Assembly (NCBI GenBank): GCA_029263895.1
Contig: JARIDO010000027.1
Span: 60,924-124,923, forward strand
Reading direction: 5' to 3'
DNA from: Sporosarcina sp.
GTDB lineage: Bacteria; Bacillota; Bacilli; Bacillales_A; Planococcaceae
Length of the DNA: 64,000 nucleotides
The notes beneath the pieces were generated by a model, which searched no databases, had not been told where the DNA came from, and was given only the letters and a program-made list of their open reading frames with translations. Position 1 is the first letter of the stretch; each line of letters begins with the position of its first letter. Both the position numbers and the translations under genes were made by a program. Positions 1 to 64,000 of the stretch are shown here, piece by piece.

Positions 1-1
1 T

Positions 2-409
2 AACGAAACAATTACATTCCACGATTCTTGTTACCTCGGACGTTATAACGATGTATACGACGCGCCGCGTGAGATTCTGAAATCGATTCCTGGTGTAAAC
101 CTTGTTGAGATGAAGCGTAACCGTCAAGACGGAATGTGTTGTGGAGCTGGTGGTGGATTGATGTGGATGGAAGAAGATACAGGCCAACGTATCAACGTTG
201 CACGTACTGAACAGGCAATGGAAGTTAGCCCAGGCATTATCTCTTCTGGATGTCCATACTGTTTGACCATGTTATCTGATGGTACAAAAGCAATTGAAGT
301 TGAAGAACAAGTTGGCACATATGACATTGCTGAGCTACTTGAGCGTTCAATCTTTGGAGAAGATTTTCATCCAGAAGTTGTAGAAGAGGAAGAAACAATT
401 TTAAATTAA
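2..409 (+). CDS. fadF: Fe-S oxidoreductase, heterodisulfide-reductase/FadF-like, C-terminal part (5' truncated by window edge)
   Basis: Open frame from base 2 (NETITFHDSCYLGRYNDVYDAPREIL...GMCCGAGGGLMWMEED...SSGCPYCLTML); CCG cysteine-rich motifs; next to a beta-oxidation operon. Confidence 0.8.
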   Translation, partial: NETITFHDSCYLGRYNDVYDAPREILKSIPGVNLVEMKRNRQDGMCCGAGGGLMWMEEDTGQRINVARTEQAMEVSPGIISSGCPYCLTMLSDGTKAIEVEEQVGTYDIAELLERSIFGEDFHPEVVEEEETILN

Positions 410-455
410 TCGCTTATTGCGACTAGATTAAAAGATAGATATACTAGATGTAACT

Positions 456-485
456 AAAGGGAGTGGAAACACTCCCTTTTTTCTT
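456..485 (+). terminator. Intrinsic terminator after fadF
   Basis: AAAGGGAGTG-GAAA-CACTCCCTTT followed by T-run. Confidence 0.9.
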
Positions 486-531
486 CAATTAGTTGTCGAG
501 CGAGCGTTCAGTCACTCGAATGAACGTGTTT

Positions 532-546
532 TTGTAAGCGTTATCA
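532..546 (+). promoter_or_regulatory. Candidate catabolite-responsive element (cre)
   Basis: TTGTAAGCGTTATCA fits WTGNAANCGNWNNCW; 22 bp upstream of the acetyl-CoA acetyltransferase start. Confidence 0.6.
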
Positions 547-568
547 ATTTAATCTGGGGGCGATTTAG

Positions 569-1765
569 TTGACGAAGACAGTCATTATTGAGGGCGCACG
601 TACGCCTTTTACAAAACTAGGGGGAGCACTCGTTAGCAAGACTGCAAGCGATCTTGGCGGGATTGCGATTCAAGAGGCTCTCAAACGTTCAAACGTTTTG
701 AATGCTGAAGTTGATGAAGTAATTATCGGTACTGTACTGCAAGCGGGTCAAGGTCAAATACCTTCAAGACAAGCGGCTGTGAAAGCTGGATTGCCATGGT
801 CAGTTAAAACGGAAACCATTAACAAAGTGTGCGCTTCTGGAATGCGCAGCGTGACATTGGCAGATCAGCTCATTCGACTTGGGGAAGAAGAAGTTGTCGT
901 TGCTGGCGGAATGGAGTCAATGTCTCATGCGCCCTATTATTTATCGACGGGACGATTCGGCCTGAAAATGGGTGATGCACAGTTAGTCGATGGCATGATC
1001 TATGATGGTTTATCGTGTTCGTTTTCACCGAATCGTGTGCATATGGGCACATACGGAAATGGTACTGCAAAAGAATTTAATTTGACGCGAGAAATGCAAG
1101 ACGAATGGTCTCTACGTAGTCATACAAAAGCACTCCAAGCAATGGATGCTGGTTTATTCGCGGAAGAAATTATCCCCGTTGAAGTACCGCAGCGAAAAGG
1201 GGATGCAATTTTAGTGGCAACTGATGAAGCACCGCGTCGTGATACGTCAATGGAATCACTGGCGAAATTACGACCTGCATTCGGTAAAGACGGCACGATT
1301 ACAGCAGGTAATGCGCCCGGGGTCAATGATGGAGCGTGTGCGCTTGTGCTGATGAATGAACAACGGGCACGTAAAGAAGGCAAGACGCAACTTGCGACCA
1401 TTATTGGTCATGCCGAAGTGGCAGTCGAACCCGAAAATTTTCCGCAAACACCAGGTCTAGTCATTAATGCTTTATTAAAAAAGACGGGTAAAACGATTGA
1501 TGAAATTGACTTGTTTGAAATAAACGAAGCATTTGCAGCAGTAGCGTTAGCAAGTGCTCAAATCGCTGGATTGGATGTCAATAAAGTCAATGTAAATGGG
1601 GGAGCTGTAGCGCTTGGTCATCCAATCGGCGCAAGTGGAACTCGAATTATCTTAACGCTTGCTTACGAATTGAGACGTCGTGGCGGGGGAATTGGTATTG
1701 CTTCCATTTGTTCGGGCGGTGGGCAAGGTGATGCAATTATGATTGAAGTGGACAAAACACGCTAA
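569..1765 (+). CDS. mmgA: Acetyl-CoA acetyltransferase (thiolase)
   Basis: Thiolase motifs (VCASGMRSV, GGMESMS, NVNGGAVALGHPIGASG, CSGGGQGDA). Confidence 0.93.
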   Translation: MTKTVIIEGARTPFTKLGGALVSKTASDLGGIAIQEALKRSNVLNAEVDEVIIGTVLQAGQGQIPSRQAAVKAGLPWSVKTETINKVCASGMRSVTLADQLIRLGEEEVVVAGGMESMSHAPYYLSTGRFGLKMGDAQLVDGMIYDGLSCSFSPNRVHMGTYGNGTAKEFNLTREMQDEWSLRSHTKALQAMDAGLFAEEIIPVEVPQRKGDAILVATDEAPRRDTSMESLAKLRPAFGKDGTITAGNAPGVNDGACALVLMNEQRARKEGKTQLATIIGHAEVAVEPENFPQTPGLVINALLKKTGKTIDEIDLFEINEAFAAVALASAQIAGLDVNKVNVNGGAVALGHPIGASGTRIILTLAYELRRRGGGIGIASICSGGGQGDAIMIEVDKTR

Positions 1766-1782
1766 ATTATTGAACGAGAGGA

Positions 1783-2643
1783 GTGGACAGTGTGGAGATT
1801 AAAAAAGTAATGGTCATTGGTGCAGGACAAATGGGTGGTGGCATTGCTCAAGTTTGCGCGCAAGCTGGTTTTACTGTGAAACTGAATGATATTAAAGACG
1901 AATCGTTAGATAAAGGATTCACAGTCATTACAAAAAATCTTAGCCGTAACGTTGAAAAAGGACGTATGACAGTAGATGAAAAAAATGCAGTTCTTAGTCG
2001 TATTTCGAGATCACTTGACCTACAAGATGCTGAAGATGTTGACATCGTTATTGAAGCAGCGGTAGAAAACATGGACATTAAAAAATCAATCTTTGCAAAA
2101 ATAGATGGCATCGCACAGCCGAATACCATTCTGGCAACAAACACTTCTTCGATGCCCATTACAGAAATCGCAGCGGCAACGAATCGACCTGGAAAAGTAA
2201 TCGGTATGCATTTCATGAATCCGGTGCCAGTGATGAAGCTTGTAGAAATTATTAGAGGGCTTGCGACCGAAGATGGGGTTTATGCAGCAGTTGATGGAAT
2301 GACGAAAAAACTAGCGAAAGTGCCTGTCGAAGTAAATGACTTTCCAGGTTTCGTTGCAAATCGAATACTCATGCCAATGATTAACGAAGCGATTTTCACG
2401 TTGTACGAAGGGGTAGCGACGAAAGAGGCCATTGATGATGTCATGAAATTGGGCATGAATCATCCAATGGGTCCACTTCAATTGGCAGACTTTATTGGAC
2501 TGGATACATGTCTCTACATTATGGAGACATTGCATGAAGGATTTGGTGATTCGAAGTATCGTCCGTGTCCTTTGCTTAGAAAGTATGTAAACGCTGGCTG
2601 GTTGGGGAACAAATCGGGGCGAGGATTTTACGAATATAACTAA
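1783..2643 (+). CDS. mmgB: 3-hydroxybutyryl-CoA dehydrogenase
   Basis: [13 protein letters not shown] Rossmann motif, [26 protein letters not shown]. Confidence 0.93.
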
Positions 2644-2658
2644 AGGAGAACGAATGGG

Positions 2659-3795
2659 ATGGACTTGAAATTCACCGAAGAGCAACAGATGATGCGTGAC
2701 ATGGTTAAAAACTTTGCTAAAACTGAAATTGAGCCCTTCATTCCACGCATGGAAGCAGGGGAGTTTCCACGTGAAATTATTACAAAAATGGGCGAGCTCG
2801 GTTTAATGGGGATTACGACACCTGAAAAATATGGTGGTTCAGAAATGGACTTTGTTTCGTATATAAGTGCCATTCATGAACTATCGAAAGTGAGTGCAGT
2901 CGTAGGGGTAATTCTGTCCGTACATACTTCTGTCGGAACAAATCCCATTATGTATTTTGGCAATGAAGATCAAAAGAGTCGCTATTTAACAAAGATGGCG
3001 AGTGGCGAGTACTTGGGGGCATTTTGTTTAACAGAGGCATCTTCAGGCTCAGATGCGGGTTCATTGAAAACGCGTGCTGTAAAGAAAGACGACCACTATG
3101 TGTTAAATGGCTCTAAAATGTTTATCACAAACGGTGGTGAAGCAGATGTATACATCGTTTTCGCCTCAACAGAACCTGAAAAAGGAACATATGGCATTAC
3201 AGCGTTTATCGTCGACAAAAAAACACCGGGCCTTATTATTGGTAAAGATGAAAGCAAAATGGGATTACACGGTTCACGAACTGTTCAACTCACTTTTGAA
3301 GATATGAAAGTTCCTCTAGAGAATGTGCTAGGATTAGATGGTGAAGGGTTTAAAATTGCGATGGCAAACCTAGACGTTGGTCGAATTGGAATCGCGGCGC
3401 AAGCGTTAGGGATTGCCGAGGCTTCATTGGAAGCTGCAACAGCTTATGCAAGAGAGCGTGTTCAATTTGGCAAGCCAATTGCATTGCAACAAGGGGTAGG
3501 TTTTAAGCTGGCAGATATGGCAACTCATGTAGAAGCCGCCAGATTATTAGTCTACCGTGCAGCAGAGCTCCGTGCAAAAGGCTTACCTTGTAGCAAAGAA
3601 GCGTCGATGGCAAAAGTATTTGCCTCACAAACAGCAGTGGACTGTTCAATCGAAGCGATTCAAGTGTTTGGTGGCTACGGATACACAAAAGATTATCCCG
3701 TTGAACGCTACTTCCGAGATGCCAAAGTGACGCAGATTTATGAAGGTACAAGTGAAATTCAAAAACTCGTAATTACAAAACATTTAACAAAATAA
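2659..3795 (+). CDS. Acyl-CoA dehydrogenase
   Basis: [43 protein letters not shown]. Confidence 0.93.
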   Translation: MDLKFTEEQQMMRDMVKNFAKTEIEPFIPRMEAGEFPREIITKMGELGLMGITTPEKYGGSEMDFVSYISAIHELSKVSAVVGVILSVHTSVGTNPIMYFGNEDQKSRYLTKMASGEYLGAFCLTEASSGSDAGSLKTRAVKKDDHYVLNGSKMFITNGGEADVYIVFASTEPEKGTYGITAFIVDKKTPGLIIGKDESKMGLHGSRTVQLTFEDMKVPLENVLGLDGEGFKIAMANLDVGRIGIAAQALGIAEASLEAATAYARERVQFGKPIALQQGVGFKLADMATHVEAARLLVYRAAELRAKGLPCSKEASMAKVFASQTAVDCSIEAIQVFGGYGYTKDYPVERYFRDAKVTQIYEGTSEIQKLVITKHLTK

Positions 3796-3815
3796 AAACT
3801 AAGGTGGGACTTTAA

Positions 3816-4955
3816 ATGAACTTTAAGCTATCAGAAGAACACGAAATGATTAGAAAAATGGTGCGCGATTTTGCAGAGAAAGAAGTTGCACCAACAGCGG
3901 CAGAACGTGACGAAGAAGAACGTTTTGATATGGATATCTTTAAGAAAATGGCTGAACTTGGTTTGACGGGTATCCCGTGGCCAGAAGAGTACGGTGGTAT
4001 CGGTAGTGATTATTTAGCATACGTCATTGCAGTTGAAGAATTATCACGTGTATGTGCATCAACTGGAGTTACGCTATCAGCACATACTTCACTTGCTGGA
4101 TGGCCGGTATTTAAATTCGGAACAGAAGAGCAAAAGCAGAAATACTTACGCCCGATGGCTGAAGGTACAAAGATTGGTGCATACGGACTAACGGAAGCTG
4201 GTTCAGGATCTGATGCAGGTGGCATGCGTACAACTGCAAAATTAGATGGAGATGACTATGTACTAAATGGTTCTAAGATTTTTATTACAAATGGGGGAAT
4301 TGCGGACACATACATCGTTTTTGCAGTGACTGATCCCGACTCAAAACATAAAGGTACGAGTGCATTTATCGTTGAGAAAGAGTTTGCGGGCTTCTCGGTT
4401 GGTAAAAAAGAAAAGAAACTTGGTATTCGTTCATCACCTACAACTGAAATTATATTTGATAACTGTCGTGTGCCAAAAGAGAATCTGTTAGGTGAAGAAG
4501 GGCAAGGGTTCATCATCGCAATGAAAACATTGGATGGCGGTCGAAACGGAATTGCTGCGCAAGCGGTTGGAATTGCACAAGGTGCATTGGATGCTTCTGT
4601 AGACTATGCAAAAGAGCGTATCCAATTCGGCAAACCGATTGCAGCAAATCAAGGGATTGGTTTCAAATTAGCCGATATGGCAACAGCGACGGAAGCTTCA
4701 CGTCTATTGACGTATCAAGCGGCGTGGTTGGAGTCAAATGGCTTACCATATGGGAAAGAGTCCGCAATGGCGAAATTAATGGCGGGCGATACAGCGATGA
4801 AAGTAACGACAGAAGCAGTCCAAGTATATGGTGGCTATGGCTACACGAAAGATTATCCAGTCGAACGCTTCATGCGCGATGCAAAAATCACTCAAATCTA
4901 TGAGGGAACACAAGAAATTCAACGTATGGTCATCTCCCGTATGCTAACAAAATGA
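3816..4955 (+). CDS. mmgC: Acyl-CoA dehydrogenase
   Basis: Paralogue of the preceding [34 protein letters not shown]. Confidence 0.9.
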
Positions 4956-4971
4956 GTGGAGGTGAGTATGT

Positions 4972-5589
4972 TTGTGGAAGCACGAAGTGAAATCATCCGT
5001 TAAAGATGAAGGTTTAATTGAAAAAAGACGTGAACAAATGATTAAAGGTGCTGTAAAGCTCTTTAAAGAAAAAGGCTTTCACCGAGCAACTACGCGAGAA
5101 ATCGCAAAGGCAGCAGGTTTTAGCATTGGGACGCTTTACGAATATATTGGAACGAAGGAAGACGTGCTCTACCTAGTTTGTGATAATATCTACAACGAAG
5201 TAAATGCACGTCTTTCACTATTAACAACTGATGATGGGACATTGACGAGCTTGAAATCGGCAATTTCAACGTATTATCGCCTAATTGACGATATGTCAGA
5301 CGAATTTGTAGTGATGTATCAAGAATCGAAATCATTACCTAAAAACGCGCTTCAATATGTCTTTGAAAAAGAAATGAAAATGGTTGCACTATTTGAAAAT
5401 ATCCTATCAGCGTGTGTGAAGTCTGGGGAACTTCGTATTGCAGAGAAGGACATTACAACTGTCGCACATCATGTGGTTGTACAAGGTCAAATGTGGGCTT
5501 TCAGAAGATGGGCCCTTCGTCAACATCATACGATTGACGAATACATTCGCATTCAAACTGATCTAATTTTAAAAGGAATGGAAAGCTAA
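4972..5589 (+). CDS. TetR/AcrR-family regulator (FadR/YsiA-like)
   Basis: N-terminal HTH GAVKLFKEKGFHRATTREIAKAAGFSIGTLYEYIGTKEDVLY; located inside the acyl-CoA operon. Confidence 0.85.
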   Translation: MWKHEVKSSVKDEGLIEKRREQMIKGAVKLFKEKGFHRATTREIAKAAGFSIGTLYEYIGTKEDVLYLVCDNIYNEVNARLSLLTTDDGTLTSLKSAISTYYRLIDDMSDEFVVMYQESKSLPKNALQYVFEKEMKMVALFENILSACVKSGELRIAEKDITTVAHHVVVQGQMWAFRRWALRQHHTIDEYIRIQTDLILKGMES

Positions 5590-5595
5590 CGCACG

Positions 5596-5613
5596 TTAAG
5601 AACTATTCATTCA
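5596..5613 (+). promoter_or_regulatory. Candidate FadR-type operator upstream of icmF
   Basis: TTAAGAACTATTCATTCA versus B. subtilis FadR consensus TGAATGANTANTCATTCA; only 3 defined positions differ. Confidence 0.45.
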
Positions 5614-5628
5614 GCTAGAAGGGGTGTT

Positions 5629-8600
5629 TTGAAATTGGCTACTGAAGAAATCTATAATCCAAAAAACCATGTCCGTTTTGTAACAGCATCAAGTCTATTC
5701 GATGGTCATGATGCATCCATTAACATCATGCGTCGAATTCTTCAATCTAGTGGTGCAGAAGTCATTCATTTAGGACATAATCGCTCTGTTGAGGAAGTTG
5801 TTAATGCGGCAATTCAAGAAGACGTCCAAGGCATTGCAATCTCTTCCTACCAAGGCGGGCATGTCGAGTACTTTAAATACATGCAGGATTTACTGCGTGA
5901 AAAAGGGGCACCCCATATTCGCATTTATGGTGGCGGTGGCGGTGTTATTATCCCGAAAGAAATCAAAGAATTGCACGACTATGGAATTGCTTGGATTTTC
6001 TCGCCAGAAGACGGTCGTAAAATGGGTCTTCAAGGGATGATCAATCGCATGCTAGAAGAATGTGATTACGTCACAGCTGCCGACAATGAAATCGAAAACC
6101 TTGAAAATATAACTACAGATAAACCAGAAGTGCTTGCGAACGTCATTAGTTATGCTGAAGAAATGTATGACAAAGACGACACGGACGCAAATCTTCTCAT
6201 CCAAAAAGCACGGGAACTATCTAAAAAAACACCAGTCCTTGGGATTACGGGAACTGGTGGAGCGGGTAAAAGTTCTCTAACAGATGAGTTGATTCGTCGG
6301 TTCTTACATGACTTGCCGAATAAAAAAGTAGCCATTTTATCTATCGATCCCACGAAGCAGAAAACAGGCGGGGCATTACTTGGTGACCGTATCCGTATGA
6401 ATGCAATCTTTAATAACCGTGTATTCATGCGTAGTTTGGCAACTCGTGGATCGCGTACTGAGTTATCTGGGGCTATCAAAGACGTGCTAGATGTAGTCAA
6501 AACAGCCGGATTCGATCTCATCGTTGTTGAAACGAGCGGAATTGGCCAAGGTGACGCTGAGATTACTGAAATCTCAGATGCCTCGATGTATGTGATGACG
6601 AGTGAATTCGGTGCCCCAACACAACTTGAGAAAATTGATATGATTGACTTTGCAGACTTGATTGTTATCAATAAATTTGAGCGCAAAGGATCTGAAGACG
6701 CTTTACGACAAGTGCAAAAACAATATCAACGCAGCCATTTATTGTGGGACAACGATTTAGACGAAATGCCTGTCTACGGAACGATTGCAAGTCAGTTCAA
6801 CGATAAAGGCACAAACTCGTTATTCGCTGCACTCGTAGGTGTGTTAAATAAAAAATGTGGACTCGATTGGGAAACATCGTATGCGCAATTTGTGAAAACG
6901 CAGAAACAAAACGTTATCATCCCGAATGACCGTCATCACTACTTAAGAGAAATCGCTAGTACAGTACGTGATTATCATAAAAAGTCCGAGCAACAAGCAG
7001 CGTTAGCACGTCGTTTATTTCAACTCGAAGGGGCAATGGAAGCAGTCGAAGAAAAGTCGTCTGACAATGCTTTAATTGCATCCCTCCAATCACTTGCAGA
7101 GGGTGTTCGCGACGAACTAACAGCGGAGTCGAAGCGGATATTAGCGAACTGGGAAACGTTAAAAGAATCTTATGCAGGTGATGAAGTTATTACAAAAGTG
7201 CGTGATAAGGAATTACGTACACTGTTAACAACGACAAGCTTATCGGGCTTGAAGATTCCCAAAGTATCGTTACCGAAATTTAAAGATTATGGAGAAATCC
7301 TTCGTTGGGTCTATAGCGAAAACGTGCCAGGGTCCTATCCGTATACTGGAGGCGTCTTCCCGTTCAAACGTGAAGGGGAAGATCCGAAACGTCAATTTGC
7401 TGGAGAAGGCACGCCAGAACGAACGAACCGACGATTCCATTATTTATCGAAAGATGACGATGCAAAGCGTCTATCAACAGCATTCGACTCTGTAACGTTA
7501 TATGGAGAAGATCCAGATGAACGACCGGATATCTACGGAAAAGTAGGCGAATCAGGGGTTAGTATTTGTACATTAGAAGATATGAAGAAATTATATGATG
7601 GTTTCGACTTATGTGCACCAGCGACTTCTGTCTCTATGACCATTAATGGACCAGCTCCAATCATACTAGCGATGTTCATGAATACAGCAATTGATCAGCA
7701 AGTTCGTATAAAAGAAGAAGAAGTAGGTCGCACCCTTACAGTTGAAGAGTTTACAACTGTCCATGACGCGACGTTGCAAGTCGTACGTGGAACTGTACAA
7801 GCGGATATATTAAAAGAAGACCAAGGTCAAAATACATGTATCTTCTCGACAGAATTTGCACTGCGCATGATGGGGGATATCCAACAGTACTTCATCGATA
7901 AAAAAGTTCGCAATTATTATTCTGTATCTATTTCTGGTTATCACATTGCAGAAGCTGGCGCGAATCCAATCTCTCAACTAGCATTTACACTAGCAAACGG
8001 CTTTACGTATGTCGAATACTACTTAAGCCGCGGCATGGACATTAACGATTTCGCACCAAACCTATCATTCTTTTTCTCAAACGGCCTAGACCCGGAATAC
8101 ACAGTTATCGGTCGTGTTGCAAGAAGAATATGGGCAGTCACAATGCGTGAAAAATACGGAGCGAATGATCGAAGTCAAAAACTTAAGTACCACGTTCAAA
8201 CATCTGGACGCAGTTTACATGCGCAAGAAATTGACTTCAACGACATTCGTACAACATTGCAAGCACTTATGGCATTACAGGACAACTGTAATTCATTGCA
8301 TACTAACGCATACGATGAAGCAATCACAACTCCGACGGAAGAATCTGTTCGCCGAGCAATGGCGATTCAGATGATTATTACAAAAGAAATGGGTCTTGCG
8401 AAAAATGAGAACCCGCTTCAAGGTGCATATATCATCGAAGAACTAACAGATCTTGTCGAAGAATCTGTACTCAAAGAATTCGATAGTCTCAATGATCGTG
8501 GTGGCGTACTGGGATCCATGGAAACACAATACCAACGTGGAAAAATTCAAGAAGAATCGATGCATTATGAAATGCTAAAGCATACCGGAGAACTACCGAT

Positions 8601-8892
8601 TATCGGAGTCAACACTTATTTGAATCCGAATCCACCATCCTCCGATGACATCGATAACATGGAAATCGCTCGCGCAACAACGGAAGAAAAAGAAACGCAA
8701 ATTAAAAACCTACGCACATTCCAACAAACACATGCGACCGAAGTGGATGCTGCGCTTCGAAAATTAAAAACAGCAGCAGTCTCTGGCGGCAACATCTTCT
8801 CCGAACTTATGGAAACCGTCAAAGTTGCCAGTCTCGGCCAAATCACAAATGCCCTCTACGAAGTAGGTGGCCAATACCGACGCAACATGTAA
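5629..8892 (+). CDS. icmF: Fused isobutyryl-CoA mutase (B12-binding, MeaI-type G-protein and mutase domains)
   Basis: B12-binding [19 protein letters not shown], Walker [10 protein letters not shown], mutase TIRQYAG-like [30 protein letters not shown], 1087 aa. Confidence 0.93.
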
Positions 8893-8901
8893 CGATCAAA
8901 T

Positions 8902-8938
8902 AATCCGCAACCCTCGTAAAGGATTGCGGATTGTTTTT
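8902..8938 (+). terminator. Intrinsic terminator after icmF
   Basis: AATCCGCAACC...GGATTGCGGATT followed by GTTTTT. Confidence 0.85.
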
Positions 8939-8977
8939 CCTTTGAATACAAAGTGTATTGTTGTGCCTGTAAATTCT

Positions 8978-9158
8978 CTCGCGCGCCCGCAAATCGAGTG
9001 AATCGCCCGAAAGCAGAGTCCGCGCGCACGTAAATCGTGTGAATCGCCCGAAAGCAGGCTCCGCGCGCCCGCAAATCGAGTGAATCGCCCGAAAGCAGTG
9101 TCCGCGCGCCCGCAAAACGGTCGAATCGCCCGAAAGCAGATTCCGCGCGCCCGCAAAT
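8978..9158 (+). repeat. 41-bp tandem array, locus A (4 full units plus a half unit)
   Basis: GCCCG cores of the second half-unit at 9005, 9046, 9087, 9128 (exact 41-bp steps); first half-unit cores from 8985 to 9149 in 41-bp steps. Confidence 0.95.
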
Positions 9159-9271
9159 CAGCTGCACTAAAAAATCAACAATCAAAAAATATCAAATCAA
9201 AATCTTTTTTATAGTCATATACTGGTATTTGAACGTATAATGAAAAGTATGTATGAAAAGGGGGGAAGCAC

Positions 9272-9436
9272 ATGAAATTATATCTTCATATATTGATTGT
9301 TACGGTGCTTGTCATACTTACATTTATCCTCTACAATAAAGGTTTCGGCGCTATCCCGTTTTTATTAACAGGTATTTATTTGAGTTACATTTGTATAAAA
9401 GAATTAAATTACTATAAAAAGAGTAAAAGAATGTAG
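9272..9436 (+). CDS. Small two-TM-like membrane protein, 54 aa
   Basis: MKLYLHILIVTVLVILTFILYNKGFGAIPFLLTGIYLSYICIKELNYYKKSKRM; RBS AAGGGGGG upstream; below the supplied ORF size cutoff. Confidence 0.65.
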   Translation: MKLYLHILIVTVLVILTFILYNKGFGAIPFLLTGIYLSYICIKELNYYKKSKRM

Positions 9437-9493
9437 CATATTCAACGTACCATTGTATATAATGGTGAGTATGCTTATGGACAGAGAAAGGAC

Positions 9494-10048
9494 GTGCGTT
9501 ATTTGAATATCAAAGAAATGACGAAAAAACAATTAGCAGAAGAATCATTGATCGATATCGTTTTTGAACTTTTAATCGAAAAACGTGAACCACTTACGAT
9601 GCAACAACTGTTGGATGAAGTACGTAAACTTACTGGAATTAGTGAAAGAGAATTAAAAACAAAGATGCAACAATTTTATACGGACATGAATATCGATGGA
9701 CGTTTTATTGTCATTAATGATAATCGTTGGGGATTGCGTGAATGGTATCCTGTAGATCAAATCGAAGTAGAAACAGCGCCTGTTGTAAAAGTGCGTAAGA
9801 AGAAAAAGAAAAAAGCAGTGATTGAAGAAGATGAGGATATTGAAGAAGAAGAAGATGAGGATGAACTTTTCGATGAAGAGTTCGATGAGCTTCTAGAAGA
9901 TGAGGAAGATGACGACGACGAGGAAGATGAAGAGGAAGTTGTTGAAATTGAGGCTGATTTATTAGACCCTGACGATGACCTTGAAATTATTCCTGAAGAT
10001 ACCGATATCGACTTAGATGAAGAAGAAGATGAGGAAGAAGAAGAATAA
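9494..10048 (+). CDS. rpoE: DNA-directed RNA polymerase delta subunit
   Basis: HARE-HTH N-terminus plus long Asp/Glu tail; directly upstream of pyrG. Confidence 0.95.
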   Translation: MRYLNIKEMTKKQLAEESLIDIVFELLIEKREPLTMQQLLDEVRKLTGISERELKTKMQQFYTDMNIDGRFIVINDNRWGLREWYPVDQIEVETAPVVKVRKKKKKKAVIEEDEDIEEEEDEDELFDEEFDELLEDEEDDDDEEDEEEVVEIEADLLDPDDDLEIIPEDTDIDLDEEEDEEEEE

Positions 10049-10052
10049 TTAC

Positions 10053-11812
<1,760 letters not shown>

Positions 11813-11820
11813 GGAAATGA

Positions 11821-11866
11821 AAGCGTCACAGATGTCATTAATAACTGACACTGTGACGCTTTTTTA
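11821..11866. terminator. Bidirectional terminator between convergent pyrG and ywjG
   Basis: AAGCGTCACAG...CTGTGACGCTTTTTT palindrome. Confidence 0.85.
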
Positions 11867-12388
11867 TAAATCTTTCATGATTTCATCATATTCCATTTTC
11901 ACAGCTTCATAGACGAATAGTGCGGCTAAAGCGTGTGGTTGAATGATTCGTTGACCTTCATCATCGGGTAATAATCCTTTTGTAATGCCAGTATAGATAT
12001 ATGTGTAAGCGAGATTGAAAAGTGTATTACTTTCGTCTGGCTTTTCAGCTGCTAACACACCGAAAGGTATAAACTGACTTGCTAATTGTTTTGCAAGAGT
12101 TAGACCGTGCTTGTCGGATACTGATCTGGACAAAATCCAAACACGATCTTGAGTGCCGATGCTCATGTCTGTTTCATAACGCACAGCTCCGTCAAAAGGC
12201 TCAATAGCGAGAAGGGCATTTGTTGCAACGCTCTCCATTTCACCAAATCCAGCAATAATCACACGACCTTCTCCAATTGTCGCTTGAGCAAGTAAACGTG
12301 CAGTCTCTTCAATCGCCATCTCATTATTTGTAGCAATACGTTGGAGTAAACCAGTCATTTGTGTCGTTAACATTTTCATGTGTTTCAC
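11864..12388 (-). CDS. ywjG: DUF2529 family protein (YwjG-like)
   Basis: Position between pyrG and spo0F and SIS-like sequence; synteny-based. Confidence 0.75.
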   Translation of the reverse strand: MKHMKMLTTQMTGLLQRIATNNEMAIEETARLLAQATIGEGRVIIAGFGEMESVATNALLAIEPFDGAVRYETDMSIGTQDRVWILSRSVSDKHGLTLAKQLASQFIPFGVLAAEKPDESNTLFNLAYTYIYTGITKGLLPDDEGQRIIQPHALAALFVYEAVKMEYDEIMKDL

Positions 12389-12601
12389 CTCTCTATAAGT
12401 ATAAGAAGTATTGAAATGGAAAGCAAAAAGGAAATTCCTTCATTAAAAAGAAGGAAAAAACTACTACTTTGTCAAATAGATACTAATACTAGGTTATTAC
12501 ACTTTCGAGTACTATTTTTCCTACGATTGAGATAGTTTGTTTAGACGAAAAAATTTACTATATATGTATGATGAGTATATACAAAGGGTAGGTGTAAGCG
12601 G

Positions 12602-12961
12602 TTGAAAAGTTTACTAATTGTCGATGACCAAACCGGAATTCGGCTATTACTCGATGAAGTGTTTAGAAAAGAAGGATTCGAGACGCGTCTTGCAGCAAAT
12701 GGGCTTGAAGCAATGCGGAAAATGGAAGAGGGTTTACCAGGTTGTGTTCTCTTAGATATGAAGATGCCAGGACTTGATGGATTAGAAGTATTAAAACGAA
12801 TAAAGGCTCAATGGGCAGAAGTACCGGTTATTATGATGACTGCTTATGGAGAAATTGAGAAGACGGATGATGCGTTAGAGTTAGGTGCAGTGCAATACTT
12901 TACAAAACCCTTTGATATTTATGAGGTTCGAGATGCTGTACTAGCACTTTTCAAAGACTAA
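12602..12961 (+). CDS. spo0F: Sporulation phosphorelay response regulator
   Basis: Receiver-only: SLLIVDDQTGIRLLLDEVF, LLDMKMPGLDG, KPFDIYEVRDAV. Confidence 0.95.
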   Translation: MKSLLIVDDQTGIRLLLDEVFRKEGFETRLAANGLEAMRKMEEGLPGCVLLDMKMPGLDGLEVLKRIKAQWAEVPVIMMTAYGEIEKTDDALELGAVQYFTKPFDIYEVRDAVLALFKD

Positions 12962-13073
12962 TAGAGCAGGCAGTGGAAAAGGCTGTCTTTTTTTGTTATG
13001 ATTAAATTGGTAATACGAAGTATATAAAGAGTAGTTCTTAAATTGTATTTCAATAGTCGAAGGAGGAATTTAC

Positions 13074-13931
13074 ATGGCGCTCGAATCAATGAAAGAAATG
13101 ATGGTTAAAGGGAAAAAAGAAGGATATGCAATCGGACAATTCAATTTGAATAATCTAGAGTACACACAAGCAATATTACTAGCCGCACAAGAAGAAAAAT
13201 CACCCGTTATCTTAGGTGTTTCTGAAGGTGCTGGACGTTATATGGGTGGCTTTACAACTGTAGTGAATATGGTTAAAGGATTAATGCACGATTACAAGAT
13301 CACAGTCCCAGTAGCAATTCATCTGGACCATGGTTCTAGTTTTGAAAAATGTAAAGAAGCTATCGACGCTGGTTTTACTTCTGTCATGATTGATGCATCA
13401 TCAAAATCTCTTGAAGAAAATATTGAAATTACAAAAAAAGTTGTAGAATATGCGCATGAAAAAGGCGTTTCGGTAGAAGCTGAACTAGGAGTAGTTGGTG
13501 GACAAGAGGACGATACAATTGCAGAAGGCGTAATCTATGCTAATCCTGCTGAGTGTTTAGAATTAGTACAGAAAACGAAAATTGATTGTCTTGCACCAGC
13601 ATTAGGATCTGTTCATGGACCTTATAAAGGTGAACCGAATCTTGGTTTTAAAGAGATGGAAGAAATCTCTAACCAAATCGATATACCACTTGTGTTGCAC
13701 GGTGGAACAGGAATACCGACAAAAGATATTACACGCTCCATTTCACTTGGTACGTCTAAAATCAATGTCAATACAGAAAATCAAATCGAAGGTACAAAAG
13801 CTGTTCGTGAGCTATTGTCTTCAGATGCAGACGCATACGATCCACGTAAGTTTTTGACTCCGATGCGCGACGCTATTAAGAAAACTGTAATTGGTAAAAT
13901 GCGTGAGTTCGGTAGCTCACAAAAAGCATAA
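13074..13931 (+). CDS. fbaA: Fructose-bisphosphate aldolase class II
   Basis: [33 protein letters not shown]. Confidence 0.95.
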
Positions 13932-14102
13932 CAATAAGTAAAGGAAGTAAGGAGAAACATCATCCCACGGAGCGGTGTTTTCTCCTTCTTTTCTGTAATC
14001 AACTTAACTTCGTAAAGACCCCTCAATCTTCACGCAAAGAGATGGATTCTGAATCGAAACGTTAGGAAATACGATACAACATTAACTAGGAGGATTCATT
14101 TT

Positions 14103-14750
14103 ATGAAATTTTTTATTGATACTGCAAATTTTGAAGAGATTAAAGAAGCACACAGCTGGGGAATTGTATCAGGGGTAACAACAAATCCATCGCTTGTTGC
14201 GAAAGAAGATGTGCCATTTCATGATCGATTACGTGAAATTGCAGCACTCGTTCCAGGTTCAGTAAGTGCAGAAGTTATTGCGTTAGATGCTGAAGGTATG
14301 CTGAAAGAAGGTCGCGAACTTGCGAAAATCGCACCTAATATTACAGTGAAATTGCCGATGACACCTGAAGGTTTAAAAGCATGTTCTGAATTCTCTAAAG
14401 AAGGGATTAAAACGAATGTAACCCTAATCTTTAGTGCCAATCAAGCACTTTTGGCTGCACGTGCAGGCGCGACGTATGTATCACCGTTTCTTGGTAGATT
14501 AGATGATATTGGCCAAGATGGAATGGCGCTTATCGGAACAATTGCTGATATATTTACAATTCACGATATTAAGACTGAAATTATAGCTGCCTCCATTCGT
14601 GGACCACAACATATAACAGATGCTGCACTACATGGTGCTCATATCGCAACAACACCATTTAAAGTGTTGCAACAACTCTTTAATCATCCATTGACAGACA
14701 AAGGAATTGAAGCGTTCCTTGCAGATTGGGAAACAAGAAAGAACAAGTGA
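14103..14750 (+). CDS. tal: Transaldolase/fructose-6-phosphate aldolase family
   Basis: [35 protein letters not shown]. Confidence 0.93.
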
Positions 14751-14769
14751 CATACTGAAGGAGAATATC

Positions 14770-16047
14770 ATGGAAGTTTATAAAATTACAGGTGGTAAAC
14801 CACTTAAAGGTACTATTAAAGTAAGTGGCGCTAAAAATAGTGCCGTGGCACTAATACCCGCTTCTATATTGGCGGATTCACCCGTAACAATCGAAGGATT
14901 ACCTGGCATTTCGGATGCGCATATCTTACAAGCTTTGTTGGAAGATATCGGTGCATCTGTTGATTTTGCAGATGGCAAAATGACGATTGATCCGACTAAT
15001 ATTATTTCTATGCCTTTACCAAATGGCAATGTTAAAAAACTTAGAGCATCTTATTACATGATGGGTGCTATGCTTGGAAGATTTAAAAATGCTGTAATTG
15101 GTTTACCGGGTGGATGCCATTTAGGCCCAAGACCGATTGACCAACATATAAAAGGTTTTGAAGCTCTTGGTGCAAAAGTGACAAACGAGCATGGTGCTAT
15201 TTATCTGCGTGCTGAAGAACTTCGTGGTGCTAAAATTTATCTAGACGTTGCAAGCGTGGGCGCGACAATTAATATTATGTTAGCTGCAGTGCTTGCGAAA
15301 GGTCAAACGACGATTGAAAATGCTGCGAAAGAACCTGAAATTATAGATGTCGCAACATTATTAACCAATATGGGTGCAGACATAAAAGGTGCAGGTACAA
15401 ATATTATTCGCATTAAGGGCGTTGAAAAGCTTCACGGAACGAAACACACAATCATTCCAGACCGTATTGAAGCGGGGACATTTATGATTATGGCCGCTGC
15501 GGCAGGCGATGGAGTAACGATTGATAACGTCATCCCTTTTCATGTCGAGGCGTTAACAGCTAAATTACGTGAAATGGGCGTAGATGTGGTAGAGGGAGAC
15601 GAACAAATTTTTATTCCGAAATCAAAGAATATCCAATCAGTTGATGTGAAAACAGTTGTCTATCCAGGCTTTCCCACTGATTTACAGCAGCCTTTCTCTG
15701 TGCTTTTAACACAAGCAATTGGAACTTCTGTTGTAACAGATACAATATATCCAGCTAGGTTTAAGCAAGTCGATGAGATTAGTAGAATGCATGCAGAAGC
15801 AAAAGTTGAAGGGCGTTCTGCAATAATTACGGGACCTACACCATTAGAAGCTGCAACAGTTCGCGCATCTGATTTACGTGCAGGCGCAGCACTTGTTATC
15901 GCAGGTTTAATTGCTGAAGGAGTTACAGAAGTTCAAGAAATTCAGCATATTGAACGTGGCTATAGCTCGCTTATTGAGAAACTTCAAGGTCTTGGAGCAG
16001 ATATTGAAAAAGTGAAAATACCAACAGAATCAATTAGTGCAGAATAG
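14770..16047 (+). CDS. murAB: UDP-N-acetylglucosamine 1-carboxyvinyltransferase 2
   Basis: [26 protein letters not shown]; start trimmed to ATG 14770 with GAAGGAG RBS. Confidence 0.93.
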
Positions 16048-16129
16048 TTGAATCCATTTAAAAAAGTTGTGGTATAATTTTTTACGTAGTAAATCTTACG
16101 GACATTTCCGTAAATCGGGAGGAACCTAA

Positions 16130-17095
16130 ATGGAACGAAGTTTATCGATGGAATTGGTTCGTGTTACAGAAGCAGCAGCAGTTTCTGCATCTCGCTGGAT
16201 GGGTCGCGGACTAAAGAATGAAGCGGATGATGCAGCAACAACAGCAATGCGTACCGTATTCGATACAATTCCTATGCAGGGAATCGTCGTCATTGGTGAA
16301 GGAGAAATGGACGAAGCGCCAATGCTCTACATCGGTGAAGAACTAGGAACAGGTAGTGGTCCAGCAGTAGACGTCGCAGTTGATCCGCTCGAAGGAACAA
16401 ACATTGTGGCATCGGGCGGTTGGAATGCACTAGCAGTTATCGCCATTGCAGACAAAGGTAACCTTCTCCATGCGCCAGATATGTATATGGATAAAATCGC
16501 AGTAGGTCCTGCCGCAGTTGGCAAGATTGACATTAATGCATCTGTGACAGAGAATCTTCTTGCTGTTGCAAAAGCTAAAAACAAAGATATTGGTGACATT
16601 GTTGCCACAGTGTTAAATAGAGAACGTCACGCAGGAATTATCGAAGAAATTCGAACAGCGGGCGCGCGTATTAAGTTAATTAATGATGGTGACGTTGCAG
16701 GTGCTATCAATACTGCATTTGAAGACACAGGCGTGGACATTCTCTTTGGTTTAGGAGGCGCTCCTGAAGGTGTTATTGCAGCAGTTGGACTCAAATGTCT
16801 TGGTGGAGAAATACAAGGTCGTCTTGTACCATCTAATGATGAAGAACGTGAACGGTGCCTTAAAATGGGGTTAGATGTAGAGAAAGTACTTTACATGGAT
16901 GACCTTGTTAAAGGGGACGATGCAATTTTTGCAGCAACCGGCGTAACGGATGGCGAACTTCTTCGTGGTGTTCAATTCAAAGAGGGTTATAGTGAAACAC
17001 ATTCACTAGTTATGCGTTCTAAATCAGGAACAATCCGATTTGTTGAAGGTCGACATAGTATGAAGAAAAAACCACTGTTAGTCATGCAAGACTGA
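16130..17095 (+). CDS. glpX: Fructose-1,6-bisphosphatase class II
   Basis: [34 protein letters not shown]. Confidence 0.95.
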
Positions 17096-17103
17096 TATAC
17101 CTC

Positions 17104-17133
17104 AATACCCGGTGTTAGAGCCGGGTATCTTCT
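17104..17133 (+). terminator. Terminator-like hairpin after glpX / in rho leader
   Basis: ATACCCGG-TGTTAGAG-CCGGGTAT then pyrimidine tract CTTCTCTT. Confidence 0.6.
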
Positions 17134-17223
17134 CTTATACAGGCCGCAACCTGTGAATCCTTACCAGAAAACAAGAAAACCTCAATGTAAAATTCCATTA
17201 ATGTAAAGAGTGGTGCCCACTAT

Positions 17224-18513
17224 ATGTCAGTAATGACTTTGTCAGCGTTGGAAAACATGAATTTAAAAGAGTTATATACTCTTGCGAAAAAATACAAAAT
17301 AACGTACTACGGTAAATTAACAAAAAAAGAACTTATATTTGCGATTTTAAAAATGCGAGCAGAACAAGAAGGTTACTTTTTCATGGAAGGTGTTCTTGAA
17401 ATCATTCAGTCTGAGGGCTATGGTTTTTTAAGACCTATTAACTACTCACCAAGTTCCGAAGATATTTATATTTCAGCATCACAGATCCGTCGCTTCGATT
17501 TACGAAATGGTGACAAAGTATCTGGTAAAGTAAGACCGCCAAAAGAATCTGAACGCTATTATGGATTACTTCAAGTGGAAGCTGTAAATGGTGAAGATCC
17601 TGAAGTGGCACGTGAACGAGTCCACTTCCCAGCGTTAACTCCGTTATACCCTGATCGCCACATAAAACTCGAAACAGGAACTGATCCAAGCAAACTATCT
17701 ACACGTATCATGGATCTTGTTTCTCCTGTAGGTTTTGGTCAACGTGGACTTATCGTCGCACCACCAAAAGCAGGTAAAACGTTACTACTTAAAGAAATTG
17801 CGAATGCAATAACCGTCAATCATCCGGATGCAGAACTTATTGTTTTATTAATTGATGAACGACCAGAAGAAGTGACGGATATTGAACGCTCTGTAAAAGC
17901 TGATGTTGTTAGTTCGACATTCGATGAAGTTCCAGAAAACCATGTTAAAGTGGCTGAACTTGTATTAGAGAGAGCAATGCGACTTGTTGAACATAAACGA
18001 GATGTAGTTATTCTTATGGACTCGATAACGCGCTTAGCAAGAGCGTATAACTTAGTCATTCCACCAAGTGGACGAACATTATCAGGCGGTATCGATCCAG
18101 CGGCATTCCACCGACCTAAACGTTTTTTTGGTGCTGCTCGCAACCTTGAAGAAGGTGGAAGCTTAACGATATTAGCAACTGCCCTCATTGATACAGGATC
18201 ACGAATGGATGAAGTAATCTATGAAGAATTTAAGGGAACTGGTAATATGGAACTTCATCTCGATCGGAATCTTGCAGAACGTCGCATATTCCCGGCGTTA
18301 GACATTCGTCGCTCGGGTACAAGAAAAGAAGAACTACTCCTTAAACCAGAGCAACTAGAACGTCTCTGGGCGATACGAAAAACATTCTCTGATGCGCACG
18401 ATTTCACAGAGCGATTCATGAAGAAATTGCGTCAAACTAAAACAAACGAAGAGTTTTTTATAAAGTTGAATGAAGAAATGAAGGTTCATCGTGGTGGTAA
18501 AGGATTACTGTAA
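17224..18513 (+). CDS. rho: Transcription termination factor Rho
   Basis: [48 protein letters not shown]. Confidence 0.97.
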
Positions 18514-18700
18514 AACAACTGTTTTCAATTAATTAATTAGTTGCAAGGCAGACGCGAATTTGTTATCATATTCAAGTATGGTAAATGCCATCTGCTGCAT
18601 ATACGATTGGTAAATACGGGTCGTGTAAGGCATCAGTCTTTTGCAATACCCCTATAACATACTCTGTTCCAGATGGTTCAGGGCGAGAGGAGAGAGACAG

Positions 18701-18922
18701 ATGAAAGCAGGAATTCATCCAGAATACAAATTAGCAAAAGTTGCTTGTTCATGTGGAAACACATTTGAAACAGGTTCTGTTAAAGAGGATATTCGAGTAG
18801 AAGTTTGCTCAGAGTGCCATCCTTTCTACACTGGACGTCAGAAATTTGCTGCAGCGGACGGACGTGTGGACCGCTTCAACAAAAAATATGGCATCAAAGA
18901 AGAAGGCCGCGACGAAGAGTAA
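18701..18922 (+). CDS. rpmE: 50S ribosomal protein L31 (zinc-binding CxC type)
   Basis: [26 protein letters not shown]...[10 protein letters not shown]; start trimmed to ATG 18701. Confidence 0.95.
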
Positions 18923-18932
18923 GGCTTTCTTT

Positions 18933-18973
18933 ATACCCGTCAAGTGCAATCGCACTCGACGGGTATTTATTTT
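18933..18973 (+). terminator. Terminator after rpmE
   Basis: ACCCGTCAAGTGC-AATC-GCACTCGACGGGT then TATTTATTTT. Confidence 0.85.
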
Positions 18974-19168
18974 GAATTCAATCTAAAAATGTCATGTATG
19001 AAAAATTGAAACAATCCTACTATTATCTAAGATAGACTCATAAATATATCTTTTGTACCACAACTGTTAGAGAAATAAAAGACGTCATTTATTTACAAAA
19101 GTAGGGTATGATATAGTTTCGCACATTCGACAATACATAGAGTGGCTCGACTGAAAGGAGAAATACGT

Positions 19169-19774
19169 ATGTACGTTACAATGCAAGGTGGCTGGATTGA
19201 AGTTGTATGTGGCAGTATGTTTTCAGGGAAATCAGAGGAATTAATACGCCGCATTCGACGTTCTCAATTTGCCAAACAGAAAATAGCAGTTTTTAAACCT
19301 GAAATAGATGATCGATATAGTGAAGAAGCTATTGTAAGTCATAATGGTGCAACGGTGATTGCAAACCCGGTATCCCATTCAAACCAAATCAATGATTTTA
19401 TCAAAGAGGAATATGACGTAATTGCAATAGATGAAGCTCAATTTTTCGATGAAGGCATTGTAGAAGTCGTCATGGAACTTGCGGATCGAGGATTTCGTGT
19501 CATCGTTGCAGGATTAGACCAAGATTTCCGTGGAGAACCATTCGGTCCAATGCCTAAATTAATGGCAATTGCAGAACTTGTCACTAAACTCCAAGCAGTT
19601 TGTACAGTTTGCGGTTCACCATCCAGTAGAACGCAACGACTTATTAATGGAAATCCTGCTGGTTATAACGATCCAATTATTCTGGTTGGAGCATCTGAAG
19701 CCTATGAACCAAGATGTCGCCAACATCACGAAGTACCTCAAGGTATTTCAACTACTACAGCAACAATCGAATAA
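19169..19774 (+). CDS. tdk: Thymidine kinase
   Basis: [41 protein letters not shown]; start ATG 19169 with AAAGGAG. Confidence 0.95.
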
Positions 19775-19789
19775 CATAACTAGCGAAAA

Positions 19790-19819
19790 GCGTTCAGCGA
19801 TAACTGAACGCCTTTTTCT
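19790..19819 (+). terminator. Terminator after tdk
   Basis: GCGTTCAG-CGATAA-CTGAACGC then TTTTT. Confidence 0.85.
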
Positions 19820-19937
19820 ATTGAATTGAAGATACACACATAATTAGTTATGCATAGTAAAAAGAAAAAATTGTATTTACTATAAGTTTTACCGTACAAT
19901 GAACGTACGAAACAGTCCTGAAAATGAGGTGCACATG

Positions 19938-21014
19938 ATGTTTGATAGGCTACAAGCTGTAGAAGATCGTTACGATCACTTAAACGAAATGCTTAGTGAT
20001 CCTGATGTTGTAAGTGATATGAAAAAACTGCGTGACTATTCAAAAGAACAATCTGATTTGCAAGAGACGGTTGAAGCGTATAGACAATACAAATCTGTAC
20101 GTACACAACACGATAACGCAAAAGAAATGTTGAACGAGTCACTTGACGATGATATGAAAGAACTTGTTAAAATGGAAATGGAAGAAACGGAAGAACAAAT
20201 TGAAGAACTTGAGAGTCACTTAAAAGTTTTGCTAGTACCGAAAGATCCAAATGACGGTAAAAATGTCATCATGGAAATTCGAGGCGCTGCAGGCGGGGAT
20301 GAAGCCGCGTTATTTGCAGGTAGTCTATACCGCATGTATAGCCGTTATGCAGAAATGAACAACTGGAAAGTTGAAGTGATGGACTCATCTGCCACGGAAT
20401 TAGGTGGCTTTAAAGAAATCATTTTCTTAGTAAACGGTAAAGGCGCATACTCCAAATTGAAATTCGAAAATGGTGCACATCGTGTGCAACGTGTGCCTGA
20501 AACTGAATCTGGTGGAAGAATCCATACATCTACGGCAACTGTCGCTTGTTTACCGGAAGCAGAAGAAGTTGAAATTGATATTCATGAGAAAGACATTCGA
20601 ACAGATACGTTCGCTTCATCTGGACCGGGTGGTCAATCGGTCAACACGACGATGTCTGCTGTCCGATTAACCCATTTACCGACGGGAATTACAGTATCCT
20701 GTCAAGACGAAAAATCACAAATTAAAAACAAAGAAAAAGCAATGAAAGTGCTGAGGGCGCGTATCTCGGATAAAATCACGCGTGAAGCCCAAGCGGAATA
20801 CGACGAGAAACGTAAATCAGCGGTCGGTACAGGTGATCGTTCTGAACGTATTCGTACGTATAACTTCCCTCAAAATAGAGTGACAGACCATCGCATCGGT
20901 CTAACAATCCAGAAACTCGACCAGATTATTGAAGGCAAACTGGACGAAGTCATTGAAGCACTCATCATGGAAGAACAAGCGTACCGCTTAGAAAGTCTAG
21001 ATCGTAATGACTGA
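19938..21014 (+). CDS. prfA: Peptide chain release factor 1
   Basis: [29 protein letters not shown] (GGQ); start trimmed (ATG 19935 or 19938). Confidence 0.96.
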
Positions 21015-21861
21015 AAAAATTTATGAAGCTCTCAATAGGGCTTCTTCTTTATTAGCTGAAAAAGATCTCGATGCGAACGCCGCCCGCCTTCTACTGGCGT
21101 TCATTACAAATAGAACAGATGCAAACTTACTAGCGAATATGCGAGAACCTTTGTCAGATGAGGAACGTATTGCTTTTTGGCAGAAAACAAACGAATTACT
21201 GTCAGGGAAACCTGTGCAATACATTATTGGCACTGAATACTTTTATGGACTGCCCTTTACCGTCAATGAACATGTCCTCATTCCGCGTCCTGAAACAGAG
21301 GAGTTAGTTTATGGCGCTATGCAACGCTGTCAAAAGATATTTAATGAGCAATCCGTCAAACTGGCAGATGTAGGCACTGGAAGTGGTGCAATTGCGGTAT
21401 CTTTAAAAAAAGAGTGGCCTGTTGCGCACGTGACTGCAACAGATATTAGTGAACAAGCATTGGAAGTCGCGCAACGTAACGCAATGACGAATGAAGTAGA
21501 AGTCCGATTCTTACAAGGTGATATGACAGAACCCATCGCAAATGAGAAGTGGGATGTCGTTCTCTCGAATCCTCCTTACATTGCCTATCATGAAGCACAA
21601 CAAATGTCTTCAACAGTACTCGATCATGAACCACACGGTGCGTTATTTGCGGATGATAACGGTTTGTTTTATTATCGAAAGTTAATTAAATCCCTTCCAG
21701 CTCTAATGAACATTCCGTCACTCATCGGTGTGGAAATTGGTTATTTACAAGGAGTGGAAGTGGAAGCGCTGTTTAAAGAATCATTTCCTACAGCGAAAAC
21801 TGAAATTGTGAAAGATATAAATGGGAAAGACAGAATGATATTTTGTGAGATTCATGAATAA
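21007..21861 (+). CDS. prmC: Peptide chain release factor N5-glutamine methyltransferase
   Basis: [23 protein letters not shown]; overlaps prfA. Confidence 0.95.
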
Positions 21862-21905
21862 CATTCCTTCGCTCTGGCAATAATGCCAAGTAGGAGGGGA
21901 TAGAT

Positions 21906-22472
21906 ATGTTACAAGATTACGAGTTAAAGAGTGTAAAATCCAAATTTGAAAAATGTTTACCATATATTGAACTACTAGTTGCTGTCATTATCATTCAAGC
22001 GCTCATTTTATTATTCACTGGAGCTGAAGAAGAAGAGGGAACCATTCGCTTTAGATTGCTGGCACACTCGAATGCACAAATAGATCAACGTGTCAAAATG
22101 GACATTCAAGACGAAATAGAACCTTTAATTAAAAAAGCAATGAAAGATTCATCAACAAAAGAACAACTTGGGGATAACTTAAAAGCGATTGAACCTGAAA
22201 TTATTAGTGCAGCAAAAGAAATTGCAGGTAGTAAAAACATCAAATTGGAACGTAAAAATGCACTAATTCCACCGAAACGCTCTGGTTTATTCATTCATCC
22301 GCAGTCATTTTATGATGCATATATATTAACAATTGGTAGCGGTCGTGGGGATAACTGGTGGTGTGCTGTGTTTCCGGATGTGTGTTTCGGGGATAAAGAA
22401 GCTGTAGAAGTGGATAGAGAAGAAGAAGAGGTCACTTTCTTTTTATGGGAGTGGATAAAGGGGATATTTTAA
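21906..22472 (+). CDS. spoIIR: Stage II sporulation protein R
   Basis: IRFRLLAHSNAQIDQRVK, GSGRGDNWWCAVFPDVCF; single N-terminal TM. Confidence 0.92.
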   Translation: MLQDYELKSVKSKFEKCLPYIELLVAVIIIQALILLFTGAEEEEGTIRFRLLAHSNAQIDQRVKMDIQDEIEPLIKKAMKDSSTKEQLGDNLKAIEPEIISAAKEIAGSKNIKLERKNALIPPKRSGLFIHPQSFYDAYILTIGSGRGDNWWCAVFPDVCFGDKEAVEVDREEEEVTFFLWEWIKGIF

Positions 22473-22534
22473 TCTTGTTATCCACTGGTATTGTGGATAA
22501 CTGTTGAAAATGTGTATAAGAGGTGATTTTTTTA

Positions 22535-23563
22535 ATGAAAACAAAAGTTCTTTCTGTGGATAAAATGTTAGGGAATGAAAAAAAATATAAACACGCTGTG
22601 GATATATTGAAAAGTGGTGGTCTAGTTGCGTTTCCGACTGAAACGGTTTATGGGTTAGGAGCACTAGCCACGGATGAACAAGCAGTACGAAAAATATTTG
22701 AAGCAAAAGGGCGACCTTCTGATAATCCACTTATTGTACATATAGGAAATCCTGATCTTATTTCTTTGTTTGCTACAACTATCTCGGAGCATGCAGAGCG
22801 CTTAATAGAAGCATTTTGGCCAGGACCTCTGACCGTTGTATTAAAAAAGAAACCTGGCATTATTGCTCCAAGTGTCACGCCTGGAGTTGAAACGGTAGGT
22901 TTACGAATGCCAGACCATCCAGTAGCTCTAGAGTTATTGAAAGCATTAAATGGTCCTATAGCAGCTCCAAGTGCAAATCGAAGTGGTAAACCTAGCCCAA
23001 CAACGGCTTATCATGTAGCGGATGATTTATCGGGCCTTATTCCACTTATTATGGATGGAGGTCAAACGGGTATTGGTGTTGAATCGACTGTAATTGATAT
23101 GACCACTACACCTCCAACAATATTACGTCCCGGTGGAGTGACACGTGAAATGATTGAATCTAAAATTGGACCCGTTACGATTGCTAATGATAACAGTGAT
23201 GATCAGGCACCAAGAGCCCCGGGAATGAAGTATATGCACTATGCGCCGAAAGCGCCTTTATTCGTCATTAGTTCAGATATAGAACGATTAACAGAGGCGG
23301 TTAGGACTTTGCAAAATGAAGGTAAACGTGTAGCGGTTATAACACCAAATGAATTAGAGGTAGCGATAGCGGACTGGCAATTTTTTGTTGGACATCAACT
23401 TGATAAAGAGGCAATCGCAGCAAATCTCTACGGTGCTTTACGTCAATGTGATCTAACAGAAGCAGATACTATTTTGGCAGTGGAAACAGACTTAGATGGA
23501 GTTGGAACAGCGATCATGAATCGATTGATGAAAGCAGCTGATGGACAACGCTATTCACAATAA
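22535..23563 (+). CDS. ywlC: L-threonylcarbamoyladenylate synthase (Sua5/YwlC)
   Basis: GLVAFPTETVYGLGALATDE, KGRPSDNPLIVHI, PSANRSGKPSPT. Confidence 0.93.
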   Translation: MKTKVLSVDKMLGNEKKYKHAVDILKSGGLVAFPTETVYGLGALATDEQAVRKIFEAKGRPSDNPLIVHIGNPDLISLFATTISEHAERLIEAFWPGPLTVVLKKKPGIIAPSVTPGVETVGLRMPDHPVALELLKALNGPIAAPSANRSGKPSPTTAYHVADDLSGLIPLIMDGGQTGIGVESTVIDMTTTPPTILRPGGVTREMIESKIGPVTIANDNSDDQAPRAPGMKYMHYAPKAPLFVISSDIERLTEAVRTLQNEGKRVAVITPNELEVAIADWQFFVGHQLDKEAIAANLYGALRQCDLTEADTILAVETDLDGVGTAIMNRLMKAADGQRYSQ

Positions 23564-23574
23564 AGGGCACGTAT

Positions 23575-23624
23575 GACCTCGTCGGACTTCGCATAGTATG
23601 AATGGATGCGGAATTCGGGGAGGT
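23575..23624 (+). promoter_or_regulatory. Hairpin sequestering the RBS of the MntP-family gene
   Basis: ACCTCGTCGGACTTCGCAT...ATGCGGAATTCGGGGAGGT imperfect dyad containing GGGGAGG. Confidence 0.5.
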
Positions 23625-23632
23625 ATTTTAAT

Positions 23633-24136
23633 TTGGTAGAGCTGTTCGCAGCGGGTATTACTTCCATTGACATAATAGTCGTCTATGCATTTTTGTCAAT
23701 TAGAAAAGGGAAACTAGTGTTGGCATTATGGACAGCGCTCCTAAACATGTTATTTCCACTGCTCGGGTTTATTACGGGTGAGATGTCGGCAACTATTTTC
23801 ACGGCATGGAGCGGTTTACTATCTGGGTTATTACTAGCTTTGATTGGATTACATATGCTCTTAGAAGAAAATAGTGGTACGATGTATCCTAGGCAAGTTC
23901 ATCCTTTTTTGATTGCTTTAGCAGTTAGTATCGATACATTTTCAGTGAGCGTATCATTTGGTATGCTTCACATGGACAAAATGTTATTTATAGTAGCGTC
24001 GGGCTTATTTTCTTTTCTTCTTGCATATTCGTCTTTACGTATAAAAAATCATTTAGGAATAAAAAATGGAAAAGGAATTCGTAAATTTGCGGGTTTTGCC
24101 TTATTGATTATGGGAGTATGGTCATGTTTTAATTAA
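23633..24136 (+). CDS. mntP: MntP-like manganese efflux / YwlD membrane protein
   Basis: Multi-TM, AVSIDTFSVSVSFG motif; TTG start 23633 9 nt after GGGGAGG; ywlC-ywlD-ywlE synteny. Confidence 0.85.
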   Translation: MVELFAAGITSIDIIVVYAFLSIRKGKLVLALWTALLNMLFPLLGFITGEMSATIFTAWSGLLSGLLLALIGLHMLLEENSGTMYPRQVHPFLIALAVSIDTFSVSVSFGMLHMDKMLFIVASGLFSFLLAYSSLRIKNHLGIKNGKGIRKFAGFALLIMGVWSCFN

Positions 24137-24184
24137 AATGCCTGTTTCTTTTATCATATAAGTAAGGTATTCTATAGGGAGTGG

Positions 24185-24640
24185 GTGAGTTTTTTGAATA
24201 TTTACTTGATATGCACTGGGAACACATGTAGAAGTCCAATGGCAGAGGCGATTTTACGCTCAAAAGCGATTGATGGAGTCAGCGTTCGATCTGCAGGCAT
24301 CCATGCTGTAGATGGACAAGCGATTTCAAAGCATGCTAAGACGTTGATTTTAGAGGCAGATATGCCATATACACCAGTATCAAGAGCGCTCACTGAACAG
24401 GATGTTGAATGGGCTGACCTCATTTTAACAATGACCGTAGGACACAAAATGACATTAACGTATGCTTTGCCTGAAGTGACAGAAAAAATCTACACATTAA
24501 AGGAGTTTGTTGGGCCAAATTCCAATGAAGATGTACTTGATCCGTTTGGCGGAAATTTACATACATATCGAAAGACGTTTGAAGAGTTACGACAATTAAT
24601 GCAGAAACTTGAATTGAAAGTGGTGGAGGGACAAGCATGA
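24185..24640 (+). CDS. ywlE: Low-MW protein phosphatase / protein-arginine phosphatase
   Basis: [21 protein letters not shown]. Confidence 0.92.
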
Positions 24641-25929
24641 AGAAAAATAAAAAGAAGTTCGGTCTTAAGTTTAAACTTGTTTTATTTGTTGCTGTACTTG
24701 CAATCGTGACTTATTCAACAAGCGCATTTTTCATCAATATTTTACAACCGAAATTTTTCCCTAATTTTAATGAACTTAGTTTTGAAGTGATGACATATGC
24801 AATGGGCATTTTCTGGTCTGCTGTATTAGCTGCGGTATTCGGTTCGATTTTAGTGAAGCCACTACAAAACTTAGAAGCAGCAGCAATTCAAGTTGCAGAA
24901 GGTAAAATTGGTAAAGACATTGAGTTACCAAACTCTTCCGATGAAATTCGTTCTGTAGCGGAAGCGTTTAAACATATGGTTCTTAATTTAAGAACGATTG
25001 TTGGGCAAATTGAAACGAACTTTGAAAAAACGGCTTCAACTGTTGACCAGTTATCAGATGAAACAGGAACGGCTGCAAAACAAGCCGATGCAGTAGCGAC
25101 AACAATTATGGAAATTTCAGCTGGCGCAGAAGAATCTGCAGTATCTATTCAACAAACAGCAGAAGCGATAGAAGATGTTAGACTGCTTGCCGTTGAAGTT
25201 AGTAATCGTTCAGAAGAGTCGAGTGAACGTTCAAAAGAAATGCTAACCGAACTAAAACGAACAACAGAAGTATTCCGAACATTAGTTGGTGGAATTAGGG
25301 ATATGTCAAGGCAAAGCGAATTATCACTTAGTACAATTCGGCAACTTGATGAAAATGCGCAAAAGATTGGTGAAATTGTTCAACTGGTCGGCAATATCGC
25401 TGCACAAACGAACCTACTAGCGCTAAACGCCTCTATAGAAGCAGCACGTGCAGGAGAACACGGTAAAGGATTTGCGGTAGTCGCTGAAGAGGTCCGCGTG
25501 TTGGCAGATGAAAGTGCTAAAGCTGTCCAAGGAATTTCTGCACTTGTTGTAACAATTCAATCCGATGTTTCAAAAGTTGTAAATGAAATGGAGCAACAAG
25601 TAAAAACAGCTGCAAATGAAGCGAGTCGTGCAAACGAAACAAGTGAAAATGTTGAAGCGATGTCGACGAAAGTAAACGGCATGGCAGATTCTGTTATAGA
25701 AATTAAAAAGTTTGTAGAGCTACAATTAGCGAATATTGAAACGACTGCTCGTCAATCGCAAGAAGTCGCAGCTATTGCAGAAGAAACATCTGCGAGTGCT
25801 GAAGAAGTTAGAGCGACAACTGATGAGCAAGTTCATTCGATTGAAAAAGCTGACGCAATGGCTGTCGAGCTTAAAAAACAATCAGAAGAGCTATACAATG
25901 TCATCAACCAGTTTGATCGTACAACGTAA
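24637..25929 (+). CDS. Methyl-accepting chemotaxis protein with a very short extracytoplasmic loop
   Basis: Two TMs, HAMP, signalling hairpin ([40 protein letters not shown]); ATGA overlap with ywlE. Confidence 0.93.
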
Positions 25930-25939
25930 AACTTTTCAA

Positions 25940-25977
25940 ACACAGTACACATTTAAAGAGTGTACTGTGTTTTTTTG
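25940..25977 (+). terminator. Terminator after MCP gene
   Basis: ACACAGTACAC...GTGTACTGTGT then T7. Confidence 0.9.
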
Positions 25978-26028
25978 GGGGAAAAATGATAGAATGAGTT
26001 GTGAGTATATTAAGAAAAGAGGGACGTA

Positions 26029-26466
26029 ATGAAAATCGCGATTTCTTCAGATCACGGCGGTAATAATCTACGTCGTGAAATTATTGAATTACTAGCAGAA
26101 AAAGGTCTGGAATACGAAGACCTCGGTCCAAAAGATGATGAATCAGTTGATTATCCGGATTACGCGAAACCTGTTGCGGATGGTGTTGCTTCAGGTAATT
26201 TTGACCGTGGAATTTTAATTTGCGGTACTGGAATCGGCATGTCGATTGCTGCTAACAAAGTGAAGGGCATTCGATGCGCACTTGTGCACGATGTATTTAG
26301 TGCGAAAGCAACGAGAGAACATAACGACACGAACGTTCTTGCGATGGGTGAACGCGTGATAGGTCCAGGACTAGCAAGAGAAATCGTGTCAACATGGTTG
26401 AGCACACCTTTTAGTGGTGGCCGTCATGAACGCCGTATAGAAAAGTTAATAGAGCTCGAAGGATGA
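26029..26466 (+). CDS. rpiB: Ribose-5-phosphate isomerase B
   Basis: MKIAISSDHGGNNLRREI, GILICGTGIGMSIAANKVKGIRCAL. Confidence 0.95.
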   Translation: MKIAISSDHGGNNLRREIIELLAEKGLEYEDLGPKDDESVDYPDYAKPVADGVASGNFDRGILICGTGIGMSIAANKVKGIRCALVHDVFSAKATREHNDTNVLAMGERVIGPGLAREIVSTWLSTPFSGGRHERRIEKLIELEG

Positions 26467-26486
26467 AGTGACGAGGTGATAACAAA

Positions 26487-27053
26487 ATGGATGCATTGAA
26501 CGTATGGCAACTTCAGATAGAACAGTTGTTATCTGAGATGGCCGAACAAGCTAGCCCAAAACACGGAACGGTTTTTGTAGTAGGGTGCTCCACTTCAGAA
26601 ATTGTTGGAAAACGTATTGGTACTGGGGGCGGTACAGAAGTAGCGGAAGTGCTTTTTGCACCTTTGTTACGTTTTGCTGAAGTATATAATGTTCATTTGG
26701 CTTTCCAAGGCTGTGAACATATTAATCGTGCATTAACGATTGAACGTCGCACAGCAGAGAAGTTCAATTTGGACATTGTATCAGTTATTCCAGCGATTAA
26801 TGCAGGTGGCTCTATGTCTGCTTATGCTTATCAAAACATGCAAGACCCGGTTGTTGTTGAAACAATCCAAGCAAGTGCTGGAATTGATATAGGACAAACT
26901 CTAATTGGGATGCACTTAAAGACGGTCGCTGTACCAATCCGAACGTCCATCAAACAAATTGGAGAAGCAATTGTTACTGCTGCAACAACTAGACCGAAAC
27001 TCATTGGCGGAGATCGGGCGATATATTCAGATCCAACACTTTTTGATAGATAG
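26487..27053 (+). CDS. ywlG: TIGR01440/DUF436 family protein (YwlG-like)
   Basis: GCSTSEIVGKRIGTGGG, FQGCEHINRALTIER; synteny rpiB-ywlG-glyA. Confidence 0.88.
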   Translation: MDALNVWQLQIEQLLSEMAEQASPKHGTVFVVGCSTSEIVGKRIGTGGGTEVAEVLFAPLLRFAEVYNVHLAFQGCEHINRALTIERRTAEKFNLDIVSVIPAINAGGSMSAYAYQNMQDPVVVETIQASAGIDIGQTLIGMHLKTVAVPIRTSIKQIGEAIVTAATTRPKLIGGDRAIYSDPTLFDR

Positions 27054-27108
27054 TACTTGTAAGGGAAATTCATTCTAAAATAGAAAATAGAAAAGGGGAA
27101 ATGACGAG

Positions 27109-28362
27109 ATGGATTTGACGAATGTGAAACGTGCAGATGAAGCAGTATTCGAAGCTATAATGGCTGAAAAGAAGCGGCAAAATAGCAATATTGAATTAAT
27201 TGCATCTGAAAACTTTGTAACAGAAGCTGTTATGGAAGCGCAAGGTTCATACTTAACAAATAAGTACGCAGAAGGCTACCCGGGTAAACGCTATTACGGT
27301 GGTTGTGAACATGTTGACGTCGTCGAAAATATCGCGAGAGATCGTTTGAAAGAAATCTTTGGCGCGGCATACGCAAATGTTCAGCCTCATTCAGGTGCTC
27401 AAGCGAACATGGCAGTCTATTTCACCGTTTTAGAACCAGGCGATACTGTTTTAGGTATGAATCTATCTCATGGTGGCCATTTAACACATGGTAGCCCGGT
27501 GAACTTTTCTGGCGTTCTATACAACTTTGTTGACTATGGAGTAAATGAAGAAGATGAACTAATCGATTACGAGGATGTTCGTCAAAAAGCACTCGAGCAC
27601 AAGCCGAAAATGATTGTAGCTGGCGCAAGTGCGTATCCACGTGAAATCGACTTCGCAAAGTTCCGTGAAATTGCAGACGAAGTAGGCGCTTATTTATTTG
27701 TAGATATGGCTCATATTGCTGGTCTTGTAGCGGTCGGTGAGCACCCGAACCCCGTACCGCATGCACACTTTGTAACATCAACAACACATAAAACACTTCG
27801 TGGACCGCGTGGCGGGCTCATTCTAGTGAACGAAGAATTTGCAGAAGAATTCGGGCGCAAACTCGACAAATCTATTTTTCCTGGAATTCAAGGCGGTCCA
27901 CTTATGCATGTAATCGCAGCAAAAGCTGTCGCATTCGGCGAAGCGCTACAACCTGAATTTAAGACATATATTCAACAAGTGAAGAAGAATGCCCAAGCAC
28001 TTGCTAAAGCATTTATCGAAGAAGGCATTGACATTGTATCAGGTGGAACAGACAATCACCTATTACTTGTCAATCTTCGTTCACTGAATATAACAGGTAA
28101 AATCGCAGAACACGTTTTGGACGAAGTCGGAATCACTGTCAATAAAAACACAATACCTTTCGACACAGAGAGTCCATTCGTTACATCAGGTATTCGAATC
28201 GGTACACCTGCTGTCACAACAAGAGGTTTCAAAGAAGAGGAAATGAAAGAAATTGCCTCTATTATTGCTAAACTACTAAAAAATCATGAAGATGAAAACA
28301 TTAAAAAAGAATCTTATGAGCGCGTTATCGCACTAACAGATAAATTTCCGCTATATGCATAA
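27109..28362 (+). CDS. glyA: Serine hydroxymethyltransferase
   Basis: [34 protein letters not shown]. Confidence 0.97.
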
Positions 28363-28364
28363 CA

Positions 28365-28392
28365 AAATCTCCCCCGTTATGGGGGAGATTTT
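28365..28392 (+). terminator. Terminator after glyA
   Basis: AAATCTCCCCC-GTTAT-GGGGGAGATTTT. Confidence 0.9.
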
Positions 28393-28417
28393 ACTATGAG
28401 AAATAATATAATATGAT

Positions 28418-28528
28418 CCCGCGCTTGTGAAATTGCGTTTGCGCCCGCAAAGTTGTTCAAACGCCCGAAAGTGTATCTCGCGCGCCCGCAAAGTTGCGCA
28501 AACGCCCGAAAAGTTTCGCGCGCGTGTC
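28418..28528 (+). repeat. 41-bp tandem array, locus B (2 clear units plus degenerate flanks)
   Basis: GCCCG cores at 28443/28463 and 28484/28504: 20-bp half spacing, exact 41-bp unit step. Confidence 0.85.
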
Positions 28529-28663
28529 ACTATAAAATACAACAAGTGAAACACTCAAAAAATTCTTCATTTATAAATATCTCTTAACGTTTACCATCTC
28601 GATGACGAAAATCATTTCTTTCTGTTATAATGAACAGGACATTTCGAAAAGGAGCGATACTAT

Positions 28664-29293
28664 ATGCCAAAAGTACACGTTTTTGATCATCCGTTGATTC
28701 AGCACAAACTAACGTATATACGAGATATTAACACTGGGACAAAAGAGTTTAGAGAATTAGTTGATGAGGTTGCAACATTAATGGCTTATGAAATCACACG
28801 TGAACTTCCTTTGAAAGAAGTGGAAGTGGAGACGCCGGTTTGTAAAGCGAAAACAAATGTACTTGCTGGTAAAAAGTTAGGTATTGTACCGATTTTACGT
28901 GCGGGCATCGGTATGGTTGAAGGGATTCTAAATTTGATCCCTGCGGCAAAAGTTGGTCATATTGGGTTATACCGTGACCCTGAGACGTTTCAACCTATCG
29001 AATATTACGTGAAACTACCTTCTGATGTTTCTGAACGTGACTTTATTCTTGTTGACCCAATGTTAGCGACAGGTGGTTCTGCTCTTGCTGCTGTTGAGTC
29101 ACTAAAGAGTCGGGGGGCAAAGCATATTACATTTATGTGTTTAATTGCTGCTCCTGAAGGTGTAAAAGCGTTAACGGAAGCACATCCCGATGTAGATGTC
29201 TATATTGCAGCATTGGATGAAAAGTTAGATGAAAAAGGCTACATCGTACCAGGACTTGGTGATGCAGGCGATCGTCTGTTTGGAACAAAATGA
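28664..29293 (+). CDS. upp: Uracil phosphoribosyltransferase
   Basis: [30 protein letters not shown]. Confidence 0.96.
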
Positions 29294-29312
29294 CTCGAGA
29301 GGCGTGAATGTT

Positions 29313-30434
29313 TTGACACGTAAATGGAAAGTAATGACGATTTTCGGAACGAGACCAGAGGCTATAAAAATGGCTCCTCTTGTTTTAGAATTAGAAAAGC
29401 ATCCAGATCAAATTGAATCGATTGTAACTGTGACAGCTCAACATCGACAAATGTTAGATCAAGTTCTTCATACATTTGGGATCACTCCAGATTACGACCT
29501 AAATATAATGAAAGATCGTCAAACATTAGTAGACGTTGCAACCCGTGGTCTTGAAGGACTCGATGGGATAATGAAAGAGGCGAAGCCTGATATTGTTCTC
29601 GTTCATGGTGATACTTCAACAACATTTATTGGCAGTTTGGCGGCATTTTACAATCAAATTTCAGTGGGGCATGTTGAAGCTGGTCTCAGAACGTGGGACA
29701 AATACTCTCCGTATCCAGAGGAGATGAATCGTCAATTAACAGGCGTGATTGCAGACCTTCATTTCTCGCCGACTGAAAAGTCAGCACAAAACTTGTTAGA
29801 TGAAGGTAAAACGCAGGAAAGAATCTTTGTAACAGGTAATACAGCGATTGATGCGCTTCAAACAACGGTTCTTGAAAAATACAATCATCCTGTTTTGGAT
29901 AAAATCGGTTCGGACAAACTCATATTATTGACTGCACATCGCAGAGAAAACTTAGGCGAGCCAATGCGTAATATGTTCCGTGCCATTAATCGATTACTTG
30001 CTGAACATGATGACATTCAGGTCATCTATCCAGTGCATATGAATCCGGCTGTTCGTGAGGTTGCAGATGAGTTATTAGGGAACAATAATAGAATTCATTT
30101 AATTGAGCCTCTAGAAGTAATAGATTTCCATAACTTTGCAGCTAGATCTCATATCATCTTGACAGATTCTGGAGGTATTCAAGAAGAAGCACCATCTCTT
30201 GGTAAACCTGTCATTGTCTTAAGAGATACAACTGAACGTCCGGAAGGAATCGAAGCCGGTACTTTGAAATTAGCTGGCACTGATGAAGAAACAATTTATA
30301 ACTTGACGAATGAGTTGTTATTGAATGAGGAAGAATACAAGAAAATGGCGCATGCCTCAAATCCGTATGGAGATGGTCAAGCTTCTCGTAGAATCGTTGA
30401 AACATTGCTAAATTATTTATCTTCGTTGAGATAA
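29313..30434 (+). CDS. mnaA: UDP-N-acetylglucosamine 2-epimerase
   Basis: TIFGTRPEAIKMAPLV, VHGDTSTTF, DSGGIQEEAPSLGKPV; TTG start 29313 (inferred). Confidence 0.93.
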   Translation: MTRKWKVMTIFGTRPEAIKMAPLVLELEKHPDQIESIVTVTAQHRQMLDQVLHTFGITPDYDLNIMKDRQTLVDVATRGLEGLDGIMKEAKPDIVLVHGDTSTTFIGSLAAFYNQISVGHVEAGLRTWDKYSPYPEEMNRQLTGVIADLHFSPTEKSAQNLLDEGKTQERIFVTGNTAIDALQTTVLEKYNHPVLDKIGSDKLILLTAHRRENLGEPMRNMFRAINRLLAEHDDIQVIYPVHMNPAVREVADELLGNNNRIHLIEPLEVIDFHNFAARSHIILTDSGGIQEEAPSLGKPVIVLRDTTERPEGIEAGTLKLAGTDEETIYNLTNELLLNEEEYKKMAHASNPYGDGQASRRIVETLLNYLSSLR

Positions 30435-30599
30435 AAGAAGAATGCGGATACCGACTTCTAATGTTCGACTGAATAAGTAATTAGAACTAAAGTTATCTCA
30501 TATGACGCCACCTTTGTGGGAAGATTATGAAAATAGCATTCCAATTTTGTCGATTGTTTGACAATATTTATAGTTTGTGAAGAATTTCACGGGAATCAA

Positions 30600-30628
30600 T
30601 TGACATCAATTTTTGGCTATTGTATGCT
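30600..30628 (+). promoter_or_regulatory. Candidate SigA promoter for the atp operon
   Basis: TTGACA (30600-05), 17-bp spacer, TATGCT (30623-28); about 350 bp upstream of atpI. Confidence 0.55.
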
Positions 30629-30977
30629 TACAAAGGTTAATGATGATAGGGTTTCACACATAATTGAAACAATTCTGCAACTGTCGATGTAAAGATATTG
30701 CAACTATCTTGTCTTTACACATTGAAAATGTAGAATAGCTTCGATTTCTAGATTGTGGATATCTTTATCTTATTGTATTATTCACTGGTTTACTTACCAT
30801 ACGACACCACTCGCGCAACTTTTAGGTTCAATCCGTTTCAAAGTCTATGCTTGCATGTGGCTGGGATATGTAACGTGAACCCCTCGCTTTTTCCATAAGT
30901 TCAGTTTGCAACTTCATTGAAACGTTGTTGTGATGTAGCATACAATTCCAAAATATGTGTCGGGAGAATAACTTACC

Positions 30978-31349
30978 ATGCAAACTTTGCAAGAAATTTT
31001 TAAAAAGCAAAAGAAAGCACTCTTTTTTTGTTTAGCATTGTTTGTTTTAGGTTGGGGATTTACTGAGTATAAGACAGTTTTCGCTGGTTTAATACTGGGG
31101 TCTTTGTTTGGATTGTATAATTTTTTAATTCTTGTCCGTAATATGGAAAGAACTGAACGGAAGTTTTCGGAAGGTAAGCAAAGTATATCGCTTGGGACTG
31201 CGTTTCGTTTCGCATCTGGAATAGCTGCGGTTGCATTAGCTACTGCGATGCCGAGACATTTTGACTTGATCGGTACGGTTATCGGTTTTGCGATACCATA
31301 CATACTCCTATTATTGGAGAGGATCATATACCACGTAAGACATCAATAA
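30978..31349 (+). CDS. atpI: ATP synthase subunit I
   Basis: Four-TM small protein immediately upstream of atpB. Confidence 0.85.
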   Translation: MQTLQEIFKKQKKALFFCLALFVLGWGFTEYKTVFAGLILGSLFGLYNFLILVRNMERTERKFSEGKQSISLGTAFRFASGIAAVALATAMPRHFDLIGTVIGFAIPYILLLLERIIYHVRHQ

Positions 31350-31399
31350 AGCTTTGCCGCAATTGTGGAACGAATCGTAAAAACTTGACTTAATTCTGA

Positions 31400-32149
<750 letters not shown>

Positions 32150-32158
32150 GCATATAAT

Positions 32159-32174
32159 GCCCGGATAACCGGGC
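32159..32174 (+). other. Intercistronic hairpin upstream of atpE
   Basis: GCCCGG-ATAA-CCGGGC perfect dyad. Confidence 0.7.
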
Positions 32175-32202
32175 GACAAAACAAAAAAACAGAAAATATT
32201 AG

Positions 32203-32430
<228 letters not shown>

Positions 32431-32457
32431 GTAGTACACTACGAAGTAATGTCTTTA

Positions 32458-32493
32458 AATGGCGAAGAACGTACGATGTAGTCCTTCGCCATT
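32458..32493 (+). other. Intercistronic hairpin downstream of atpE
   Basis: AATGGCGAAG...CTTCGCCATT 10-bp perfect dyad. Confidence 0.7.
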
Positions 32494-32561
32494 CCTTTAT
32501 GTAGATAAGCAAATCATTCAAATTTAAAGAGATATGAGCTCTTGAAGGGAGTGAAACAATC

Positions 32562-33116
32562 GTGTTTTTGGATACCTTCGCCTTACTAGCGGCAGATGGT
32601 GGAGCTACTAGTGGAATGGCACAATTAAATAAGAACCTAAACTTAGGCGATATTATCGTCACGGTTTCGTTTTTCATAATACTCATGTTGCTTCTCAAGA
32701 AGTATGCGTGGGGACCACTTATGGGCATAATGGATCAACGAGCTCAAATGATTTCAAATGAAATCGAAGCAGCTGAAAAAAGTCGTTTGGAGTCACAACA
32801 ACTTCTTGAAGAACAACGCCGGTTGTTGAAAGAAGCAAGTGATAACGCGCTAGCGATTGTTGAAAATGCTCGAACACAAAGTGAAATACAAAGTAATGAA
32901 TTAATGAACACTGCCCGCGCAGAAGTAAAACGCATGAAAGAAGCTGGATTGCTTGAGATTGCAACAGAAAAAGAAAAAGCGGTAGCGGCAGTACGTGAAG
33001 AATTCGTTTCACTTTCAATCCTTGCAGCGTCTAAAGTTCTTGGGAAGGAAATTTCCGAAGAGGATAACCGCGCATTGATTGAAGAAACGATTGTGAAGGC
33101 AGGCGAAGGGCGATGA
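32562..33116 (+). CDS. atpF: ATP synthase F0 subunit b
   Basis: N-terminal TM plus long coiled coil; operon position. Confidence 0.95.
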   Translation: MFLDTFALLAADGGATSGMAQLNKNLNLGDIIVTVSFFIILMLLLKKYAWGPLMGIMDQRAQMISNEIEAAEKSRLESQQLLEEQRRLLKEASDNALAIVENARTQSEIQSNELMNTARAEVKRMKEAGLLEIATEKEKAVAAVREEFVSLSILAASKVLGKEISEEDNRALIEETIVKAGEGR

Positions 33117-33652
33117 GCCAATCGGTTGCAGCTAAACGTTATGCATTAGCATTGTTTGAACTTGCTCAAAAAAATGGACAAACTGGTGAAGTTCATGAAG
33201 ATCTTCTTGAATTGAAAAAAGTTTTCCAAGACAACAAAGAACTTGGTCAATTACTAGGATCTCCTAGATTGTCAGGTCTTAAAAAGAAGGCAATGCTTGC
33301 AGAATTATTCAAAGGTGCTAATCCGCTTGTATTGAATACAATGTCAGTATTGCTTGATCGGAAACGTATGGATGAAATTGTCCATGTTGTTGAAGAATAT
33401 AACGGATATGCAAATGAAGCTGCTGGTGTTGCAGATGCAAAAGTGTACTCTACACGCTCACTTTCTGCAGAAGAAACACAAGCTATTTCTAGCGTTTTTG
33501 CAAAGAATATCGGAAAATTATCATTACGTATCGAAAACATTATTGATCCAAGTCTACTTGGGGGCATTCGTCTTCAAATCGGCAATCGAATCTACGACAG
33601 CAGCGTAAGCGGTAAGCTTGAGCGACTGAAACGGGATCTAATTGGATCTTAA
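33113..33652 (+). CDS. atpH: ATP synthase F1 delta subunit
   Basis: OSCP-like; C-terminal IDPSLLGGIRLQIGNRIYDSSVSGKLERLK. Confidence 0.95.
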   Translation: MSQSVAAKRYALALFELAQKNGQTGEVHEDLLELKKVFQDNKELGQLLGSPRLSGLKKKAMLAELFKGANPLVLNTMSVLLDRKRMDEIVHVVEEYNGYANEAAGVADAKVYSTRSLSAEETQAISSVFAKNIGKLSLRIENIIDPSLLGGIRLQIGNRIYDSSVSGKLERLKRDLIGS

Positions 33653-33665
33653 ATTTGAAATTTGA

Positions 33666-35186
<1,521 letters not shown>

Positions 35187-35258
35187 TTAAAAGTGAAGTG
35201 AAGGACGGGAAACCATACCTTTACCTAAGATCAAACTAAACGATAAGGTGGTGAATAG

Positions 35259-37572
<2,314 letters not shown>

Positions 37573-37630
37573 TTAACTTCTACAAACTCTGTTAATTGTG
37601 TAGACAGGATAAATATTATTTTATCAATTA

Positions 37631-37758
37631 ATTCAGTTTAACGTTTAGTTAAACTGAATCATAAGTAAGGCCTCCGGCGGATGTCACAGATTTTGAACGA
37701 TAAAAGTTGCACTTTTGCAATTTGAAAATCTGGATGCAATTACGCCGAGGCGTAATTG
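37631..37758 (+). repeat. Multi-palindrome spacer element inside the atp operon (atpD-atpC)
   Basis: ATTCAGTTTAAC/GTTAAACTGAAT (37631-37659); CAGATTTT...AAAATCTG; CAATTACGC-CGAG-GCGTAATTG (37737-37758). Confidence 0.65.
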
Positions 37759-37784
37759 ATTATGAGGGACCAGGAGGCAAATAT

Positions 37785-38189
37785 ATGAGCACAATGAAAG
37801 TGAATATCGTCACTCCAGACGGCCCTGTTAGTGAAACCGATGCGAATATGATTATTGCTGTTACCGAATCCGGTGAAATAGGGATTCTTCCCGGTCACAT
37901 CGCGATGGTAGCACCACTTCAAATTGGTGAGCTTCGCCTGATGATGGACGATTCAACAGAACATATTGCTGTAAATGGTGGGTTCTTAGAAGTTCGTCCA
38001 GACGTTGTTACTGTATTAGCGCAAAGTGCGGAAACAGCTTCTCACATTGATATTGCTCGTGCGAAAATGGCGGCGAAACGTGCAGAAGACGCATTGCGTT
38101 CAAAAACAGATGACGTGGACTTTAAAGCGATGGAACTAGGTCTGAAAAGAGCTATAAATCGTATTAATGTATATGGTTCTGGACAATAA
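37785..38189 (+). CDS. atpC: ATP synthase F1 epsilon subunit
   Basis: MKVNIVTPDGPVSETDANMIIAVTESGEIGILPGHIAMVAPL; start trimmed to ATG 37785. Confidence 0.96.
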   Translation: MSTMKVNIVTPDGPVSETDANMIIAVTESGEIGILPGHIAMVAPLQIGELRLMMDDSTEHIAVNGGFLEVRPDVVTVLAQSAETASHIDIARAKMAAKRAEDALRSKTDDVDFKAMELGLKRAINRINVYGSGQ

Positions 38190-38223
38190 GTCACTCAACT
38201 GTAAAAATGATTCTGTAATACTC

Positions 38224-38266
38224 AAAGGCGAACAGAGGTCGTTTCTTCTGTTCGCCTTTTTAAAAT
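38224..38266 (+). terminator. Terminator after atpC
   Basis: AAGGCGAACAGA...TTCTGTTCGCCTTTTT. Confidence 0.9.
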
Positions 38267-38328
38267 TAAAAAAGAAAATATTTACATTTTTAGAAAAAGA
38301 CTTGCTATATTATTAGGAGGAAATAACT

Positions 38329-38562
38329 ATGGATTCATTACTTTTGCACCAACCATTATTGGCGATTGCTTCACATCTTTTTTTCATGTCTATTGCATTT
38401 ATTGCATTACAAGCTGTAATGATTGAAAAAATAATAAAAAAAAACCACGTCATTAAAGCGCAGCTTCTCTTTATATTATTAAGTATTGTTATCGGTTGGG
38501 CAGTATCAAATTTCTTTTTGGAGATATCCTATTGGGCAGGAAGAGTCCCAAAAATGTTTTAA
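38329..38562 (+). CDS. ywzB: DUF1146 family membrane protein (YwzB-like)
   Basis: 77 aa, two TMs; located after atpC as in B. subtilis. Confidence 0.75.
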   Translation: MDSLLLHQPLLAIASHLFFMSIAFIALQAVMIEKIIKKNHVIKAQLLFILLSIVIGWAVSNFFLEISYWAGRVPKMF

Positions 38563-39059
38563 ATGTACGGTTCATTTGATCAAGTACATAGTATGTTTTT
38601 CATGCTATCTCCGCGTATTTGAATTGCAAATATGGGGAGATGGCATGCAGAAGAATGTTAATTTTAAGTAACAGGAGTATTACATCTTTGTGATTGTGAA
38701 TGCAAAGCAAGATGTTACTGCTATAATGAAACAGTTGGATATAGATACGATTAGTAAAGCTTTTATTTAAAAACACGGAAAAAATATCAAGTTTTTTTAA
38801 TGGAAAAGGTTTGTAGTTCTAAATGATAGGGAACTAACTTTACAGGTGCCGAAATACTTTACACGTAACACCAAAAGATAAGCTGTCACATATTATAGAC
38901 TACTTAACTGGATTAATTATGTAAATGATAGAATTAGCTTGTTTAATCGAAACGGACACTGTAAAATAGTATATGTTTTGAAATGGAAATTATGACAAGT
39001 GAAGTAAGAAAATAAAAATTAAATGAAAAGATACAACTTAGGAGTCGGAGGGACTTGTT

Positions 39060-40358
39060 TTGGATAAGATTATTATTAATGGTGGACGTCAATTAAATGG
39101 AATTGTCCGCGTAGAAGGTGCGAAAAATGCAGTATTACCAATACTAGCAGCAGCACTTTTAGCGTCAGAAGGGGTAAATGTAATTCGCGATGTACCAAAT
39201 CTTTCGGATGTTGGAACAATTAATCAGGTATTAAAAAGTTTAAATGCAAAAGTGAGTCATTTCCCGAAAATGAATGAAGTAACGATAGATTCTTCAGAAA
39301 CTCTTTCAAGTGAGGCTCAATTTGAATATGTACGAAAAATGCGTGCATCAATTCTTGTAATGGGTCCTTTACTTGCGCGGAATGGCTTTGCACGTGTTGC
39401 ACTTCCTGGTGGTTGTGCAATTGGTTCAAGACCAATCGACCAGCACTTAAAAGGTTTTGAAGCGATGGGCGCAGAGATTACATTTGGACATGGTCATGTT
39501 GAAGCAAAAGCAGAAAACGGTTTAAAAGGTGCAAAAATATATTTAGACTTCCCAAGCGTTGGAGCGACTGAAAACATTATGACAGCAGCTGCTTTAGCAA
39601 AAGGAACAACAATTATAGAGAACGCCGCTAAAGAACCTGAAATTGTTGATCTTGCAAATTTCATTAATGAAATGGGTGGAAAAGTAATCGGTGCAGGAAC
39701 AGATACAATCCGAGTTGAAGGTGTCACGAAAATGACTGCCACAACACACCATATCATTCCAGACCGTATTGAAACAGGTACATTTATGGTTGCAGCTGCA
39801 ATTACCGGTGGAGATGTAACAATTGATAATGCTGTACCTGAACATAATGCTGCATTAATTTCTAAACTGGAAGAAATGGGCGTTGTTATTACTAAACAAG
39901 ACGAAGGTGTCCGTGTAACTGCACAGCATCCTTTAAAATCTGTTGATCTTAAAACGATGCCTCATCCCGGATTCCCTACGGATATGCAGTCCCAAATGAT
40001 GGCATTAATGTTAACAGCTAAAGGTACGGGAGTGCTTACAGAAACAGTATTTGAAAATCGTTTTATGCATGTCGAAGAATTCCGTCGTATGAACGCATCA
40101 ATTAAAATAGAAGGACGTTCAGTCATTATTTCAGGTACTTCAAAGCTACAAGGTGCAGAAGTTGCCGCGACAGATCTTCGTGCTGCAGCAGCGCTTATCA
40201 TTGCCGGATTAGTGGCAGATGGTGTCACGCGAGTTACAGAGTTAACGCATTTAGATCGTGGGTACGTAAACTTCCACGGAAAACTTGCGTCGCTAGGAGC
40301 CGATATTACCCGGGTATCACCCGAGTTGCAAGTAGAAAAAGAAACACAACTTGTCTAA
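39060..40358 (+). CDS. murAA: UDP-N-acetylglucosamine 1-carboxyvinyltransferase 1
   Basis: [50 protein letters not shown]-type motif. Confidence 0.95.
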
Positions 40359-40378
40359 TTAACTAAATATAGCTACCT

Positions 40379-40413
40379 AAAGGACTGCACAGAACATCTG
40401 CAGTCTTTTAAGT
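40379..40413 (+). terminator. Terminator after murAA
   Basis: AAAGGACTGC...GCAGTCTTTTA. Confidence 0.75.
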
Positions 40414-40462
40414 ATGTCCAAAAATATACGCATAAATTCAAAACGAAAACATATAATTTTGC

Positions 40463-41422
40463 ATGGACAAACTACTGATTGTAATACTCATCCTTCTTTT
40501 GTTTTTCATTCCAATTCTAGCAAAGGAAAACGTTGACTCGAAGATTAATGCTAATCAAGACCAATCTGATTCGAAAGAGAAGTTGTGCAAAACAAATATT
40601 CAAATTGTTAATGAAAAAGAACCGATACCTCTAGAAGAATATGTTGTTGGTGTCGTTGCTGGTGAAATGCCAATTACTTTTCACTCTGAAGCGCTAAAGG
40701 CGCAAGCAACTGCTGCTCGGACGTACTCCCTTAGAGCGACAAATTATGGCCAGAATCCAATCGCTGCAGACGTTTCTGCACAAGTGTATATGGACTTAGA
40801 GCAAAGAAAAGTTCGGTGGGGAAAGGACTTTAAAAAGAACGAACGGAAAATACGGAAAATAGTTCAAGCGACAGCAGGAGATGTTTTAGTCTATGGTGAT
40901 GAAATGATATCTGCCATGTTTTTCTCAACTTCAAATGGAATGACAGAGACTGCGTTAAACTTTAGTGGAAATGAGGTACCTTATCTTCAAAGTGTAGACA
41001 GTAAAGAAGAATTAGCGATATCACCGAAAGTTAAAAAAACGACTGAATTTTCGCTTCAACAATGGAATACTATATTTGGTGGACAATGGCATGAAGATGA
41101 CTTTAGGGCGCTGCAACTTGTTCGCAATACAACAGGACGTGTACAAAAAGTAATAGCGGGAAGCTTTACAAAAAGTGGGCGTGAAATGCGTGAATTACTT
41201 GAGTTGCCTTCTACAGACTTTAATATTGCGTTTGACATTACAAACAAAGTGATAATCGTAGAGACGACGGGTTATGGACATGGTGTTGGAATGAGTCAAT
41301 ATGGTGCACAAGCTTTTGCAGAAAAAGGATGGAACGCAAAAAAAATATTAATGCACTACTATAAAGACACAAAAATAAAAAAGTTTACAATAGATAATAG
41401 TCGATGTTTAAAAACACCTTAA
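40463..41422 (+). CDS. spoIID: Stage II sporulation protein D
   Basis: EEYVVGVVAGEMPITFHSEALKAQATAARTYSL, GYGHGVGMSQYGAQAFAEKGW. Confidence 0.95.
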   Translation: MDKLLIVILILLLFFIPILAKENVDSKINANQDQSDSKEKLCKTNIQIVNEKEPIPLEEYVVGVVAGEMPITFHSEALKAQATAARTYSLRATNYGQNPIAADVSAQVYMDLEQRKVRWGKDFKKNERKIRKIVQATAGDVLVYGDEMISAMFFSTSNGMTETALNFSGNEVPYLQSVDSKEELAISPKVKKTTEFSLQQWNTIFGGQWHEDDFRALQLVRNTTGRVQKVIAGSFTKSGREMRELLELPSTDFNIAFDITNKVIIVETTGYGHGVGMSQYGAQAFAEKGWNAKKILMHYYKDTKIKKFTIDNSRCLKTP

Positions 41423-41453
41423 CTTGTAGATAATAGCAAGTGAGGTGATGACA

Positions 41454-42110
41454 ATGCGAGAAGAAAAACCGAAATCTCCTTCTCAGAAGAATAAGAATGC
41501 AAGAAAAACTAGTTGGTTCTGGCCAGTCGTTTATTCGGGTATCGCTATTCTATTCGTAGGCATGATTTGGGGCTATAATGCATTCCTAAAGGAAGATAGT
41601 ACAGATCTTGCTAATACCGGAAAGGGTAAAGGTAACGAGGTAATTGTACAGACGAATGCTTCTAGCGAAGTGCTAAAATATCCGTTTAAAGAAGCGCTAC
41701 TGGATAAAGTCAGTATTCTACAAGAATACTATGACACAGAAGCGAACGACGAGACGCGTGAAAATGCTCTCCTCGTATTCGATCAGACGTATATTACGAA
41801 CACGGGCGTCTCTATTTCCGTTGATGGAAAGCCGTTTGAAATTCTAGCTGCAATGAGTGGTAAAGTAACTGATATTGTGAATGATCCATTCATGGGGAAT
41901 GAAGTAACTATTAATCACGCAAACGGTTTGAAAACAATATACCGTTCCGTAGCAGAAATTCTCGTTAAAAAAGATGAACAGGTAACGCAAGGACAAGCCA
42001 TTGGAACATCAACAGACAACGAATGGAATCCAACAGCAGGGATTCATCTTCATTTTGAAGTACAGAAAGATGACGTTGCAGTAAACCCGCGCTCATACTT
42101 AGGATTCTAA
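41454..42110 (+). CDS. spoIIQ: Stage II sporulation protein Q, M23-like
   Basis: Single TM, LytM-like GNEVTINHANGLKTIYRS...TAGIHLHFEV; follows spoIID. Confidence 0.9.
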   Translation: MREEKPKSPSQKNKNARKTSWFWPVVYSGIAILFVGMIWGYNAFLKEDSTDLANTGKGKGNEVIVQTNASSEVLKYPFKEALLDKVSILQEYYDTEANDETRENALLVFDQTYITNTGVSISVDGKPFEILAAMSGKVTDIVNDPFMGNEVTINHANGLKTIYRSVAEILVKKDEQVTQGQAIGTSTDNEWNPTAGIHLHFEVQKDDVAVNPRSYLGF

Positions 42111-42124
42111 AAAAAGAAACTTCT

Positions 42125-42157
42125 AGCCCTCTCGTTTTTTCGAGAGGGTATTTTTTA
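42125..42157 (+). terminator. Terminator after spoIIQ
   Basis: CCCTCTCG-TTTTTT-CGAGAGGG then TATTTTTT. Confidence 0.9.
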
Positions 42158-42313
42158 TATGGAATTAGTAAGTAGAATAGAACGTAAGTTGTTCTATATA
42201 AGTTACTAAAACTCGTTTATATCCGTTTAGTAATTCCTACTTTCTAATTCATAGATAGTGTGTACATCGCATATGATAAAGGAATCGGGAGCTGATATGG
42301 AAAGGAAGAGGGC

Positions 42314-42583
42314 GTGCATGAGCAAATAAGGAGGCGTTGCGTACGCCTCGGGAATATGTTGCTGGAAACAGGACTTACCGTCAGAGCACTAGCGAAAGTA
42401 ACGGGTTATTCAAAGAGCACTATCCACAAAGATCTTACAGAACGCCTACCTTATGTGGATGTAGGATTATCAGAAGAAGTTGCAAAAATACTCGCATACC
42501 ACAAATCCGTCAGACATCTTCGAGGAGGAGAAGCCACAAGAATTAAATGGATAAACGAAACTAAGAAAATAGAAAATAGGTAA
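42314..42583 (+). CDS. spoIIID: Sporulation transcription factor SpoIIID
   Basis: GYSKSTIHKDLTERLP...YHKSVRHLRGGEATRIKW; GTG start. Confidence 0.95.
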   Translation: MHEQIRRRCVRLGNMLLETGLTVRALAKVTGYSKSTIHKDLTERLPYVDVGLSEEVAKILAYHKSVRHLRGGEATRIKWINETKKIENR

Positions 42584-42585
42584 TT

Positions 42586-42628
42586 TAAAAGACGGAATAC
42601 AAATATAAATTGTATTCCGTCTTTAAAT
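42586..42628 (+). terminator. Terminator after spoIIID
   Basis: AAGACGGAATACAA...TTGTATTCCGTCTTT. Confidence 0.85.
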
Positions 42629-42764
42629 TGCAACAAAAATGCTCAAACTTTCAATATATGGAACTAAAGTATGTTCATTGCAGATTGCTTATGGTAAAAT
42701 AGGTAGTTAGAAGCGTATACATACTAAGAGAGAATATCCATATAAAGTGGAAGGGGAAAAGTAA

Positions 42765-43757
42765 ATGTTTTCAAAAGATATCGGAATTGACCTTGGCACA
42801 GCCAATGTTCTAATCCATGTTAAGGGTAAGGGGATAGTTTTAAATGAACCGGCAGTAGTCGCAATAGATAAGAAATCTGGAAAAGTGCTTGCTGTTGGGG
42901 ATGAAGCTCACCAAATGGTTGGTAGAACACCTGGCAATATCATAGCGATAAGACCAATGAAAGATGGTGTTATTGCTGATTTCGATATAACAGAAGAAAT
43001 GCTACGTCATTTCATATCGCGTTTAAATGTGAAAGGCTTTTTCTCTAAACCACGGATTCTTATATGCTGTCCGACAAATGTGACAAGTGTAGAACAAAAA
43101 GCAATTCGTCAAGCTGCCGAGAAGTCAGGTGGCGGTAAGATTTTCTTAGAAGAAGAACCGAAAGTAGCCGCCATTGGAGCAGGTATGGAAATCTTTGAAC
43201 CAAGTGGCAATATGGTTATTGATATTGGTGGCGGTACGACAGATGTGGCGGTCCTATCAATGGGCGACATTGTTACATCAGAATCTATTAAGATTGCTGG
43301 TAATGCGTTCGATAATGATATAGCGCAATACATAAAGCGTAACTACAAATTATTAGTTGGTGAGAGAACTTCGGAAAATATTAAAATAGATGTAAGCACC
43401 GTCTTTTTAGGTTCACGTGATGAACAGATGGATATTAGAGGACGGGATATGGTTACAGGTTTGCCGAGAACAATTACAATTCATTCTGACGAAATTGGTG
43501 AAGCTTTAAAAGAGTCGATTAACTTAATTATCCAATCGGCAAAGGCTGTATTGGAAAGAACACCGCCTGAACTTTCTGCGGATATTATTGATCGTGGAAT
43601 ATTCCTTACGGGTGGTGGGGCATTACTACATGGTATTGACCAATTGTTAGCAGAAGAATTGAAAGTTCCTGTATTCGTTTCAGATAATCCACTTAACTGT
43701 GTTGTAATAGGTACAGGCCTCTTATTAGAAAATATTGATGGACTTAGGGTAAGATAA
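42765..43757 (+). CDS. mbl: MreB/Mbl-family rod-shape actin homologue
   Basis: DIGIDLGTANVLIHVKGKGIVLNEPAVVA; spoIIID-mbl-flhO-flhP order. Confidence 0.95.
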   Translation: MFSKDIGIDLGTANVLIHVKGKGIVLNEPAVVAIDKKSGKVLAVGDEAHQMVGRTPGNIIAIRPMKDGVIADFDITEEMLRHFISRLNVKGFFSKPRILICCPTNVTSVEQKAIRQAAEKSGGGKIFLEEEPKVAAIGAGMEIFEPSGNMVIDIGGGTTDVAVLSMGDIVTSESIKIAGNAFDNDIAQYIKRNYKLLVGERTSENIKIDVSTVFLGSRDEQMDIRGRDMVTGLPRTITIHSDEIGEALKESINLIIQSAKAVLERTPPELSADIIDRGIFLTGGGALLHGIDQLLAEELKVPVFVSDNPLNCVVIGTGLLLENIDGLRVR

Positions 43758-43795
43758 TAGGTAACGGAAATTAAATCGAACTAGGAGATGGGCTA

Positions 43796-44632
43796 ATGTT
43801 TAAAGGTTTTTATACAGCCGGATCAGGAATGATCGCACAACAACGTCGCACAGAAATGTTAGCGAATAATATGGCAAATGCAAACACACCAGGATTTAAA
43901 GCAGAACAGTCTGTTCTACGTTCATTCCCGGAAATGTACTTGTCTAGAATTGATCATGCAAGGATACCGACTAAAAATAGCTTTCAAATGAAAGGCCTAT
44001 CTCCAGTTGGTGCAATATCTACAGGGACATATATGCAAGAAACACTTCCACTTTTCACTCAAGGACAACTTATAGATACAGGACTTACAACGGATGTTGC
44101 ACTTGTCGATGGTCAGTTGCCGACTGATGCTGAAACAGGAATCCAAGGAGCAATATTTTATAGACTTGAAAATGAAGCTGGACAAGAAGTGTACACGAAA
44201 AATGGTAACTTCTCACTTGATGCTGAAGGCTATTTAACAACACCGATTGGTCACTATGTTCTGGACAACAATGGTGCTAGAATCTCTTTGCAAAACGATG
44301 ACTTCCGCGTAACAGATCAAGGTGTTATTATGGAAGGTGACACTGCAGTTGCAACACTTGGCGTTGCATTCTCGGGACGACCAGATTCCCTCATTAAGCA
44401 AGGAAATGGTACATTCTTAAGCGGTGATGGAAATCTTCCAGGAGCACAAGGAAACCAAAACGTCACATTCTCAATGCTTCAAGGTTACACAGAAGGATCT
44501 AATGTAGATGCATCTAAGACAATGACTGATATGTTAACAGCTTACAGAGCATTTGAAGCGAATCAAAAAATATTACAAGCTTATGACCGAAGTATGGAAA
44601 AGGCAGTTAATGAAGTAGGACGTGTCAATTAA
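43796..44632 (+). CDS. flhO: Flagellar hook-basal body protein FlhO
   Basis: FlgG-like MFKGFYTAGSGMIAQQRRTEMLANNMANANTPGFKAEQ. Confidence 0.9.
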   Translation: MFKGFYTAGSGMIAQQRRTEMLANNMANANTPGFKAEQSVLRSFPEMYLSRIDHARIPTKNSFQMKGLSPVGAISTGTYMQETLPLFTQGQLIDTGLTTDVALVDGQLPTDAETGIQGAIFYRLENEAGQEVYTKNGNFSLDAEGYLTTPIGHYVLDNNGARISLQNDDFRVTDQGVIMEGDTAVATLGVAFSGRPDSLIKQGNGTFLSGDGNLPGAQGNQNVTFSMLQGYTEGSNVDASKTMTDMLTAYRAFEANQKILQAYDRSMEKAVNEVGRVN

Positions 44633-44666
44633 TAGTTCGAAGAGTATAAGAAAGGAGTTGGTTTAA

Positions 44667-45503
44667 ATGATAAGAACAATGAGCACAGCTACCAATACAC
44701 TAGGCCAATTACAAAACCAACTAGATATCATTGGAAACAACTTAGCAAACTCAAATACAAACGGCTACAAAGCCAATGAAGCAAAATTCCACGAATTACT
44801 TTATCAACAATTCAACAATGACAAAGCTGATACAGCACCAAGGCAGTCGCCAAATGGAATACGTTATGGTAATGGTGCTTTCCTTGGTCAAACGCAAATG
44901 AACTGGAAAGTCGGAGCTCTCCAATCAACTGGTCGCGGATTAGACTTTGCACTTACGACTCCTAAGCAATACTTCAATGTAATCATGCAGGATGGTGGCG
45001 GAGAACAAACGGTTTACACACGTCAAGGAAACTTTTATGTATCACCAGTAGCAAACGGACAAACGATGCTCGTAACCAGTGAAGGAAATGCAGTAGCAGA
45101 CGAAAACGGCCAACCAATCGTTTTCCCTGACAATGTGAAAAGCTATTCTGTAAAAGATGGCGGTTCACTAGAACTAGCTTATAATGATGGAAGTTATGAA
45201 ACTATTAATCTAGGCATTACTGTAATGGAAAGACCCAATCTTATGACCCGTCTTTCAGCAACAAACTTCGGAATTCCAGCTAATCTTGCACAACTAGGCG
45301 TAACAAGACAAGATGTATTAACGGATTTACGTGGCGCAGAAAGAAATGCAATTGGATTAGAAAATAACATGTTAGAAGGTTCAAACGTCGACTACCAAAA
45401 AGAAATGACGGACCTCATCAGTGTGCAGCGCTCATACCAATTTAATGCTCGCACAGTTACACTAGCTGATCAAATGCTCGGCTTAATTAATGGCATTCGG
45501 TAA
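44667..45503 (+). CDS. flhP: Flagellar hook-basal body protein FlhP
   Basis: IRTMSTATNTLGQLQNQLDIIGNNLANSNTNGYKANE. Confidence 0.9.
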   Translation: MIRTMSTATNTLGQLQNQLDIIGNNLANSNTNGYKANEAKFHELLYQQFNNDKADTAPRQSPNGIRYGNGAFLGQTQMNWKVGALQSTGRGLDFALTTPKQYFNVIMQDGGGEQTVYTRQGNFYVSPVANGQTMLVTSEGNAVADENGQPIVFPDNVKSYSVKDGGSLELAYNDGSYETINLGITVMERPNLMTRLSATNFGIPANLAQLGVTRQDVLTDLRGAERNAIGLENNMLEGSNVDYQKEMTDLISVQRSYQFNARTVTLADQMLGLINGIR

Positions 45504-45548
45504 AAAATCCGAATTCTTTAAATGAAAGCCAATTAGGGAGTTTGAAAC

Positions 45549-45845
45549 ATGACTGATGAAAAACAAAATAAAATACAGAAAAACGAATTCAATAGTAACA
45601 CGAATCCTATAAAAACTTCCCGAAGTAAAAAAACTGAGGATACTCAGAAAAAAACAATTTGGGTACAGATGAACTTAATACCAATATGGGCACGCATCTT
45701 AATTGTGCTCCTACTATTAATCATTGCAATTATTACAGGTGCAATGGTTGGTTATGGAGTTTTGGGTGATGGCGTACCGTCAGATGTTTTGAAAAAAGAG
45801 ACTTGGACACATATACTTGATATCATTAGAGGAGAGCAATCCTAA
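45549..45845 (+). CDS. Small single-TM protein (EpuA/'RNAP beta' family-like)
   Basis: Basic N-terminus, [38 protein letters not shown]; before fabZ. Confidence 0.6.
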
Positions 45846-45876
45846 AAAAGGATAGCTCTCCAACTTGTTTTTTAGC
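45831..45876 (+). terminator. Terminator overlapping the 3' end of the EpuA-like gene
   Basis: GGAGAGCAATCC-TAAAAAA-GGATAGCTCTCC. Confidence 0.7.
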
Positions 45877-45907
45877 AATTCACAAACTAAAAGTTAGGAG
45901 AATGGAT

Positions 45908-46348
45908 ATGCTAACGACAGCTCAACTACAAAAAATATTACCCCATCGATACCCTTTTCTAATGGTAGACCGCATTCTTGAACTTGAAGAAGGAAAGCGT
46001 GCTGTAGGCATTAAAAACGTAACAATCAACGAGGAATTTTTTACAGGACACTTTCCTGGTTATCCAGTAATGCCTGGCGTACTAATTGTTGAAGCACTTG
46101 CACAAGTAGGTGCTGTTGCCCTACTTATGAAAGAAGAAAATAAAGGAAGAATCGGGTTCTTCGCAGGAATCGACAATTGCCGATTTAAAAAACAAGTTAC
46201 ACCCGGCGACACATTGCGCCTAGAAGTTGAAATCACAAGACTTCGTGGTTCAATAGCCAAAGCCAAAGCAACTGCAACGGTAGACGGAGAAATGGCATGT
46301 GAAGCTGAAATTACACTCGCATTAGGACCTGTTACAAACGAACAATAG
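45908..46348 (+). CDS. fabZ: 3-hydroxyacyl-[ACP] dehydratase
   Basis: [45 protein letters not shown] 45902 or 45908. Confidence 0.96.
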
Positions 46349-46494
46349 TCTTTAGTATGCTAATCAGATTAACAACTATACAAAATCACGTAAAATGAAA
46401 AAAAGTATACGAATAGTTCCCTCATTTCAGGTCAACCTACAAAGTATCATACAGATTGTATGGTAGACGGCTTGTGGAAAGGAGGGAATTTTTC

Positions 46495-46827
46495 ATGTTA
46501 AAAAAAGCAATCCCGTTCGTCCTTATTTCTGGTATTGCACTTGCAGCATGTGGAAATACCGAAACAGTTCCAAATAACAATGAAACACCTATGGAAGACA
46601 AAACAAGACAAATGACGCCAGAAGTTCACGACGAACAAACAGGGCCTAACATGGATGGACTCAACGAAGGAACAGACACCAACCAAAATCGTACCAACGA
46701 AGGAATCATGAACGACGATACCAATGGTACAAATAACACGACGAATGAGGATGGCGCAATCGAAGAAGGAACATCGAATGACGACATCATGGAGAATGAT
46801 CTCAACCGCAATAACAACAACCGCTAA
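46495..46827 (+). CDS. Small Asn/Thr/Asp/Glu-rich lipoprotein
   Basis: MLKKAIPFVLISGIALAACGN lipobox; RBS GGAGGG; start trimmed to ATG 46495. Confidence 0.8.
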   Translation: MLKKAIPFVLISGIALAACGNTETVPNNNETPMEDKTRQMTPEVHDEQTGPNMDGLNEGTDTNQNRTNEGIMNDDTNGTNNTTNEDGAIEEGTSNDDIMENDLNRNNNNR

Positions 46828-46837
46828 CCACAAGCCA

Positions 46838-46870
46838 AAAAACCGTCTCCTGCAAAGGAACGGTTTTTTC
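46838..46870 (+). terminator. Terminator after lipoprotein gene
   Basis: AAAACCGT...ACGGTTTTTT. Confidence 0.8.
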
Positions 46871-46913
46871 TTAGGTGGCTGTTTATTGAGCAAATTCCTG
46901 CAAAGTTTGCCAC

Positions 46914-47417
46914 GCGGGCATTCGCCCGCAAATCCTGTTTAACGCCCGAAAGCATCACCCGCGCGCCCGCAAAGTGGCTGAAACGCCCGAAAGCGTCACC
47001 CGCGCGCCCGTAAAGTGGTTGAAACGCCCGCAAGCATCTCCCGCGCGCCCGCAAAGTGGTTGAAACGCCCGAAAGCGTCTCCCGCGCGCGCGCAAAGTGG
47101 TTGAAACGCCCGAAAGCATCACCCGCGCGCCCACAAATGTGCAGAAACGCCCGAAAGCATCACCCGCGCGCCCGCAAAGTGGTTGAAACGCCCGCAAGCA
47201 TCACCCGCGCGCCCGCAAAGTGGTTGAAACGCCCGAAAGCATCACCCGCGCGCCCGCAAAGTGGTTGAAACGCCCGAAAGCATCTCCCGCGCGCCCGCAA
47301 AGTGGTTGAAACGCCCGAAAGCATCACCCGCGCGCCCGCAAATGTGCAGAAACGCCCGAAAGCGTCTCCCGCGCGCCCGCAAATGTGCAGAAACGCCCGA
47401 AAGCGTCACCCGCGCGC
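46914..47417 (+). repeat. 41-bp tandem array, locus C (12 units, exact register)
   Basis: Second-half GCCCG cores at 46944, 46985, 47026, 47067, 47108, 47149, 47190, 47231, 47272, 47313, 47354, 47395. Confidence 0.98.
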
Positions 47418-47460
47418 AACACACCCCATACCCAAAACCACACTCAAATAGCAGCCAACA

Positions 47461-47490
47461 AAAAAAGCTGTTCAAAAAGAACAGCTTACT
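47461..47490 (-). terminator. Terminator of the minus-strand ywpF-like gene
   Basis: AAGCTGTTC-AAAAA-GAACAGCTT with T-run on minus strand. Confidence 0.85.
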
Positions 47491-47962
47491 TATGATCTTT
47501 TTTTAAACGTGGACGAGAACGCATGTCGCTTTCAAAACGTTCCAATAGCTTATCACCAGCGAGACCTTCACCGATTAATTCTTCCAATAGTTGTTCAGCA
47601 TACTGACTTCTTGCGCGCTTCAATCTTCCTTTCAACAACACGGAAATGTTATCGCCTATCTGTCTCAAACTATCAACAGCAACTCGAAATGCGGCAGGTT
47701 CATTTTCAGGATAAGAGATGACAACTTTTGCATCTAAAAGTACTTCATCTGCTTTCCACTGTTCAAATGTTTCTTTATATTGCTTATCAATAAACATTTC
47801 AAGAATCCACATATGATGACTGTTCTCTTGGTTGATAATAATGCCGTCGATGAGGTGGAAGTCTTGTACTAGATCATCTTTCACAATTCCAACGGATATC
47901 ATTTTGAATGATTTCACAAACGCTACCTCCACTCTTATTTCATTTGAGTATACCATAATCAA
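47486..47962 (-). CDS. ywpF: YwpF-like protein
   Basis: KSFKMISVGIVKDDLVQDFHLIDGIIINQENSHHMWILEMFI; fabZ/ssbB neighbourhood. Confidence 0.75.
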   Translation of the reverse strand: MIMVYSNEIRVEVAFVKSFKMISVGIVKDDLVQDFHLIDGIIINQENSHHMWILEMFIDKQYKETFEQWKADEVLLDAKVVISYPENEPAAFRVAVDSLRQIGDNISVLLKGRLKRARSQYAEQLLEELIGEGLAGDKLLERFESDMRSRPRLKKDHK

Positions 47963-48185
47963 TAAAAATCAATATAAATGAAAACTAGGCAAAATTAAAT
48001 TGTGTGTGAGACTGAAAAAAAACAAATGCGTATTCTATAGCGTTTAGTGACTCAAAAAATAGTCAACGAGACTATAAAATCAAAAATTGAGGTGTGAAAT
48101 CGCTTCAAAAGCTGAATTTGCTACTTTGCCAGTATAGAAACTAATTCGTTATGATTACTTCATTCTTACAGAAAGGAGGGGTCAG

Positions 48186-48638
48186 ATGAATCATGTTGCA
48201 CTTGTAGGTAGGTTGACGAAGGAACCAATGCTGCGTAAAGTTACAGAAGGAAGAGTGCAGGCTAGCTTTGTACTTGCGATTAATCGAAACTTTAGAAATC
48301 AAAAAGGCGAAGTAGATGCAGACTTTGTTCTTTGTACTGTTTGGGGAAAGTTGGCAGAAAATACAGTTAAGCATTGTGGTAAAGGGTCGCTAATTGGTAT
48401 TGGTGGGCGCATACAATCTAGATCGTATGAAAAAGAAGACAAAAGTAGAGTCTACATTACTGAAGTCGTTGGTGAAGATGTTCGTTTTATTTTGACGAAG
48501 AAAAGGGAAAACGATAGCTTATATGGCGAACCTTTGAAAAATGGACAACCATCAGTGCAACAAGCTGAAGCGGAGAAAAAGAAGGAAAGTCACTTTAATC
48601 TGCCAAGCAAAGAAAAAGAAGGTTTACCTATTTTCTAG
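48186..48638 (+). CDS. ssbB: Single-stranded DNA-binding protein (SsbB type)
   Basis: MNHVALVGRLTKEPMLRK OB-fold; C-terminal GLPIF; AAAGGAGGGG RBS. Confidence 0.9.
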   Translation: MNHVALVGRLTKEPMLRKVTEGRVQASFVLAINRNFRNQKGEVDADFVLCTVWGKLAENTVKHCGKGSLIGIGGRIQSRSYEKEDKSRVYITEVVGEDVRFILTKKRENDSLYGEPLKNGQPSVQQAEAEKKKESHFNLPSKEKEGLPIF

Positions 48639-48743
48639 TAGTACAGCTGTGGAGTGTTTTACAGTGTACATACGTAAATAGGTGAATCGTAAGGAGGTGT
48701 GACGGGAGTAATCCGACATCTGAAATGTGTGGAAATATTTGTG

Positions 48744-48952
48744 TTGTAAAGGCCATTACAATTTAAAGTATGGGGATGCTTACGTTGTGGTCTTAGGAAC
48801 ACATACAGTGTGAAAGAAGGGGAACTGTATGTGTTTATATGGGGATGAAATAGAATGACTATTTCGATGAGGTAGGGAGAAATTTGCCATTTGTTACCGC
48901 ATGAGAAACCTGAAGTGTAGACCGCAAAAGCTTACAGGTTTCTGCCATGCGG
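48744..48952 (+). other. Three successive hairpins between ssbB and a 53-aa ORF
   Basis: TTGTAA-N6-TTACAA (48744-61); AACACATACAGT-N14-ACTGTATGTGTT (48798-48835); CCGCATGAGAAACCTG-N22-CAGGTTTCTgcCATGCGG (48897-48952). Confidence 0.75.
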
Positions 48953-48977
48953 ATACTTAGAAAAGGATGTGAAAGAT

Positions 48978-49139
48978 ATGACAACAGACGAAAAAGAAAT
49001 GAACCGATTAGAAATGCAAATTGAACAACTCATTACAATTGTAGCAAATTTAAATGATCGTTTGCTTAAGATTGAAGAATTAGAACGGATGAGACAGAGA
49101 CATGGTTTTCGTACGACTACTATTGCAAGGGAAATTTAA
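48978..49139 (+). CDS. Small 53-aa predicted coiled-coil protein
   Basis: MTTDEKEMNRLEMQIEQLITIVANLNDRLLKIEELERMRQRHGFRTTTIAREI; not in the supplied ORF list. Confidence 0.55.
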   Translation: MTTDEKEMNRLEMQIEQLITIVANLNDRLLKIEELERMRQRHGFRTTTIAREI

Positions 49140-49187
49140 GTACTAAAAAATCCCCTAAAATGGAAAGTAGGGGATAGTTGTATGCAT

Positions 49188-51929
49188 TTAGTAGTCAAAT
49201 GATAAAAGATCATTGAGCTCAGTATCAGAAAGCTCGGTTAGCCACTGACTAGACTGGATTAAGTCAGCAGACAGCGCTGATTTTTCTTCTAGCATTTTAT
49301 CGATTTTCTCCTCAATTGTACCAATTGTCACAAATTTATGGACATGGACAAAACGGGTTTGACCTATTCGATATGCACGATCAGTAGCCTGGTTTTCAAC
49401 AGCTGGATTCCACCAACGATCCGCATGTAAAACATGATTAGCAGCTGTTAAATTTAAACCAGTTCCACCAGCTTTTAAAGATAAAATGAATATAGGGAAC
49501 TCTCCATCTTGGAAAGCTTCAACTAAGCGGTCACGCTGGCCTTTAGGCATACTTCCAGTTAAGAAAGGTACATCAATGCCATGGAGTTCTGATAAGCATT
49601 GTCGAATTAGCTGTCCCATACCAATGTATTGAGTGAATATGAGACATTGTTCTTGGTTTCCTGCAACTTCTGCTGCCATCGAAACGATTCGATCTAATTT
49701 TTCAGATCGATTCATCATTTGTTCTGCTGGTGCATGAGGTTCTTTTAGGAATAAGCCTGGGTGATTACACAACTGCTTCAAACGACTGAGCATTTTTAAG
49801 ATGAGACCTTTCTTTTCAAAGCCAGATAATGTTTTTAATTTATATTTAGTTTCTTCTAAGAAGCTCTCATACAATGCCGCTTGTTCGGTAGTTAAAGGAA
49901 CATATTCATTTTGCTCTAGTTTTTTTGGTAAGTTAAGTTGTAAATCCGGATCGTTTTTTGTTCTACGTAACAAGAAAGGTCTGATTTTTGCGCGTAATTT
50001 ACGTTTATCAGATTCTGAATCATCACGTTCAATCGGAATAATAAAGTTATCAGAAAACCTTCCGAAACTACCGAAATAACCTTTGTGAATGAAATCGAAA
50101 ATTGCCCATAGTTCAGAAAGTCTATTTTCAATGGGAGTACCAGTTAATGCAATATGGTGTTTTCCTTTAAGCTTTCGAATAACACGGGATTGTTTTGTTT
50201 GCATGTTTTTAATGTTCTGTGCTTCATCTAGCGTAATACTAGCGAATTCAATTTCAGCAAGCATTTCGCTATCTTGAGAAGCCGTTCCGTACGTTGTCAA
50301 TACAACATCGGGTTTCACTGCATCAAGGTATTCTTTAAATTTTTCATCCTTGTGACGTGTTGCACCATAATGTGTATGGACACTAAGTGAGGGTGCAAAA
50401 CGCTCAATTTCTTTCTGCCAATTCCCAAGAACACTTGTTGGACAGATAATTAATGACGGTGATTCGGTTTCTAAGTTTTCGTGAACATGTAGCAAGTAAC
50501 TAATAAGTTGGACAGTTTTACCTAACCCCATATCATCTGCGAGGCAGGCGCCAAAGTGGTTTTGTCGCATGAATACAAGCCAATTATAACCGTCAACTTG
50601 ATAGGGGCGAAGTTCAGCCTGTAAGTTTGACGAAATACCAGCGGCTGGAAGACCTTTCTTATCAGATAACATATCCATATATTCACGTAATGATTGTTGC
50701 ATTGTAAATGCTAAAAGTGGATCATCTAGTTCATCTTCATTTTCTAATGGGACAATTTCTTCAGGTAATTCTTGAAATAAAAGGTCTTTGACAGTCCATT
50801 CACCGGCATCTGCACGATCCATTAGACTTCTAATCTTTTTGAGCCACTGAGGATCTATATGAAACCATTCATCACCTGAGCGGATATATTCTCTGTTTTC
50901 ATCAACAAGTTTGCGGAAGTCTTGCGGATCAATGGTTTGTCCGGATAACGAAAAACTCCAATCAAATGCCAATACTTCATCCAAACCTGTTGCTGATTTA
51001 TATGATTGAGTACTTGCATTTGTTCGCACTTTCATTTTAGATTCAGTTACTGACTTTAGCCAAGCTGGTAAGATGATTGGATAACCAAAAGATTGGAGTA
51101 ACGGCAAATCATTTTGGATGAACAACCGAACCTGAGGGTCTGCCATTGGTGTGGAAATGAATCCAATTGGCTCCTCCATCTCAATGGAACTTAAAAAAGA
51201 TGTCATTTCAGATTGTCGAGTCGAAATTTCGAGTGCGTGCTGTTTCCATTTTGTCGGTAAAGCATCCTCAATAAATCCGTTTACTTTCTTTGCAGCAGGT
51301 GTCCAATGAGTGCCACGTTCACCTACGATAACTGTTTCAAGCAACCATTCAGTATCGTTTTCAAATTCAGGTTCAGTCAATCGGAAAGCAACTTGAATAG
51401 CCATCGTCGAAATAGACTCTCCCGGCCAGCCGTATTTTCTAAGATGAGGAAGTAAAGCTGCTAATTGATCAGGATGAATTGCAGAGTCTGCTAGCTTGTC
51501 TCTCACTGCATAACTAATAATGGTCGCTGCTAGTTCAGAAATCCCAATTTTGTTGTCATCAAAACGTATGAAAGCACCATCTTCTACTGCGTGATCCCAA
51601 AGAGAGTTGTCATTCCAAGCCTTCATAGCTTCATGAATTGAAGTCATATATAATTGATCTTCTTTAGTGACTCCTTCAAACGAAATATAGCGATGTACAC
51701 TGGAGAATGCTTGCATTAATTGATCACTTCGCAAAATAACTTCATTGCCTTCGGTGTTTGACATTAAACCAAATAATGCACGTTCATTTGAAAAGAATAA
51801 AAGGGAAACTAGTTCATCAGCATGGATGTTACGCTCTTGTGCGTCTATCGCCTTAATAGAGAAAGTTCCATCAGCTAAAAGATGAAAAGATAGCTTGATA
51901 AGTCGATTTAAAGTAAAGGCGTTATTCAT
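49188..51929 (-). CDS. ywqA: SNF2-family DEAD/DEAH helicase (YwqA-like)
   Basis: LADDMGLGKTVQLISYLL, LDEAQNIKN, LTGTPIENRLSELWAIFDF, DRAYRIGQ. Confidence 0.95.
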   Translation of the reverse strand: MNNAFTLNRLIKLSFHLLADGTFSIKAIDAQERNIHADELVSLLFFSNERALFGLMSNTEGNEVILRSDQLMQAFSSVHRYISFEGVTKEDQLYMTSIHEAMKAWNDNSLWDHAVEDGAFIRFDDNKIGISELAATIISYAVRDKLADSAIHPDQLAALLPHLRKYGWPGESISTMAIQVAFRLTEPEFENDTEWLLETVIVGERGTHWTPAAKKVNGFIEDALPTKWKQHALEISTRQSEMTSFLSSIEMEEPIGFISTPMADPQVRLFIQNDLPLLQSFGYPIILPAWLKSVTESKMKVRTNASTQSYKSATGLDEVLAFDWSFSLSGQTIDPQDFRKLVDENREYIRSGDEWFHIDPQWLKKIRSLMDRADAGEWTVKDLLFQELPEEIVPLENEDELDDPLLAFTMQQSLREYMDMLSDKKGLPAAGISSNLQAELRPYQVDGYNWLVFMRQNHFGACLADDMGLGKTVQLISYLLHVHENLETESPSLIICPTSVLGNWQKEIERFAPSLSVHTHYGATRHKDEKFKEYLDAVKPDVVLTTYGTASQDSEMLAEIEFASITLDEAQNIKNMQTKQSRVIRKLKGKHHIALTGTPIENRLSELWAIFDFIHKGYFGSFGRFSDNFIIPIERDDSESDKRKLRAKIRPFLLRRTKNDPDLQLNLPKKLEQNEYVPLTTEQAALYESFLEETKYKLKTLSGFEKKGLILKMLSRLKQLCNHPGLFLKEPHAPAEQMMNRSEKLDRIVSMAAEVAGNQEQCLIFTQYIGMGQLIRQCLSELHGIDVPFLTGSMPKGQRDRLVEAFQDGEFPIFILSLKAGGTGLNLTAANHVLHADRWWNPAVENQATDRAYRIGQTRFVHVHKFVTIGTIEEKIDKMLEEKSALSADLIQSSQWLTELSDTELNDLLSFDY

Positions 51930-53497
51930 AAATTCAAGTTTCCTTTCTCCATCTCTTCAATTAATGCACGTAGTCTTCGGTTTTTTTCACGTACAGTATT
52001 AATATATCGATTCCAAAAATCATACTTCCCACTCTTTTTAGAACCTGCTTTCATTTTTTTGAATATTTTTACTGCCCTACGATAGCTATGACGATTTTTT
52101 TCTTTAATAAAATTCATAGCGTATACGTGTAGAAGCGGTAAGACAGCAGCCGGATCAATTGACAGGGCGTGTTTCAATCCACTTGCTTCAGCTTCTTCAA
52201 AAGTGATGGAATAACGATGCATTAACGATGCCCATTCAGCAAACCGCTGTCTTTCTATAAGAAAGTCAGCATAGACATCTATGCCTGCTTCGCCATATTG
52301 AGGAAACATACTTTCTCGTTCTGATTCAGTAAAGTCTGCTGCTTCAAGTAAACCATCTAAATCCCGAACGAATATGGAACGACTAGAGAGTGGAACGTCA
52401 GTAGTGATGTGGTCGCCAATATACGGCAATAAGGCATGCATAATAATCGAAAGTGCACGTGTGTCTTCATTATGTTCTGCAAAGTGTGCCAGTGGTAACC
52501 AATTTTTAAGTTCATTAGATGTTAAATCAGTTAAGAGTAGTTCTAATGCTTCGTAGTTTCCTTGCAGTAAATTGAAAAAAGCAACGAAGATTTTCGCTTC
52601 AGGAGAGTGCTCATTTTGAAGGATTTCTAATTCATCTAGTCTTGCAGCATTCATTGGAAATACGTTCTCCCAGAATAGCAAATATACTTTAAATCGTTCT
52701 TCGAATAAACCATCGTTATTCAGAGCAAAGTTTCTAACCAATTCTTTTATACGATCATGAAAAGAATCAGCTTCGAAAAGTTTCGGCTTTGCACCAACAG
52801 CATTAACGCTATCTTGTAACTTGCCGAGCTGATCTGTCAACCAGTTTTCCACATACCATTTACCATAGAAGAAAGTAGGTGAATGAGAACCTAACTGACG
52901 ACTGACATATGACCAGCCTGCATCTAAGACATGCAAGCGATAATATAATTCAAATAAGGGTTTCCATTCCCATTCAAATGGAGTAAGTGGAATTGCTCTT
53001 TGATCCATCATTGAAGATTCGTGAATAAAGACACCAGGATTTTCATCCATTCTGATTCTTCGAAGTGGTGAAGTTAAGGATGTTAATGTATTTATCCACG
53101 CATCTGGTGTGCGTTCAGATATGGACAACATCATCTGTTGCGTTTCTGTTTGGCGCCATTCATGCATCCAATCGGTTAAAGAATGGAATTGTGAAAATAA
53201 ATGAAAGACGATTGCAACACGATGGGAGCACCATCCATCAATATCACAAGAGCAATTCATGAACTTTTCATTGAATGAAAAAAGAACTGCAGCGGTTCCG
53301 ACCGTTGCAACGACGGTTCCGTCATCTGAGTCTAATCTATAATTAGCTACGTCATCATTACGAACCATAGCCATAGCTTGACGTACTGTCGAGACATCAT
53401 CATCCATATCGGATCTAAGAGTATGTTTAATTGTATCCATTAAGTCATCAATATCGTCTTTGTGTAAATAGGATAGGCGCTCAACTGTCATATGCAT
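51926..53497 (-). CDS. ywqB: SWIM zinc-finger protein (YwqB-like)
   Basis: MNCSCDIDGWCSHRVAIVFHLF CxC-xn-CxH motif; ATGA overlap with ywqA. Confidence 0.85.
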   Translation of the reverse strand: MHMTVERLSYLHKDDIDDLMDTIKHTLRSDMDDDVSTVRQAMAMVRNDDVANYRLDSDDGTVVATVGTAAVLFSFNEKFMNCSCDIDGWCSHRVAIVFHLFSQFHSLTDWMHEWRQTETQQMMLSISERTPDAWINTLTSLTSPLRRIRMDENPGVFIHESSMMDQRAIPLTPFEWEWKPLFELYYRLHVLDAGWSYVSRQLGSHSPTFFYGKWYVENWLTDQLGKLQDSVNAVGAKPKLFEADSFHDRIKELVRNFALNNDGLFEERFKVYLLFWENVFPMNAARLDELEILQNEHSPEAKIFVAFFNLLQGNYEALELLLTDLTSNELKNWLPLAHFAEHNEDTRALSIIMHALLPYIGDHITTDVPLSSRSIFVRDLDGLLEAADFTESERESMFPQYGEAGIDVYADFLIERQRFAEWASLMHRYSITFEEAEASGLKHALSIDPAAVLPLLHVYAMNFIKEKNRHSYRRAVKIFKKMKAGSKKSGKYDFWNRYINTVREKNRRLRALIEEMEKGNLNL

Positions 53498-53659
53498 TGG
53501 ATCACTCCCTCAAAAAGCATTCCCACTATTATAACGTGTATTAGTACTGTCCGTAAACGAACTTAATTTATAATCTTTTAAAGAAATAAAAATTCACGAA
53601 GAAAATGATGAAAAATACTTGTACTAATGGTTTGTAAATAGACAATGGAGGGTTGAGTT

Positions 53660-54004
53660 GTGGAGGAAATTGTATTCTACATACCAGGGCTACAACGGCA
53701 ATTTTATAAAAATGAGGAATTTCAATATCAGTTTAAACATATAACTAGTAAGAACGAACCGACAAGTAAAGTGGTATTCGTTTCTAAAGTTGATAGTTTG
53801 TATCTACGATCTGTTTCATTTGCTTCATTAAATTTTCAGTTTATCACAATCGATTTTAAAAATAATCGATTAACCTTTAGGTGGAAAAGAAATGAGGATA
53901 ACACGAATCGGCAACTTTACGAGGTTTTCACTTCACTTCGAATTAGCTTCTATATAAAGAGCATGTCTTTAATCGTGGAACGACCCATTAAGCAAAAATC
54001 TTGA
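53660..54004 (+). CDS. Hypothetical protein, 114 aa
   Basis: Complete ORF with GGAGGG RBS; no family recognised. Confidence 0.6.
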   Translation: MEEIVFYIPGLQRQFYKNEEFQYQFKHITSKNEPTSKVVFVSKVDSLYLRSVSFASLNFQFITIDFKNNRLTFRWKRNEDNTNRQLYEVFTSLRISFYIKSMSLIVERPIKQKS

Positions 54005-54117
54005 AAGATTTGTAGAAACACAAAACTCCTTTATATATTTTGAGATTTACTGACACAAAATTAAATCTTCGTGGTATTATAACAATAATCGGAATATTCA
54101 ATAAAGGAGGAGGAGCG

Positions 54118-54573
54118 ATGTTATCCGTACAAAGAATCAAACCGTTTTATACTAGTCACGAGAATTTCCGATTAAGACTTGTTTTCGCATACCAATATTT
54201 ATCTATTATAAAAGGAGGGGAGCTATTTCATTTCATACCTTCAGAGGGAAGAGAAATTGTGGTGAATATGAAGAGTTTACAAGTGGAAAATCTTGGTGAA
54301 GTATTTGTTTTTCAACGTGGAACTAGATTTTTACGATTACCACTCTATCAGCTTTTACTAATTTCAGATCTTAACAAGCATTTAACTATTATATTGGAAG
54401 GAAATGTGGATGTAGCAGCAGTTAGAAATATTGAAATTCCAGAATTCGTAGTATTAGAAGCACAATTACTGATTACACAATTCGAAAGAGATAATACACT
54501 AAGGATGATTGATGTTGCACTAGAAACGGATAATCTCAATATGTTTAATGAATTAACGGAAGGACTTAGTTAA
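54118..54573 (+). CDS. IDEAL-domain-like hypothetical protein
   Basis: C-terminal LRMIDVALETDNLNMFNELTE resembles the IDEAL motif; AAGGAGGAGG RBS. Confidence 0.6.
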   Translation: MLSVQRIKPFYTSHENFRLRLVFAYQYLSIIKGGELFHFIPSEGREIVVNMKSLQVENLGEVFVFQRGTRFLRLPLYQLLLISDLNKHLTIILEGNVDVAAVRNIEIPEFVVLEAQLLITQFERDNTLRMIDVALETDNLNMFNELTEGLS

Positions 54574-54597
54574 AATTGAAAAAGAATACGTAAACAA

Positions 54598-54640
54598 ACA
54601 CCTCTCGTTGAATGAAACGGAAGGTGTTTTGTGTTTTAAC
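54598..54640 (+). terminator. Terminator after IDEAL-like gene
   Basis: AACACCTCTCGTT...AACGGAAGGTGTT. Confidence 0.7.
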
Positions 54641-54666
54641 AAAGGATTTTACTATAGAATGTAAGC

Positions 54667-54771
54667 TCATAGTGAAGTGAAAAAATGAAGAAATACAACG
54701 AAAACAGTTGAACCTGTTAACCCGAAGATGAGGTCTTGCCACATAACTCCGTTTTTCTCTACTTCTCTCAT
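54667..54771 (-). CDS. Small membrane peptide, 34 aa
   Basis: MREVEKNGVMWQDLIFGLTGSTVFVVFLHFFTSL with AAGGAG RBS on the minus strand. Confidence 0.5.
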   Translation of the reverse strand: MREVEKNGVMWQDLIFGLTGSTVFVVFLHFFTSL

Positions 54772-55060
54772 AATAATCAGCTCCTTGTTGTCGATTTCCC
54801 GGGAAATAAGTCTAAGTATAAATAGTAAGATTGCAAATAACTTATTTTGAATTTGTCGTAAGAGGGTAATACATATTATAAAAGTGTATAGTCCCAAATT
54901 AAGATTCCCCTAAAAAGCGCGATGTTAAACCTGTTTTTAAAAAATATTAGATTAGGTCTATATGGATATTGCAAAGTTAGAATAATTTGGTAAAGTTAGC
55001 ATATAAGCTTTACTAAAAATAAGTAGGAATGAGCCATTAATAATAGGAAGGAGGAACGCT

Positions 55061-55756
55061 ATGTTTTTTGAATTTAGGTTTTGGCATTATTTAACGAAAT
55101 CTCAAGAATTAGCGAATAACTTGCGTACATCCTCGATGCGAGGCTTTAATAAACGCATCTTCCTAGTCATTGTATTCGGTGTTTGTCTTTTTTTTGTTCG
55201 CGAAATTTGGGGAATGAATACGGAGTCAATGACGTCTTTACTCGTAACGATGTCAACAATCGATTTTACAATTGCTAGAATTGCATCCCTTGTTGGTGAA
55301 ATCATCTGGTCTTTCATTTATATGACATTCCACTTGTTTGGTATAGCCTACTTATTAAGTATGATTACGAAAATTCCTTTTAAACAACTTATCCCTATTC
55401 AACTTTTAGTAACGGCTCTCTTATTGTTTGAAAAAGCACTTATCCTTCTTGTTTTCTTCATGAGAGGTGAAACTGCAAATGTATCGTTCCTATCATTTGG
55501 ACCATTAGCGGTGACATTTCTAGAAAACGAATATCTTATATACTTTTTAAATCAGTTAACGATTACAACTGCTTTAATTATTGCTTTACAATTATCATTC
55601 ATTCGAACTTATAACGAAATTTCAAACAGAAAACACATCTTGTTTATATTAATTGCACTGCATTTAATTATGGCTTTGTTGACAGCGGCCATTGGTTTTA
55701 TTCCAATGGATAAAGTACTCAGTTTATTAGTTGCTGGAGGTGGTATCCATGAATAA
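55061..55756 (+). CDS. Multi-TM membrane protein, Yip1-like
   Basis: About five to six hydrophobic segments; overlaps an MFP gene downstream. Confidence 0.65.
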   Translation: MFFEFRFWHYLTKSQELANNLRTSSMRGFNKRIFLVIVFGVCLFFVREIWGMNTESMTSLLVTMSTIDFTIARIASLVGEIIWSFIYMTFHLFGIAYLLSMITKIPFKQLIPIQLLVTALLLFEKALILLVFFMRGETANVSFLSFGPLAVTFLENEYLIYFLNQLTITTALIIALQLSFIRTYNEISNRKHILFILIALHLIMALLTAAIGFIPMDKVLSLLVAGGGIHE

Positions 55757-57032
55757 GTGGGTGAATATAATAGTCTCCATCTTCGTGAGTACGTTTATAG
55801 GTGTGAATATGTACCTTTTATTTTCGGACAAGAGCACCATTGCAAAGCAAGTATATGTGAGTGACTTTGAGCGTATGAATAGCGCAGATCACCAACTAAC
55901 GATTACGAAAAGGGGACTTATTGCTCCGGAGAACATTTACACTGTTTATGTTAATCGTGAAGATACCGTAGATATGTGGCAAGTAAAAGAAGGCGATGTC
56001 ATTCAAGCCGGTGCTGAAATTGCAACTTTGAAAAGTGATAAAGTCAAACAACAAATAGCGATATGGGAAGCTGAGCAAACAGCATTAGAACAACAACGGT
56101 CAGATATTCAGCAAATTATTTCGGATTTGCAAGCAAGTAGTAGCAATTCTGACTCTGATAGTTCTTCTTATGGAAATGAAAACAATTCAAGCTCAGACGG
56201 AGAAATCCAAGTAAATGTTGATGTACAAGTTGACGTTAAACAAGATGGTGCTTTCTCTCATGCTATTGCACAAGCAGAACAAAACCTTGCGGATATTGAT
56301 AGAAAACTGATTGTGCTACGTGCACAATTGGAACAGGATGACTCTAATCTTGCAATAATTAGTCCAGTAGAAGGAACTATTGCTAAAGTTAGACGACATG
56401 GCGCTCAGTTAGCGGTAGATATATACAGTGCCCAACAAATTCTTATCACATATGCCATGAATGACGATTGGCAGTTGGTCGCAAATGGGGACCGAGTTAT
56501 CATTCAGGGGGATGGGCAAGATAAAGTACTTCGAGGTTCAGTTTTGTCCGTTTCACACATACCTGCTGAAAATAATGACTATTTAAAAGCGTATAAAAAG
56601 CTAGACCCTCAAAAGGTTGAAAACCCACTCAGTTACTACCAAGTGAGTATTGTAATAGAAGACACTCTTGCTGAAATACCATTTGGTAATGATATGAACG
56701 CAGTCATTACAGTCGATGAGGCACTCGATACAATTTCTGTGAAAGAACCATGGATTCATGATCGATATGATAATAGGGCTACAATGTGGCGTTTAAACGA
56801 TAAAGGGAATGCAACGAAAGCACTCATTGATATTCAATTTATATCAAAGACACGGGCAGTTGTCTCAGAAGGGCTTAAATTAGGCAATGTTGTGTTATAC
56901 GATGTTGGATTTGAACAATATGCATATGAACCATCAGTGTTTCTGTCACTTCGCTTGGATAGTTTACCTGATAAACGTGAATGGAGAACGTTTGGATGGA
57001 AGAACTATGTGAAATATATAATTGGAAAGTAG
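55749..57032 (+). CDS. HlyD/RND-type membrane fusion protein
   Basis: N-terminal TM, biotinyl-lipoyl-like halves (VQAGAEIATLKSD ... LAIISPVEGTIAKVRRHG) flanking a coiled coil; ATG 55749. Confidence 0.8.
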   Translation: MNKWVNIIVSIFVSTFIGVNMYLLFSDKSTIAKQVYVSDFERMNSADHQLTITKRGLIAPENIYTVYVNREDTVDMWQVKEGDVIQAGAEIATLKSDKVKQQIAIWEAEQTALEQQRSDIQQIISDLQASSSNSDSDSSSYGNENNSSSDGEIQVNVDVQVDVKQDGAFSHAIAQAEQNLADIDRKLIVLRAQLEQDDSNLAIISPVEGTIAKVRRHGAQLAVDIYSAQQILITYAMNDDWQLVANGDRVIIQGDGQDKVLRGSVLSVSHIPAENNDYLKAYKKLDPQKVENPLSYYQVSIVIEDTLAEIPFGNDMNAVITVDEALDTISVKEPWIHDRYDNRATMWRLNDKGNATKALIDIQFISKTRAVVSEGLKLGNVVLYDVGFEQYAYEPSVFLSLRLDSLPDKREWRTFGWKNYVKYIIGK

Positions 57033-57034
57033 AG

Positions 57035-57078
57035 ACAAGAACCTTGTAAAATTCAAGGTTCTTGTTTCTTTTTTAGTA
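57035..57078 (+). terminator. Terminator after MFP gene
   Basis: ACAAGAACCTTG...CAAGGTTCTTGTTTCTTTTTT. Confidence 0.9.
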
Positions 57079-57304
57079 GGTAGTTGGTTATTTCTGAAAA
57101 TAGTACATTTTATCTATGGATAATACTGTAAGTTAATCTTAATACCTAATTTAATAGGAAGACCATTTGAACGATTTTTCATACAATGAAAGAATTCAGT
57201 CAAATTCACATAAAATTCTATTACATTTCTAGTATTCTTATGCTATCTTCATAATGTCACATAATTTCGACAAGTGTGAAAAAAACAGCAAAGGGGATCT
57301 GGAT

Positions 57305-60300
57305 TTGAAGAAAAATCGAACGATTAAGTTTTTCAGTACATTTCTTTCTTTTGTAATGGTTTTATCATTGTTGATGCCTATTTCAACATCAGCAGCTGAA
57401 CAAGCAACAAAAGCGTTCAAAGCGTCCAATGTTGACGAAAGCATTTTACAACAAAAGGCCGCAATCGCTGAGCAATTATCGTTATTAGAGGGCGAAGCTC
57501 GACTTCATCCGAAACTTCAAAAAGTTTCGGGCGATAAAGATGTAGCGGTTATCGTACATTTATCAGAAAAATCGGTAGCACTTGAAAAAGGCATTAAAAA
57601 TATCGCTGGACGTAGTCTTTCTGCGGTAGATGAGAAAAAAGTCCGAGCGAAAGTACAAGCACAGCAAACGAAGTTAAAGAAAGAAATGAAATTGAAAAAA
57701 ATCAGTTTCAAGGAAGGTTATTCTTTCGATACAGTTTTAAACGGATTTGCAGCTACTGTTAAAGCAGACGACATCCGAAAGCTGTTAGAAGTTGAAGGTG
57801 TTACATTAATTGAGCCAGATACTGAAGTGCATGCATTCGAGGATACAAAGGCTTCAAAAGCAAATGCGAGTCAGGAGAAATCCTCACTCGTTAAAAACGA
57901 CAAGATAGATACAAAAATGAACACAAGTATTTCATTCTTAGGGATTGAGCAATTATGGAATGAAGGCTTTGAAGGGCAAGGAATTAAAGTGGCAGTTCTC
58001 GATACAGGTATCGATTCAAGTCATCCTGAATTTGCAGGTAACTATAAAGGTGGTAAAAACTTTATACCTCACACAGGTAGTGACTATGCAAGGCCGCGTG
58101 CTGATAATGACGGATCAGAGACATCTCCACTAGATCGTCCAGCAAACAAACCAGAATATAACGAACGTGGTAGCTCATTCTATACATCACATGGTACACA
58201 TGTTGCCGGTACGATTGCGGCAATGGGGAATAATCCATATGGCATTAAAGGAATAGCACCAAAAGTAGATCTTTACTCGTACCGTGTACTTGGTGCTTAT
58301 GGTAGTGGGTCTAATTCTGGCGTTATTAAAGGGATTGACACCGCAGTTATTGATCAAATGGATGTTATTAACCTATCACTAGGTGGAGGCAGCAATACTG
58401 AAACAGACGCTTCATCATTTGCCATCAATAATGCAATGCTAGCTGGTACAATCGCTGCAATCGCAACGGGCAATTCCGGTCCGAACCGTGGGACAATCGG
58501 TACACCAGCAACATCTCGGTTAGGAATAGCAGTTGGGAATTCAACAAATCCAGAAACTAAAAATAATGGACAAGCTGCTATTACGGCGGGGGCTTATCAG
58601 TATTCCAAGCAATTGAACCTAATGGCGACGACATTTGGAGCAGATCTTGCAACGCAACTTCAAGGTGAATTTGAAATAGTAGCTGTTCCGGGAGCGGGGA
58701 AAGCGACTGATTATAATGGACTTGACGTTACTGGCAAGGTAGCACTTATTTCAAGAGGTGAAATTGCATTTGTTGATAAAATTGCCATAGCCAAAGAACA
58801 AGGTGCAATTGCAACAATCATTCACAACTTCGCTGGCGGTTCAAATGCACCAAATGAATCAGGCGTGTTCCTCGGAGATTCGTTTTCATTCCTACCGACA
58901 TTTGATATGTCAGTAACGGATGCAGATGCAATTCGGGCAGCACTTGCTGCAGCACCAGGAACCATTACATTTGGCAATTTTGGCTCTACTGCGACACTCG
59001 GTGACGAAGTGAACTCTTCAAGTTCAAGAGGACCGACAACACCAAACTTTGATATAAAGCCTGACATCACAGCGCCAGGAACAAATATCATGTCTAGTAT
59101 TCCGATGTATGGCGCGGATTACCCAGGTGCTGTTTATGATCAAGCGTACGATCGTAAAACAGGAACGTCCATGGCGACACCACATATCGCTGGTATCGCA
59201 GCACTCGTTCAACAAGCAAATCCAGATTGGAATGCATTTGACGTTAAAGTAGCGTTATCAAATACTGCGAAATTACTGGATACAACAAAATATGATGTGT
59301 TTACTCAAGGACCAGGTCGTGTAGATGCTTATGCAGCTGCACATCCAACAATTTTGGCCTATGCAATAGACACTGCGAATAATGCAGATGTTGTAGTCGA
59401 GAACCTAAAAGGAACAGTAACTTTTGGACCTCAATCACTAGAAAGGGATCTTTCAGTTACAAAACAGATCCGTGTGAAAGATATGAAAGGTTTAGGTGGA
59501 GACTACTCAGTTACAGTGGATGTAAAGAAATCATTTGCTGATGCGAAATTGACTGTCGACAAACCGACTTTTAATTTAGCTGGCGAAGAAGTTATTAACG
59601 TTACATTAACAGCATCACAAAATCCAAATGTTAAAGCGGGCGATGAACTGCTCGGTTACATTCACATAACAGGAAACGATAGTGATGTTTCATTACCGTT
59701 CGCAGCAGATTTTGGCGGTGCTGCAGCTGATGAACTGAAAGACTTGAAAATTACTGAAACAGATCTTTCATTCAACGGAGACGGTGTAAAAGATTCCGCT
59801 GTTCTATCTTTCGGGATAACAGGTGATGTAAGTACAAACTTTATTGAAATCTGGGACATTATGAATCCAACTGGCGGCGAATTTAAAGATGGCTATATCG
59901 GTTATTTACATGCGAGTAATGCGCTTCCAGCAGGTTCATATACATTAGACATTACAGGCAATTACTACCCATGGACAGAAGGTGTCGGAGAAACGAAAAT
60001 TCCTGACGGATTGTACACAATTGACTTCACGGGTCAAACGATTTCCGGAAACCCACCAGTTCTTAGTGGATATGTAGGTCCAGTAATCGTCAAATCACAA
60101 GCTGGAACAATTGAAGGTACCGTATCAGGAAGACAAGTGACAGGTAAAATTGTTGATAAGTATATCGAATACAATAAAGAACTACTAAAGTATGATTTAG
60201 ATTTCGATCTAAATGAAAAACTTAAAGCATCATACGAAGTATTAGAAAATGATGTTGTCAAATCTTCTGGTAATCTAGTTCTTGAACAAGACGGAGCATT

Positions 60301-61753
60301 TGCGTTTGAAACAAGTAGATTAGCAGAAAATGAAGTCATTAAAGTGAAGTATGCGGATGCAGCAGGTAACGCAGCAGAACAGATTCTTCAAAATGACGGA
60401 ACGACAATCGACTATGAAGTTGATCAGGAAAGCCTATCACTAGCTGTCGGAGAAACGGCACAATTGACAGTGACAGAAACAATAACGAAACCAGATGGAA
60501 CAACGGAGCAAAAAGACGTATCAGCTGATGCGGTATTCCAAACAGCTAACGCTGCAATCGCAACAGTTGAAGGTCCAATAGTTACAGCCGTTGCACCAGG
60601 TTCAACAGCAGTTGAAGTTACGTATAAAGATTTTACGTTCAATGTTGCTGTTGAAGTTACTGAAGAACAACAAGATATCGTAACTTACGAAGTAAACAAA
60701 AAAGAGCTTTCCCTTGGTGTTGGCCAACAAGAGCAACTAATGGTCACAGAAACAACACAAAAAGCTGACGGATCAATTATCGTAAAAGACATCACAGCAC
60801 AAACCAAATTCAAAGCAGTGAATAACAAAGTTGCTAAAGTGAAAAAAGGACTTGTAACGGCAATTAAAGCAGGGAAAACACAGATTCAAGTTAAGATTCC
60901 AGGCCAAGACACAATTTTGGTTTACGTGGATGTCAAAGAACAACCTCAGGACATCGTGACGTATGAAGTCAATAAAACGAATTTAAAACTAAAAGTAGGA
61001 AAACAAAAACAATTAAAAGTGACAGAAACAACAGTAAAACCAGATGGCACAATCGTGAAAAAAGATGTCACAGCAAAATCTAAATTCAAAGTAATCGACA
61101 ACACGATTGCGACTGTTAAAAAAGGATTGGTTACTGCAAAAAAAGAAGGTAAAACACAAGTGAGAGTCGTGCTACCGAATGGTGAAGTGACACTCGTTTA
61201 CCTAACAGTTAAAGCAGACGCTGAAGAAAACGAACAGACTTACACAGTAAGTGAAGAGGAAATTGCTAAATTCATTAATGACAAAAAAGCGAAGAAAATA
61301 ATTCTTACTGTACCTGATTCACAAAAAGAAATCGCAGTCGAATTCAGCAATGCGGTTTTAAAAAGTATCCTAAAATCTGAAAAAGACGTAGTCCTTCACA
61401 GTAATGGAGCGACATTCACACTTGAAGAAGATATCTTCGATGAACTACAAAAGAAATCATCAGATGCAACAATTACTCTCGGGAAACTGCAAGCGCCAGA
61501 CAACTCGAATGCTCTATCTGATGAATACTCAATAGCCTTCGCAAGAGGACTAGGTGATTCGAAAGTTGACTTAACATCATTAGAAGAAGATATCGAAATA
61601 ACGCTTCCAATCGATGCAACAAAGCTTAATAAGAAGGACAAAGTCAAAGTGCTAAACACGCTTACGAATAAATATGAAAACGGCAAAGTTAAAAATAACA
61701 ATGTCCATTTTGAAACAGAAAAAGCAGGTAGTTTCATCGTCGTTAAAAAATAA
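57305..61753 (+). CDS. Secreted S8 serine protease, Vpr-like, with PA insert and three C-terminal Ig-like (BIG2) repeats
   Basis: Signal peptide; inhibitor I9-like prodomain; VAVLDTGID, SHGTHVAGT, GTSMATPHIAG triad; TTG start 57305 with AAAGGGG. Confidence 0.92.
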   Translation: MKKNRTIKFFSTFLSFVMVLSLLMPISTSAAEQATKAFKASNVDESILQQKAAIAEQLSLLEGEARLHPKLQKVSGDKDVAVIVHLSEKSVALEKGIKNIAGRSLSAVDEKKVRAKVQAQQTKLKKEMKLKKISFKEGYSFDTVLNGFAATVKADDIRKLLEVEGVTLIEPDTEVHAFEDTKASKANASQEKSSLVKNDKIDTKMNTSISFLGIEQLWNEGFEGQGIKVAVLDTGIDSSHPEFAGNYKGGKNFIPHTGSDYARPRADNDGSETSPLDRPANKPEYNERGSSFYTSHGTHVAGTIAAMGNNPYGIKGIAPKVDLYSYRVLGAYGSGSNSGVIKGIDTAVIDQMDVINLSLGGGSNTETDASSFAINNAMLAGTIAAIATGNSGPNRGTIGTPATSRLGIAVGNSTNPETKNNGQAAITAGAYQYSKQLNLMATTFGADLATQLQGEFEIVAVPGAGKATDYNGLDVTGKVALISRGEIAFVDKIAIAKEQGAIATIIHNFAGGSNAPNESGVFLGDSFSFLPTFDMSVTDADAIRAALAAAPGTITFGNFGSTATLGDEVNSSSSRGPTTPNFDIKPDITAPGTNIMSSIPMYGADYPGAVYDQAYDRKTGTSMATPHIAGIAALVQQANPDWNAFDVKVALSNTAKLLDTTKYDVFTQGPGRVDAYAAAHPTILAYAIDTANNADVVVENLKGTVTFGPQSLERDLSVTKQIRVKDMKGLGGDYSVTVDVKKSFADAKLTVDKPTFNLAGEEVINVTLTASQNPNVKAGDELLGYIHITGNDSDVSLPFAADFGGAAADELKDLKITETDLSFNGDGVKDSAVLSFGITGDVSTNFIEIWDIMNPTGGEFKDGYIGYLHASNALPAGSYTLDITGNYYPWTEGVGETKIPDGLYTIDFTGQTISGNPPVLSGYVGPVIVKSQAGTIEGTVSGRQVTGKIVDKYIEYNKELLKYDLDFDLNEKLKASYEVLENDVVKSSGNLVLEQDGAFAFETSRLAENEVIKVKYADAAGNAAEQILQNDGTTIDYEVDQESLSLAVGETAQLTVTETITKPDGTTEQKDVSADAVFQTANAAIATVEGPIVTAVAPGSTAVEVTYKDFTFNVAVEVTEEQQDIVTYEVNKKELSLGVGQQEQLMVTETTQKADGSIIVKDITAQTKFKAVNNKVAKVKKGLVTAIKAGKTQIQVKIPGQDTILVYVDVKEQPQDIVTYEVNKTNLKLKVGKQKQLKVTETTVKPDGTIVKKDVTAKSKFKVIDNTIATVKKGLVTAKKEGKTQVRVVLPNGEVTLVYLTVKADAEENEQTYTVSEEEIAKFINDKKAKKIILTVPDSQKEIAVEFSNAVLKSILKSEKDVVLHSNGATFTLEEDIFDELQKKSSDATITLGKLQAPDNSNALSDEYSIAFARGLGDSKVDLTSLEEDIEITLPIDATKLNKKDKVKVLNTLTNKYENGKVKNNNVHFETEKAGSFIVVKK

Positions 61754-61756
61754 TAG

Positions 61757-61800
61757 AAAACGAACTTCCAAAGACTGCTTTGGAAGTTCGTTTTTTTACT
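61757..61800 (+). terminator. Terminator after S8 protease gene
   Basis: AAACGAACTTCCAAAG...CTTTGGAAGTTCGTTTTTTT. Confidence 0.92.
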
Positions 61801-61889
61801 ATACAAACGTTTTTTAAAAGCCAAAACGGGTACTGTATAGTATAGAATAAGAAGAGAAGATAAAAGGGACCCAAAAAGGAAGTGCAACG

Positions 61890-62501
61890 ATGCTAGAGCA
61901 AAATGGTGAGGCGCACGAGCTGCTGTACAATAAACCAAAACAACAAAATTGGAGCGCTAGAAGAGCCGCTCAAAACAAGAAATACAAAACAACCACGAGA
62001 AAAGTAAGTGATTACGTTGTCTTAGATTTCGAAACAACAGGATTTCGTGCAGGAGCCGATCGCATCATACAAATCGGAGCCATTAAATACATGAACCACA
62101 TTCAAACAGACAGCATCAATACACTCATCAATCCAGAACGTCATATCTCTGTCCGGATCAGTCAACTTACTGGCATCACCAATGAAATGACGGAAGTAGC
62201 ACCTGTTATCGAAAAAAAAATAACCGAACTTATCGAATTCATCGGCGACCTCCCTATTATCGCCCACAACGCATCATTCGACATGGGCTTCCTCTATGCA
62301 CTCGAAAACACAATAGACATCGAGCTTCCACAATACACAGTCATAGACACCGTCAAACTCGCACGAAAGAAAATCACACAAACACCCAATCACAAACTCA
62401 CGACACTGACCCAATACCTACAACTCGAACACAACGCCCACGACGCAATCGGCGACTGCCTAGCAACCGCCGCCATCTACCAATACTGCATCCAACAATA
62501 A
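61890..62501 (+). CDS. DnaQ-like 3'-5' exonuclease (Pol III epsilon/PolC exo domain)
   Basis: VVLDFETTGFRAGADRIIQIGAIKY, IAHNASFDMGFL, HDAIGDCLATAAIYQ. Confidence 0.9.
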   Translation: MLEQNGEAHELLYNKPKQQNWSARRAAQNKKYKTTTRKVSDYVVLDFETTGFRAGADRIIQIGAIKYMNHIQTDSINTLINPERHISVRISQLTGITNEMTEVAPVIEKKITELIEFIGDLPIIAHNASFDMGFLYALENTIDIELPQYTVIDTVKLARKKITQTPNHKLTTLTQYLQLEHNAHDAIGDCLATAAIYQYCIQQ

Positions 62502-62526
62502 AACAGCTTTGCTGTTTTATTGTTGG
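62492..62526 (+). terminator. Hairpin overlapping the exonuclease stop codon
   Basis: CCAACAATAAAACAGC-TTT-GCTGTTTTATTGTTGG, 16-bp stem. Confidence 0.75.
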
Positions 62527-62554
62527 GTGTTATTTGTTTGTATGGCAATTCCTC

Positions 62555-62853
62555 CTTCGCAAATTGTGTCTCGTGCCCGGCAAGTGATGCAAATCGCCCG
62601 CAAACTGTATCCGTGCTCCCGAAAAGCGGTGTGAATCGCCCGCAAGCTGCGTCTCGCGCCCGAAAATTGATGCAAATCGTCCGTAAGTAAACTGTGTCTC
62701 GCGCCCGAAAAGTGGTGCGAATCGCCCGCAAATTGTGTCTCGCGCCCGAAAAGCGATGCGAATCGCCCGCAAGCTGTGTCCGCGCGCCCGAAAAGTGATG
62801 CGAATCGCCCGCAAGTTGTGTCTCGCGCCCGAAAAGTGATGTGAATCGCCCGC
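62555..62853 (+). repeat. 41/42-bp tandem array, locus D (7 units, swapped half-unit cores)
   Basis: Unit CTCGCGCCCGAAAAGTGATGCGAATCGCCCGCAAGTTGTGT; second-half cores at 62596, 62638, 62679 (GTCCG), 62724, 62765, 62807, 62848. Confidence 0.95.
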
Positions 62854-62973
62854 CTGAGACTGTAGATTTAATCCGTACACACAATTTAAAAGTATACAAA
62901 AGTAGCTTTACACAATTCGACTTTAGCAAATTGGATTTTCAATACATTGCCTTTCTGATACTCTAAGCAGGAG

Positions 62974-63969
62974 GTGATGAACATTATCTACAAAACTAGA
63001 ACAATTCCTAAAAGAATTATTGGGAATTATGCACTGCTGCAGAGACTAGACCCCCGCCATGAAAAAATTGCGTTCATTTTAGAAGACTATAAAAATAGGA
63101 AAGCAGGTTTTGGCGGGGAGAAGTATTTTGATAAGCAATTAACAGAGTTTAAACCCCAATATCCCCACGCAATTTTGCATGATGTTTGCTTGAAACAAGA
63201 TGGTAGCTATTTTCAAATGGACTCAATCTTAATTACGCCTGAATCAATAATTATATTCGAAGTGAAAAACTTTGCAGGTAAAATTGTAGTCACGCAAAAT
63301 CCACAGCAATTTATTAAGGTAAATCCTACTGACCAACGTAAAGTTATCAAAAACCCCATAACTGAGCTTGATCGTAAAGAATTTCATTTAACAAACTGGT
63401 TGCAACAAAGAGGCTTTAATCTTCCAATCGAAAAAATTGTTGTATTCGCTTATCTTAATGAATTTCAAATAGAAAACACAATTGATGCAACGGTTTTATT
63501 CACCTACGAAGTTGTAAACCATTTAAGATCTATCGCTATAAAAAAAGAAAACCTTACTAAGAAACAGATACACAATTTAGCGATACAACTAAAGAGTTGT
63601 CATGAGGAGTATAACCCTTTTCCTATGTTGAAAACATTAGGAATCCAACAAAATGAACTTCTAACAGGTGTCATTTGTACTAATTGTAAATATCAAAATA
63701 TGATATGGAATAGAGTGCATTTCCGCTGCACAAGATGCAATCATACTAAAACGCTTTTAGAATCTGCTATTTTCTCAGATTGGATGTCTCTAATTGGTAA
63801 TACGATTACGAACAAACAGTTTCGAGAATTTTCGTTACTACCTTCATCAAGCGTCGCCAAGCGAATGCTCAAACATCCACTCCTAACAAAACTAGATAAA
63901 GGGAAATCTACTTACTACGAAATAAATCCAACGTTACTCAACCAAGATGAAACGCTTCACAACTTGTGA
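62974..63969 (+). CDS. NERD-domain protein with C-terminal zinc ribbon
   Basis: GGEKYFDKQL...HDVCLKQDGSYFQMDSILITPESIIIFEVKNFAG; CTNCKYQN...FRCTRCNHTK. Confidence 0.85.
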   Translation: MMNIIYKTRTIPKRIIGNYALLQRLDPRHEKIAFILEDYKNRKAGFGGEKYFDKQLTEFKPQYPHAILHDVCLKQDGSYFQMDSILITPESIIIFEVKNFAGKIVVTQNPQQFIKVNPTDQRKVIKNPITELDRKEFHLTNWLQQRGFNLPIEKIVVFAYLNEFQIENTIDATVLFTYEVVNHLRSIAIKKENLTKKQIHNLAIQLKSCHEEYNPFPMLKTLGIQQNELLTGVICTNCKYQNMIWNRVHFRCTRCNHTKTLLESAIFSDWMSLIGNTITNKQFREFSLLPSSSVAKRMLKHPLLTKLDKGKSTYYEINPTLLNQDETLHNL

Positions 63970-63983
63970 AGCGTCTTTTTTTT
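63952..63983 (+). terminator. Terminator after NERD gene
   Basis: ACGCTTCAC-AACTT-GTGAAGCGTCTTTTTTT. Confidence 0.9.
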
Positions 63984-64000
63984 GAATAAAACCACTCGCT

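Follow-up and report, generated by a model that had tools for sequence, protein, structure and literature searches.

The window, the whole 64,000-nucleotide stretch analysed here (positions 60924-124923 of contig C22), belongs to a draft genome of 2.31 Mb in 51 contigs that is 79% complete. The gap between a gene for a small Asn-rich lipoprotein-like protein and the convergent gene ywpF was found to contain a tandem repeat array, followed on each side by the intrinsic terminator of the neighbouring gene (Table 1). Both terminators folded far better than shuffled sequences, and the lipoprotein-like protein had no match in Pfam. Neither strand of the array was found to fold clearly better than its shuffles (z +1.16 and -1.59), no Rfam match was found at the array, and the search for inverted repeats gave one chance-like pair only, with no terminal inverted repeats or hairpins. 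A coding repeat was rejected because the 20/21-bp steps do not hold a reading frame and because the array is overlapped, on both strands, by short ORFs only. An inverted-repeat family was likewise rejected, convincing inverted repeats being absent from the array. Elsewhere in the window, an ordinary element, the L31-Firmicutes ribosomal protein leader (Rfam RF03156), was found at 18662-18692.

Table 1. Positions of the array, its neighbours and related features. Positions are those of the window unless a locus of genome G217 is named.
Feature	Position	Strand	Remarks
Same-family array	8980..9161	+	41-bp period
Same-family short array	28442..28515	+	four cores, spaced 20/21 bp
Upstream gene, small Asn-rich lipoprotein-like protein	46496..46827	+	ORF
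Intrinsic terminator of the lipoprotein-like gene	46837..46869	+	T run, fold z -5.0; immediately precedes the array
Repeat array	46923..47417	+	24 cores CGCCCG[ACT]AA in steps of 20/21 bp; about 12 dimers, each of 41 bp
Example 41-bp unit	46965..47005	+	half-units of 20 bp and 21 bp, both beginning CGCCCG[ACT]AA
Intrinsic terminator of ywpF	47465..47487	-	fold z -4.2; directly downstream of the array
YwpF-like protein (PF14183), downstream convergent gene	47486..47917	-	E 1.5e-41
Same-family array	62558..62853	+	41/83-bp period
IS256-type transposase gene (G217)	L231:4806-5999		
IS256-type transposase gene (G217)	L233:1360-2553		
IS256-type transposase gene (G217)	L233:3498-4691		

Anatomy of the array

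The run of cores was found to extend from 46923, and not from 46914 as in the preliminary description, to about 47414, and the core strand is the leading strand by local GC skew. The 41-bp repeat unit described there was recovered by TRF (period 41, 11.6 copies, 92% matches, 46941-47417), but it is an alternation of two half-units, CGCCCGCAAAGTGGTTGAAA (20) and CGCCCGAAAGCATCACCCGCG (21), and not a simple 41-mer. The core CGCCCG starts one base 5′ of the GCCCG start used for the series 46944+41n, which had been given for 12 second-half cores, and exact GCCCGMAA was indeed found at all 12 positions from 46944 to 47395. Three first-half cores were altered, containing GCCCGTAA at 47006, GCGCGCAA at 47088 and GCCCACAA at 47129. 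The substitutions lie mainly in two linker spots, as had been noted, with the core columns at about 1.00 in column counts made without a core filter. The motif GCCCGMAA matched 45 times in the window against 2.18 expected, a number reached by 0/100 shuffles, and 43 of these matches fall inside the four arrays of the window.

A genome-wide family of arrays

The four arrays of the window were found by TRF to have best periods of 20, 41 or 83 bp. In the draft genome as a whole, core pairs with a gap of 10-12 bases were found 172 times, against 0 for the reversed pattern, and 37 runs were traced around these pairs, merging into 32 loci. The family core was CGCCCG[ACT]AA followed mostly by A (CGCCCGHAAA). 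Across the 32 loci the core-to-core distance was 20 or 21 bp, that is, two helical turns, in 430/434 intervals (220 of 20 bp and 210 of 21 bp); of the other four, two measured 19 bp and the remaining two, of 40 bp and 62 bp, mark places with missing cores. A distance of 22 bp was permitted in the tracing and none was found. Outside the arrays, single cores were not enriched in the window (2 against about 2.2 expected). About 10 arrays stand at contig ends of the draft, where copy numbers are uncertain, and the gene context classes of the arrays rest on simple ORF calls.

The strict 41-bp length first described does not extend to the family, other arrays of which step nearly always by 20 bp or by an irregular 20/21 bp. 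The preliminary description had offered very recent expansion or selection on spacing as the choice. Some recent local expansion of the window array is likely, since the array is fairly homogeneous, but expansion alone is insufficient for the family, because 20/21 bp is kept in almost all intervals of 32 loci whose spacers are nearly unrelated and because sister species keep a period of 20/21/40/41 bp at the ywpF gap with different sequences.

Constancy of the core and drift of the spacer

When, within an array, unit i was compared with unit i+2, the eight fixed core positions were found to differ by 2.8-3.7% whereas the spacer differed by 22-23%. In a sister genome, G217 (complete, single contig), neighbouring units differed by 42-67% at the inner spacer positions and by 0-3% at most core positions. 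The spacer consensi of different loci were 34-39% identical, against 25-29% after shuffling. The chains of cores and spacers were seeded with the core, and the column count was therefore repeated on TRF-delimited arrays without a core filter; the window array and the G217 arrays then contained core columns at or near 1.00, with the variable columns in the spacers, whereas arrays with indels (C48, L133) lose their register under such slicing and are unreadable that way. The positions of the unit thus do not drift alike, as a neutral minisatellite would have them do (core 3%, spacer 22-23%), and this contrast of core and spacer, together with fixed spacing, is not what free drift of a minisatellite predicts.

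Arrays in other species

YwpF was found in 68/68 genomes of the genus searched. Downstream of ywpF, 15/29 sister loci fetched had an array whose period lies close to 20, 21, 40 or 41 bp (about 20.5), that array being short in L132 and L148 and cut by a contig end in L155. The other 14/29 loci had no array in the gap, so the window array is dispensable. At least seven cores were found at this gap, namely CGCTCATAA, CGCGCGCAATG, ACCGCTCGTAT, GCGCTCAAGA, CGCATAA, AAACGACYAAAG and TAGYYGAGTTT, and all read in the direction of the window array save the last, the orientation of which is uncertain. Close relatives mostly share a core; the sisters L133 and L137, supported in a tree from which the placements of L151, L149 and L155 were not used, differ in theirs. 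Freely varying unit lengths in homologous arrays, which the preliminary description had named as evidence against it, were looked for in this species-level comparison and were not found. The ywpF gap of L139, L140, L150, L153 and L156, species without the array, was found to contain another repeat element (GCGCAGGGCGCC ... GTCTAGCCGTAT).

One dominant core was found at many loci in each of three other genomes: CGCCCGAAG in G210, CGCACGAAA/CGCCCGAAA in G255 and GCGCTCAAGA in G217. G210, from the same genus as the window, has arrays that agree in coordinates and sequence with those of Sporosarcina sp. ACRSL. At least two cores were present in G210, and in G217 several smaller families shared the period. 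Further array families of G217 (L161, L163, L166, L167, L170, L176 and L177), with a period of 20-21 or 40-42 bp, contained quite different cores (GAACTC, CGATAA, CGCATAAA, CGCTCGTTTATT and GTGGTAAA). In an unbiased 400-kb sample of G217, 18/22 intergenic tandem repeats had a period of 20-21, 40-42 or 60 bp, and one further intergenic tandem repeat had a period of 122 bp. Arrays of the same form were also found in other Bacillales, for example Heyndrickxia sporothermodurans; matches in high-GC and other distant genomes may be chance or coding repeats and were not counted as members. The G217 arrays were further found to contain three near-identical IS256-type (Mutator family) transposase genes, with apparent target duplications of 8-10 bp falling on the array core, and the arrays seem to be landing sites.

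Orientation relative to replication

The core was found on the leading strand, as judged by local GC skew, in 29/32 loci of the source genome (binomial p 2.6e-6). In G217, where the core GCGCTCAWGA, with a 20-bp period, gave 355 pairs, 31/32 loci among the stretches read were on the leading strand. The polarity of G217 flips between 430 kb (-) and 475 kb (+), with dnaA at 445.5 kb, and its GC skew reverses within 400-540 kb and again within 2.00-2.14 Mb. Perfect five-core runs in G217 gave 59 matches on the + strand, all at 474-1548 kb, and 54 on the - strand; the 41 of the latter that were listed occupy 1.8-100 kb and the part beginning at 2.498 Mb, and the remaining 13 should lie beyond 2.523 Mb, the list being ordered by position. 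A clustering of the G217 arrays near the origin is suspected and is not claimed, coverage being uneven. The sole G217 array seen on the lagging strand (G217:C1:69733-70198) contained alternating GCGCTCAAGA / GCGCTCATGA cores, unlike most others. In G255, 11/16 arrays followed the leading strand, which is not significant.

As genes also favour the leading strand, gaps between convergent genes were chosen, where gene direction gives no cue. In these gaps 10/11 arrays of the source genome and G217 were on the leading strand; the set comprised five source-genome arrays, the window array, for which the gene caller had mistaken a spurious ORF for that of the lipoprotein, and those of G217 (4/5). Against an assumed gene bias of 80%, the pooled polarity of 60/64 gave p 0.002, with loci that are not fully independent. 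The core strand serves as lagging-strand template and was found to fold less stably than its complement in 32/32 source arrays and 16/18 G217 arrays, a difference that is modest and without a matched control. The polarity may reflect function, mode of spread or stability.

Interpretation

The reading that we favour, and hold tentatively, is that the array forms a row of binding sites for a putative sequence-specific host DNA-binding factor. The 9-10-bp core (CGCCCGHAAA here) would be the part that the factor reads, and the spacer of about 11 bp would only set the distance, so that adjacent cores would face the same side of the helix at an interval of two turns, allowing bound molecules to touch one another, as in cooperative binding. 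Intergenic gaps contain dozens of such arrays, oriented along the direction of replication. A trans-acting sequence-specific factor, be it this host factor or, with less weight, the enzyme of a selfish repeat, is favoured because the core is constant and the spacer keeps its length only, at two helical turns, and because a shared core with unrelated spacers is hard to obtain by whole-unit gene conversion, which carries the spacers along. Since the array sits between two terminators, the putative factor would act on DNA and not on RNA, and since oriented rows stand in intergenic gaps, it would most likely act on the chromosome as DNA. We infer, besides protein binding and phasing for cooperative binding, a chromosome-level role in organisation, segregation or a fork-related process. 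That 15/29 sister species keep the period and direction in the ywpF gap, with different cores, was counted for this host-factor reading, whereas the 11/16 polarity of G255, the multiple cores in G210 and G217, the 14/29 sister gaps without an array and the lack of enrichment of single cores in the window were counted against it.

It is unlikely that the arrays are instead a selfish repeat, from which the host gains nothing, with the core as the recognition site of an enzyme (a nuclease, an HUH transposase or a recombination factor, perhaps acting on the single-stranded lagging-strand template) that copies, expands or spreads them. The patchy presence at the ywpF gap between species, the replacement of the core between L133 and L137, the leading-strand polarity, which would then come from the mode of spread, and the near-identical dimers, as signs of local expansion, are consistent with such a repeat; the spacers, however, differ between loci, which argues that whole units are not copied from locus to locus, and the array has no terminal inverted repeats or hairpins. 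The same dimers reveal local duplication, and together with the weaker folding of the core strand they would also suit a neutral minisatellite born of replication slippage, in which the polarity would arise because the strand more prone to structure persists only where it does not serve as lagging-strand template. This is nevertheless quite unlikely, since drift does not give a core that changes 6-20 times less than the spacer of the same arrays, an identical core recurs at many loci with unrelated spacers, and the 20/21-bp spacing is kept while the sequence is lost; the folding difference itself is modest.

An array that is transcribed and serves to end, stabilise or regulate transcripts would agree with the co-directional gene that precedes most arrays and with a core strand that is C-rich like Rho-utilisation sites. 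An RNA element was nevertheless rejected as very improbable, in view of the two intrinsic terminators that flank the window array, its lack of a folding signal and of an Rfam match, and the orientation that persists between convergent genes. Repeats collapsed or expanded in assembly might be expected in a draft of 51 contigs with about 10 arrays at contig ends, and the exact copy number of the window array may be wrong, but an assembly artefact is hardly credible as an explanation, the same architecture being found in the complete single-contig genomes G217 and G255.

The host-factor reading can be extended, with considerable doubt, to a fast-evolving satellite-like system of chromosome-wide, replication-oriented binding arrays, in which the word would change between species together with the putative factor while the two-turn geometry stays. 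Such a system, if true, would be the bacterial equivalent of satellite DNA with rapid turnover and of the proteins that bind it.

Comparison with known repeat systems

No description of these arrays was found in the open-access literature. A CRISPR array contains a conserved repeat of about 20-40 bp with unique spacers between the repeats, whereas the present core is of 9-10 bp, the spacer of 11-12 bp, and the spacers recur within the array; together with the lack of an Rfam match, this sets the array apart from CRISPR, and no cas genes were found among the neighbours tested (FabZ-like, lipoprotein-like, YwpF and SSB). The palindromic REP, BIME and ERIC repeats do not fit either, given the single chance-like inverted pair and the lack of a folding signal. 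Bacterial VNTR minisatellites are also tandem and intergenic and the present arrays likewise appear to expand and contract, but the latter contain a constrained core, the same at many loci, and have a replication polarity.

The iterons of plasmid origins and the phased repeats of partition sites consist of roughly 20-bp direct repeats that share one helix face and are read by an oligomerising protein. The present arrays share the repeat length and the helix face, and the reading protein would be a further likeness; in contrast, they are chromosomal and dispersed over more than 30 loci in gaps between ordinary genes, and the genes flanking the window array are housekeeping genes, with no replication initiator or partition gene beside it. 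KOPS/SRS and Chi are short species-specific motifs that run along the leading strand as single sites spread everywhere. The leading-strand orientation is shared (29/32 and 31/32; the 11/16 of G255 is not significant), whereas the core here occurs in phased arrays, with single cores at chance level in the window.

The STAR elements of Staphylococcus resemble these arrays most closely in kind, though not in sequence. In the part of the published account drawn on here, they are GC-rich short direct repeats found in intergenic tandem arrays at many loci, with locus-specific spacers, at different loci in different species and of unknown function (PMC3532100). The present arrays are likewise dispersed and intergenic, with locus-specific spacers, in a low-GC Firmicute. 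The STAR motif as given there is of 14 bp, T(G/A/T)TGTTG(G/T)GGCCC(C/A), with spacers of at least 40 bp (PMC3532100), against a 9-10-bp core every 20/21 bp here, and that part of the account reports neither helical phasing nor replication polarity (PMC3532100), both of which were found here. A shortened STAR motif, TGTTGNGGCCC, with one mismatch allowed, matched twice in the window, at chance level and never in the array, and a STAR element was rejected on this absence and on the core distance of 20/21 bp. Dispersed intergenic repeats such as STAR have been known for more than two decades without a function. The anatomy found here, with its constrained core, its spacer of fixed length and free sequence, its near-absolute polarity in two genomes and its change of core at the same gap, narrows the answers and points to a trans-acting reader, and this question is made testable by the use of array DNA as bait, with the relatives that contain different cores as natural controls.
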